A program made the position numbers and the translations under genes. Source: a virus. From it: DNA of 37,899 nucleotides. Below, piece by piece: positions 1 to 37,899 of this stretch (positions within the stretch are counted from its first letter, which is position 1; every line of letters starts with the position of its first letter). The stretch lies in the IMG/VR virus record IMGVR_UViG_3300047557_002630, positions 1-37,899 of that record. One strand, given 5' to 3'. A model generated the notes under the pieces. That model saw only the letters and a program-made list of their open reading frames with translations. It had not been told where the DNA came from and searched no databases.

Positions 1-76
1 CTCCTATGGTTAGAGATACTTGCCCCCCCTCCCTCACCGCACTTATTCAACTGTAACAACGATGACTTATGCCCGC

Positions 77-108
77 GGTTCCTGTCCCGAGCCGATGCGG
101 ACAGAACC
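77..108. repeat. Imperfect inverted repeat (hairpin) upstream of terS
   Basis: The left arm GGTTCCTGTCC (77-87) pairs with the right arm GGACAGAACC (99-108) with one bulged base and an 11-nt loop. There is no T-tract on either side, so it does not look like a rho-independent terminator. Position suggests a structural element of the packaging site or of the terminase leader. Confidence 0.5.
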
Positions 109-143
109 CTTGGAACAGGCGCGACGTTTCGGAGCGCCAGCGT

Positions 144-175
144 TGCTATCCCTGCTATTCCTGCTAGTTCTGCTA
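144..175. repeat. Four TGCTA repeats at 9-bp spacing
   Basis: TGCTA occurs at 144, 153, 162 and 171 with variable 4-nt spacers, a short tandem array with a 9-bp period. On the coding (minus) strand it reads TAGCA. Small terminases bind short repeats near cos or pac (the R sites of lambda cosB are the known example), so this is a reasonable candidate for terminase recognition. That role is inference. Confidence 0.5.
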
Positions 176-405
176 GACTGCTCCTAAGCCCCCGAACTGT
201 GGCACAAGTGCCGGGGTTAGAGTGCGATGCAGTCGCCCGCGCGATAAGAACACAGCCAACCGGTAGAAGCCCCGTAGGTTGCAGTTGTGTATTGTCGCTA
301 CAGTTGACTGCACACGGCGTAACCGCGCTAACTTCTCGGCGAGGTGTCCGCTTCGATTGGATAGAGTCCGCTCCAGCGACGTTATCTGATGGTAAGTTGC
401 CCTGC

Positions 406-738
406 CTAATTATAGCCACGCTCCGCCGCCTCTGCCGCCTCCTGACGTGTCTTCTTGGAATGGCACGACGCGCATAGGGTCTGCAGGTTTGTTTGGTCGT
501 ACGCCGCGCCTCCTGCCCGGAGAGGCACGATATGGTCGATGTGCGCTCCGAGCTCGCCACAGATTCGGCATAGCGGGAACTCCGATAGCTGCATCAGTCT
601 CAGCCGTCCCCAAGTCGAACTCTTGTAGATTCTGAGAGCTGCTTGCCGCGCCGGGTCGTTTGCGCGTCTTGCGTCGGCTGATGCTCGCGCGATTCTATCT
701 GCGTGAAACGAAGCCCAGGTCTTTATCTTTGCCGGCAT
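406..738 (-). CDS. HNH endonuclease, packaging-associated
   Basis: A 110-residue protein with a compact HNH domain. It has a CRICGE zinc knuckle near residue 57, the IDHIVPL core near residue 67, and NLQTLCASCHSKK in the C-terminal third, giving two CxxC pairs and the HNH/N active-site residues. In HK97-like phages an HNH protein of this size works with the terminase in cos cleavage and genome packaging. The gene precedes terS if the window ends are joined. GGAG lies 9 nt upstream of the ATG. The N-terminal half is basic and Ala/Arg-rich, as expected for DNA contact. Packaging involvement is inferred from family and position. Confidence 0.9.
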   Translation of the reverse strand: MPAKIKTWASFHADRIARASADARRANDPARQAALRIYKSSTWGRLRLMQLSEFPLCRICGELGAHIDHIVPLRAGGAAYDQTNLQTLCASCHSKKTRQEAAEAAERGYN

Positions 739-862
739 GAGTCGTCGCTCCGGAATAATAAGAGGCGTCGACCAGGCACCCTGCTACTGGTTTTACTGAT
801 TCGCGCTCCGTTCTGAGTAGTACAACAGAGGAGCACCGGACTGCCTATACCCACAAGAGGCG
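739..862. repeat. Intergenic region with a 10-bp direct repeat
   Basis: This 124-nt gap separates the HNH gene from the RusA-like gene. AAGAGGCGTC is repeated exactly at 760-769 and 855-864, the second copy running into the RusA stop codon. CCTATACCCAC at 844-854 matches a motif found upstream of the endolysin gene. No ORF with a usable start was found. It may hold a promoter for the HNH/terminase genes, but no clear -35/-10 pair is visible. Confidence 0.35.
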
Positions 863-1390
863 TCAGTTTGTGAAGGCAGAGAACCACTGTCGAAACGAGC
901 GACTGACGTCTGACCAGCGGCGAAGTACTAGCAGGGAGTAGTTGATCTCTAGACCTACATGTTCGGCTCTTACGGCCAGCACGTTGAGGCGTGAATCATC
1001 GTTAACGAGTCCCACTCCCCAGCCTCGCATCCGTTTAGTAGGTGGTTCGCACCAGTCTTTGATGGACGCCGCGCAATTATCCAGATCGAACCTTACCTTT
1101 CGTTTGGGGCACACTAACACCCCGACAACCTCTCTATCACCGAACGCCAGCCCCTTCTTCTTGTATATTTCGGCGCCGTGGTGATAGAGGGTTTCCATCG
1201 CCTTTAGGCGTTGGAGCACGTCGGGGTTCACGAAATTGCGCCCCGGCAGTTTGCTGTTTTTTAGGGAGGGAATGCGCGCAAGCTCTCCGTGAAACTCCAC
1301 CCGGATACTTGCTAGACCGCAGCCATCGTGGTCTGCCGAGACGAAGACTTCGCTCTGATGAACCCAATACGCGAGTCCCTTAGTTGGCAT
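863..1390 (-). CDS. RusA-like Holliday junction resolvase
   Basis: The C-terminal half has the RusA acidic pattern: FDLDNCAASIKDW followed by VNDDSRLNVLAV, giving the spaced aspartates that bind metal. The N-terminal part (SLKNSK, FVNPDVLQRLKAM) resembles the family's basic segment. RusA enzymes resolve four-way junctions and in phages process recombination or packaging intermediates. The ATG at 1390 was chosen because it overlaps the stop of the preceding gene (ATGCCAACTAA); a start at 1456 would add a 22-residue extension overlapping that gene for about 77 nt. With this start the protein is 175 residues, somewhat longer than E. coli RusA (about 120). The family call is from motif pattern only. 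Confidence 0.7.
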   Translation of the reverse strand: MPTKGLAYWVHQSEVFVSADHDGCGLASIRVEFHGELARIPSLKNSKLPGRNFVNPDVLQRLKAMETLYHHGAEIYKKKGLAFGDREVVGVLVCPKRKVRFDLDNCAASIKDWCEPPTKRMRGWGVGLVNDDSRLNVLAVRAEHVGLEINYSLLVLRRWSDVSRSFRQWFSAFTN

Positions 1391-1613
1391 CGGCAGGTTG
1401 CGCACAGTCAGACGCTGATGCTTCCCCGCCGTCCATTGACTCGCTTGCTCCGTCAAAGGCAGGAGAAGCGTCGTAGACAGACAGCTTAGAAAGTATGCCC
1501 TGTACTGCCTCGCATATTACAACCGCGTCCGGTGCGGACGGGTTCACTGAAATGTTAGCTAGTACCTGACGCAGTAGCTTTACCTCGGCGTCAGAAAAGA
1601 ATGGCTCTGTCAT
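1380..1613 (-). CDS. Small hypothetical protein following the fibre gene
   Basis: A 77-residue acidic protein, not recognised. It starts FFSDAEVKLLRQVLANISV and has a Ser/Ala/Asp-rich, probably disordered C-terminus. The ribosome site AACGGAGG, 3 nt before the ATG, is one of the strongest in the window, which supports real expression. It lies 9 nt after the stop of the collar fibre gene and overlaps the start of the RusA-like gene, so the three are probably cotranslated. Its position next to a fibre could suggest a fibre chaperone, but nothing in the sequence demonstrates that. Confidence 0.7.
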   Translation of the reverse strand: MTEPFFSDAEVKLLRQVLANISVNPSAPDAVVICEAVQGILSKLSVYDASPAFDGASESMDGGEASASDCAQPADAN

Positions 1614-1622
1614 GTTCCTCCG

Positions 1623-3680
1623 TTACGTTTTGACAATGTAGTTGACGACAGCGTAGTTGACCGCCGTCGACGTCGTATCCTGGTTACTATTACCATCAAC
1701 TCCACCGGTCACTAAGCCAATTCGTCCGGCAAAGTTGCCAGAGCCGTGCGTGTGATTTGGCGTCGAGTGAGTATGATTCGCACTGACACCAGCAGTTGTG
1801 CCAGACACCGCGTGAGTATGATCTATATTTGCAGCGTTTATAGAGATGCCAGTGTAAGAGGCATCCATTCTAGCGGCAGGGTTAGTGTACGTATCTGATA
1901 CGCCGCGCCTGTTGCTGCCACCTCCTGGTACGTCTAAAGTTCTCCAGATATTATGCGCGTGTCCAGGGTCTGAGACGCCGTGACTGTGACTTGCGTTCGC
2001 ACTCATTGCTCCACTCGTCGCGCTGAACGTGTGCGTGTGACCGGCTGATTCAGTACCGGTGGTGCCGCTACCGGAGGCTGAGATATTCAGGTCTGCGCCA
2101 GAGCCCATACCGTGATGGTGGCCGACCGTTTGATGCTTGTGAGTTATAGTTCTCGATGCGGCTGCAATTCCGTCGCTGTCTCCCAGAGCATCCGTGGCTC
2201 CTACGGCTGCTCCTGCGCCTAGCGGTACTCGTCGCTGAAGGTCAGGAAGGTTGAAAGTAGTTGAGCCGTCACCGCTTCCGTACGCCGTTCCGAGTGCTGT
2301 GAATAGGTCGGCGTAGGTAGTTCGTGAAACCGCTTGCCCCTGGCACAGCAGCCATCCCGAGGGAGCAGTTGACCCTGCATATGCTGTGATCATGCCGGCA
2401 GGTAGGAAGAAGGCTGATGCGTGGTAGCCGTCAACGGTGTCGGCATTAAGATTAGTGCAGACGGTCGTGCTTGCAACCGTTAGCGGCGCAGTCCCAGTAG
2501 AGACGGTAGACTCGATTGTATTAAACGCAGCGTCGCCTGCCGTTCCACTGAAGACCTCGGAGGTGTTAGTAGCGTCAGGTATACAGGTGAATTTGCTAGT
2601 GCTGTCGTCGTAACCGAAGAACCCGACCTTTGCGCCTGTCCCGTCGTGCCACCTGAACTCTATGCCTCGGTCCTTATTGTCGTCACTTGTCGGAGCTGTG
2701 TCGCCTCCGAGCGTCATTACTGGGTCGTCGATAGTGACAACCGTTGAGTTCACCGTTTGAGTTGTGCCGTTGACTATTAGGTTTCCGAGGACCGAAACGT
2801 CACCAGCCGGAGAAACAGATAGGAGGTTGTTGGCTGAACTGTTTTGAACCTCAAGAATGTTAGCTGTCGCGCTCGCAGCTCCTCTTACAATAAGCCCCTT
2901 GCGGTCGGCTGCTGCGGCAACTACGTTCACTTGCGCGAGCCCAGTTAAAGTAGATATGCCGAAGCCCACTCGCGGCGCGGCTGTAGACCCGGCTGTCTTG
3001 CCCTCGACTCGCATAGCTTCCGCGTCAGCCGCTGCGCCCATCCTAATAGAGAAGGTCACGCCGTCGTCGCCACAGGCAATGAAACCGCCTGTATAGTTGC
3101 CGTATTGAAGGTAGCTCTTTCCGACTCTTATCCACTGATAGTTTGCCCACATATACATCGAGACGGTCGAGCCGCTCCTCGCGTATAAGTCGGCCTGGGA
3201 GCCTACGTTGTTTACGTCGAACAATACCGCGTCTGCTGAGTTTCTCACCTCAAAGACGTTGGCTGTTTGACCAGCTATGCCTTTCGCAATTAGAGCCTGG
3301 GAAGACGTGGCAGGTGAGGAGAAAGTCTTGAGCCCGGTAAACGTCTGAGTGCCGGTGGTTACAACGCCACGAGCTGTAGTGCTTGCGTCCGGTAGGTTGA
3401 AAGTATGCGTCGAGGTTGAACTGCTGATGGCGAAGTTAGTCCCGCTGGTGCCAGTTGCAAACGTCTGCGTAGAGGCTGTGAGACCTCCTAGCGACGAAAT
3501 GCCTCCGCCGCCCCCTCCCCCGCCAGCGCCGATCTGAACGATGCTTGGAGTGCCATCGTCTTTCTTGAAGAACAGCAGTCCGTCGTACGTGTTGAGAAAA
3601 ATCTCCCCGAGCTCAATCGAGCCTGTGGTCGGCACGGCCCCTTGCGTAGCCGAGCGCCTATGTTTGATTGTTACTGTCAT
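1623..3680 (-). CDS. Tail fibre with collar domain and His-rich tip
   Basis: A 685-residue receptor-binding type fibre. Residues 1-50 resemble the N-terminal domain of phage fibre/tropism proteins (TIKHRRS, then ELGEIFLNTYDGLLFF), followed by a Gly run and low-complexity Ser/Thr/Ala repeats. A phage tail collar domain lies at about 428-500 (APSGWLLCQG, GSGDGSTTFNLPDL). The last 170 residues contain many HxH pairs (HKHQTVGHHHG, HTHTF, HSHG, HAHN), as in metal-binding tips of T4 gp12-type fibres, and end IGLVTGG...NYIVKT. The tip is homologous to the fibre at 19673-20704. The ribosome site GGGAGGGG lies 6 nt upstream. Attachment to host surface structures is inferred. Confidence 0.9.
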   Translation of the reverse strand: MTVTIKHRRSATQGAVPTTGSIELGEIFLNTYDGLLFFKKDDGTPSIVQIGAGGGGGGGGISSLGGLTASTQTFATGTSGTNFAISSSTSTHTFNLPDASTTARGVVTTGTQTFTGLKTFSSPATSSQALIAKGIAGQTANVFEVRNSADAVLFDVNNVGSQADLYARSGSTVSMYMWANYQWIRVGKSYLQYGNYTGGFIACGDDGVTFSIRMGAAADAEAMRVEGKTAGSTAAPRVGFGISTLTGLAQVNVVAAAADRKGLIVRGAASATANILEVQNSSANNLLSVSPAGDVSVLGNLIVNGTTQTVNSTVVTIDDPVMTLGGDTAPTSDDNKDRGIEFRWHDGTGAKVGFFGYDDSTSKFTCIPDATNTSEVFSGTAGDAAFNTIESTVSTGTAPLTVASTTVCTNLNADTVDGYHASAFFLPAGMITAYAGSTAPSGWLLCQGQAVSRTTYADLFTALGTAYGSGDGSTTFNLPDLQRRVPLGAGAAVGATDALGDSDGIAAASRTITHKHQTVGHHHGMGSGADLNISASGSGTTGTESAGHTHTFSATSGAMSANASHSHGVSDPGHAHNIWRTLDVPGGGSNRRGVSDTYTNPAARMDASYTGISINAANIDHTHAVSGTTAGVSANHTHSTPNHTHGSGNFAGRIGLVTGGVDGNSNQDTTSTAVNYAVVNYIVKT

Positions 3681-3696
3681 CCTGACCCCTCCCGAC

Positions 3697-3740
3697 GCGG
3701 CGACCGTCGCCGCTACTCGGTCACTCCGTTGCTACAACGG
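3697..3740 (-). other. Two hairpins between fibre genes
   Basis: Between the stop of the upstream fibre and the ribosome site of the next there are two perfect inverted repeats: GCGGCGAC/GTCGCCGC at 3697-3713 with one unpaired centre base, and CCGTTG/CAACGG at 3726-3740 with a 3-nt centre. Neither has a U-tract, so transcription termination is unlikely. RNA processing, or slowing of translation between two fibre genes made in different amounts, is possible but unproven. Confidence 0.4.
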
Positions 3741-5282
3741 TCAGAAGGTTCCGCAATCGAAAGTTATCCCGTCGATAGACCCACCTGTGATGCTGACGTT
3801 GTTTGCGTTCTGTGTGCTCAGTGTACCGAGCCCGGTGATATCGGTATTCGGGATTGTAGCAGACGCCGTCATCGCCGATGTGCCGCTGCCTTTGACGTAG
3901 CCTGTTAGCGTAGTCGCTCCGGTTCCTCCCTTTGACACCGACAGGGTTCCGCCTATGTTGTCGAGCGTGAGATTGGCTTCCGATACGTCGACCGTCGGAT
4001 TGCCCGAAACCCCATCGCCGTTGGATACCGACAACTTCGATGAACCGGCTGTTAGCGTCCTCCCGGCTACAGTTGCAGAACCGGTGCGAACAATAAGTCC
4101 CGACGTGGTTAGGTTATGGAGAGCAAGAGCCTGTCCGGTTAGAGCGACGGCATCCGCTTCCACGGCTATGCCTGTGCCAGCTCCAACGTCGAGCTGATTT
4201 CCTGTTTTGGTAAGACCAGCACCGGCGATAACCTGACCTGCACCGTTGAACTGAACAAACGTAACGTCTGTCGCGCCTACGGTTCCGCCAGAGTCAACGG
4301 TACAGAGGAACCCGATCTCCGCGTTCACTGTGCCCTGCTCGACAAACAGGTAAGCCGAGACAAACTCTGACCAGGCGTTCATGTCGGCGCTACGTGACCA
4401 GGCGCCAGACGCTACGACATACACACCGTTCGCACTCGCCGAAGTCTGGTCTTTGAGTAGGACGCGGTCGCCAGCGATGAGGGATACGCCGTCGACAGTC
4501 ATCGTGCCGGACAGCGAGGAAATGTTTGCTGTCGAAGCCGCCTTGACAGACTGCTTTGGATTGAGCCCCTGAATCGCTGAGTCGACGTAAATCTTTGTTG
4601 CCGCGTCTTGATCGTTTACAGGGTTGGCGAGCCCTGTAATCTTCTGGGAGTTGAAGTCCACAGACGCGGTTGGAGCTGCCATCTGATCAAGCCGATTCAG
4701 ACGGACACGCGCATCAGTGAAGTAGAGGTTGCTCCCCTCTGAAATCTCGGTAGTCGAGAGTCCCACGTTGCCAGTCAGACCGTTGACGCTAGTAACTGGG
4801 AAAGCAATCGCGGTGTTTGAGGCAGCCGTCAGACGACCCTTAGAGTCCACCGTTAGCGATGTCACTTGTGTGCTGCTGCCGTAACTACCGGCTATGACGG
4901 CTGTGTTTGCTAGCGTTGCCGCGATAGCCGCGTTAGCTGTCCCGTCGAAGGAAGCAGAGCCTGTCGCATCACCAGTAAGAGAGAGCGTTCGGGAAGTTTG
5001 GAGAGCTGTGGCTGTCCCTGCGTTCCCGGTGATGGAGCCTGTGATGGTAGTTGAGAAAGTCTTCGTTCCGGTAACCGTCTGCGTACCGCTGAGAGTAAGA
5101 AACGCGCCTTTACCACCGATGGCCTCAACAGTCGTGGCAGAGCCGCCAGCACCGCCAGTACCGATACCAATATAAAGTGAATTGTCTGCCTCGTTGAATG
5201 CAAGCTCTGCGTTCTGGAGCGACGACGGAGCCCCTGCCGAACCGTTTGCTGCACGTCTCTTGATGCGTATTGTGTTTGCCAT
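3741..5282 (-). CDS. Tail fibre protein, repeat-rich
   Basis: A 513-residue elongated structural protein. Residues 1-42 ([10 protein letters not shown], then [18 protein letters not shown]) form a fibre-attachment type N-terminus that resembles that of the 685-residue fibre downstream. The rest is beta-rich Ser/Thr/Gly/Ala sequence with motifs common in phage fibres: [62 protein letters not shown], and [16 protein letters not shown] near the C-terminus. No collar or chaperone domain is seen, so it may be a shaft or a companion fibre to the 685-residue protein. It lies 9 nt after a small collagen-like ORF and appears cotranscribed with it. Confidence 0.88.
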
Positions 5283-5291
5283 AGTGTGTCT

Positions 5292-5531
5292 CTAAAAGTT
5301 CCCGCCGTCTGTTAGTTCTACTGCCGCTCGGTTTATCCACGTGGACTCCCCTGCGTTGAAACTTAGCAGATCATTGTTTACCAGATTCGTGAGGGTCACG
5401 TTATACCCGCCAACGATCATTCCAGAACTGGACCCTGCTGGTCCTTGTATGCCAATCGTCGTGACTGTAACTGCGCCGCTTTCGTCAACCGTTACAGTGC
5501 TGGAGTCTGTTACGACTACGGTGTCGGTCAT
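5292..5531 (-). CDS. Small fibre-associated protein with GPAG motif
   Basis: A 79-residue protein. The first half is Val/Thr-rich (TDTVVVTDSSTVTV), then comes a short IGIQGPAG collagen-like turn of the type that precedes trimeric fibre domains, and the C-terminus is LLSFNAGESTWINRAA. Similar short segments occur inside larger phage fibres, so this may be a detached fibre domain or an adaptor subunit. The start overlaps the preceding stop (ATGA), showing translational coupling to the 115-aa structural protein upstream. It is not assigned to a named family. Confidence 0.75.
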   Translation of the reverse strand: MTDTVVVTDSSTVTVDESGAVTVTTIGIQGPAGSSSGMIVGGYNVTLTNLVNNDLLSFNAGESTWINRAAVELTDGGNF

Positions 5532-5875
5532 CGCGTAACCTCCGCCGATATCGTGACGTCTCCCTGTAGAAGCCTGACGGTCGTACTGATGGGGGAATAG
5601 AGCTCGATATCGTAGACGCCGACTCCGGGAGTGAGGGCAGCCGTCTCTTGTGCTGTAGCCGTGATCGTTACGGTCCCGGCAGCTCCGCCGAGGGCTATCT
5701 TCCCGCTCTGGGAAGTCCTCTCAAGAATCACCTTCGGGCTACGCGCAAACGGTCGCACCTGCATCTTCGCAGTGTATCCGGTGAGGTCCACGACCTGGTT
5801 GTTGCCGTCTTTATAGGTGAGGGCGAGCGTAAACGTAGCCCCTTGCTCTATCGTGATGTCGTACTGTCCAGCCAT
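5528..5875 (-). CDS. Probable phage structural protein, beta-sandwich type
   Basis: A 115-residue protein beginning with the pattern YDITIEQGATFTLALTYKDG, then VDLTGYTAKMQVRPF, and ending GVGVYDIELYSP...RLLQGDVTISAEVTR. This pattern is common in small proteins next to fibre or baseplate genes of siphoviruses and is predicted to be all-beta; I do not recall a specific domain name. The ATG at 5875 was chosen over the upstream GTG at 5884 because AGGAG sits 8 nt before it. It is the first gene of the fibre operon and is coupled to the next gene by ATGA. A fibre-anchoring role is inference from location. Confidence 0.78.
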   Translation of the reverse strand: MAGQYDITIEQGATFTLALTYKDGNNQVVDLTGYTAKMQVRPFARSPKVILERTSQSGKIALGGAAGTVTITATAQETAALTPGVGVYDIELYSPISTTVRLLQGDVTISAEVTR

Positions 5876-5936
5876 CGAGAACACTCCTGGCCAGATGATA
5901 ACAGGAGCCGCCGGAAGTCCCGATACCTGTAAGGAG

Positions 5937-6152
5937 CTAGAAACTGTACGACCTGAGATACCTGCGGAAGTCGATAAGCACCGCGTCCGGACACTTTTGC
6001 CCGCTCTCTCCAGCCTCGCAACAGACGCTCTGCACTAAGGCCGCCACGCAACGTACTGCGTCGGCGTCGCCTAGGCGCCAGCTTATAGCATCGGTCGCGT
6101 CGTCTACCGAGAGCACTGCGACCGTGCGTCCGTTTGCGTCACTTATTTCCAT
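5937..6152 (-). CDS. Small hypothetical protein, Cys-containing
   Basis: A 71-residue protein, not recognised. It reads ISDANGRTVAVLSVDDATDAISW at the N-terminus, with three cysteines in a central QSVCCEAGESGQKCPD segment and a basic Arg/Tyr end. The start overlaps the stop of the 179-aa gene upstream by 14 nt. The 52 nt after it, before the ribosome site of the fibre operon, contain nothing identifiable. The overlap and the absence of a better reading frame support it as a gene; its function is unknown. Confidence 0.6.
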   Translation of the reverse strand: MEISDANGRTVAVLSVDDATDAISWRLGDADAVRCVAALVQSVCCEAGESGQKCPDAVLIDFRRYLRSYSF

Positions 6153-6678
6153 TCCCGATACGTTTTAACACCTCCGCCGAAATCGCGGCAGAGGGAAATG
6201 AGGTTTGAGAAAGCATCCTTCGGTCAGTCGACTGCCGAAGACCAGCCAGGACGCGCCAGAAGTGAGCGCGGTTCGCTGCCTCGTCTTCAGAGCGCCAGGA
6301 ACATATCTCCGACCAGCCCATCGTTTCCACCGCCCTCTCGACAAGACTGCTCTTCCGTCGAATTTCGTACATAGCAGAGGCTTGATTGTACCGACCGAAA
6401 CGCCTGATTGCGTCGAGAACGATTCTATACGCCTCTCCCTCCGAGAGCTCCGACTCTGACTTCTCGTTCTGCTTCCTGAGCGCTGTAGCAACCATGCCGA
6501 TCGTCGGAGGGAACGTGCCCGTGTAAGACATCAGCACCTCAACTGCCGCTCTCTGAACCGCATCGTACTCACAGCTACCCAGAGCGGAGTACCAGAGATT
6601 CACCAGCGTTTCAGTCACCTCCACCGAGTACTGCTGCATAAGCATTGCCACTACCATCCCCGTCTCGAGTTTTGTCAT
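6139..6678 (-). CDS. Helicase loader / G39P-like replication protein
   Basis: A 179-residue protein whose N-terminal half matches the G39P/DnaI-associated pattern: YSVEVTETLVNLWYSALGSCEYDAV, then a helix ending FPPTIGMVATALR (residues about 18-68). In SPP1, G39P loads and inhibits the replicative helicase. No Walker A motif is present, so it is not an ATPase loader. It starts 4 nt inside the end of the DUF4373-like gene (ATGA), and such initiator-plus-loader pairs are typical of phage replication modules. No phage DnaB-type helicase is present in the window, so it would recruit the host helicase. The assignment rests on pattern and context. Confidence 0.6.
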   Translation of the reverse strand: MTKLETGMVVAMLMQQYSVEVTETLVNLWYSALGSCEYDAVQRAAVEVLMSYTGTFPPTIGMVATALRKQNEKSESELSEGEAYRIVLDAIRRFGRYNQASAMYEIRRKSSLVERAVETMGWSEICSWRSEDEAANRAHFWRVLAGLRQSTDRRMLSQTSFPSAAISAEVLKRIGNGNK

Positions 6679-7547
6679 CTGTCATCCTCCTGCTCTGCCA
6701 GTTTGAGTAGTGTTTGGGCTGTTCTCGCCTCGCGCCCTGAAAGCCTCGTAGCGCCGTTTCTTGCTCCACCCGAGGGTAAGTGCAGCCCTTGCCATTCGTT
6801 TGCCACAGTAGCGCTAATAGCGCCTATAAACGCGTCTGGGTGCTGCGCCCACCGCGCGAGCTGCGCGTTCTGGCTCTGCACCGTGCGGTAAGGCTTCCGG
6901 ATCGACTTCCGGTAGGTGAGGAATCTGTCCCATGCCTCCCGGTGCTGAGGCGTGTCTAGCGAAGCAGGGAACACCACGCCATCTGATAGTCTTGTTTTAG
7001 TTTCTGTATCTGTCTTTGTTTCTGTTTCTGTTTCTGTTTGATCTACAATCCTCCGCGAATCGCTAACACTTCGCTTACGTTTGGTAGGCATGTTGTCTAC
7101 AGATCGTCCGCATGTTGTATCCGCTCCGACGACAGATGCAGTCGATGAGGTCTTCTTCGCGCTGCCGTCTGCTGTCAGATCGTGGTCGGGTTGAATCGTT
7201 TTGATTGCTCTCCGACTCGACGCGTACTGCCAGCGTTCCTGTATGCCGCGCGACGTGAGGATCGGTTCGCTGCCTGTGGCCAGTTTCCTATCGAAGAATC
7301 CGTCCTCAATCAGTAGCTCGACTATCGCGTTAACCCGCTCTAGAGGCTCCCCGGCTCTTCGAGCGAACTTCATTCGGTCTCGCTCCGACCACGACAGGTA
7401 GTACCCTGTCTTATACACCTCTCCGAGCAGTCGGATCAGAATCCCCACCCCGTAATGCCCGTGCTCTGCGAGCAGCATCGTCAGCTTATTGTCCTCTAGC
7501 CAGTCGACGTCGACCGGAAAGAAATCAAGACCAATTCTCGTCTTCAT
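6675..7547 (-). CDS. DUF4373-like replication initiation protein
   Basis: Residues about 6-100 match the Lin1244/DUF4373-type N-terminal domain seen in phage replication proteins: GLDFFPVDVDWLEDNKLTML, then HYGVGILIRLLGEVYKTGYYL, and NAIVELLIEDGFFD. A Ser/Thr/Arg-rich linker follows, with an acidic-basic TETETETKTDTETKT stretch encoded by six hexanucleotide units. The C-terminal part (TPQHREAWDRFLTYRKSIRKPY) resembles the end of other phage initiators. At 290 residues the size is typical. It is followed by a G39P-like gene, supporting an origin-binding or primosome role. The 7001-7036 repeat could sit within an origin, but that is speculation. Confidence 0.7.
   Translation of the reverse strand: MKTRIGLDFFPVDVDWLEDNKLTMLLAEHGHYGVGILIRLLGEVYKTGYYLSWSERDRMKFARRAGEPLERVNAIVELLIEDGFFDRKLATGSEPILTSRGIQERWQYASSRRAIKTIQPDHDLTADGSAKKTSSTASVVGADTTCGRSVDNMPTKRKRSVSDSRRIVDQTETETETKTDTETKTRLSDGVVFPASLDTPQHREAWDRFLTYRKSIRKPYRTVQSQNAQLARWAQHPDAFIGAISATVANEWQGLHLPSGGARNGATRLSGREARTAQTLLKLAEQEDDR
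7001..7036. repeat. Hexanucleotide tandem repeat in replication gene
   Basis: Six 6-bp units with consensus TTTCTG (two units diverged) lie within the DUF4373-like gene and encode the Thr-Glu/Thr-Lys linker. On the plus strand the tract is T/C/G-only and on the minus strand nearly purine-only. Origins within initiator genes are common in phages, so it may be an origin element as well as a flexible linker. It could also expand or contract by slippage in 6-nt steps without breaking the frame. Confidence 0.6.
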
Positions 7548-7908
7548 AGTCCCCTATACCGTTGCCAGTTCGTGTTAGATTTGTAGCCATCCAGATCAGA
7601 TGCGCCTCCACCTCTTGGAGCCGTGCCCGTAGATGGAAGGATATCGGCAACCCTTCGTGCTTAATTATGTCCCGCTGTAGGTAGTGCTCTTTCTCGCGCA
7701 AGTACGCGAAGAACGCCCTGAGGGGAAACGACTTGAACCGTGTATAGAGGACGACGCTGTCAGGGTAGTACGCAGGTCCGTCGGGAATCTGCCTGACCCC
7801 TTCCCCTACCGAGTCCTCGTCGTCCGGCTTAGCCGGGTAATAGCGGCGACGGCGCTTATTTTTGGTGCGCGTCTGTTCGAACATTTCCCTTTGCTTATAC
7901 CGGCTCAA
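7525..7908 (-). CDS. Hypothetical early protein, TTG start
   Basis: A 127-residue basic protein, not recognised. It has an N-terminal KNKRRRRYY cluster, a central VVLYTRFKSFPLRAFFAYLREKEHYLQRDI segment predicted helical, and an acidic end. The TTG at 7908 is preferred because GGGGGAG lies 7 nt upstream; the internal ATG at 7884 has AGGG only 2 nt away. It lies between the recombination-type gene upstream and the replication initiator, which it overlaps by 23 nt, so a replication or recombination accessory role is plausible. No catalytic motif was seen. Confidence 0.65.
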   Translation of the reverse strand: MSRYKQREMFEQTRTKNKRRRRYYPAKPDDEDSVGEGVRQIPDGPAYYPDSVVLYTRFKSFPLRAFFAYLREKEHYLQRDIIKHEGLPISFHLRARLQEVEAHLIWMATNLTRTGNGIGDYEDENWS

Positions 7909-7921
7909 GTCGCGTCTCCCC

Positions 7922-8782
7922 CTACACCTTGTTTTCCTCCTCCGCCTTCTTCAGCCGGTTCTTAACGCGCGCGAGCGGCGTTTCAGTGACCTTGCCGCTG
8001 TCGGCTGAGAGCTCGAAATGATCCTCGCGCTTAGTCATCCCGTCCGAGAGGCTCTTACCGATAGCCTTCAGGTCCGAGACTTCGTCCGCGTTCGCGTCTG
8101 CCAGAGCGTGACCGAGATAGCCCTCGATCATCGCCACAGATACCCCGAGAGCGTCGAAACGTGCGGCGAGGTTTCTAACTACCTCCTCGCGCGACGCCTT
8201 GAGCTCGCCTGACGCAACCCCGCGCAGCGTTTTGTCTGCCGTGCTAAGAGCCCCGTCGACCAGGTCCGGCGGAAGCAAAGAGAGGATTGCGTTTCTCACA
8301 AGGATCGCCCCGCGCCTGCCGATAAGCTCCCTGAGGTCTCGTTCGTCAGGTTGTACCCAGTGAGTCTCCCCGTCACGCCCCTTCCGCTGCACTAACCGCT
8401 TAAACTGGTCTTCGTATTCAGTCGACGAGTTAGTCTCGAGGTCGATTGCGAAGCCGCGGATATGTACGTGCTCGTCCGTCAAGCCGACGATACGAATCCC
8501 GTAACGCATGTTGCCCCACAGTCTAGCGAGTTCGCGCGCGCAATCGACTGACGGTCCGGTTATCGTCTTTCCGCCTCTAGGAAACGAGTAACGCGCGCAC
8601 TCGGCCAGAGCCGGTCTAGCGAAACTCTTTGTCACCTGGAGAGACGCAGCGACCTCGTTTCTAGGGAAGTGCTTCGCGCTAACGATTGCACTCTGAATCT
8701 CGGTCTGCTCGCGAGCCACTAACGACGCGTCGCGCTGCCGCTCCGCCGACTCGTGTTGAGGAAGGTATAGATGACTACCCAT
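7922..8782 (-). CDS. Probable recombination protein (annealing-protein-like)
   Basis: A 286-residue protein of a widespread phage family I recognise by pattern, not by a firm name: SFARPALAECARYSFPRGGKTITGPSVDCARELARLWGN split over residues 53-92, then YGIRIVGL, AIDLETNSSTEYEDQFKR and RELIGRRGAILVRNAILSLLPPDLVDGAL. Members are usually near exonuclease or single-strand-binding genes. Here a YqaJ-type exonuclease lies four genes upstream. Exonuclease plus annealing protein is the classic phage recombination pair (lambda Exo/Beta), so the inferred job is single-strand annealing. GGAGG is 6 nt before the ATG, and the start overlaps the preceding stop. The C-terminus is Lys/Glu-rich. Confidence 0.55.
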   Translation of the reverse strand: MGSHLYLPQHESAERQRDASLVAREQTEIQSAIVSAKHFPRNEVAASLQVTKSFARPALAECARYSFPRGGKTITGPSVDCARELARLWGNMRYGIRIVGLTDEHVHIRGFAIDLETNSSTEYEDQFKRLVQRKGRDGETHWVQPDERDLRELIGRRGAILVRNAILSLLPPDLVDGALSTADKTLRGVASGELKASREEVVRNLAARFDALGVSVAMIEGYLGHALADANADEVSDLKAIGKSLSDGMTKREDHFELSADSGKVTETPLARVKNRLKKAEEENKV

Positions 8783-8972
8783 GCTGCGCCTCCTTCATAT
8801 TTAACCGACCGAACACTTCTACAGCGTCGAACAGTTGAGCCACCTGCGCGAGCAGGTAGTTCTGAACTACGTCTGGCAGATCGGCTTGTTCGACAGCCTC
8901 GAACAATACACCTACAGCCTGGTTCACCTCACAGAACGGACAATCCCGCCCCACTTCCTTCTTTTTGTGCAT
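8775..8972 (-). CDS. Small protein with CPFC motif
   Basis: A 65-residue protein. It begins MHKKKEVGRDCPFCEVNQAVG and continues as a helical Leu/Val/Ala-rich segment (LPDVVQNYLLAQVAQLF). A single CxxC pair could bind half of a zinc site, and dimerisation would complete it; this is speculation. CAACGGAGG lies 5 nt upstream of the ATG, one of the strongest ribosome sites here, and its stop overlaps the start of the recombination-type gene. Function unknown. Confidence 0.65.
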   Translation of the reverse strand: MHKKKEVGRDCPFCEVNQAVGVLFEAVEQADLPDVVQNYLLAQVAQLFDAVEVFGRLNMKEAQHG

Positions 8973-8994
8973 ATTCCCTCCGTTGGTTTTGCAC

Positions 8995-9285
8995 TCAGTT
9001 AAAACGTGATACTAGATACCCAGCCGCCTCGAAGAACTCTCGCTCCGTTCGCGCTGTCCTCCAGCCCTGATAAGCCAGTGCGTGATACGGAAACGCTAGA
9101 GCGAGCCGCAGCATATTACCGTCGTCCGCGCGGCTCATAAGTTCAAAGAGCTCCGTATAAAAGTGACGCACCCCCCGATGCTGCCAGTCGTACACGTGTA
9201 GAACTGCTGTCTGATAGGTAGCGTCCTCTAGCTCTAGTGCGTCGGCTTTCCTAACCTCTCCCAACCTTCGTCTTCGTATGCTCAT
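8995..9285 (-). CDS. Hypothetical early protein
   Basis: A 96-residue protein, not recognised. The chosen ATG (SIRRRRLGEVRKADALELEDA...) overlaps the stop of the integrase-arm-like gene as ATGA, so a longer reading from 9360 is unlikely. The remainder (YQTAVLHVYDWQHRGVRHFY, then LRLALAFPYHALAYQGW) looks like a compact helical protein with conserved-looking aromatic residues. It lies in a run of small coupled genes between two recombination genes. No catalytic or metal-binding motif is visible. Confidence 0.65.
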   Translation of the reverse strand: MSIRRRRLGEVRKADALELEDATYQTAVLHVYDWQHRGVRHFYTELFELMSRADDGNMLRLALAFPYHALAYQGWRTARTEREFFEAAGYLVSRFN

Positions 9286-9479
9286 TTGCCCCCCGTAATC
9301 GACAGCTCGTCTCCGAAGTATCTCCGGCGCTGTATTGCGATCTCCGTCTCCTGAACCCATCTAACCGCGTCCGCCTTTCGGTAGAACGTAGCCGTCAGAT
9401 GGGGCTCGCCCTGCCTGCGAACCCGAGCCGTATACGAAGCTCGCCCGTTCTTAGTTTTGCGCGTCATAATGCTTCCCAT
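9282..9479 (-). CDS. Stand-alone integrase arm-type DNA-binding domain
   Basis: A 65-residue protein that matches only the N-terminal arm-binding, AP2-like domain of tyrosine integrases: ASYTARVRRQGEPHLTATF followed by RKADAVRWVQETEIAIQRRRYFGDE. In integrases this three-strand fold binds arm sites of attP. No core-binding or catalytic domain follows; the gene stops and the next starts by ATGA. The full integrase at 14239-15387 has a different N-terminus. It may act as a small DNA-binding regulator or excision factor, or be a relic of another integrase. GGGAG lies 5 nt before the ATG. Family by pattern; role inferred. Confidence 0.6.
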   Translation of the reverse strand: MGSIMTRKTKNGRASYTARVRRQGEPHLTATFYRKADAVRWVQETEIAIQRRRYFGDELSITGGK

Positions 9480-9488
9480 TCGTTCTCC

Positions 9489-9923
9489 CTACGCGACAGA
9501 TTCGCCCCTTGCCGCCTCTGCTGTTTTTAATTTTCTTTTGCGGTACCGCTGCGTGGCACTTCCGCACTGCTGAAGCCATCCTAGGTACGCGACGCTATCG
9601 ATCAGTATGCGTCTGCCTCGTTTGACAACTACCCGCTCCCGAAATGCCTCGTTGCTGTGAAGCATCCAACGAAGTGCGCCTTGAGACGGGTCGTTGAAAT
9701 ACTCGCCCCATCTCGTCAGCGGAATAAGAGCCGGAACCTTTCTTTCTTCTACTGTGAAATAGTCTTTTTGCTCTGGCGCTGGTTGCGGCACCGGCCTCTC
9801 AAACTGGGCTCTGCTACTCAGTTCCTCGACCGCTTTCTCTAGCGCCTCGGTAATCATGTTCGTGATATCCGCAAGCATCTTCTCGCGCACCTGACTCCAG
9901 TTTCCGTCGTATTTTGTCCTCAT
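9489..9923 (-). CDS. Putative DNA-binding (excisionase-like) protein
   Basis: A 144-residue protein. The N-terminal half is helical and charged (REKMLADITNMITEALEKAVEEL). After a Pro/Gln linker, residues about 64-118 read PALIPLTRWGEYFNDPSQGA, then VVVKRGRRILIDSVAYLGWL. That resembles the winged-helix excisionase/MerR-type arrangement in which a helix selects DNA and a short strand with GRR follows. The C-terminal 25 residues are basic. The start overlaps the exonuclease stop by 4 nt (ATGA). It could be the phage Xis or a recombination accessory factor. Moderate confidence in the fold, low in the role. Confidence 0.55.
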   Translation of the reverse strand: MRTKYDGNWSQVREKMLADITNMITEALEKAVEELSSRAQFERPVPQPAPEQKDYFTVEERKVPALIPLTRWGEYFNDPSQGALRWMLHSNEAFRERVVVKRGRRILIDSVAYLGWLQQCGSATQRYRKRKLKTAEAARGESVA

Positions 9924-10858
9924 CCCCTGCCTCCGTTCAGTATGTAAAGTCGCTCGTATTCATACGCAGCCGCTATCCGCTCAGGCACGCTGATACGCTT
10001 GACTCTGTACCGGCGCCCGTCTGCGAACGCTCCGTCGCCACTGTCCCCGAGAGCTACTCTGAGCGCGTTCTCCCGGCACTTAATCTGACCGTCGAGCTGC
10101 CTACTCTCGTCGTCGAGAGTCGCTTTCCGCTCCCGGAGTTCGACGAGCTCGTCGAACAAGCCGCCCAGCTTTTCGGTCTGCTCCGCAGTGAATAACTTCG
10201 TGCTCGCATTCCTCTTAACGAGTTCGAGTATCAGCTTGCCGTCCTTCTCGTTCGGCATCGGCGGATCGTCCCTTCGGACGCAGTCAAGGAAGTCGTGTCC
10301 GGCTTCTAAGAGAGCGTTAAAGAGCTCGTAATCAAGCTCGAAGCTACGCGTAACGAAGTTAGTCGGATCGGCGCCTAAGAGCGCTGCGATATGCCCACTC
10401 TTCACCCCGCAGACGCCCATCTGCCACACTAATTGAACGAGGTAGTGGTCCGGTGTTTCCTCGTCAGCCCATTTAGGTAGTTGTCGAATCGTGCCGGTTT
10501 TCGCCTCTAAAAGCTCCTCTCCGCCGACCACGAAATCCGGCGTAGCTACCGCCCAGTCGAGGTCTTTGTGAGAGTACAGCGTGTCGCTCGCCCTAACGTC
10601 TCGGCCAGTGCGCCGAGCGTAGAGCGAGCCGACATACGGCTCCAACAGAGTGCCGAGTTCGGTGTACTCGTTCCCGCTGAAGTCGTCCCTGACTTTCCCG
10701 GTCCACTCCGCCCATAGCTGATACGCTGATTTGTGCGGATTCACACCGACTATGCTCGTAATCGTTGTGCTGCTTACCTTCCCAGCTCTTAGCGCGAGCC
10801 ACTGCTCCTTATTTGTGCCGATTCCTTCGAGCAGCACCCTCCCTGTTCCTACACTCAT
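9920..10858 (-). CDS. YqaJ/lambda-type exonuclease (viral recombinase)
   Basis: A 312-residue protein with the YqaJ-domain order: RAGKVSSTTITSIVGVNPHK (24-43), LGTLLEPYVGSLYARRTG (68-85) with an active-site Glu, ATPDFV (105-110) with the metal-binding Asp, LEAKTG (117-122) with the ExK pair, and YLVQLVWQM (139-147). Such enzymes digest one strand of duplex DNA to expose single strands for annealing. The ATG at 10858 overlaps the preceding stop as ATGA; an open frame continues upstream to 11047 but reads as basic low-quality sequence inside another gene. The C-terminal third is coiled (ELRERKATLDDESRQLDGQI). Confidence 0.88.
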   Translation of the reverse strand: MSVGTGRVLLEGIGTNKEQWLALRAGKVSSTTITSIVGVNPHKSAYQLWAEWTGKVRDDFSGNEYTELGTLLEPYVGSLYARRTGRDVRASDTLYSHKDLDWAVATPDFVVGGEELLEAKTGTIRQLPKWADEETPDHYLVQLVWQMGVCGVKSGHIAALLGADPTNFVTRSFELDYELFNALLEAGHDFLDCVRRDDPPMPNEKDGKLILELVKRNASTKLFTAEQTEKLGGLFDELVELRERKATLDDESRQLDGQIKCRENALRVALGDSGDGAFADGRRYRVKRISVPERIAAAYEYERLYILNGGRG

Positions 10859-11481
10859 TTCTCGATCGCCTCCTCTACGTCCTTGTAAACCTGTAACCGC
10901 TCGCGCCACTCGTCGCTGAGATAGTCCCAAACATCGACCCAATCGCAGCGCCACGCTTCTTCGCAGAAGACGCATCCGATAACCGGCTTTACGACGTACC
11001 TCGTCCCGAAGCCCGCATGACCGTTCGGGTACGCTACAGCGATGCACTTCAAAGACATCAGCGCCATAAAGTAGCCCGCCCTGCCGTTCCAGTGAGCGCG
11101 GATTTCTTTGCCGCCGTCAGGCAGTCTTGTCCCGTGGTAGCAAGGCACGTTTAACAAGTAGCCGCAGTCGTGCCTTAACTGAATCAATCCGTTAGAAAGA
11201 TTCTTCCCATCGCCCAGCGCGGTCGATTCGAAACTCGCTCGCGTCTCGCGGTGGAGCAGAGGCAATTTCCGGTTGTACGGTGTGTACTCTCCCGGTCGGA
11301 AATGATCTTCGTCGGGAAACGGAAGCCTGAACCGTAGCCCTGCAGGATTCTCGTTGACGTCGACGTTCCCAGGATGCGCCGCTACTTTCTCGCGGTCCTC
11401 GTAACGTAGGTAATACATGCTTTCGCATGTGCCGATCTTTACGTACTCTTTGTCTGATTTTCGAATTGCATATTCGCCCAT
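10855..11481 (-). CDS. Hypothetical early protein, Cys-containing
   Basis: A 208-residue protein, not recognised. It contains VKIGTCESMYYLRYEDR near the N-terminus, FRLPFPDEDHFRPGEY, a middle LRHDCGYLLNVPCYHG segment and a late VIGCVFCEEAWRC cluster (CxxC plus nearby Cys) that could bind zinc. Proteins with this opening pattern occur in early regions of several phages. The stop overlaps the exonuclease start (ATGA), which suggests coexpression with recombination genes. There is no signal peptide or membrane segment. Function unknown. Confidence 0.7.
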   Translation of the reverse strand: MGEYAIRKSDKEYVKIGTCESMYYLRYEDREKVAAHPGNVDVNENPAGLRFRLPFPDEDHFRPGEYTPYNRKLPLLHRETRASFESTALGDGKNLSNGLIQLRHDCGYLLNVPCYHGTRLPDGGKEIRAHWNGRAGYFMALMSLKCIAVAYPNGHAGFGTRYVVKPVIGCVFCEEAWRCDWVDVWDYLSDEWRERLQVYKDVEEAIEK

Positions 11482-11490
11482 AACGTCTCC

Positions 11491-11901
11491 TTAGTTGTTA
11501 TCCAGTTCTTTCAGCGACTGGCGCCACGCTGAACAGAGGAACTTGACGTCTTCAATGTCTATCTCCACACCGAAGCAGTCGTTCAGCTCTGACCACGCGC
11601 CGTCAGGGTCGTCGGCGAGCGCAGAGATAACGGCGCCAACCTTACCGCGCTCTTCGCGCGAGAATTCCATCAGACCGTCAATCCATGCCGCCCACGCTGG
11701 GCATCGCCTTCGCTTGTCCTCCTCAGCCGCGTGATGCTTGGCGAGAAATTCGAAAGGTACGACGCCGTCTTTCAGTTGCCCGTATCTCCGCCATCCGTCG
11801 CCCTGGTTCCACAGAATCCATCTGTTCTCAAATAGTCGAAACTCAGCGACCCCGTGCAGGTATCGCCCGATCTCTTGTCCTTGCTTCTTGATATCAGCCA
11901 T
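11491..11901 (-). CDS. Hypothetical early protein
   Basis: A 136-residue acidic-basic mixed protein, not recognised. The middle has Trp-rich sequence (ENRWILWNQGDGWRRYGQLKDG) and a CPAWAAWIDGLMEF helix; the C-terminal half is acidic (SALADDPDGAWSELNDCFGVEIDIEDV). It starts 8 nt inside the end of the 72-aa gene and ends 9 nt before the 208-aa gene, so it belongs to the coupled early run. No catalytic motif was identified. Confidence 0.65.
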   Translation of the reverse strand: MADIKKQGQEIGRYLHGVAEFRLFENRWILWNQGDGWRRYGQLKDGVVPFEFLAKHHAAEEDKRRRCPAWAAWIDGLMEFSREERGKVGAVISALADDPDGAWSELNDCFGVEIDIEDVKFLCSAWRQSLKELDNN

Positions 11902-12112
11902 TTTGCCCTCCGCGGTTGAAGGCGCGCCCGATCACATACTCCACCGAATACGCAAGGTATAAGGGGTCGTTGTCTTGTCCGAGTGCTTCGTTGATGCGGT
12001 GCATTTGCGGCTTGATTATCTCGTCACATATGCGCTTCGCGGTCTGAACTTCCCGCGCTCGACGAATCTCGTCCGGCGTTAGGAAGTCTTGCAACCTCAC
12101 TTGTCTTGTCAT
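11894..12112 (-). CDS. Small hypothetical early protein
   Basis: A 72-residue predicted helical protein, not recognised (RLQDFLTPDEIRRAREVQTAKRICDEIIK, then PLYLAYSVEYVIGRAF). AACGGAGG is 5 nt before the ATG, and that ribosome site lies inside the end of the 44-aa ORF upstream, whose stop overlaps this start as ATGA. The charged amphipathic helices suggest a small adaptor or inhibitor. No specific function is supported. Confidence 0.65.
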   Translation of the reverse strand: MTRQVRLQDFLTPDEIRRAREVQTAKRICDEIIKPQMHRINEALGQDNDPLYLAYSVEYVIGRAFNRGGQNG

Positions 12113-12243
12113 TGTTTCCTCCGTTGTGTGGGCTGTGTAGTCAGTGCGATTCGCCCGTTGTCCGCACCGCCTAGCAGCGAGTCAGCTCCTCCGTGTCCGG
12201 AATCGCCGTCGCGTTTCTCATCTGCAGGTCTGTTTTGCTTCAT
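12109..12243 (-). CDS. 44-aa hypothetical ORF
   Basis: A short gene not visible among longer ORFs: MKQNRPADEKRDGDSGHGGA, then DSLLGGADNGRIALTTQ. It is hydrophilic and probably disordered. Support comes from its setting: AGGGG lies 5 nt before the ATG, it starts 8 nt after the preceding stop, and its stop overlaps the next start as ATGA, with that gene's ribosome site inside it. It may simply be a coupling leader peptide. No function is assigned. Confidence 0.5.
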   Translation of the reverse strand: MKQNRPADEKRDGDSGHGGADSLLGGADNGRIALTTQPTQRRKQ

Positions 12244-12251
12244 CCCGTCCC

Positions 12252-12728
12252 CTACAAAACGCACTCGATGTGGGTGTCGTGGATGATAAAGATTGCGCCT
12301 GGGTCAGTTGGGTCTTTCATCACGTAGCACCAGCCGGTCCCGCCTGTCCGACTGGGTTCTCGCCCAACAATTTCCCGCTCGGCGCCATTGTCCAGTTGCA
12401 CCCAAGTGCCAATTTCTAAGCCAGCGCAGCGAGAACACCACTCCTCCGTGGTTCGCATCAAACGCCGTGCATCGCGTTGGCTGCTGGTCGCAATCGTTTC
12501 GTTGTGTGCTTCACAGCTCACGGTGTACCGCGTGTGTCGGTCGGCCTCTAGGTCAAGGTCTGCCGTCCGGTAAACCGTAACCCACTCCCAGGTGTCAGCA
12601 CTGTTGTGCTTTCGAACTGCCGCCACCGCTCCGTCAGGTCGTGGCGTTGGAATCCAACCCCAGTTGGGAGCGCAAAGAAGGCAGTTATCAATGAACGAGT
12701 TCTTGTGTGCTTCGCCTTGGCATCGCAT
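12252..12728 (-). CDS. Cys-rich hypothetical early protein
   Basis: A 158-residue protein with two clusters of cysteines: MRCQGEAHKN...CLLC at the N-terminus and SCEAHNETIATSSQRDARRL...WCSRC in the middle (about 87-115). The second looks like the short zinc-knuckle module (C-x-x-H ... C-x-x-C) found in many small phage and bacterial proteins. The C-terminal part (IGTWVQLDNGAEREIVGREPS) resembles a small beta-barrel. It lies between two other small early genes. Its role may be nucleic-acid or protein binding, inferred only from the apparent zinc ligands. Confidence 0.65.
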   Translation of the reverse strand: MRCQGEAHKNSFIDNCLLCAPNWGWIPTPRPDGAVAAVRKHNSADTWEWVTVYRTADLDLEADRHTRYTVSCEAHNETIATSSQRDARRLMRTTEEWCSRCAGLEIGTWVQLDNGAEREIVGREPSRTGGTGWCYVMKDPTDPGAIFIIHDTHIECVL

Positions 12729-12736
12729 AGGTTTTC

Positions 12737-13123
12737 CTACTCCTCGCGTGAATTAGGCTCGTCCGACGAGCGACTGCCCGACCAGTCTGTATAGCCTCCC
12801 TCTCCCGGTCGGTCCGCGTATACGTGCGCCTCTCGCTTCTTCGGCGTCCTCGACCTCTCGGACTCCTCGTCGTACTCTTCACTCAGCCGTTGTTCCGTTA
12901 CGCGCCGCACTCTAGTGGCTTCTTGATTAAGACTGCTGAACTCGCACAGCATCTTATCTATGAGATTTCTAATCTCTTCGTTGAGGCACAGCTCGTCTGA
13001 GGTCGACTGAGTCTCGTCTACCTCTCGCCGCAACTGCCCCAGCTTGTCGTCCAGATAATCATAGACCTTCGTCAGAGTGCTTACTAAACGCCAGTTGTCG
13101 TAGTTTCTACTGTTCTTTGTCAT
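12737..13123 (-). CDS. Hypothetical charged early protein
   Basis: A 128-residue protein, not recognised. The N-terminal 75 residues are predicted coiled coil (NWRLVSTLTKVYDYLDDKLG, EEIRNLIDKMLCEFSSLNQEA), and the last 50 are Arg/Glu/Ser-rich and disordered. The ATG at 13123 is preferred because GGAG lies 6 nt upstream; an ATG 12 nt earlier has no ribosome site. It ends 8 nt before the Cys-rich gene. It could be a dimeric scaffold or anti-host factor, but no evidence distinguishes these. Confidence 0.6.
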   Translation of the reverse strand: MTKNSRNYDNWRLVSTLTKVYDYLDDKLGQLRREVDETQSTSDELCLNEEIRNLIDKMLCEFSSLNQEATRVRRVTEQRLSEEYDEESERSRTPKKREAHVYADRPGEGGYTDWSGSRSSDEPNSREE

Positions 13124-13146
13124 AGGTTTCTCCATTAGTTACACAG

Positions 13147-13470
13147 TTAATCACGCCCCACTTGTCGGAACTCGAAGAACGACCGGTGCTGTGGGTATTT
13201 GAGTGCGAACACGCGCGCGAGATACGGCGCGTCGGTGTTGTTGCACTTGAAGTCGAGGCTCTGCTCTATCTGACGCTCCCAGCGGACCCGCCCGAGAATG
13301 TCGATCGCCCCTGCGCGCTTGCGCTCGGAGATGAGCCGGAGCGTCAGCCGCTCGAACTCCTTCCACACTTCGGGGCAGAGCCGGAACCGACGCGCGAATG
13401 CCGCTACGTCTGTATGGCTGTAGCCGCACTCGCAGAGATGCGCCTGAACTTGGTCGAGCGAGAGACCCAC
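13147..13470 (-). CDS. Hypothetical early protein, GTG start
   Basis: A 107-residue protein that I recognise as a general phage/plasmid-type hypothetical but cannot name. It begins GLSLDQVQAHLCECGYSHTD, then FRLCPEVWKEFERLTLRLISERKRAGAIDIL, and ends DAPYLARVFALKYPQHRSFFEFRQ. The central helix could be an HTH but no clear turn is seen. GTG at 13470 is preferred to GTG at 13485 because GGAG lies 9 nt before it. It directly follows the small membrane ORF, whose stop lies inside the ribosome-site spacer, so the two are likely coupled. Confidence 0.62.
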   Translation of the reverse strand: MGLSLDQVQAHLCECGYSHTDVAAFARRFRLCPEVWKEFERLTLRLISERKRAGAIDILGRVRWERQIEQSLDFKCNNTDAPYLARVFALKYPQHRSFFEFRQVGRD

Positions 13471-13472
13471 GG

Positions 13473-13610
13473 CTAGAATCTCCACTCAAGATACGCAAGC
13501 ACTACGGCCAGCGCCGAACACGCTCCGGCAAGGAACCAGAGGAGGTCGTTCTCTCGGTTGGGTATGTGGGTCGAGGCACCGTTCGGTGTATAGTTGTTGG
13601 TGTCAGTCAC
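13473..13610 (-). CDS. 45-aa single-pass membrane protein
   Basis: A short ORF with a GTG start. The first 22 residues are polar (TDTNNYTPNGASTHIPNREN), followed by DLLWFLAGACSALAVVLAYL, a clear transmembrane helix, and EWRF at the end. AACGGAG lies 7 nt upstream of the GTG, and the stop falls in the spacer between the next gene's ribosome site and its GTG. It is the first gene of the early run after the noncoding region, so it may be made first upon infection. Small membrane proteins at such positions often affect superinfection or host envelope functions; that is inference. Confidence 0.6.
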   Translation of the reverse strand: MTDTNNYTPNGASTHIPNRENDLLWFLAGACSALAVVLAYLEWRF

Positions 13611-13687
13611 GTTCTCACTCCGTTGGGTGGCTGACGCGCCGTTTCGGAGTTCGCGCTCCGGAGCGGCTTTTTTACGCGTCAGTCACG
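13602..13687. repeat. Direct repeat GTCAGTCACG flanking the early leader
   Basis: GTCAGTCACG occurs at 13602-13611, overlapping the GTG start of the 45-aa gene, and again at 13678-13687. The second copy lies within an ACGCGT-CAGTC-ACGCGT arrangement (13674-13690) whose 6-bp ends are both direct and inverted repeats. Such paired sites just upstream of early genes are compatible with a repressor operator or recombinase core sites. No protein is linked to them by sequence. Confidence 0.4.
13631..13682 (+). terminator. Terminator-like hairpin facing the plus strand
   Basis: CGGAG (13645-13649) pairs with CTCCG (13656-13660), extended by CCG/CGG, and is followed by six T at 13668-13673 on the plus strand. 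An outer arm pair CTGACGCG/CGCGTCAG (13631-13638 and 13675-13682) encloses it. All recognised genes run the other way, so this would stop plus-strand transcripts, for example an antisense RNA from the early region. On the minus strand the tract is an A-run and would not terminate. Confidence 0.4.
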
Positions 13688-13811
13688 CGTTGGTAGTTAG
13701 AACGTAGCGACGGAACGCCGCAAAAAGTTGGAGATCCTTACTTATCGGGCGATTTTCGATTGCCCTTAAAGACCTACCAGTTGGTCGTCCTAACTCAGTT
13801 CATTATTAGAC
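13688..13811. other. Noncoding early control region
   Basis: Between the GTCAGTCACG repeat and the AACCCC iterons I see no ORF of merit and no convincing sigma70 promoter. With its neighbours it forms the largest internal noncoding stretch (13611-13867), placed between the immunity-like gene and the early gene run. It most likely carries the early promoter and its operators, by analogy with other temperate phages. Confidence 0.35.
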
Positions 13812-13851
13812 AACCCCTTGTTTTCCGAAACCCCTTTTTTTTGCCAACCCC
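13812..13851. repeat. Three AACCCC iterons, 17-bp period
   Basis: AACCCC occurs at 13812, 13829 and 13846, exactly 17 bp apart, with T-rich spacers. On the minus strand it reads GGGGTT. Regular short repeats of this kind are binding arrays for replication initiators, repressors or integrase arms. The integrase gene ends about 390 bp away, with only a small membrane gene between, so integrase arm sites of attP are one candidate; early operators are another. Confidence 0.5.
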
Positions 13852-13867
13852 GTGACACCAAAAAGTC

Positions 13868-14218
13868 CTACGAGATTAGCCGCTTGACGGATTTGTGGCA
13901 GGCTAAACGCGACCGCGCCGCGAGTCTCCCGCGTCGGGCAGCGGGTCTCCGCTCCCACCGAGCCGCATAAGCCGGTTCTCCTCCGTCCGGGTCTGGTTCC
14001 TCCGTGGGTACTACTACAACTACATCCGACGAGTTTGCGCCCGATGTCTCACCCGCAAGCGCCCAGATCAATGCCGCGCCCCACCCGTACCACGTCCAGC
14101 CGCAGGTTAGATTGAGCGCAAACAGCCAGCCGCTCGATCTGTGTCCGCGCGCCGCTGCGATAATGGTTGGTATTAAATAGGCGCCAATCAGCGCGAATAT
14201 CAGCACGTATAGGTTCAT
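13868..14218 (-). CDS. Superinfection immunity (Imm-like) membrane protein
   Basis: The first 58 residues match the superinfection-immunity family: a hydrophobic helix with LIPTIIAAARGH, then SSGWLFALNLTCGWTWYGWG, then ALIWALAG, i.e. two membrane helices around the conserved N-x-x-x-GW-x-x-x-GW pattern. T4 Imm and relatives block DNA entry by competing phages at the inner membrane. The C-terminal half is Arg/Ala-rich, cytoplasmic and unlike the family. The ATG at 14218 is 9 nt after GGAG; two in-frame ATGs lie up to 15 nt upstream. It begins about 20 nt after the integrase stop and is probably expressed with it in lysogens. Confidence 0.8.
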   Translation of the reverse strand: MNLYVLIFALIGAYLIPTIIAAARGHRSSGWLFALNLTCGWTWYGWGAALIWALAGETSGANSSDVVVVVPTEEPDPDGGEPAYAARWERRPAARRGRLAARSRLACHKSVKRLIS

Positions 14219-14238
14219 GTTCATAGTCTCCATCAGTC

Positions 14239-15387
14239 TTATCGCTCTTCTTTCCGAACTTTTTTACAGCTTAATCTTCGAGCTGTATTTTTATCGTTTG
14301 TTTTCGTGGTCGCCGTATATTCGATCGTGAGCCCGCAATTAGTCTCAGGCGTCCTTATGCGCTTGTCGTAGGTCTCCACCATCGACGTGCTGGTGTGCCT
14401 CAAGAACGCCGCGACGTCACGATCTTGGAATCCATTACTTTTGAGGAGTGTCGCTGCCGTCGCTCGCGCCGAGTGAGGCGGAACGCTGCCTAGACCCGCT
14501 GCCGTCGTGTACCGCTTGAACATCCTTCGGAGCGTTTCTACGGCCAGTCGGTCCCGCTGTCCTCCGTCGACCGAATAGAACACGAATAGAGGGTCGTCGT
14601 TTGTTGCTCCCTCCCCTGACCTCTGAGCGACAAGTTCTGTGAAGCCCTCCCACGCCCATTCGGGCAAACTCTGCCGCTGCGTCTCCCCGTTCTTCGTTTT
14701 ACTTAGCAGAAGGTACAAGGTGCCGTTCGTTGTTACGCCTATGTCTCCACAGTTGAGCGCGCATGCCTCTGAGATTCGCAAGCCGCCGCCGAAGAGAATG
14801 GAAAGCATGCAGAAATCTCGGCGCCCTGCCTTAGTTCTGCGATCTGGCATGTTGAGAATCTCAACTACTTTGTCGGCAGGAATCAGGCGTGTGGGTCGCT
14901 TCTGTCGCCGCTGCCGCTTCGGAATCTCGGCAAGAACCGCATCGAACACGTTTCTTTCGACTACTTCCGTCGCGACTAAATAACGGAAGATTCGTCTCAG
15001 CAGATGTAGCCGCTGGGAGAACGTAGCGTCAGCGATGCGCTGTCCGTCCGGTGCCGGATAGTTTCTGAGCCACGTTGAAAACCGAACAGCGTCGCTGTGC
15101 GTCATGCGACGTATCTTCTCCAGGAACTTTCGGTTCAAGTCTGCTTCACCGAGAAACTCGGCCAGCTTCTTTAGGCTATTACGGTACGCTTTCTGAGCTG
15201 GCTCGCTCTTTAAGGAGATAAACTCCTCAAGTATCCAACGATAAGACACGGCTCCCCTCCTGCGAGATTCCTTCAATTTAGAATCGTAATTCCGCCTGGA
15301 AAGTTGCTGATTCTGATTCTTTCGCTGAAGCTCTCCGTCGCCGACGTGATCCGGGGCATGTGTTTTTATACCGACCTTTCCGCTCAT
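14239..15387 (-). CDS. Tyrosine recombinase integrase
   Basis: A 382-residue integrase with the full active site: Arg204 (GGLRISEACAL), Lys232 (KTKNGETQ), His305 and Arg308 (PHSARAT), His331 (LRHTSTSM) and nucleophile Tyr340 (ETYDK). A core-binding SAM-like domain covers about 48-155 (LEEFISLK, YRNSLKKLAEFLGE, LHLLRRIFRYLVATEVV). The first 45 residues are polar and lack the usual arm-binding domain, while a stand-alone arm-like domain is encoded at 9282-9479. It would integrate the phage into a host attB site. The ribosome site is weak. The C-terminal 40 residues are basic and unusual. Confidence 0.95.
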   Translation of the reverse strand: MSGKVGIKTHAPDHVGDGELQRKNQNQQLSRRNYDSKLKESRRRGAVSYRWILEEFISLKSEPAQKAYRNSLKKLAEFLGEADLNRKFLEKIRRMTHSDAVRFSTWLRNYPAPDGQRIADATFSQRLHLLRRIFRYLVATEVVERNVFDAVLAEIPKRQRRQKRPTRLIPADKVVEILNMPDRRTKAGRRDFCMLSILFGGGLRISEACALNCGDIGVTTNGTLYLLLSKTKNGETQRQSLPEWAWEGFTELVAQRSGEGATNDDPLFVFYSVDGGQRDRLAVETLRRMFKRYTTAAGLGSVPPHSARATAATLLKSNGFQDRDVAAFLRHTSTSMVETYDKRIRTPETNCGLTIEYTATTKTNDKNTARRLSCKKVRKEER

Positions 15388-15496
15388 GCTCTAAGTATGC
15401 GAGAGCTATAGGCGAACACAAAACACTAACAAGAAATCGGCGTTTTAGCAGAAAAGTTGCTTATGACTCTTATGGCTTGTGCCGCGACTCTTGCAC
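15388..15496 (-). promoter_or_regulatory. Integrase leader with possible promoter
   Basis: This 109-nt AT-rich gap precedes the integrase gene. On the minus strand TTGTTA (15427-15432) and TATAGC (15405-15410) are separated by 16 nt, each matching four of six bases of a sigma70 element; the start of transcription would then be only about 10 nt before the ATG. A CATAAG-AGT-CATAAG repeat lies nearer the FkbM stop. The gap could also contain the attP core. Weak evidence. Confidence 0.25.
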
Positions 15497-16183
15497 TCAG
15501 TTCCAGAAGTACATGAGCTGGTCCGTCCAGCCGCCCCAGGTCTGGTCTCGGCGAATGCTGATGTGCATTCTGTTATGCTTAAAGTGAGAACAGAGCCAGC
15601 CGATACGCTCGCGCGCGTTGACGCACGACTTGTCTACGCGGAAGTGATATTCGAGAACGATTGCTCTAATTCCATCTAGCGGAAATCGCGCTTCGAGGAG
15701 CTCCATTTCGGCGCCCTCTATATCAATCTTGAGTCCCTGCGGTCGGTGCTTTTCGATTTGCTCGGCCAGACTGAGATTGTCGACAGCCCTGCGATTCTCT
15801 TTCTGGAAACCACCTGAGCGAGCCGGAGTGCGCTCGTTGAATCCGACCTCAGTTGCACCAGTATTCTTCGCCCCGATGAACGCTGTCGTGACGGTGGATA
15901 GACAGCCGTTCAAACGTAGATTCTCTCTCGCCACTGTTGCGTTCTCTTCGCAAGCCTCGTAGCCATGCACGACAGCGCCGCGCATCTTCTCTGCCCACAC
16001 GCCGAACGCGCCGATATTAGCACCGCAATCTAGCCACGTATCACCTCTCGCGACGCCGAATCCGAGTCGTGGTCGTTCGTACGCGCTGCGGATAGCAACC
16101 TCTGAAATGACCTCCTCGTCGTGTGGTCCGCGAACTATGAACTGCAGGGGACCGTATCTTCGAACTTCTGCGTCGGTGCTCAC
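15497..16183 (-). CDS. FkbM-family SAM-dependent methyltransferase
   Basis: A 228-residue Rossmann methyltransferase. Motif I is WLDCGANIGAFGVWAE, the acidic ribose-binding position follows in HGYEACEEN, and the FkbM signature GLKIDIEGAEMELLEA comes later, then IVLEYHFRV. FkbM enzymes O-methylate hydroxyl groups on small molecules and sugars. No DNA methylase target motif (PC, DPPY) is present. GTG at 16183 is preferred because AGAGG lies 9 nt before it; GTG at 16204 would give a 20-nt overlap with the dioxygenase gene but has no ribosome site. It lies directly after a TET/JBP-like gene, suggesting it may methylate the hydroxyl that enzyme makes. Substrate inferred. Confidence 0.85.
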   Translation of the reverse strand: MSTDAEVRRYGPLQFIVRGPHDEEVISEVAIRSAYERPRLGFGVARGDTWLDCGANIGAFGVWAEKMRGAVVHGYEACEENATVARENLRLNGCLSTVTTAFIGAKNTGATEVGFNERTPARSGGFQKENRRAVDNLSLAEQIEKHRPQGLKIDIEGAEMELLEARFPLDGIRAIVLEYHFRVDKSCVNARERIGWLCSHFKHNRMHISIRRDQTWGGWTDQLMYFWN

Positions 16184-16184
16184 G

Positions 16185-17039
16185 TTAGGAATCCTCTCTG
16201 ACACCGTGCTGGTCTACGATAGCCTCGTCGAGCAATCCGGCACGTCGAAGCTCTCTTTGTTGCTTCACCTTCCGAATACGCGCCAGCTCACGATCCAGCG
16301 GCTCGCATTTCCACATCCCGCGGAGCGAGTAGTAAACTACCGTGAACCTGTACGCGCCTTCGGCTACTGAACGTATCGGCGTTACCCCGTGAAGAATCTT
16401 CTGTCCGTCAAACATACTCAGAGTGCCGTCGGCGATCTCGAGCGCGAAATCGTACTCAGGAAAACTCAGATATCCGCCGCTGACGCCGCCCTTGAAGCCG
16501 AGCATACACGAGCAGACGTCGTGAAAGTTCCCCGCATCGAAGTGATACTTTAGAGGGTTGTTCTTGTTTATGATGCCGCTGGTGAATACCGAACCCGGCA
16601 TTGTCCACTCGCCTAAGACCTTCTCAGTCATCTGTTCGTGCCGACCTAAGACCTCCGGGAATAGCTCTCTATACTCCTCGCATATGCTCTTCCCTAACTC
16701 GCACAACTTGCTGTTTATGTCCGGGTTAGAGTTCGCCAAGCTAGTAGCAGTGCAGTAGTCACGGCGTAGTGCCACGCGCGGCTGATACCCGAACACTCTG
16801 CTGTTGGTTTTCAATCCGCCGGTGCGAGTGCTCGCCTGATATTCGATCCGGCGAAGTTCGCTGGCCAGATCCTTTGCTGCCTCCGGAGCGCGGACATACG
16901 CGATTATCGGCACGCCTCCGTAGGTGAATATGGTCGGCTCGCTGATGAGCGTAGAATAGTCCGTCTCGAGCGCCGACTTCTTCACGAATTGCTCGTAGTC
17001 GATCTCTTTCCGCTTCCCTTCTAACTCAATCGTCTGCAT
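16185..17039 (-). CDS. TET/JBP-like 2-oxoglutarate Fe(II) dioxygenase
   Basis: A 284-residue protein with the double-stranded beta-helix metal site: His166 and Asp168 (KYHFDAGN), His217 (ILHGVTPI) and the 2-oxoglutarate Arg231 (AYRFTVVYYSL). Flanking motifs FTSGIINKNN (152-161), GGYLSFPEYD (188-197) and SMFDGQ (208-213) match the TET/JBP branch, which hydroxylates 5-methylcytosine or thymine in DNA. Residues 78-100 (SRVFGYQPRVALRRDYC) form the expected N-terminal cap. The ATG overlaps the ParB stop by 14 nt. No cytosine methylase is encoded in the window, so thymine (JBP-like) is a reasonable substrate; that is inference. It could also hydroxylate something other than DNA. Confidence 0.82.
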   Translation of the reverse strand: MQTIELEGKRKEIDYEQFVKKSALETDYSTLISEPTIFTYGGVPIIAYVRAPEAAKDLASELRRIEYQASTRTGGLKTNSRVFGYQPRVALRRDYCTATSLANSNPDINSKLCELGKSICEEYRELFPEVLGRHEQMTEKVLGEWTMPGSVFTSGIINKNNPLKYHFDAGNFHDVCSCMLGFKGGVSGGYLSFPEYDFALEIADGTLSMFDGQKILHGVTPIRSVAEGAYRFTVVYYSLRGMWKCEPLDRELARIRKVKQQRELRRAGLLDEAIVDQHGVREDS

Positions 17040-17643
17040 GGTTATCCGCTTCGTGTTGCTTCCACATACCTAAGAGAAACTGTACCGCGCTGCTGTTATC
17101 GGTGACGTCTGGCACCGACTTTTGAATCGCGAGTAATTGCTTGAGAACGTCCGCGTAGGTAGCGCTATCGAAATAGAGCACGATTTGCTTGATCGAGGCA
17201 GTGTCGTAGCCGTCCTTCTTTTCGCTGAGGTTGTCGACGTCCTCTGCGCGCTCCTGTTCCATCCACGCGGTGAGCGTCTCGAGCCCGAACGCCTCGATAT
17301 CCCATTCCTGCGATTTCAGATGATCGAGCTCGGATGCAAGACTTTCCCAGTTCCAAGTAGAATCGCCCTGTAATTTGTTGTCGATGATGCGATACGCGCG
17401 CTTTTGCTCGTCTGTAAGGTCTCTCTTGATCGTCACCGGTACTTGCTGCATGCCGAGTTTCTTGGCTGCCTCCCAGCGTCCGTGACCTACCAGAATGATA
17501 TTATTCTCGTCGACAACAAGAGGTTGATTGAATCCGAATTGCTGAATCGAGTTGGCAATACGATCGATCTGTTCAGCGTTGTGTACGCGGTTGTTAAGGG
17601 AATAGGCGATGATTGACTCCACCGCCATTGCTTGAACGTCCAT
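17026..17643 (-). CDS. Orphan ParB/sulfiredoxin-fold protein
   Basis: A 205-residue protein with a single ParB-type domain at about 1-95: AYSLNNRVHNAEQIDRIANS, FGFNQPLVVDENN, LVGHGRWEAAKKLG and KRAYRIIDNKL. The C-terminal half is helical and ends without a partner domain. In many phages this module precedes a DNA methylase; here a TET/JBP-like gene follows instead. The fold includes CTPases, ATP-using kinases and DNA-binding proteins, so it could be a substrate selector or a base-modifying phosphotransferase. It has a very strong ribosome site (CAACGGAGG, 4 nt upstream). No parA or parS context is seen, so plasmid-type partition is unlikely. Confidence 0.85.
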   Translation of the reverse strand: MDVQAMAVESIIAYSLNNRVHNAEQIDRIANSIQQFGFNQPLVVDENNIILVGHGRWEAAKKLGMQQVPVTIKRDLTDEQKRAYRIIDNKLQGDSTWNWESLASELDHLKSQEWDIEAFGLETLTAWMEQERAEDVDNLSEKKDGYDTASIKQIVLYFDSATYADVLKQLLAIQKSVPDVTDNSSAVQFLLGMWKQHEADNHADD

Positions 17644-17662
17644 TTTCCTCCGTTGGATGTTG

Positions 17663-18031
17663 TTAGTTTACACTAGACTCCGTAAATGCCTTGTCGACTG
17701 ACTCGCGCGTCTCGAGATTTGTCAGCAGCGCCTTAGCACCAGTGAGCCATACGACGAGAGCAACCATCACGAAACAAAGACTCTTGAGGACGCCGTTGTA
17801 AATTCGTGATACCGAAACGAGAGCCGATATCGGTACGTGCTCGCTTTTAGTCGCAGCGGATACGAGCTCTACTCTTAGTCGAGATAGTTCGTTAAGAATC
17901 TGAGGCAGGACCGCTGCGCCCTTTGCGCTCTCGTCGAGCAATAACTCTGCCCGCTCGAGACGAGCCGAGAACTGCGCGATAGTATCGCGTAGCTTCGGCT
18001 GACTCGTACCATTGTATCCGACGTCTACCAT
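17663..18031 (-). CDS. Coiled-coil protein with one TM segment (lysis accessory)
   Basis: A 122-residue protein. Residues 10-65 are helical and charged (LRDTIAQFSARLERAELLLDES), and a membrane helix lies at about 86-104 (SLCFVMVALVVWLTGAKAL), followed by a short polar tail. It starts within the holin stop (ATGGTAG) and is the last gene of the lysis group. The topology resembles some second holins or antiholins; an inner-membrane spanin would normally place its membrane segment at the N-terminus, so spanin is less likely. No lipobox was found. Role inferred from position. Confidence 0.6.
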   Translation of the reverse strand: MVDVGYNGTSQPKLRDTIAQFSARLERAELLLDESAKGAAVLPQILNELSRLRVELVSAATKSEHVPISALVSVSRIYNGVLKSLCFVMVALVVWLTGAKALLTNLETRESVDKAFTESSVN

Positions 18032-18225
18032 TTCAATTTAGATACAGCCGTAACCCGCCCGAATATCGAAACGACGCCGCCGATCAGACCTACAATCGGT
18101 CCAGCCGCGCCGATAGGGAGTTTGCCTATTAGCTCCAGGTAGCTAACGACCGAACCGACGATGCCTAAAATACCGCCCGCAACCGTCTTGCTTTTCAGCG
18201 GAGACTTACTCTTGACCATACTCAT
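18025..18225 (-). CDS. Holin-like small membrane protein
   Basis: A 66-residue protein with a basic start (VKSKSPLKSKTVAGGILGIV) and two hydrophobic segments: AGGILGIVGSVVSYLELIG, and AAGPIVGLIGGVVSIFG. The KSKT-x-x-G start is typical of a common class of small two-helix phage holins. Holins permit release of the endolysin by forming inner-membrane lesions at a set time. The start overlaps the preceding stop (ATGA), and the following coiled-coil gene overlaps its stop, so the group is tightly coupled. Confidence 0.75.
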   Translation of the reverse strand: MSMVKSKSPLKSKTVAGGILGIVGSVVSYLELIGKLPIGAAGPIVGLIGGVVSIFGRVTAVSKLKW

Positions 18226-19070
18226 TCAAGTACCCTCTCTATGACGTTATAGTCACCGGCACAATACCGCTCGGTCGGTGGCACGAATCGCGTTTCGCGC
18301 GAGTGCCGGCAGTTATCCGCCGGTTCCCAGAGTAGAGACAAACGGCATCTCCTGGTTCGCGCTAACCAGTCTCGCATCTCCTGAACTGAGCACCTAGACC
18401 CGTCCAGGTTCGCAATCGTCAGACCGTCAGAGCTACACCGCACGTCGAGACCGTGATGCTCCACGAAGCTTGCAAGAATCGGTCTGTTTTCGTGATTATT
18501 GGAGACCGGGTTGTATACCAGCGGAGTAGAGCGGGAGACGCCTTTGACCCAACGAGCCACCCGCCCCCATTCAGGGCTCCTTAATTGAGTTTCCAGCAGC
18601 GGGTTGAAAACAATCGCTCTGCTACCGATCACCGGCGACAGATACCTGATAGCTTTCCGAGTCTCTGCTCGGACCAGTCGTCGAAGCCGCTCATCCCTGC
18701 TCAATACCGCCTGTGATAGCGTTGTTGGAGTGTAGCCGTATAAGGCGTCGCGCCGCTCACACACACGGTTGCGAACGCAAGTCTCGTTGAGAAGTACAAT
18801 ATGCACCTCAGTCACAGGCGACCGTCGCAATACAGCTCGCAGGTGTGCACGTCTACGTCTGGGAACATCCCATAGAATCGCTATAGCGTGTTCGCTTCGC
18901 GGAGCCGTCAAGAGGTATCGGTCAACAGGAAAACGCGCCGTTAAGAGAAAGAGAGGCGCCCTGCCGACACGCCCCGGCTCGTCATCGTCATCCGCTAGGG
19001 CTCCCAGTACACCTATCAACAAGAACGCCCAGAGCACAAACGCGGAGACGAGGAGTGCCGCTACCCGCAT
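18222..19070 (-). CDS. Exported protein of unknown function in lysis cassette
   Basis: A 282-residue protein with a strong N-terminal signal peptide or anchor (RVAALLVSAFVLWAFLLIGV, then LGALADDDDEPG). The body is Arg-rich and Cys-containing (TEVHIVLLNETCVRNRVCERR, VYNPVSNNHENRP, GLDVRCSSDGLTIANLDGSRC). Paired cysteines suggest disulphides in the periplasm. Strand-helix alternation with SSDG and SLLWEP suggests a TIM-barrel hydrolase, but this is weak. It is coupled to the endolysin gene upstream (10-nt overlap) and to the holin downstream (ATGA). Possible roles are a second wall hydrolase or an envelope-disruption factor. No named family was recognised. Confidence 0.7.
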   Translation of the reverse strand: MRVAALLVSAFVLWAFLLIGVLGALADDDDEPGRVGRAPLFLLTARFPVDRYLLTAPRSEHAIAILWDVPRRRRAHLRAVLRRSPVTEVHIVLLNETCVRNRVCERRDALYGYTPTTLSQAVLSRDERLRRLVRAETRKAIRYLSPVIGSRAIVFNPLLETQLRSPEWGRVARWVKGVSRSTPLVYNPVSNNHENRPILASFVEHHGLDVRCSSDGLTIANLDGSRCSVQEMRDWLARTRRCRLSLLWEPADNCRHSRETRFVPPTERYCAGDYNVIERVLE

Positions 19071-19609
19071 CGTCTTACAAGCTCCTCGGCAGCCGCTTTG
19101 CGTTTATAGACGCGGTCCGGGTATTCGATGTCTCCGCCTCCGTTGTAGGCCAGCAGTGCCTTGCGCTCTACGTCCGCTTCGGAGAGCTTTGGCTCGTTGG
19201 CTTTTACTCTGGCACGTTTGGATGCGTATATCTGAGCGCCGATATCGACATTGACCTTCGGTTCGAGAAGCTCCCAGCAGTGTCGCCCGGTGAAGCCGTA
19301 CTCATAGGCAACGACCCCCATGATCTGACAAAGTCCCCAGGAGTATGCGAGACAATGCTTAAAGGTAGTGTCCTGATATGTATCGAGCTCACGGACGACG
19401 TTTCGGGTTAGTTGGGCTAGGGGTCGGTCGGAGATGTATCGGACGTAGAAACGCCGCTCCCACCTGGTCGCGAAAGGGTCTCCACTGCTCTCGTTTAGAA
19501 TTAGAGAAACAAACAGAACCGGGTCGAGTTTGTATTTACGCGCTGCCGCGGTAGCGAGAGCGACCCACTCCTGACAGGAGACGTCTTTTTTCTTGAGGAA
19601 ACTGAGCAT
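19061..19609 (-). CDS. Endolysin, SLT-type lytic transglycosylase
   Basis: A 182-residue protein with a lysozyme-like SLT domain: catalytic Glu40 in ILNESSGDPFATRWE, SWGLCQIMG at 90-98, and ALLAYNGG at 151-158. Such enzymes cleave the MurNAc-GlcNAc bond with formation of 1,6-anhydro ends. There is no signal peptide, so a holin would be needed for access to the wall, and a holin-like gene follows two genes on. ACGGAGG is 5 nt before the ATG. The stop is 10 nt inside the exported protein gene. The size fits a lone catalytic domain without a wall-binding module. Confidence 0.88.
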   Translation of the reverse strand: MLSFLKKKDVSCQEWVALATAAARKYKLDPVLFVSLILNESSGDPFATRWERRFYVRYISDRPLAQLTRNVVRELDTYQDTTFKHCLAYSWGLCQIMGVVAYEYGFTGRHCWELLEPKVNVDIGAQIYASKRARVKANEPKLSEADVERKALLAYNGGGDIEYPDRVYKRKAAAEELVRRCG

Positions 19610-19672
19610 AGGTGCCTCCGTCTGACCCCTTGATTGTGGGGCTAGAGGGCGGAATCACCTATACCCACCCGG
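19610..19672 (-). promoter_or_regulatory. Gap before lysis genes with recurrent motif
   Basis: On the minus strand this 63-nt gap contains GTGGGTATAGG (plus-strand CCTATACCCAC, 19658-19668) about 50 nt before the endolysin ATG. The same 11-mer is present at 844-854 and close variants lie before the portal and tape-measure genes. A lysis-gene promoter here is plausible, but the motif does not match a sigma70 -35/-10 pair. Confidence 0.3.
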
Positions 19673-20704
19673 CTAAGTGGTGATGATGTAATTAAGAACC
19701 AGGTATGGAGGATCTCCCGCGCCAGTTGTCATCGCGCTATTTCCGCTGACCCCGCCTGTCACTAGCCCGATGCTGCCACTGAAACTAGCGGAGCCGTGTA
19801 CGTGAACGCCGCTTGTATCCTGTCGGTTCGTTGTTCCTAAACTGGTCACGGTGATCGTGTGGTTGTGTCCCGAGTCGGTGAGACTTACGTCGTGTCGATG
19901 GTTTCCGTTCGACAGTGTTATATTGCTGTCTGTTGTCAGGGTAGCGCCGTTAGTATCTCCGGTGCCGCTGACGGCAGTCGGGCGAGCTTTTGCAAACTTG
20001 TTGCCGGAATTGCCGGTATTCTTACCGTCACCGGCAGTAGTGGTGCCGTGTCCCTCAATGGTATGCGCGTGACCAGGATCGTTGAGTGTGACGTTGCTGT
20101 AGCCGGTATACCCGGTCGATACTGATACGTTGCTGTTTGCGTTTACCGACGACGCGGTGTGTCCGTGAGCGATGTCGATGGTCGTTGTGTGTGTCCCGCT
20201 CGACGCGATATTGAGGTCTGCTCCTGTTCCCATCCCGTGATAATGCCCGGGAACCGAGTGTGTGTGCCCGAGGGCACCGCCACTTGCTCCGACGTTAGCC
20301 GTTGTGCCCGACAGGGTCTTGCCCAAAGGGAACTTCCCGGTCAGGTCTGGCAGGTTGAAGGTCGTAGAGCCGTCCCCAGAGCCGTAGGTTGTGCCGATTG
20401 CCGAAAAGAGAGCAGAGTAGGTCGATCGACTGACGGCTGCTCCGTCGCAAAGTAAATGACCTCTCGGCGCCGCTGTTCCGGCGAACGGTTTTACAATCCC
20501 CGGTTGCTCCACCCGCTGCTCTACCCAGGCACTCCCTGACCACTCCTCCAGTACCCTGTTCGTGCGATTGAATCGCAGAAAGCCGACCGCTATGTTCGTG
20601 GCTCCGGAGAAATCCATCTTAGCTATGGCTGAGTCTCTGTCTCGAATTATCTCCAAGACCTCAGAAACTAGCGTCGTGTTTATTGGGAGAGAAAAGTCTG
20701 TCAT
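19673..20704 (-). CDS. Tail fibre with collar domain, tail-tip copy
   Basis: A 343-residue protein. Residues 1-65 form a distinct anchor (VSEVLEIIRDRDSAIAKMDF, FNRTNRVLEEWSG). A phage tail collar domain follows at about 72-130 (APRGHLLCDG, GSGDGSTTFNLPDL). The rest is Ser/Thr-rich with HxH pairs (HTHSVPGHYHGMGTGADLN, HVHG) and ends IGLVTGG...NYIITT. The tip is clearly homologous to the 685-residue fibre at 1623-3680, but the anchor differs, indicating two attachment sites on the virion. The start overlaps the J-like gene stop (ATGA). Confidence 0.9.
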   Translation of the reverse strand: MTDFSLPINTTLVSEVLEIIRDRDSAIAKMDFSGATNIAVGFLRFNRTNRVLEEWSGSAWVEQRVEQPGIVKPFAGTAAPRGHLLCDGAAVSRSTYSALFSAIGTTYGSGDGSTTFNLPDLTGKFPLGKTLSGTTANVGASGGALGHTHSVPGHYHGMGTGADLNIASSGTHTTTIDIAHGHTASSVNANSNVSVSTGYTGYSNVTLNDPGHAHTIEGHGTTTAGDGKNTGNSGNKFAKARPTAVSGTGDTNGATLTTDSNITLSNGNHRHDVSLTDSGHNHTITVTSLGTTNRQDTSGVHVHGSASFSGSIGLVTGGVSGNSAMTTGAGDPPYLVLNYIITT

Positions 20705-23700
20705 GCTACGTACCCTCGAACTATATAACTGAACGGAACACCGCCAACGATTGCGCCGTTGTCAGCTCTGTAGGTGTAAACCGTAAAGCTGGTCGGGTTG
20801 CCCACGTCAACAAAGTCATACACGGCGACCACTCCGAAACTGGCGTTGTACCCCGGAGTCACCGTGATTGACCTCACGTCGCAGAACTCGCCTGAAATGT
20901 CGACGACCTGGCTACCTAGTTGAGCGCCGCTCGCAGCTGTCATATCGGAACCTGCTACGGTTGCCTCTTTAACGCTGAGAGACACCGAGACGTTCTCAAG
21001 CAGTGCTACGCCTTTATCCGTAGCTGCTACTGCGTCAAAGAATATCTTGACCCACCTGACGTTACTGGCAAAGACCCGCGTGTTCCCTGGCGTATAACTT
21101 GTCCAGGTTGACCCGTCCGAACTTGTGCTCACGATAGGTGTCAAAGTTACAGTTCCGCTTAGGTTGGTCTGCTGATAAGCCACAGTCACGATCGATGACG
21201 TCACGAGTGCCCCGAAGTCGTGTATCAGCTCGACTGACGCAGTTGTATCCGTGGGGTGTATCAAATAGGGATAGTCGTCGTTGATTTGTTCTTGTAGAGA
21301 ATCCCATCCGTGGATGCCGAAATGGTCCTCCCAAGTCTCATGAGATGTCGGAAGCAGTAGCGCCGTCTCTGTTATTATAGAGCCGTCAGTTATCTCACAG
21401 GAGTCGCCGCCCGAGCCGATCGAAACATCGGTGAACGTAAAGTCGAAACTACCAAAGAACTGAAAGTCAGGAGGTTGATCGACTTTAGCCGTGACGCTGG
21501 CCGGCACAGACGAGTTTCCAGCTGTGTCAATCGCGGTCACCCAGTAAGTGAACACGCCGCTTTCCAGCTCGAAACGTGCAGAGAACGTGCTCAACGTAGT
21601 GCCGAGGCTCTCCGCGGTCGCGTATACATCTCCGCGCCGCAGCTCGTAGTAGGCTAATGGCAGAGAGGTCACAGCCGGTACTGCCCATCGAAGCATCACA
21701 TTGTTGTCGATCACGTCAGCTGTGAAGTTTGTAGGCGTGTTTGGCATTTGAATAAGAGCCGAAACCTGTCCCGCCTCCCCTATGTTTCCGGCAACGTCGA
21801 CAGCTTGTACAAAGTATTTGCGCTCGCCTCCCCAGTTCGCGCGAACAAGGTAGTTGAGTGCCTTTACTTCCGCCACTGTGACGGCTGTAGCTAAGGTAGC
21901 TCCCGTCTTGAGAATATACGAGTCAATGGGAAATGAGCCGTCAGACTCGCTCCAGGCTAGGATAACGTCGCCGCCTGAAATTGAATATGTCACTAGAGGA
22001 GCTGATGGAGCCACGATTGTAAATGTCGCCGAAGTAGCGGTTGTGCTGTAGTTGCCTGAGGTGTCAACGGCTTTAAGTAGAGCAGTGTAGCTACCGGCTG
22101 CCCTCCGTCCGGTGGTAAACGAGGTGGCTGCAATTCGAGAGAGAGTTGTCGCACTAGACCAGTCGGTGCCTAGCCGTATTTCGTACTCTCGAACGTCGAG
22201 GTCGGCGACCTTGTTCCAACCAAACAGGATGCCACCGTCGTAGACTGTGGATGTGAAGCCGGTGGGAGTTGTCGGTGGGACGGATTTTCCAAGAACTAAG
22301 TGCCCGGTCGCGTAGACCCAATCGCTTGCTACTCTCAGTGTATTCACCGACCGGACTCTGACGTCGTACAGTGCTCCGTCTTGCACGTCCAGCACGTACG
22401 CCTCGCTCTGATCGCCGTCCACGCTCGAAATCGAGATATAGGACGTTGAGGAGCTTTTCTTGTACTGTATTTCGTAGTAGCCGCCCTCTGTCACGAACTG
22501 ATCATCTGGCCGAGTCCACGTGACTTTTAATCGACTAAAGACTGTTCCGTCGTTGCGTACATATAGCTCTGCGGTGCCGCTTGCTAGCACTAGGTCTTCT
22601 GGCGGAAGCACGTCGTAGGGACTAGGGAGGTTCGTGTCTGGCGCAAGGTCTGTCTCTGTCTCGTCCGTCGACCAGGTGTAAATTGCCTCCGCCGTTTCGC
22701 GGAGTTTCACTTTCACCTCCAAGCCGCCGTCTACCAGGTCTCCGATCTGAACGTCACGCACCTCGAACAGCTTGTTAGTCCAACCCAGTCGCGCGTAACT
22801 AAGTTGAACGGTATCGCAGACGGCCAGCTTGAGAGCCTCTGCCCCTAGCGAGACGTCCACCTCTATGCCCTGCCGAACGCGCTCCAGCTCGATTCGAGCA
22901 ACCCGGCGAGCCTGGAACCTGTGAGTGATAAAGGGTTGCGGAATGTCCTCGAAGATAACCTGCCCATCCTGGGCTGCGTAATAGTTGTTCGTGACCGGTT
23001 TGTAATCCGTGTCCACGAATTTCTTGTCGCGGTCGTTGAACTTCCCTCTGACAGCGTTGAACCTGTTACGCCGAGGGACAGACGTTGTAATCTTTGGCTC
23101 GTTGCGGAAATCCGCCTCGTTAAGAGCCCACGACGGCGCTCGCCACTTTGCAGGATAGCAGTACCACTGCCCGCCCTGGTACACGAGATCAGCGCCCATC
23201 GCTTGAAGCATCTGGTCTAGCACCGACTTGACCGAAGCCCCCGTGTCGAAGTAACCGTTGATCTCATAACGGTTTAGAACGGCGCCGCTTGGGGCTGTGA
23301 CTTGCTCGTCGCATACGTTCGCAGCCTCTATCCAGTTTTCTGTGTTGAGGTATTCTCGCGATATGCCCGGTCCGAATTTCGTATCACACAAGAAGTCTGC
23401 CAGAACTAGCGCAGCGTTAGCGGTGAACTTTGTTTGTGAATCTCGAAAGTCGAAGCACTTCTTTCCCCTTACGAGCAGCTCTACATCTGGGATTCCGTTC
23501 GCAAACAGGCCAGCTGCCCACCTGGTTATGAGATAGATTCCCGCGCATCCTCTCTGCCTGTGCTCCTGACTCCAGTTCTCCTCTCCCACCTGCGCCACTA
23601 AGTCCTGCTGTGCTAGCTGATCAGGACCTCCGAGTTGAACTGCCATGAAGACTCGTTTGCTAAATAACCCGACCGCCCATCGCGGGTCAGGCGACGCTCC

Positions 23701-24366
23701 GAACGTCACCTCTCGGTCATCGAGATACAGCTTGTCTACTGCTGTTATCTCATGCCCTGCGATAGTGATGTAGTGATGCAGTCGTGCCCCACCGCCCTCT
23801 TGTAGAGCTTCGGGGTCTGCCGGTTGTACGTACGCTGTGCCGGCACCTTCTCCCTTGTGACACGTAACTAGAGCGTTTGCGGCTGAATTGTTTTGCACGG
23901 CTGTGATGACTGCGTTAGCGGTGCTTCGACTTTGAGCGTTTGTGAATCTCAAGAAGACTTTGATTGCCTTCTGTGTCACCTCGACATAAGTATGCCCCGA
24001 CGCTCCCAATACGAACTCAACCGTGATCTCGTTTCCCGACGCGCCCTTCTCTCTAGCAATCCAGACAATCTGACTGTCGTCTGAGCCGGTTCGTAGAAAC
24101 GCCCTGCTTCTCTCTCCCGTGTTGAGATAGGTATAAACGCCGCCTATACGAGTTGTCCCGTACACACACACGGCGTCAGCCGCGGTCTGTCGAAATGAAA
24201 CTTGCCTCCCCTTTACCGGTGTCTCCTTCTTAGAGTTGCTTCCCGTTTTCGGGTTGGAGTCTCCGCGTGTATTTCGCGTGATGTTTTTCGGAGGCACCAA
24301 GACGAGGTTGCCTCGCCCGTCTCGATAGACGCCTGGACTAAGTCGTGTGAGACCGTTATCAGCCAT
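20701..24366 (-). CDS. J-like tail tip / host-specificity protein
   Basis: A 1221-residue tail-tip protein. The N-terminal 580 residues carry the lambda J-like central region (YGTTRIGGVYTYLNTG, GHEITAVDKLYLDDREV, WAAGLFANGIPDVELLVRGK, NWIEAANVCDE, VRGKFNDRDKKFVDTDY, RRVARIELER). Four fibronectin-III-like repeats follow at about 585-680, 694-780, 785-870 and 874-960, each starting near a Pro-rich hinge. The last 250 residues form a beta-rich domain (VELIHDFGALV, SIVTVAYQQTN). It would cap the tail and contact the cell before injection. It is coupled at both ends to neighbouring tail genes. Confidence 0.88.
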   Translation of the reverse strand: MADNGLTRLSPGVYRDGRGNLVLVPPKNITRNTRGDSNPKTGSNSKKETPVKGRQVSFRQTAADAVCVYGTTRIGGVYTYLNTGERSRAFLRTGSDDSQIVWIAREKGASGNEITVEFVLGASGHTYVEVTQKAIKVFLRFTNAQSRSTANAVITAVQNNSAANALVTCHKGEGAGTAYVQPADPEALQEGGGARLHHYITIAGHEITAVDKLYLDDREVTFGASPDPRWAVGLFSKRVFMAVQLGGPDQLAQQDLVAQVGEENWSQEHRQRGCAGIYLITRWAAGLFANGIPDVELLVRGKKCFDFRDSQTKFTANAALVLADFLCDTKFGPGISREYLNTENWIEAANVCDEQVTAPSGAVLNRYEINGYFDTGASVKSVLDQMLQAMGADLVYQGGQWYCYPAKWRAPSWALNEADFRNEPKITTSVPRRNRFNAVRGKFNDRDKKFVDTDYKPVTNNYYAAQDGQVIFEDIPQPFITHRFQARRVARIELERVRQGIEVDVSLGAEALKLAVCDTVQLSYARLGWTNKLFEVRDVQIGDLVDGGLEVKVKLRETAEAIYTWSTDETETDLAPDTNLPSPYDVLPPEDLVLASGTAELYVRNDGTVFSRLKVTWTRPDDQFVTEGGYYEIQYKKSSSTSYISISSVDGDQSEAYVLDVQDGALYDVRVRSVNTLRVASDWVYATGHLVLGKSVPPTTPTGFTSTVYDGGILFGWNKVADLDVREYEIRLGTDWSSATTLSRIAATSFTTGRRAAGSYTALLKAVDTSGNYSTTATSATFTIVAPSAPLVTYSISGGDVILAWSESDGSFPIDSYILKTGATLATAVTVAEVKALNYLVRANWGGERKYFVQAVDVAGNIGEAGQVSALIQMPNTPTNFTADVIDNNVMLRWAVPAVTSLPLAYYELRRGDVYATAESLGTTLSTFSARFELESGVFTYWVTAIDTAGNSSVPASVTAKVDQPPDFQFFGSFDFTFTDVSIGSGGDSCEITDGSIITETALLLPTSHETWEDHFGIHGWDSLQEQINDDYPYLIHPTDTTASVELIHDFGALVTSSIVTVAYQQTNLSGTVTLTPIVSTSSDGSTWTSYTPGNTRVFASNVRWVKIFFDAVAATDKGVALLENVSVSLSVKEATVAGSDMTAASGAQLGSQVVDISGEFCDVRSITVTPGYNASFGVVAVYDFVDVGNPTSFTVYTYRADNGAIVGGVPFSYIVRGYVA

Positions 24367-24967
24367 TCTTTTTCGAGCTCTTGTTTTTCTTTAGCCACTT
24401 GGGACGCTCTGATCGACCCCAGAATCCAGACCAGTCTTCAAGTGACTCGACGTACTCGAATCCTCGGTCGTCGGGATAGTAAACTTTGTGCGATTCATCT
24501 GAGAACCGGTAGTTCTGTGATGTATCGAACCGCGATAGGTCGTTCTCCAGTTTGATAGTGGCGTTCGGGTCGTCTAGCTTGTCGTCTATTTGGCAGGAGT
24601 CTATGAGACCTCTGTAGAGCAATATAGGGTCTCCAACCAGCGAGCTAGAGGAGTTGAAGAACGCAAGCCAGATTGACGCTCTCTGTCCGTTATCCTGGTT
24701 GGACAATATCAGAGAGATGAGGGCAGTGCTTATTCCTGTGAGCGTGAGATCGAAACCGTAGTTACCGATGTCGGTGGATTGCTCGATGCCGTTGATCGGA
24801 AGCAGCCAACCGTTAGCAACAAAGACGTTTCCGTTCCAGGTAACGTCCCGTTTCAGGCTAGTAAGCCGCACCGTTTCGTTGGACAGAACCACTTCCACCA
24901 GTAGTCCCGGAAATAGCGTGTCATCATCTAGTACATCGGAGGTTGATGGGTTCAGCGGTCGGGTCAT
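24359..24967 (-). CDS. Tail hub-type protein, DUF2163-like
   Basis: A 202-residue protein. Strand-rich sequence runs through LLVEVVLSNETVRLTSLKR, WLLPINGIEQSTDIGNYGFD, LTLTGISTALISLIL and ILLYRGLIDSCQIDD, a pattern seen in phage tail-tip proteins of the DUF2163 kind. The C-terminus is WSGFWGRSERPKWLKKNKSS, basic and Trp-containing. It lies between a Dit-like protein and the J-like protein and overlaps both, as expected for the tail-tip assembly group (lambda L/K/I positions). Named family not certain. Confidence 0.65.
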   Translation of the reverse strand: MTRPLNPSTSDVLDDDTLFPGLLVEVVLSNETVRLTSLKRDVTWNGNVFVANGWLLPINGIEQSTDIGNYGFDLTLTGISTALISLILSNQDNGQRASIWLAFFNSSSSLVGDPILLYRGLIDSCQIDDKLDDPNATIKLENDLSRFDTSQNYRFSDESHKVYYPDDRGFEYVESLEDWSGFWGRSERPKWLKKNKSSKKNG

Positions 24968-25572
24968 ACCTCCTCCGCCTCGAAGTTCACGTTGAACAGA
25001 CCCGTTTCAGAGCAGTCTAAAACCGGCACGACGTTGCTGGTCAGTCTGAATATGCCCTTGGGGTCGGTGAGTACGAGCGCCGTACCAGCGGCATGACTTG
25101 CTCGTATTTTTGGAAAAGTCTCTATAGTGGCGTTGCCACTTGCATCGCTCGCAACGTCGAGAAGTGCCATATAGAGCCGGTCGTCGAGCTGAAATAAGTC
25201 TCCAGCTTGTAGAACTGTTTGAGACGGTGTCCATCCCGAGGTAGTAATGGTCCGCCGGGCCGACGGCGAACCGGTAAGTACAGGCACACCGCTGCCAGAG
25301 CCTAGCGGCTCGCGAAATATGGCAGGTCCAAACATGAACGTACCGCGACGCCCTCTTAGCGCCGTGAGAAAAGCAATCCACGGCTGCGCCTCTGCCCTAG
25401 TGAGCGGGTTGATTGATACACGTAACTGCCAAGCGTCGGTGTCGTGATCGTACACTTGGGTTGAGAACGTATAGGGAGACTGACTGACGCCGATGACAGT
25501 GGAGGCTATCAACGTGACGGCTGACTCACGGGTAGTTGCCGTGAGCGGAATTGTGATTGGATAGCTGATCAT
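24964..25572 (-). CDS. Distal-tail-like protein
   Basis: A 202-residue protein located directly after the tape measure gene. It starts ISYPITIPLTATTRESAVTL and contains DTDAWQLRVSINPLTRAEAQ, then FLTALRGRRGTFMFGP, a motif common in small tail-tip proteins of siphoviruses that join tube to tip (Dit-like role). The rest is beta-rich (GDLFQLDDRLYMALLDV, GIFRLTSNVV). Starts and stops are coupled by ATGA on both sides. The role is assigned from order and motif, not from a firm domain match. Confidence 0.7.
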   Translation of the reverse strand: MISYPITIPLTATTRESAVTLIASTVIGVSQSPYTFSTQVYDHDTDAWQLRVSINPLTRAEAQPWIAFLTALRGRRGTFMFGPAIFREPLGSGSGVPVLTGSPSARRTITTSGWTPSQTVLQAGDLFQLDDRLYMALLDVASDASGNATIETFPKIRASHAAGTALVLTDPKGIFRLTSNVVPVLDCSETGLFNVNFEAEEV

Positions 25573-28500
25573 AGACCTCCCCGCTGCATCTGCTCATAGA
25601 GGATGTTCGCAGTCCGGTTGACTATACGATTCTCCATAACTGCCATCGCGGTCGTTACGTCGCTATGAACCCCTCGCTGTGCTCCGCGAGCGTCAATGTT
25701 GACAGTCATTGAGCTTGCCTTGGCTCCACTGTTGTTCGATACGGTCCGGCGATACTTCGCACTGCTTGATGACGGAGTATTCATAGGCGCTGAGTTCAGC
25801 TTCTCTGCCGGGGTATCTCTATACAGCCCCTCATCCATCGCTCGTTCAGTGTTGCTATCAAAGTTGGTTTTGACGTTGATTGTAAGGTCCTTCGTCATCT
25901 GCTTGTCGAGTTCTGTGAGGGTATTTTTGAATTCCTCTACCTTGTTCCCCATGTCCTCCCATTGCTGCGTTAGCGACTGACTTGCAGCGTTCGTATCGGC
26001 TACAATACCGCCTAGGATTCTGTCGTTTGCGTCCGCAAGCTCCTGAAGGGTTGAAATGCCCCTGCCCCTGATAGCGTTTATCATAGCGTCTACCGCTTCC
26101 GGGTTGGCACCAGCCTGAATCAGGCGTGCCCGAAGGTCCTCAAGGCTTCTAGCACCTGCCTCCATAGCCTCTATCGCGATGTCTTTAAGACCCTTTAATG
26201 CCGCTATGCCTCGCCCGCCAGAACCGACAAACTCCTCCCACGCTCCCGAGACGTTTCCGACAGCGACTAACCCTTCCTCAAACGCAGAATTGACACCCTG
26301 AATTGCGCTTTCCACCTCTAGCCATGTCATCTCACCCGTTCGACCAGCCTCAATCAGAGCGTCAATCATGTCTTCCATGTCCAGACCGAGCTGCTGAACG
26401 AGTAGACGAGCGTTGTCTATGTTTCCGCCTAGGTTGATTGCGAGTATGTACCCAATCTGAGCGCCAACGTCCTCAGTTAAGCCAAGAACCTCCTCGAACG
26501 CCTCTCCGAGCCCCTTAAAGACCGTCGTAACCTCGGCGCCCATCGCATTAAAGTTGTCCGCCCAGTTTGTCCCGCCCGTGTCTCCACCGGCGTTAAAGCG
26601 CGTCGAGGCTCCAGTTACAAAATCGAGGTTTTGAGAATTAAACAGCCGCATTTGACCAGCGGCATCGAAAAATCCGATTGTCCTAAGTTTCTTAAACCCT
26701 TCCTCAACGTAGTCACTGAAAGCCTTTCGCGCATTGGTTTCCGGGTTTTGTGCCCCCCACTTAAACATGGAGCCAATGAAACCGCCTATGGCCGAGCCGG
26801 CTGAAGCCCCGATTGCTGCCCCTTGCGGTCCGCCGAAGATTCCGCCCAGTATTCCTCCGATACCTCCGCCGACAGCGGCTCCGGTGCCCGAATTGTCTTG
26901 ATTTGCCTTGTCCCGGTCCCTAGCAGCCAGAGCATCACTAAACACCTGCAACCCGGCTTGAAAATAGCCAGCGTAGCTCTCTGCTCCCGCGCCACTGTTG
27001 AATTGCCCGTCTGCGCCACCGGGTCCCTGTATTCCCGCTTGATGAGCAGCATCTGTTGAAATGTTACTGCTTCCAGGGTCAAACATTTCACCGACAGCGG
27101 ACGTTGACTGTTCGCTACTAAACTGTCGAGAAATCCAGCTTCCGAACTGATCGAAAAGATTTTGATTTGCTCCCTTTGTTGCTCCGCTGAGGTCTGGATA
27201 AGAATTACCCCACCCGGCTCCGCTGCCCTGTCCTCCAGCTCCGCCAAGAGTTCCTAGAATCGCTCGCCCAATAACCTGCCCGACCCCCTGAAAAGTTGTG
27301 AGATCGCCGTTTATTCCGCCAACAAGACCGGCAAGTATTTCGCTAGCGAAACCCTTTGCAAGCTGTTTAAGAGAGTCCTCCCACGAGTATTCTTGCGGGT
27401 TAAATAACTGATCGAGTACGCCGGACCACTGCTGAACCGCTTGCTCGTGCGACCGCTGCATGATCTCTGCGTGTCGTCCAAGAGCATCGGTCATTCTTTC
27501 GTCGTAGGTCTTGACCGTCTCAGTGGCGTTTGCTTCCGCCATCGTAAGAAGCTCGGCTTCTGATATTTTCTGTTGCTCGACTAAATCCTTATGAGCCTCT
27601 AGGTAAGCCGCCTTGGTGCTCTCGTAAACTTGCCCGCGCATGTTAGAGAAAGCCGTGGGGTTCACGGTCTCAATGGCGGTTTCAATGCCTTGCTTCAATG
27701 AATCTGACTGAATCTTTGCTAACTCTCTAGCGGCGTTCTCGGCTGCTTTCTGAATGCCGCTGTCACCGACGCCGGTCGGTCGCGTGTAGTCTGGCGCATT
27801 TGCCGGCGGGGCTACGCTCGCTGCAGGAGGCTTCTTGAAACTGCTACTCGGCTTGATTAAGTCGAGGATCATCTGGAAGATCATCCCTTCCGACTTATTG
27901 CTCAGGTCGCCAATCCTTTTGCTGTACGCTTCGTCCTGCTGGCGATAGTTAGCAGCCTTCTCCCTACCCATGAGGAACGGTCCGAGTAGAGTGTTTGCTA
28001 GAGCTGCCCTCGGCTTATTGTAAGCCCAGCCCACTTGATTGCTTAATAACTGCAAGTCATTGATGGCAAGTCGTGTCCCAGGACCAATGAGGCTAAGGGC
28101 ACCCGTTACGGTTTCAAGAGGAGGCAGGAGGTCTTTAATAACTAAAAGCAAGCGAGCAAGTTCGCCGACGATTATGCCTATGTCGTTGCCGACCTGCCGC
28201 CAGTTTACGTCTCTGATTGCCTCTCCGAGAGTCTGATATGCCTCAGTCAACCCCTCACTGTTGTCGATTCCGATAGCAAACTCTTTTTGAGCTGTAGCAA
28301 GCTCATTCTTGAAGACGGCATAACTATCACCGGCACCTAGAGCTATTGGACCGAGTTGCTGTAGAACCTGCGGAAGTTGCTGTAGAGCGACAGCCGTGCC
28401 CTCTGCTTGGGTCTTTACGTCTCCAAGTACGAACCCAAACTCTTTTAGTGATTTCTGCTTGCCGCTTGATACGGCGTCGATGAGTCTTTGGAAGACTTCC

Positions 28501-28946
28501 GTGGCATTCTCGTCTCGAGCGTCGGCTACCTTAGCTGCCAATTCTGCGAGGCTCGCCAGGTTTTCATTCAGGTTCGGTATGCCCTTGATTAAACCGTCGT
28601 TGGCGATTTTCATCAGATCGAATTTCTCGATCAACCCTTGTGTTCTGGTGGTTGCCTCCTCAAGAGCCTTTGACGTACCTCCAAGACGCGTGAAGGCGTT
28701 CTCAATACCAGAAGCAGCGTCACCCAGTTGAGCCAGCTCCGCCAACTCTTTCGCGAGTGCCTTTACTCCTAAAGCAGCACCCGTAAGGATGGCGCCGCCA
28801 AGAGCTATCTTGAGCCCGCGACCGAGCGCGTTCGCCTGTCTCTCGAACCCACCGAGGATAGACACCGCTTTCGTCATGTCCTGCGAAAGACGCGCGACGT
28901 TCGCCTGTATGTCTATCTTGATTCCCGCGACTCGACGTTGTGCCAT
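25569..28946 (-). CDS. Tail length tape measure protein
   Basis: The second-largest protein in the window, at 1125 residues, placed between the tail chaperone frameshift pair and the tail-tip genes. The N-terminal 100 residues include two helices with AVSILGGFERQANALGRGL and a hydrophobic GGAILTGAALGVKALAKELA. The middle is helical and Gln/Ala-rich. A Gly/Ala/Ile stretch at about 685-722 (GGGIGGILGGIFGGPQ, SAGSAIGGFIGSMF) is likely to cross or contact the host membrane on injection. By the usual rule of about 0.15 nm per residue the tail would be near 170 nm. The ribosome site is weak, so coupling to the frameshift product upstream may matter. Confidence 0.92.
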   Translation of the reverse strand: MAQRRVAGIKIDIQANVARLSQDMTKAVSILGGFERQANALGRGLKIALGGAILTGAALGVKALAKELAELAQLGDAASGIENAFTRLGGTSKALEEATTRTQGLIEKFDLMKIANDGLIKGIPNLNENLASLAELAAKVADARDENATEVFQRLIDAVSSGKQKSLKEFGFVLGDVKTQAEGTAVALQQLPQVLQQLGPIALGAGDSYAVFKNELATAQKEFAIGIDNSEGLTEAYQTLGEAIRDVNWRQVGNDIGIIVGELARLLLVIKDLLPPLETVTGALSLIGPGTRLAINDLQLLSNQVGWAYNKPRAALANTLLGPFLMGREKAANYRQQDEAYSKRIGDLSNKSEGMIFQMILDLIKPSSSFKKPPAASVAPPANAPDYTRPTGVGDSGIQKAAENAARELAKIQSDSLKQGIETAIETVNPTAFSNMRGQVYESTKAAYLEAHKDLVEQQKISEAELLTMAEANATETVKTYDERMTDALGRHAEIMQRSHEQAVQQWSGVLDQLFNPQEYSWEDSLKQLAKGFASEILAGLVGGINGDLTTFQGVGQVIGRAILGTLGGAGGQGSGAGWGNSYPDLSGATKGANQNLFDQFGSWISRQFSSEQSTSAVGEMFDPGSSNISTDAAHQAGIQGPGGADGQFNSGAGAESYAGYFQAGLQVFSDALAARDRDKANQDNSGTGAAVGGGIGGILGGIFGGPQGAAIGASAGSAIGGFIGSMFKWGAQNPETNARKAFSDYVEEGFKKLRTIGFFDAAGQMRLFNSQNLDFVTGASTRFNAGGDTGGTNWADNFNAMGAEVTTVFKGLGEAFEEVLGLTEDVGAQIGYILAINLGGNIDNARLLVQQLGLDMEDMIDALIEAGRTGEMTWLEVESAIQGVNSAFEEGLVAVGNVSGAWEEFVGSGGRGIAALKGLKDIAIEAMEAGARSLEDLRARLIQAGANPEAVDAMINAIRGRGISTLQELADANDRILGGIVADTNAASQSLTQQWEDMGNKVEEFKNTLTELDKQMTKDLTINVKTNFDSNTERAMDEGLYRDTPAEKLNSAPMNTPSSSSAKYRRTVSNNSGAKASSMTVNIDARGAQRGVHSDVTTAMAVMENRIVNRTANILYEQMQRGGL

Positions 28947-28986
28947 ACCGGCAGTCTACGGGACTCGGCTAAATCTACCTATATCC

Positions 28987-29714
28987 TCAAGATTTCCCGC
29001 TTTTGCTTTTTTGGTTTGCCACTAGGCTCTGAAAGTATCCTCGCAGGTTGGGGCGACGACTTTTGACCTCGACTTTGTATTCAGGAAAGTCGTCAAAGAC
29101 GTCCACGTGTTTAGACCCAAGTGCTGACCGAATTGTGGCTGTGACAATGCCAGCGCGATAATCCTCTCGCTTTGTTCTTTCCTTTCGCGCTTGAACTATT
29201 GCGCTGATTTTCCCAGGGGTGAGTTTCCAGAATCGGTCCTCTGGGATACCGCACTCAGCCCACAGCCATGCCAGCAGGCTGAGAATGTCGAACTCGTGAG
29301 GGTCTGTGCCCTCTGGCGATTCAGCGTCGCTCTCTACTTTTTTTTGTTGGATGCCGGTGTGGCAGCGTCAAACGCCTGACGAACAGCGGCGCCAATCTCA
29401 CTGAGACGGTCGAATCGCATCCACTTTTGTATTTGATGGATGGCAGAGACCACGTTTTCGTCTCCCTTTCCAGCGCGTCCGGGTTCTTGTGACGGTGTTA
29501 CCTCGCCGTCTAGTGACGGGTCGCTGGATATGAGGCCAGCCCAGACTAAGACAGCGAGGTCCTCCGGGTCTTGAACGTCCAGTTCACCGCGTAGCGCGTT
29601 CTTCCCGCTCAGACGCTTCATCTGGGCGATGCTCCACATGGTAAATTCAAAACGACGCTGCACACCGCCCAAGTCGATGTGAATAGACGAGACTGCTTTC
29701 TCAAGGTTTTGCAT
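28987..29714 (-). CDS. Tail assembly chaperone, -1 frameshift product (GT-like)
   Basis: Joining the 126-aa ORF to the -1 frame at the A8-G run gives about 242 residues. The added 116 residues are open from 29337 to a TGA at 28987 and contain DILSLLAWLWAECGIPEDRF followed by WKLTPGKISAIVQARK and LRGYFQSLVANQ. The WKLTP-x-x-I part is typical of the second tail chaperone (T part of lambda GT). No start codon with a ribosome site is present in the extension, so frameshifting is the best explanation. The product would bind the tape measure protein during tail polymerisation. Confidence 0.85.
29334..29714 (-). CDS. Tail assembly chaperone, unshifted form (G-like)
   Basis: A 126-residue protein between the tail tube and tape measure genes: IHIDLGGVQRRFEFTMWSIAQMKRLSG, then LAVLVWAGLISSDP, and a Lys-Lys-Lys end where the slippery run is read in zero frame to a TAG. 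In long-tailed phages this protein is made in excess over the frameshifted form, and the ratio controls tail assembly. AACGGAG is 8 nt before the ATG. Its low-complexity middle (EVTPSQEPGRAGKGDE) is likely a linker. Confidence 0.85.
   Translation of the reverse strand: MQNLEKAVSSIHIDLGGVQRRFEFTMWSIAQMKRLSGKNALRGELDVQDPEDLAVLVWAGLISSDPSLDGEVTPSQEPGRAGKGDENVVSAIHQIQKWMRFDRLSEIGAAVRQAFDAATPASNKKK
29337..29345 (-). promoter_or_regulatory. Programmed -1 frameshift slippery site
   Basis: On the minus strand AAC AAA AAA AAG TAG is read in zero frame. The A AAA AAG heptamer is the efficient slippery sequence known from E. coli dnaX. Slipping one base back puts GTA GAG AGC in frame and bypasses the TAG immediately after. 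No strong downstream stem was worked out by eye. Confidence 0.85.
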
Positions 29715-29744
29715 ATAAACCGCTCCGTTTCGGTTCTAGTTAAA

Positions 29745-30161
29745 TTAGCTCTGAGTGATCGCGCCGTCTACTGCGAGAGTCACAGAAATAGTCTGGAACC
29801 CGTCTACAGGACTCTCAAACGACACGCTCACGTATGCGCCAAACGAGAAGGTCTCTGCACCGTCGTCGGTGAGCACATACTTGAAGTTCTTCTTGTCGCC
29901 GTTCTTCGCTGCCGTTACGAGAGCTGCGTGTTGAACGTCGGTGCTGTCGTAATAGGCCCGAAAGTTGATAGCTGGCTTGTCAACGATCGAGACACGACGA
30001 ACAATGTCAGGCGACCCGTGATGACGTCCCTCGATGAACTGAGGAGCGAATCCGCCGCCAGTTGGTCCCTCGAAGATACAGCCGATTGCAGTAAAGACCT
30101 CCGGAGACGCACCGTCACCGAGTTTCAGTTCCGTTCCGTGTGCTGCTGCTGGATTCGACAT
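29745..30161 (-). CDS. Major tail tube protein
   Basis: A 138-residue protein with the tail-tube pattern: GTELKLGDGASPEVFTAIGC, RHHGSPDIVRRVSIVDKPAI, DSTDVQHAALVTAAKNGDKK, and a C-terminal SFGAYVSVSFESPVDGFQTI. It belongs to the phage tail tube family of siphoviruses, which stacks as hexameric rings to form the tail. The gene precedes the chaperone pair and follows the tail completion gene by 3 nt. It is short compared with lambda gpV (246) because no Ig-like domain is appended. Confidence 0.85.
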   Translation of the reverse strand: MSNPAAAHGTELKLGDGASPEVFTAIGCIFEGPTGGGFAPQFIEGRHHGSPDIVRRVSIVDKPAINFRAYYDSTDVQHAALVTAAKNGDKKNFKYVLTDDGAETFSFGAYVSVSFESPVDGFQTISVTLAVDGAITQS

Positions 30162-30164
30162 AAT

Positions 30165-30557
30165 TTATCCCTCGTCGTGCATCAAATAAACTTCTATTGG
30201 AATCGTGTACAACCCGCTTTCGAAGTCATAGTCGTCGTACTCGTTATCAACGGATGCTCGATATATCGTTACACCCGCCACGGTTCCGCTAAAACCACTG
30301 AACGCCTTTCGTACAGCAGTCGCTAGACTCTTAGCCACGGACACCTCCTTGGCGTAGCTCTCAACCTCGAACTCGCTTGTCAGTGTGCCGCTTGTGCCAG
30401 AGTGACTCACAAAGGCACCGTTCGTCGATACCCGTCGAAACACTATTGCCGGCATGGTAGTTTTCTCAGGGAGAAACACCGGATAGACCCGTGTGCCTAC
30501 TAGGTTGGACACCTCGGCGAATGTGGTAAGCCTGTTGAAGATAGCCTTCTCAATCAT
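30165..30557 (-). CDS. Tail completion protein, DUF3168-like
   Basis: A 130-residue protein: MIEKAIFNRLTTFAEVSNLV, TRVYPVFLPEKTTMPAIVFRRVS, then GTLTSEFEVESYAKEVSVAK and LYTIPIEVYLMHDE. This is the DUF3168/gp17-like pattern of proteins that cap the tail at the head-tail joint. Gene order (gp10-like, this gene, tail tube) is standard. It overlaps the gp10-like gene by 8 nt. Confidence 0.85.
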   Translation of the reverse strand: MIEKAIFNRLTTFAEVSNLVGTRVYPVFLPEKTTMPAIVFRRVSTNGAFVSHSGTSGTLTSEFEVESYAKEVSVAKSLATAVRKAFSGFSGTVAGVTIYRASVDNEYDDYDFESGLYTIPIEVYLMHDEG

Positions 30558-31095
30558 TCGCTTTGCCTACCTTAGCTTGAGCCTCTCTAGTTAGTTCGCG
30601 AACGTCGGTCATGAATACCGATACAGTTGAGTCGGCTCTCTGCTCTAGAGCCCGTCTAAATAGGTGTTGCCCCTTGATTCGCTTCAGAACCCTTGGGTGT
30701 CCGTAAGGACCACGCTTGGCTGTAGGCTTATGTGCTGTCAGCTTGAAGCCCTCTTCTATTAAGTTGGCGTGTCCTCCGTCGTTCTTGGCGTCGGCGTACA
30801 CGGTGCCAATGACCAATCCCTTCGCCTTACTGATTGAGACGCGCTGCCTGATTGAGTTCTTGAGATTCCCAGTGTGTACCGGCATCGAACTAACGACGGC
30901 CTCGTATATGGGTGCCACAACGGTGTTCATTGTTTTCCTGAAGACCTTTCGCACCATCTTGTCAGGAATTTCTTTTAGGGCAGCTACGACATCACCCGTG
31001 CCTTTCACGTCTATTTTTACGAACTGAGCCTCCCCGGCTGTTAGGTCGAATCGGTCTCTGACGAAAAGTCGGTTTGCGCCCAAGAAATTAGCCAT
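30550..31095 (-). CDS. HK97 gp10-like head-tail joining protein
   Basis: A 181-residue protein: IDVKGTGDVVAALKEIPDKMVRK, then APIYEAVVSSMPVHTGNLKNSI and HANLIEEGFKLTAHKPTAKRG. It matches the HK97 gp10 family, which acts in tail completion. The ATG at 31095 was chosen because GGGG lies about 9 nt upstream and it overlaps the preceding stop by 8 nt; an ATG at 31128 lies well inside the previous gene. The residues MPVHTG and the GHP region are typical of the family. Confidence 0.88.
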   Translation of the reverse strand: MANFLGANRLFVRDRFDLTAGEAQFVKIDVKGTGDVVAALKEIPDKMVRKVFRKTMNTVVAPIYEAVVSSMPVHTGNLKNSIRQRVSISKAKGLVIGTVYADAKNDGGHANLIEEGFKLTAHKPTAKRGPYGHPRVLKRIKGQHLFRRALEQRADSTVSVFMTDVRELTREAQAKVGKAND

Positions 31096-31417
31096 CGCGG
31101 TATACCCCTTTGATCTCAAGACCGTCATTGTGTCTGGTCAGGGAGACGGGTCGCATCCCGTCGATTGAGTACGTTTTGCCTCCGTGAACTATGCGGTCAG
31201 AACTCAATATGTCAGTCCTGTAGCGTATGAGAAACGTGACCGGCTGCTCATAATCGCCTTCGTAGTTTCGTTTTGGCACCTCGTTACCCATTTCGACAGT
31301 CAGTTGGGCGAATACTTGAGCTCGTTTCGACCAGGTTATTTCCTGCTCTCCCAACTCGCCACGCGAAGCGACCTTCTTCTGAATCAGGATTGAGTCTTTC
31401 AGGCGCCCGCTTTTCAT
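31088..31417 (-). CDS. Head closure / head-tail adaptor protein
   Basis: A 109-residue protein: MKSGRLKDSILIQKKVASRG, QEITWSKRAQVFAQLTVEMGN, then TFLIRYRTDILSSDRIVHGGKTYSIDGMRP. This is the SPP1 gp16/HK97 gp7-type head-tail adaptor. It forms a ring below the connector to close the filled head. It lies between the connector and gp10-like genes in the expected order. Confidence 0.88.
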   Translation of the reverse strand: MKSGRLKDSILIQKKVASRGELGEQEITWSKRAQVFAQLTVEMGNEVPKRNYEGDYEQPVTFLIRYRTDILSSDRIVHGGKTYSIDGMRPVSLTRHNDGLEIKGVYRDG

Positions 31418-31424
31418 CTCGGTC

Positions 31425-32018
31425 CTAGAAGAATGTGATGACCCTATACGGTGTCAGCAGGTAGTCACAGCTCATGGGAATTGTTGAGAGCTGCCCAGCG
31501 GATACAATGTCGGGATTCTCGTAGAGGTGGGCAACGACTAGCTTGATTGCGTGTCTGATTGGAGCCGGAACGTCTCCAGCTTCGTCCCCGTAGCCAGCCT
31601 GATATGTCACTTCTACACTGTTCGGGCGACCCTGCTGAACGTCCGGAAATACCTCGCCGTCTCTAAGGATGACTTTTGCCGGTGCCGACGCTTGGTCTAA
31701 CCAGTATTTCTGAGGGTCCAGCGTCTGCAAGTTGCCCTCTTGATCGTAGTAGTCGAGGCTTGTGACGGATTTGACGGGCGTATGCGGTAGCCTGATTTCA
31801 CTGCCAGCCGGGAACCCGTTGAGAAAGAGTTTCCACTCCTGCGTGATTAGACTGCGTCGGGTTATAGTCTCAACGGTGACTCGCGCTGCTGTGATTAGCG
31901 CGTTGAGAAGCTCGTCCTCCTCGTTGTGAGTGACCCTCAAGTGCGCCCGAACTTCGTAAAGGTCTACCGGTTCTACGTCGGGACCGGTCACTAGAGTTGT
32001 CCTGGTGAAATCGTACAT
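31425..32018 (-). CDS. Head-tail connector, gp6-like
   Basis: A 197-residue protein: VDLYEVRAHLRVTHNEEDELLN, ARVTVETITRRSLITQEWKL, RLPHTPVKSVTSLDYYDQ and PAPIRHAIKLVVAHLYENPD. This is the HK97 gp6/phiE125 gp8 connector pattern: helical N-terminus, middle strands and a closing helix. The ring of this protein joins the portal to the tail. The ATG at 32018 has AGGAG 5 nt upstream; a GTG two codons earlier is less likely. It is the first gene after the capsid terminator. Confidence 0.88.
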   Translation of the reverse strand: MYDFTRTTLVTGPDVEPVDLYEVRAHLRVTHNEEDELLNALITAARVTVETITRRSLITQEWKLFLNGFPAGSEIRLPHTPVKSVTSLDYYDQEGNLQTLDPQKYWLDQASAPAKVILRDGEVFPDVQQGRPNSVEVTYQAGYGDEAGDVPAPIRHAIKLVVAHLYENPDIVSAGQLSTIPMSCDYLLTPYRVITFF

Positions 32019-32032
32019 AGTCACTCCTGTTG

Positions 32033-32073
32033 AAAAGGGGCGGACGCCGAGCTTACAACTACTCGACGTCCGC
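32033..32073 (-). terminator. Terminator-like hairpin after capsid gene
   Basis: On the minus strand a 12-bp stem (GCGGACGTCGAG/CTCGGCGTCCGC, one G-T wobble) with a 10-nt loop is followed by CCCCTTTTC. It lies 17 nt after the capsid stop. The short T-run suggests partial termination, which would lower transcription of downstream connector and tail genes relative to capsid. Alternatively it is a 3'-end stabiliser. Confidence 0.6.
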
Positions 32074-32089
32074 GAACTGACGTCAGGAA

Positions 32090-33403
32090 TTAAGCCCTGG
32101 TCGCCAGTGCTACGTATGCTGACAATGTATCAGATCCGTAGGCTGGAGTGAGATCGTCGCTCCAGATTGGTTTGCCATCTACGCGCAAGGTCCAGCGGAA
32201 TGCCAGTTCATCATAGAGGAACCGCACATGGATGCTGGTCTCGCCTTTGATGCCGCCCTTCTCGATGAGGAGGTACTCGCCGAAATCGGCAAGAACGATA
32301 TCACCCACCGTTCCGAGCTGCTTGCACTGCTCGCATGCGATTACCGGACGACCGAACAACTGGTCGAACGGCTGGTTCGCGAACGTCCCTTGTGGGAAGT
32401 ACGCGCCGTTGTCGCCGAGCGTAAGCCCGTACAACTGCGGCTCTACCGACTGATTCACCAACCATACCGCGTTCGCACGAGCGCCAGCCCAGAGGCGAGC
32501 GCGCATGTTGAACAGGTTGGTCTTTGTCACTGTTGCTGCAGCTTGCGAGGCGTCCTTGGCTACCGTTACGAGTCCGCCACCAGCGAGGATGCCTGACGGC
32601 TTGCCGTCTCCGTCCCCGTTAAGGATAGCGTCGTCGAGCTTATAGGCAAGCTCGCGAACTACGCTGTCAGCTACTACGCTCTGAAGAGCCGTAGTGTCTG
32701 AGAGGAGCTCGTCTGTGACATAGCAGAGCGCCATGAGCTTCTTGAGGCTGAGTTCCATCTGGCGGAACTTAGGCTTTGAGGCTGTGGCTGCGGCTGCTTC
32801 GGCTGCCCAGTATGCCTGAACACCTCCGAAACGGCTGCCATCTACTCGGCTGCTCTCGTCGATCGCGTTGATTTTCAGACCATTTGACTGGCCAGAAATC
32901 TGTACGCGACGGCAGCGGCTTGCCAGTGCAGCGGAGCTGTATACTTTCTGAAGAATCTCTGTGCTGAAATCCTTATCAACAAGAAATCCTCCGTCGGCAT
33001 TTACCCCCTCGCTAAGACCGGCTGCTCGAGACTCAAGAAGTCGAGGGTCTACACGATGACCCGGTGATCCCGCGTGAACTACCGCACGAAGGAACTCTCC
33101 AAGGTTGCCCCACTTCTTCGACGCCGTTGACGTCTCGCTCTGTGCCTTCTGAGCACTTCTCTCGTCGTCAGCAGGTTCGTATACAGCCGGAGTGTGACGA
33201 GTTGACTCGCCAGCGTACGCCGCAAGGATTTCTTCCTTAGCGATGCGACCGGAGAGCGACTTTACTTCTGCGTCCTGCTCGTTCCACTGCCTCTCCTCGT
33301 CTTGCGAGAAGTATCTGTTCTCAGCGTCAGCCTTATCGGTGAGCGCCTGCATTTGTCCGATGATAGCTGCCCTTTTTTTGAGCAGCTCTTGTACCTTACT
33401 CAT
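32090..33403 (-). CDS. HK97-fold major capsid protein
   Basis: A 437-residue protein. Residues 1-100 form the delta/scaffold region: helical and charged (VQELLKKRAAIIGQMQALTD, AEVKSLSGRIAKEEILAAYA), then a Ser/Thr/Pro linker cut by the prohead protease near residue 90-130. The mature part shows GGFLVDKDFSTEILQKVYSS, RFGGVQAYWAAEAAA, LKKLMALCYVTDELLSD, AILNGDGDGKPSGIL and DIVLADFGEYLLIEKGG. It assembles into the icosahedral shell with portal and protease. The ribosome site AGAGGAA lies upstream. Confidence 0.95.
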   Translation of the reverse strand: MSKVQELLKKRAAIIGQMQALTDKADAENRYFSQDEERQWNEQDAEVKSLSGRIAKEEILAAYAGESTRHTPAVYEPADDERSAQKAQSETSTASKKWGNLGEFLRAVVHAGSPGHRVDPRLLESRAAGLSEGVNADGGFLVDKDFSTEILQKVYSSAALASRCRRVQISGQSNGLKINAIDESSRVDGSRFGGVQAYWAAEAAAATASKPKFRQMELSLKKLMALCYVTDELLSDTTALQSVVADSVVRELAYKLDDAILNGDGDGKPSGILAGGGLVTVAKDASQAAATVTKTNLFNMRARLWAGARANAVWLVNQSVEPQLYGLTLGDNGAYFPQGTFANQPFDQLFGRPVIACEQCKQLGTVGDIVLADFGEYLLIEKGGIKGETSIHVRFLYDELAFRWTLRVDGKPIWSDDLTPAYGSDTLSAYVALATRA

Positions 33404-33636
33404 TTCTTTTTCCTCTCTGTAGGTTACACCGTCGATCGCTAGGGACCGTTCGAACCTCGACTAGAGAGGTTCTTGGAGGATTGTTGTCAGAATCTACGGT
33501 TTTGACGATACCCGCCCTGAGCGACCAGCTCTCCAGTCCCGAAGAGTGAAACGCCAACAGCCGGACGGCAATAAAACCGCTCGCACTGGCTGTCCTCTTA
33601 CCGACAGAGTGACGTCCGATACTGAGTCTGCGTGCC
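33404..33636 (-). other. Capsid leader, noncoding
   Basis: A 233-nt gap without a convincing ORF between protease and capsid genes. It contains a perfect 7-bp inverted repeat GAACCTC/GAGGTTC with a 7-nt loop (33452-33472), about 50 nt before the capsid ATG. The gap is large compared with the overlapping genes around it and may hold a capsid promoter or an mRNA-stabilising structure. No clear -35/-10 pair was seen. Confidence 0.45.
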
Positions 33637-34245
33637 CTATATGGACGTTAGAAGACGCAGTCGACGCCTGAAAGATGCCATTTTGCGCTGTTCCTGCTCT
33701 TCCTTCTGTACCTTTTCGCGCCATACCGACTCCGCTGAAACGAGATGCTCGGACCGAACTGAGGCGGAAGTGCCTGGATAGGCCGGAAAGGCGACGAGAG
33801 ATACCTCGAAAAGATTTACGTCGAGTAGTTCTCTGTACGCTCGCCCGTCTTTAGTTCCCCATTTATCCGACAGCGTTTCGAAGCCGAACGAGAAACCGTC
33901 GACTACCCCGCTCTTCACCCACGCTAGAGCTGTTCGACCGTCTTCGGTGTCTATCGGCTGCAGGATAACGCGCAATCCGCGCTCGTCTTCTTCGAGCGAG
34001 AGATTACCTGCTTTAGTGCGACCGATAATCTTGCCAGTATTGTGATCGAGTAATGCTCTGACGTCCTGGTTATCGCGGACAGCGCGCGAGAACGCGCCAG
34101 GTCGAATTACTTCGGTGAAGAAACCGAGATCGACACTGTCGGAGTTGTAAACTGCTGCGTATCCGGTGATAACGTCGCCGCTTTCAGCTCGCTTTTCCAC
34201 CAAGAGACCTGTCGCGCTGCCGCGAAACTCTTTATGAGTGCTCAT
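33637..34245 (-). CDS. HK97-family prohead protease
   Basis: A 202-residue protein: VITGYAAVYNSDSVDLG, FTEVIRPGAFSRAV, RALLDHNTGKIIGRT with the catalytic His, GVVDGFSFGFE with the nucleophile Ser, and NLFEVSLVAFPAYPGTSA. This is the U35/S78 prohead serine protease that removes the capsid delta domain. The ATG at 34245 was chosen because GGAGG lies 9 nt upstream; an ATG 9 nt earlier is adjacent to that site. It overlaps the portal stop by 14 nt. Confidence 0.93.
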   Translation of the reverse strand: MSTHKEFRGSATGLLVEKRAESGDVITGYAAVYNSDSVDLGFFTEVIRPGAFSRAVRDNQDVRALLDHNTGKIIGRTKAGNLSLEEDERGLRVILQPIDTEDGRTALAWVKSGVVDGFSFGFETLSDKWGTKDGRAYRELLDVNLFEVSLVAFPAYPGTSASVRSEHLVSAESVWREKVQKEEQEQRKMASFRRRLRLLTSI

Positions 34246-35755
34246 TTTCTGCATCCTCCACGGTTTTCAATATCTCTACAAACGCCGAAACTCGCGTACC
34301 CGTTACGTCGTCCGGGTTGGAATCCCAATAATCAACGAAACGAACTACCGCCGCTGTGGTCGACCCCGCGTCGTAGCGCTTCCCGCTCGCCTTTAGGTAC
34401 GCCGTTGCCACAGGTAGTAGACCGTCTACGATGACTTTTTCGTGCGTTCGCAGGTGCTTTTTGCTCTTCGAGACACGGTCGGAATACTTTTCGACCTGCT
34501 GTCGAATGACCGGGAGAAGAAACTCAGGTTCCGTATGCCGTACGGGAGTCGGTTCCAGAGGAGGGTCGGAGGCTGCATCGAGCATGTTCAGCGGCACGAG
34601 ATACTTCTCCCCGCTTCCGTCCGGTAGCGGCTCCATATTTTCGAGCCGCCTCACGTCGTCCGCGCTTAACCATCCCCATTGTCTACCGACCGCGTATGCC
34701 GAATACCGGCTTTGTATGTCGCCGCGTAGAAGTCCGTCGACGAGAAACTCAGTGTAGTGCGTCTGATTCTCTTCTTCAGACAACAGGCGCGTTGATATGG
34801 CCTGCTCCCAGCGGCGTAACCACGGTAGAATCGTATGCTGTACGAAGTCGAGAGCCTGATGCTCGATATTGCTGAACGTGGCATGGTCGAGATGCCCGAT
34901 TAAGTGCGGCGGGACCCTAAATATTCTGGCGATTTCCTCGATCTGAAACTTCCGTGACTCTATAAACTGGCTATCCTGGGACGAAACGCCGATGCGCGTC
35001 CACTTCATCCCCTCCTCCAAGATTGCCACTTTGTGCGCGTTTTGAACGCCTGCGTGAGCTGATTGCCAGGAGTTTTTGAGCCGCTGATGAGCTTCGTCGC
35101 TTAGTTTACCCGGATGCTCTAGGATACCGCCCGGTTTTGCGTCGTTCTTGAAGAGCCTAGCGCCGTATTCCTCTGTGGCTAACGCAAGCCCGACGCTCTC
35201 TCGCGCGTAGGTGATGGGAGAGACTCCGACGATTCCGTCCGTCGCGAGACCTTTGATGTGGAATATCTGCTCGCTGCCTAGCTCGATTGTCTGGAAATCG
35301 AGTGTCTTTATCTTGTATCTTACTTCTCCTGCTGGCATCAGAATCGGCTCGACGCGGGTAGGGTTCAGCGGCACTAGCTCAACTAGTACCCCGCGTCCGT
35401 CGAACACCTTCTGTGCATAGCCGTTACCCCGCAGGAGGCAGTGCGCCATCATCATTTCGCGGAACTCGAATGCAGTCTGATAGCGATTCGGTCGCGCACT
35501 GAGCAGTCGGAATACAGGCAAGGACGAATCGCGCTCTCTGCCCGTTGCCGTGCGTTTGTAGGTGATAAACGGCAGACCCGCGACTGTCTCCGAGAGAACG
35601 CGTACACACGACAGCACCGCCGCGCACCGCATAGCCCCGTCAGGAGTTACTCTCATGCCCGTAGCAGAGGAGGCGGAATCGAGTACGGTCGCCCAGTCGT
35701 CTGCTGCGCCTACGTGCCGCTTCTCGCTTTTGAACCATCGGTTTAGGAATCCCAT
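34232..35755 (-). CDS. Portal protein, HK97 family
   Basis: A 507-residue protein: MRCAAVLSCVRVLSETVAGL, PNRYQTAFEFREMMMAHCLLRGNG split around residues 91-114, GIVGVSPITYARESVGLAL, and QIEEIARIFRVPPHLIGHLD, the portal stem and crown regions of the HK97 gp3-like family. Twelve copies form the DNA channel. The C-terminus has a basic, Lys-rich segment (DRVSKSKKHLRTHEK) and an acidic end. GAGG lies 5 nt before the ATG. It overlaps the protease start. Confidence 0.93.
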   Translation of the reverse strand: MGFLNRWFKSEKRHVGAADDWATVLDSASSATGMRVTPDGAMRCAAVLSCVRVLSETVAGLPFITYKRTATGRERDSSLPVFRLLSARPNRYQTAFEFREMMMAHCLLRGNGYAQKVFDGRGVLVELVPLNPTRVEPILMPAGEVRYKIKTLDFQTIELGSEQIFHIKGLATDGIVGVSPITYARESVGLALATEEYGARLFKNDAKPGGILEHPGKLSDEAHQRLKNSWQSAHAGVQNAHKVAILEEGMKWTRIGVSSQDSQFIESRKFQIEEIARIFRVPPHLIGHLDHATFSNIEHQALDFVQHTILPWLRRWEQAISTRLLSEEENQTHYTEFLVDGLLRGDIQSRYSAYAVGRQWGWLSADDVRRLENMEPLPDGSGEKYLVPLNMLDAASDPPLEPTPVRHTEPEFLLPVIRQQVEKYSDRVSKSKKHLRTHEKVIVDGLLPVATAYLKASGKRYDAGSTTAAVVRFVDYWDSNPDDVTGTRVSAFVEILKTVEDAENEHS

Positions 35756-35816
35756 CTTCGCCTCGACCTTCCCCCGAACTATAATGTCACGAGGGTTTTA
35801 TACCTATATCCGTCCA
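35756..35816 (-). promoter_or_regulatory. Gap before portal with recurrent motif
   Basis: The gap between terL and portal contains TACCTATATCC at 35801-35811 (minus strand GGATATAGGTA), identical to 28976-28986 before the tape measure gene. It lies about 46 nt before the portal ATG. AT-rich sequence (TATAAAACC) follows on the minus strand, so a promoter is possible but no good -35 is visible. Confidence 0.3.
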
Positions 35817-37394
35817 CTAAAGGGTTAAAATACCCCGCTCTGAATAGACGGATCTGGAATCGCCGACCTTAGTGATGGCGACACCGAGTGCGTTTACGAG
35901 AGCCACTACACCGTCAATTTTTTCCTTCGACCTCTTTTTGCTCGGTTTGATATTGCCTGCTGCGTCCTGCTCGACAGCCACGTTCGATACCATCCATCGC
36001 AGCACCGGGTCGTTATCGTGGTGAATGCGCTGGCTAAGTATGAGCCCGTTCAGTTCCTTCATCGGAGCGGACATGGAAACGTAACCCTGACCGAAGAACG
36101 CCACTTCGAAATCATCCGCCTGCAGCTGAGTCGCAAGTTGCGTCGCATTCCACCGGTCTATCACGATCTGCTCTATTTTGAATTGCTTGCCCCACTTACG
36201 GAACGATTCTCTGATGAAATCGTAATCGCAGACAGCTCCCGGCGTGACCATAATGCGCCCCTCTCGCGCCCACTGGTCGTACGGTATTCGGTCGCGTTTG
36301 GTCCGAATTTTTACCGCCTCCACCGGTACGAAAAACTTTAGCCTCGTTTTGTAGCTTCCGTCGTCATAAGGGAAGAGGAAGCAGATCGCTGTGACGTCCG
36401 TAGTTGTGGCCAGATCCACCCCGACGAAGCATCTTCGACCGTGAAGCTCCTCGTCGGAGTACACGCGAGCACAGGAATCCCACTTCTCTATCGGCAACCA
36501 GCGCGAGTCTTGTTCCGTCCAGATATTGAGATGAAGCCGCTTAAACGTGTTTTCGTACGCGGTGACTTCTGCCGCTTTGTTTGCCTGCTCTCTTAGGTAT
36601 GTCGGCTGAACAGTCACTCCCCAGTTCGGATTAGCCTTCCGCCAGGTCGACTCCTGCCGCCAGTCGTCGCCATCGTCCGCAGCGAACACGACGCCAAGGA
36701 AAGAAGGGTCTTTTACGATGCCCCTACGCACGCGTTTTGCGTAGTCGTGCATCTCCCAGCAGACAGAGTTCTTGTCGTATCCGGCTGTAGTAAGAAATAT
36801 CGTGAGTGGCTGCAGTCTATACGCCTGAGAAGTCGTGAGAACGTCGGTCAGTTCGCGGTCCGGCTGCGCATGAAGCTCGTCGATAATTACACCTGAAAGG
36901 TTCGCGCCGTGCTTGGTCGACGCCTCGGCACTGATAACCTTGTACGTGGAGGCGCTCGAATGAACTACGAGTGACCTTTTGAACATAGTGATTCGGTCGC
37001 GTAGCTTGGGGTTAGCGAGTACCATTTGCTTCGCTGTCTCGAAGACGATAGCCGCCTGTTCGCGATCGGCTGCGGCGGACACTACCTCCGCTCCCGCTTC
37101 GCCGTCGGCGTCCAGGAGGTAGAGGGCAAGCCCGCTACCGAATGCGCTCTTGCCGTTTTTACGCGGAATCTCAAGGTAGAGCGTTTTGTATTTCCTTAAG
37201 CCGGTCTCTCGATGCTTCCAGCCGAATAGCCTTCGGAGAATCTTCTTCTGCCACGGTTGTAGGCGGAACGGCTGACCAGCGGCTTCGCCCTTGATGTGAA
37301 CTAGCTCTCTCTCGAAGAACCTAACCACTCTCGCCGCTGCCTTCCGGTCGAAGAAATAGTCGTAGTAGTCACTCTTGCGTTCGCTAATCTTCAT
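35817..37394 (-). CDS. terL: Terminase large subunit
   Basis: A 525-residue packaging motor. ATPase: Walker A PRKNGKSAF (77-85), Walker B VIIDELH (169-175) and the coupling motif IFLTTAG (199-205). Nuclease: Asp327 in CFVGVDLATTTD, Asp413 in IVIDRWNATQL and Asp494 in KIDGVVAL, the RNase-H-like triad that cuts the concatemer. This is the HK97/P27-paired TerL group, associated with cos cutting. The ATG overlaps the terS stop (ATGAAGATTAG). No insertion or damage was seen. Confidence 0.96.
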   Translation of the reverse strand: MKISERKSDYYDYFFDRKAAARVVRFFERELVHIKGEAAGQPFRLQPWQKKILRRLFGWKHRETGLRKYKTLYLEIPRKNGKSAFGSGLALYLLDADGEAGAEVVSAAADREQAAIVFETAKQMVLANPKLRDRITMFKRSLVVHSSASTYKVISAEASTKHGANLSGVIIDELHAQPDRELTDVLTTSQAYRLQPLTIFLTTAGYDKNSVCWEMHDYAKRVRRGIVKDPSFLGVVFAADDGDDWRQESTWRKANPNWGVTVQPTYLREQANKAAEVTAYENTFKRLHLNIWTEQDSRWLPIEKWDSCARVYSDEELHGRRCFVGVDLATTTDVTAICFLFPYDDGSYKTRLKFFVPVEAVKIRTKRDRIPYDQWAREGRIMVTPGAVCDYDFIRESFRKWGKQFKIEQIVIDRWNATQLATQLQADDFEVAFFGQGYVSMSAPMKELNGLILSQRIHHDNDPVLRWMVSNVAVEQDAAGNIKPSKKRSKEKIDGVVALVNALGVAITKVGDSRSVYSERGILTL

Positions 37395-37869
37395 CGCCGT
37401 ACGGGTCCAAAACAGAGTTGGGGTTAGAGGTATTAAGGAGTGCCACCATTCGTACGCGGCTGGCCGGGGTCATGCCGAACTCGCGCTCGAGACGCAGCAG
37501 CCTATCCATCGCTCGGTCGCGAACCCCGACCCACGGGTTCGGCACGAAGTAAGCAAACTGACCGTGCTTATCGCGGATCGGTAGGAAGAACTTGCCCTTG
37601 ATTTCTTTGTCTGCGTTTCGATATTCGAGTAGGAGCCGGACGTACCGCGCGAACGGTTCTAGGTCAGCGGCAGACAGGAGCCCGCAATTTATCAGCTCGC
37701 GACTCAGCGCACTAAACACAAGTCGCCCCTCTTCCGGCAGGTCGCTTGGAGGCTCGACAGAAGTCAGTGTCCGCGGCTTCGGCTCGTCCGGGTTCATCTT
37801 GACCCGACCGGGATTCCCCTCTAGGACTCGTAGCGCAGTTGGCTTAGGTGGTGGACCTCGTAACCCCAT
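37384..37869 (-). CDS. terS: Terminase small subunit, P27 family
   Basis: A 161-residue protein: MGLRGPPPKPTALRVLEGNPG at the start, the classic P27-family opening, then LPEEGRLVFSALSRELINCG and AADLEPFARYVRLLLEYRNADKEI, a helical DNA-binding and oligomerisation region, and a C-terminus MTPASRVRMVALLNTS. It recognises the packaging site and feeds DNA to TerL. The ATG is preceded by AGAGG at about 10 nt. It is the first gene after the probable cos region. Only 30 nt of sequence remain before the window end. Confidence 0.93.
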   Translation of the reverse strand: MGLRGPPPKPTALRVLEGNPGRVKMNPDEPKPRTLTSVEPPSDLPEEGRLVFSALSRELINCGLLSAADLEPFARYVRLLLEYRNADKEIKGKFFLPIRDKHGQFAYFVPNPWVGVRDRAMDRLLRLEREFGMTPASRVRMVALLNTSNPNSVLDPYGDED

Positions 37870-37899
37870 GCAGTTATTTCCTCTTCCGTGGTTTCAAGG

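What the first reader, a model, noticed from the sequence alone, without database searches (positions are those of the whole stretch)
15497..17643. Overlapping ParB / TET-JBP dioxygenase / FkbM methyltransferase cassette: candidate DNA hypermodification system
Three consecutive, tightly spaced or overlapping genes encode an orphan ParB-fold protein, a TET/JBP-like 2OG-Fe(II) dioxygenase with an intact HxD...H...R site, and an FkbM-type methyltransferase. TET/JBP enzymes are known to hydroxylate methylated or 5-methyl pyrimidines in DNA, and FkbM enzymes are known to O-methylate hydroxyls. A possible pathway is thymine or 5mC to a 5-hydroxymethyl base to a 5-methoxymethyl base, guided or activated by the ParB-fold protein. 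I do not know of a described phage pathway with this exact trio, though I could not search.
Basis: partly seen in the sequence, partly recalled or inferred. Interest (0 to 1): 0.85.

Follow-up and report, generated by a model that had tools for sequence, protein, structure and literature searches.

The report
Phage TET–methyltransferase DNA base-modification cassette
A virus of bacteria carries three linked genes that probably oxidise thymines in its own DNA and then cap them with a methyl group, where close relatives add a sugar; the set recurs in many aquatic viruses and predicts a DNA base not yet described.

Summary
On the minus strand lie an orphan ParB-fold gene (17026-17643), a TET/JBP dioxygenase (16185-17039) and an FkbM-type methyltransferase (15497-16183 or 16204). 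The dioxygenase has an intact HxD/H/R site, and its predicted fold matches NgTET1, CMD1, CcTet and TET2 before anything else. The trio is not a one-off. In IMG/VR, 69 of 84 FkbM loci of this subfamily lie beside a TET gene and 61 have all three genes. It also occurs in cultured phages: Pelagibacter HTVC112P and Prochlorococcus P-HS2 and MED4-117. In related phages the slot beside TET holds a "TET-associated" DNA glycosyltransferase (TAGT) instead. One pair of contigs, with 95% identical TETs and colinear flanks, differs by exactly FkbM versus TAGT. Other relatives carry amino-acid:DNA transferases and kinases, the 5-hydroxymethyluracil pathway. A cytosine-C5 methylase is absent from 31 of 32 records, and thymidylate-synthase-type hydroxymethylases from all 32. 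The best reading is that TET makes 5-hydroxymethyluracil in DNA, FkbM O-methylates it to 5-methoxymethyluracil, and ParB assists. The linkage and the slot swap are shown; the chemistry is inferred. I found no description of a TET-FkbM system in the papers I could search, but the key 2013 and 2021 papers were not readable.

The parts
17026..17643 (-). Orphan ParB-fold protein, 205 aa, without a recognised DNA-binding domain; GGAGG ribosome site before the ATG
   Evidence: PF02195 E 9e-11; phrog_620 E 9e-44; start context
17473..17487 (-). ParB box G53-H-G-R-W57 (GxxR nucleotide-binding-type motif); G53 invariant, the Arg largely kept
   Evidence: alignment of 13 TET-linked ParBs
16185..17039 (-). 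TET/JBP-family Fe(II)/2OG dioxygenase, 284 aa; start overlaps the ParB stop by 14 nt
   Evidence: PF12851 E 4.6e-8; fold match NgTET1 E 8e-13
16536..16544 (-). HxD iron ligands H166 and D168
   Evidence: invariant in 36 relatives
16527..16529 (-). N171, three residues after D168; aligns with the Asn of TET2 HRDLHN; Asp in the HTVC112P-type clade
   Evidence: PDB profile alignment; column count 29 N, 7 D
16389..16391 (-). Third iron ligand H217
   Evidence: invariant in 36 relatives
16347..16349 (-). 2OG-binding R231
   Evidence: invariant in 36 relatives
15497..16183 (-). FkbM-type class I SAM methyltransferase from the likelier GTG start (alternative GTG at 16204)
   Evidence: PF05050 E 1e-11; AF2 pLDDT 91.3; start context
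16004..16036 (-). SAM-binding motif I WLDCGANIGAF
   Evidence: W57, D59, G61, G65 and F67 invariant in 32-34 FkbMs
15707..15730 (-). FkbM motif KIDIEGAE
   Evidence: K159, I162, E163, G164 and E166 invariant

Best explanation
This is a phage DNA-modification operon that acts on already polymerised DNA. The TET/JBP enzyme hydroxylates the 5-methyl group of thymine in the phage's DNA, giving 5-hydroxymethyluracil. The FkbM-type enzyme then transfers a methyl group from SAM to that hydroxyl, giving 5-methoxymethyluracil. FkbM takes the slot that a DNA glycosyltransferase (TAGT), or a kinase plus amino-acid:DNA transferase, fills in relatives. The ParB-fold protein is a conserved accessory, perhaps an NTP-dependent clamp or loader that brings the enzymes to DNA. 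The product would mask the phage genome from restriction and other DNA-sensing defences. Shown here: the families, intact active sites, fold, recurrent linkage, slot exchange, and absence of genes for other routes. Inferred: thymine as substrate, O-methylation as the chemistry, the ParB role, and the benefit.
For: (1) TET identity by fold and active site. (2) FkbM-TET linkage: 69 of 84 FkbM loci have TET adjacent and 61 have the full trio, in two gene orders. Searches seeded with TET alone agree: 25/26 HTVC112P-type and 6/6 L049-type TETs have FkbM next door. (3) Slot exchange: among 80 cyanophage-type TETs, 22 have FkbM, 21 have TAGT, none has both (hypergeometric p 3e-4, not corrected for kinship). 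L168 and L169 have TETs 95% identical and ~79% identical DNA on both sides, differing by FkbM versus TAGT. PF20691/TAGT includes the T6 DNA glucosyltransferase that adds a second glucose to glucosyl-hmC (PMC13216743). (4) Thymine rather than 5mC: PF00145 is absent from the window and in all from 31 of 32 records; PF00303 from all 32. Relatives pair the same TET families with PF18724 'Amino acid:DNA transferase' and P-loop kinases of the thymine pathway. (5) The FkbM phages have no TAGT (0/17) and 16/17 have no GT2, so there is no obvious sugar to methylate.
Against: No biochemical or mass-spectrometric data. FkbM enzymes known to me act on small molecules and glycans, not on DNA. The window's TET is nearest in sequence (43-50%) to TETs paired with TAGT; its TET and FkbM trees were not compared in detail. 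L103 has ParB-FkbM-TAGT-terS with no TET in between, so some distant FkbMs of this group have another partner. L038's contig has GT2-type genes. One FkbM record (contig of L100) does have a C5-MTase. N171 is compatible with either base (human TET2, a 5mC enzyme, has Asn there), and the HTVC112P clade has Asp, which may mean cytosine there.
Confidence: 0.5

Rival explanations
1. Same enzymes, but the substrate is 5-methylcytosine supplied by a host or unseen methylase; the product is 5-methoxymethylcytosine.
For: The solved TETs closest in fold act on 5mC. From my memory, a 2021 PNAS paper (Burke et al., not held in the library) reports phage TETs active on 5mC. One trio record has a C5-MTase. 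The HTVC112P-type clade has Asp at the position where NgTET1 (my knowledge) uses Asp to read cytosine.
Against: No C5-MTase in 31 of 32 records, including the complete HTVC112P, P-HS2 and MED4-117 genomes; PF00303 absent from all; relatives carry thymine-pathway enzymes.
Confidence: 0.15
2. FkbM belongs to the DNA-modification system but does different chemistry: methyl-esterifying a 5-carboxypyrimidine after repeated TET oxidation, or methylating a sugar or other group placed on the base by the host.
For: TETs can oxidise stepwise to carboxyl (established knowledge). FkbM co-occurs with TAGT in L085 and L103 and with an amino-acid:DNA transferase in L127.
Against: FkbM and TAGT exchange for each other in the same slot; no TAGT in 17 FkbM-phage records.
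Confidence: 0.15
3. TET and ParB modify DNA, but FkbM is a neighbour with another job, such as methylating a host glycan, tail protein or metabolite.
For: In the window the cassette follows tail and lysis genes rather than preceding the terminase; FkbM enzymes are usually small-molecule or glycan O-methyltransferases.
Against: The recurrent tight linkage in at least three TET clades and both gene orders, the slot exchange with TAGT, and its position between ParB and TET in half of the cases.
Confidence: 0.1
4. The dioxygenase acts on RNA, protein or a metabolite and the module has nothing to do with DNA bases.
For: No activity has been measured; public records misname the family 'queuine tRNA-ribosyltransferase'.
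Against: TET/JBP fold, and neighbours in relatives that are DNA glycosyltransferases, amino-acid:DNA transferases, ParB and terminase.
Confidence: 0.04

Closest known systems
Actinophage ParB-TET/JBP-pyrophosphorylase-kinase operons (Gordonia CaiB, PMC9302106; Mycobacterium Prince)
   Same: ParB gene overlapping a homologous TET/JBP gene, followed by a base-decorating enzyme; TET 33-37% identical
   Different: Decoration by kinase plus amino-acid:DNA transferase (PF18724), directly upstream of the terminase; no FkbM
Phage TET plus TET-associated glycosyltransferase (TAGT, PF20691) systems
   Same: TET up to 95% identical between the two kinds in cyanophage-type loci; same ParB-X-TET slot
   Different: X is a glycosyltransferase in one, an FkbM methyltransferase in the other
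Base J pathway of kinetoplastids (JBP1/2 plus JGT)
   Same: In-DNA hydroxylation of thymine by a TET/JBP enzyme, then capping of the hydroxymethyl group
   Different: Glucose cap, eukaryote, no ParB; here a methyl cap is proposed
Phage thymidine hypermodification (M6, ViI, PhiW-14)
   Same: 5hmU as the foothold for a further group
   Different: There 5hmU is made at the nucleotide level by a thymidylate-synthase homologue; here PF00303 is absent and oxidation would be in DNA
FkbM-family O-methyltransferases (PF05050; PDB 2py6)
   Same: Family match and conserved SAM motifs
   Different: A TET-linked subfamily; DNA hydroxymethyl as substrate would be new

Membership tests
TET/JBP dioxygenases (PF12851) | Profile match | tested here: inconclusive
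   E 4.6e-8 but 32.9 bits against a 34.9 cut-off; HTVC112P homologue 103 bits
TET/JBP dioxygenases (PF12851) | HxD...H...R iron and 2OG site | tested here: met
   Invariant in 36 relatives
TET/JBP dioxygenases (PF12851) | TET/JBP fold as nearest solved fold | tested here: met
   Top 26 PDB matches are TET/JBP
TET/JBP dioxygenases (PF12851) | Oxidises the 5-methyl of T or 5mC in DNA | not testable with these tools
   Needs enzyme assay
FkbM methyltransferase family (PF05050) | Profile match above cut-off | tested here: met
   45.7 bits against 22.7
FkbM methyltransferase family (PF05050) | SAM motif I and DIEG motif kept | tested here: met
FkbM methyltransferase family (PF05050) | O-methylation activity | not testable with these tools
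   Needs enzyme assay
ParB_N (PF02195) | Profile match above cut-off | tested here: met
   42.1 bits against 26.3
ParB_N (PF02195) | Acts in ParABS partition with ParA and parS | not tested
   No ParA was named among the ORFs scanned; no dedicated search for ParA or parS was made
5mC-dependent phage TET systems | Cognate C5-cytosine methylase in the phage | tested here: not met
   PF00145 absent from the window and from 31 of 32 records
M6/ViI-type thymidine hypermodification | Thymidylate-synthase-type hydroxymethylase | tested here: not met
   PF00303 absent
M6/ViI-type thymidine hypermodification | Amino-acid:DNA transferase and 5hmU kinase | tested here: not met
   PF18724 and PF18751 absent from the window and from the cultured trio phages; present in some TET relatives
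TET-TAGT glycosylation systems | TAGT glycosyltransferase | tested here: not met
   PF20691 absent from the window and 16 other FkbM-type records

The most novel reading that the evidence does not exclude
A widespread family of aquatic phages replaces thymine in DNA by 5-methoxymethyluracil, made in two steps on finished DNA by a TET/JBP thymine hydroxylase and the first known DNA-acting FkbM O-methyltransferase, with the decorating enzyme swapped for a glycosyltransferase by recombination as an arms-race allele.
Probability: 0.42. Interest if true: 0.85.

Novelty: new variant of a known kind. Interest (0 to 1): 0.68.

Why it matters
It predicts a DNA base not reported in the literature I could search, and a new activity for the FkbM family. 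It shows TET-based modification in phages as a modular system in which the capping enzyme (methyltransferase, glycosyltransferase, amino-acid transferase) is exchanged while TET and ParB stay. It makes the question directly testable, because the trio is present in cultured phages of Pelagibacter and Prochlorococcus. A methyl cap would be the smallest known way to hide 5hmU from glycosyltransferase-reading or hmU-excising defences. A TET/FkbM enzyme pair could also serve as a reagent.

Tried and rejected
Reading the trio as a one-phage oddity: rejected by 61 full trios in IMG/VR and three cultured-phage records. Partition system: no ParA was named among the ORFs scanned and the ParB is TET-linked in relatives. 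'Queuine tRNA-ribosyltransferase' as in PHROG 6059 and RefSeq: rejected by Pfam and fold. A search for prophage relatives in 84,980 bacterial species with the window TET found none, so the host is unknown. ParB-seeded search of IMG/VR found nothing at its sensitivity. Rows from GenBank phage records were not accepted for structure prediction, so A5 and A6 were made from IMG/VR loci only. N171 as a marker of thymine specificity: dropped, because TET2 has Asn there too. A FkbM-versus-TET profile comparison was uninformative. Papers: no held paper joins FkbM, ParB and phage; the papers I remember as Iyer 2013 (NAR) and Burke 2021 (PNAS) are not held, so priority could not be settled.

Full report
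What the window is. The window is a 37,899-base IMG/VR virus record with no terminal repeats. Its genes are those of a temperate siphovirus: terminase, portal, HK97-type head, tail with a J-like fibre, transglycosylase, integrase, RecE-like exonuclease and replication initiator, and the main genes are all on the minus strand. The trio lies after the tail and lysis genes and before the integrase.

The observation. ParB (17026-17643), TET/JBP (16185-17039) and FkbM (15497-16204 or 16183) are real open frames with family support. ParB has a strong GGAGG site. TET starts inside the ParB stop region (14-nt overlap). The TET Pfam score is slightly below the curated cut-off, so I tested it by structure. 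AlphaFold2 gives pLDDT 93.8 and Foldseek's first 26 PDB hits are NgTET1, CMD1, CcTet and TET2, then AlkB and FTO. H166, D168, H217 and R231 are invariant across 36 sequences as low as 22% identical. The FkbM model (pLDDT 91.3) is a class I SAM methyltransferase; its nearest named sequence relatives in the PDB include 2py6 'Methyltransferase FkbM'.

Recurrence. tblastn of the FkbM against 50,697 phage records gave only 7 hits at E 0.01. Six of these also carry a TET hit directly beside it: Pelagibacter phage HTVC112P gp17-gp18-gp19 (ParB-TET-FkbM, the same order as here), and Prochlorococcus phages P-HS2, MED4-184 and MED4-117 (ParB-FkbM-TET-terS-terL). A profile search of IMG/VR with six FkbMs returned 80 loci; with the earlier ones that makes 84, of which 69 have TET within 900 bases and 61 the full trio, 36 as ParB-FkbM-TET and 25 as ParB-TET-FkbM. 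The closest, L049-L053, share 46-58% identity with the window's FkbM and the same order. Because that search was seeded by FkbM, I repeated it with TETs as seeds: 25 of 26 HTVC112P-type and 6 of 6 L049-type TETs sit beside FkbM; of 80 cyanophage-type TETs, 22 have FkbM, 21 have TAGT and the rest other or no partners; of 34 found with the window's own TET, 30 have TAGT. In a TET tree the FkbM partner appears in several deep clades, needing at least 3 to 4 changes, so the partnership has formed or broken several times (quick tree, long branches, sampling biased to FkbM loci).

The slot exchange. In relatives L002-L035 the gene between ParB and TET is PF20691, 'TET-Associated Glycosyltransferase'. 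This family includes the phage T6 enzyme that adds glucose to DNA (PMC13216743; also PMC13390438). In the cyanophage-type set FkbM and TAGT never occur together in that slot. Contigs L168 and L169 are colinear at about 79% DNA identity on both sides, encode TETs 95% identical, and differ by exactly one gene: FkbM at 1533-2216 in one, TAGT at 2800-3492 in the other. This natural swap is the strongest single piece of evidence that FkbM performs the capping step. FkbM-type records lack TAGT (0 of 17) and 16 of 17 lack GT2, so methylation of an added sugar is not the simplest reading.

Which base. Cytosine-C5 methylase (PF00145) was found in 1 of 32 records and thymidylate-synthase-type enzymes (PF00303) in none, with controls ringing in well-known genomes. 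The complete genomes HTVC112P, P-HS2 and MED4-117 are among the negatives. Thymine is then the only 5-methylpyrimidine such a phage is sure to have. Independently, TETs of the same groups are found with PF18724 amino-acid:DNA transferase and P-loop kinases: L215, L217, L228, L127 and Mycobacterium phage Prince, whose TET is annotated 'thymidine hydroxylase'. Those enzymes build on 5hmU (established knowledge of the M6/ViI/PhiW-14 pathway). The Asn three residues after the HxD Asp aligns with TET2's Asn, so it does not decide between T and 5mC; seven sequences, all of the HTVC112P-type clade and its neighbours, have Asp, and for them cytosine stays open.

Mechanism. Shown: families, sites, fold, linkage, slot exchange, and absence of alternative-route genes. 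Inferred: TET oxidises T in DNA to 5hmU; FkbM methylates the hydroxyl to 5-methoxymethyluracil; ParB, which keeps the G-x-x-R box but no recognised DNA-binding domain, helps target or load the enzymes; the benefit is defence evasion. A 2025 paper notes that ParBc proteins often accompany phage DNA-modification genes with unknown function (PMC12783734).

Exceptions. L103 has ParB-FkbM-TAGT-terS without TET in between; L127 joins FkbM with ADDT, an FAD-type enzyme and a kinase; the contig of L100 has a C5-MTase. These are distant or single cases but show that the FkbM step may be combined differently.

Known or new. The ParB plus TET/JBP pair in phages is known (CaiB paper, PMC9302106). A TET-FkbM module was not found in the searchable literature, but two central papers were not held, so I claim a new variant of a known kind, not a new kind.

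Noticed in passing
L168 and L169 (IMGVR_UViG_3300027798_001131 and 3300044846_000680): Clean single-gene replacement of FkbM by a TAGT glycosyltransferase between colinear flanks: an arms-race allele swap.
   Followed up: yes
L127:4366-8479: Operon ParB-FkbM-ADDT-FAD enzyme-P-loop kinase-TET: FkbM together with the thymine amino-acid pathway.
   Followed up: partly
L217:634-4295, L215 and L228: ParB-glutamine amidotransferase-(GNAT)-ADDT-kinase-TET-terS operons, possibly another thymine hypermodification.
   Followed up: partly
L103:2649-5379, L085: ParB-FkbM-TAGT; in L103 this leads straight to the terminase without a TET gene, so the source of the hydroxymethyl group is unknown (L085's contig ends after TAGT).
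   Followed up: no
PHROG 6059; CPWG_00022 in MED4-117; many RefSeq mycobacteriophages; HTVC112P gp18; Caulobacter phage Cr30; phage DLP6: TET/JBP proteins are mis-annotated as queuine tRNA-ribosyltransferase or as DnaJ/SNF2 DNA repair protein; the ParB of MED4-117 (CPWG_00024) as DNA methylase.
   Followed up: partly
window:13868-14233: Imm_superinfect (PF14373) membrane protein just after the integrase gene: candidate superinfection exclusion.
   Followed up: no
window:1623-3680 and 19673-20704: Two separate tail-collar fibre genes sharing PHROG matches (9116, 19618 and others), far apart in the genome.
   Followed up: no
window:13638-13667: 13-bp G+C-rich hairpin followed by a T run on the plus strand, opposite to the main genes: possible terminator of an antisense or plus-strand transcript.
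   Followed up: no
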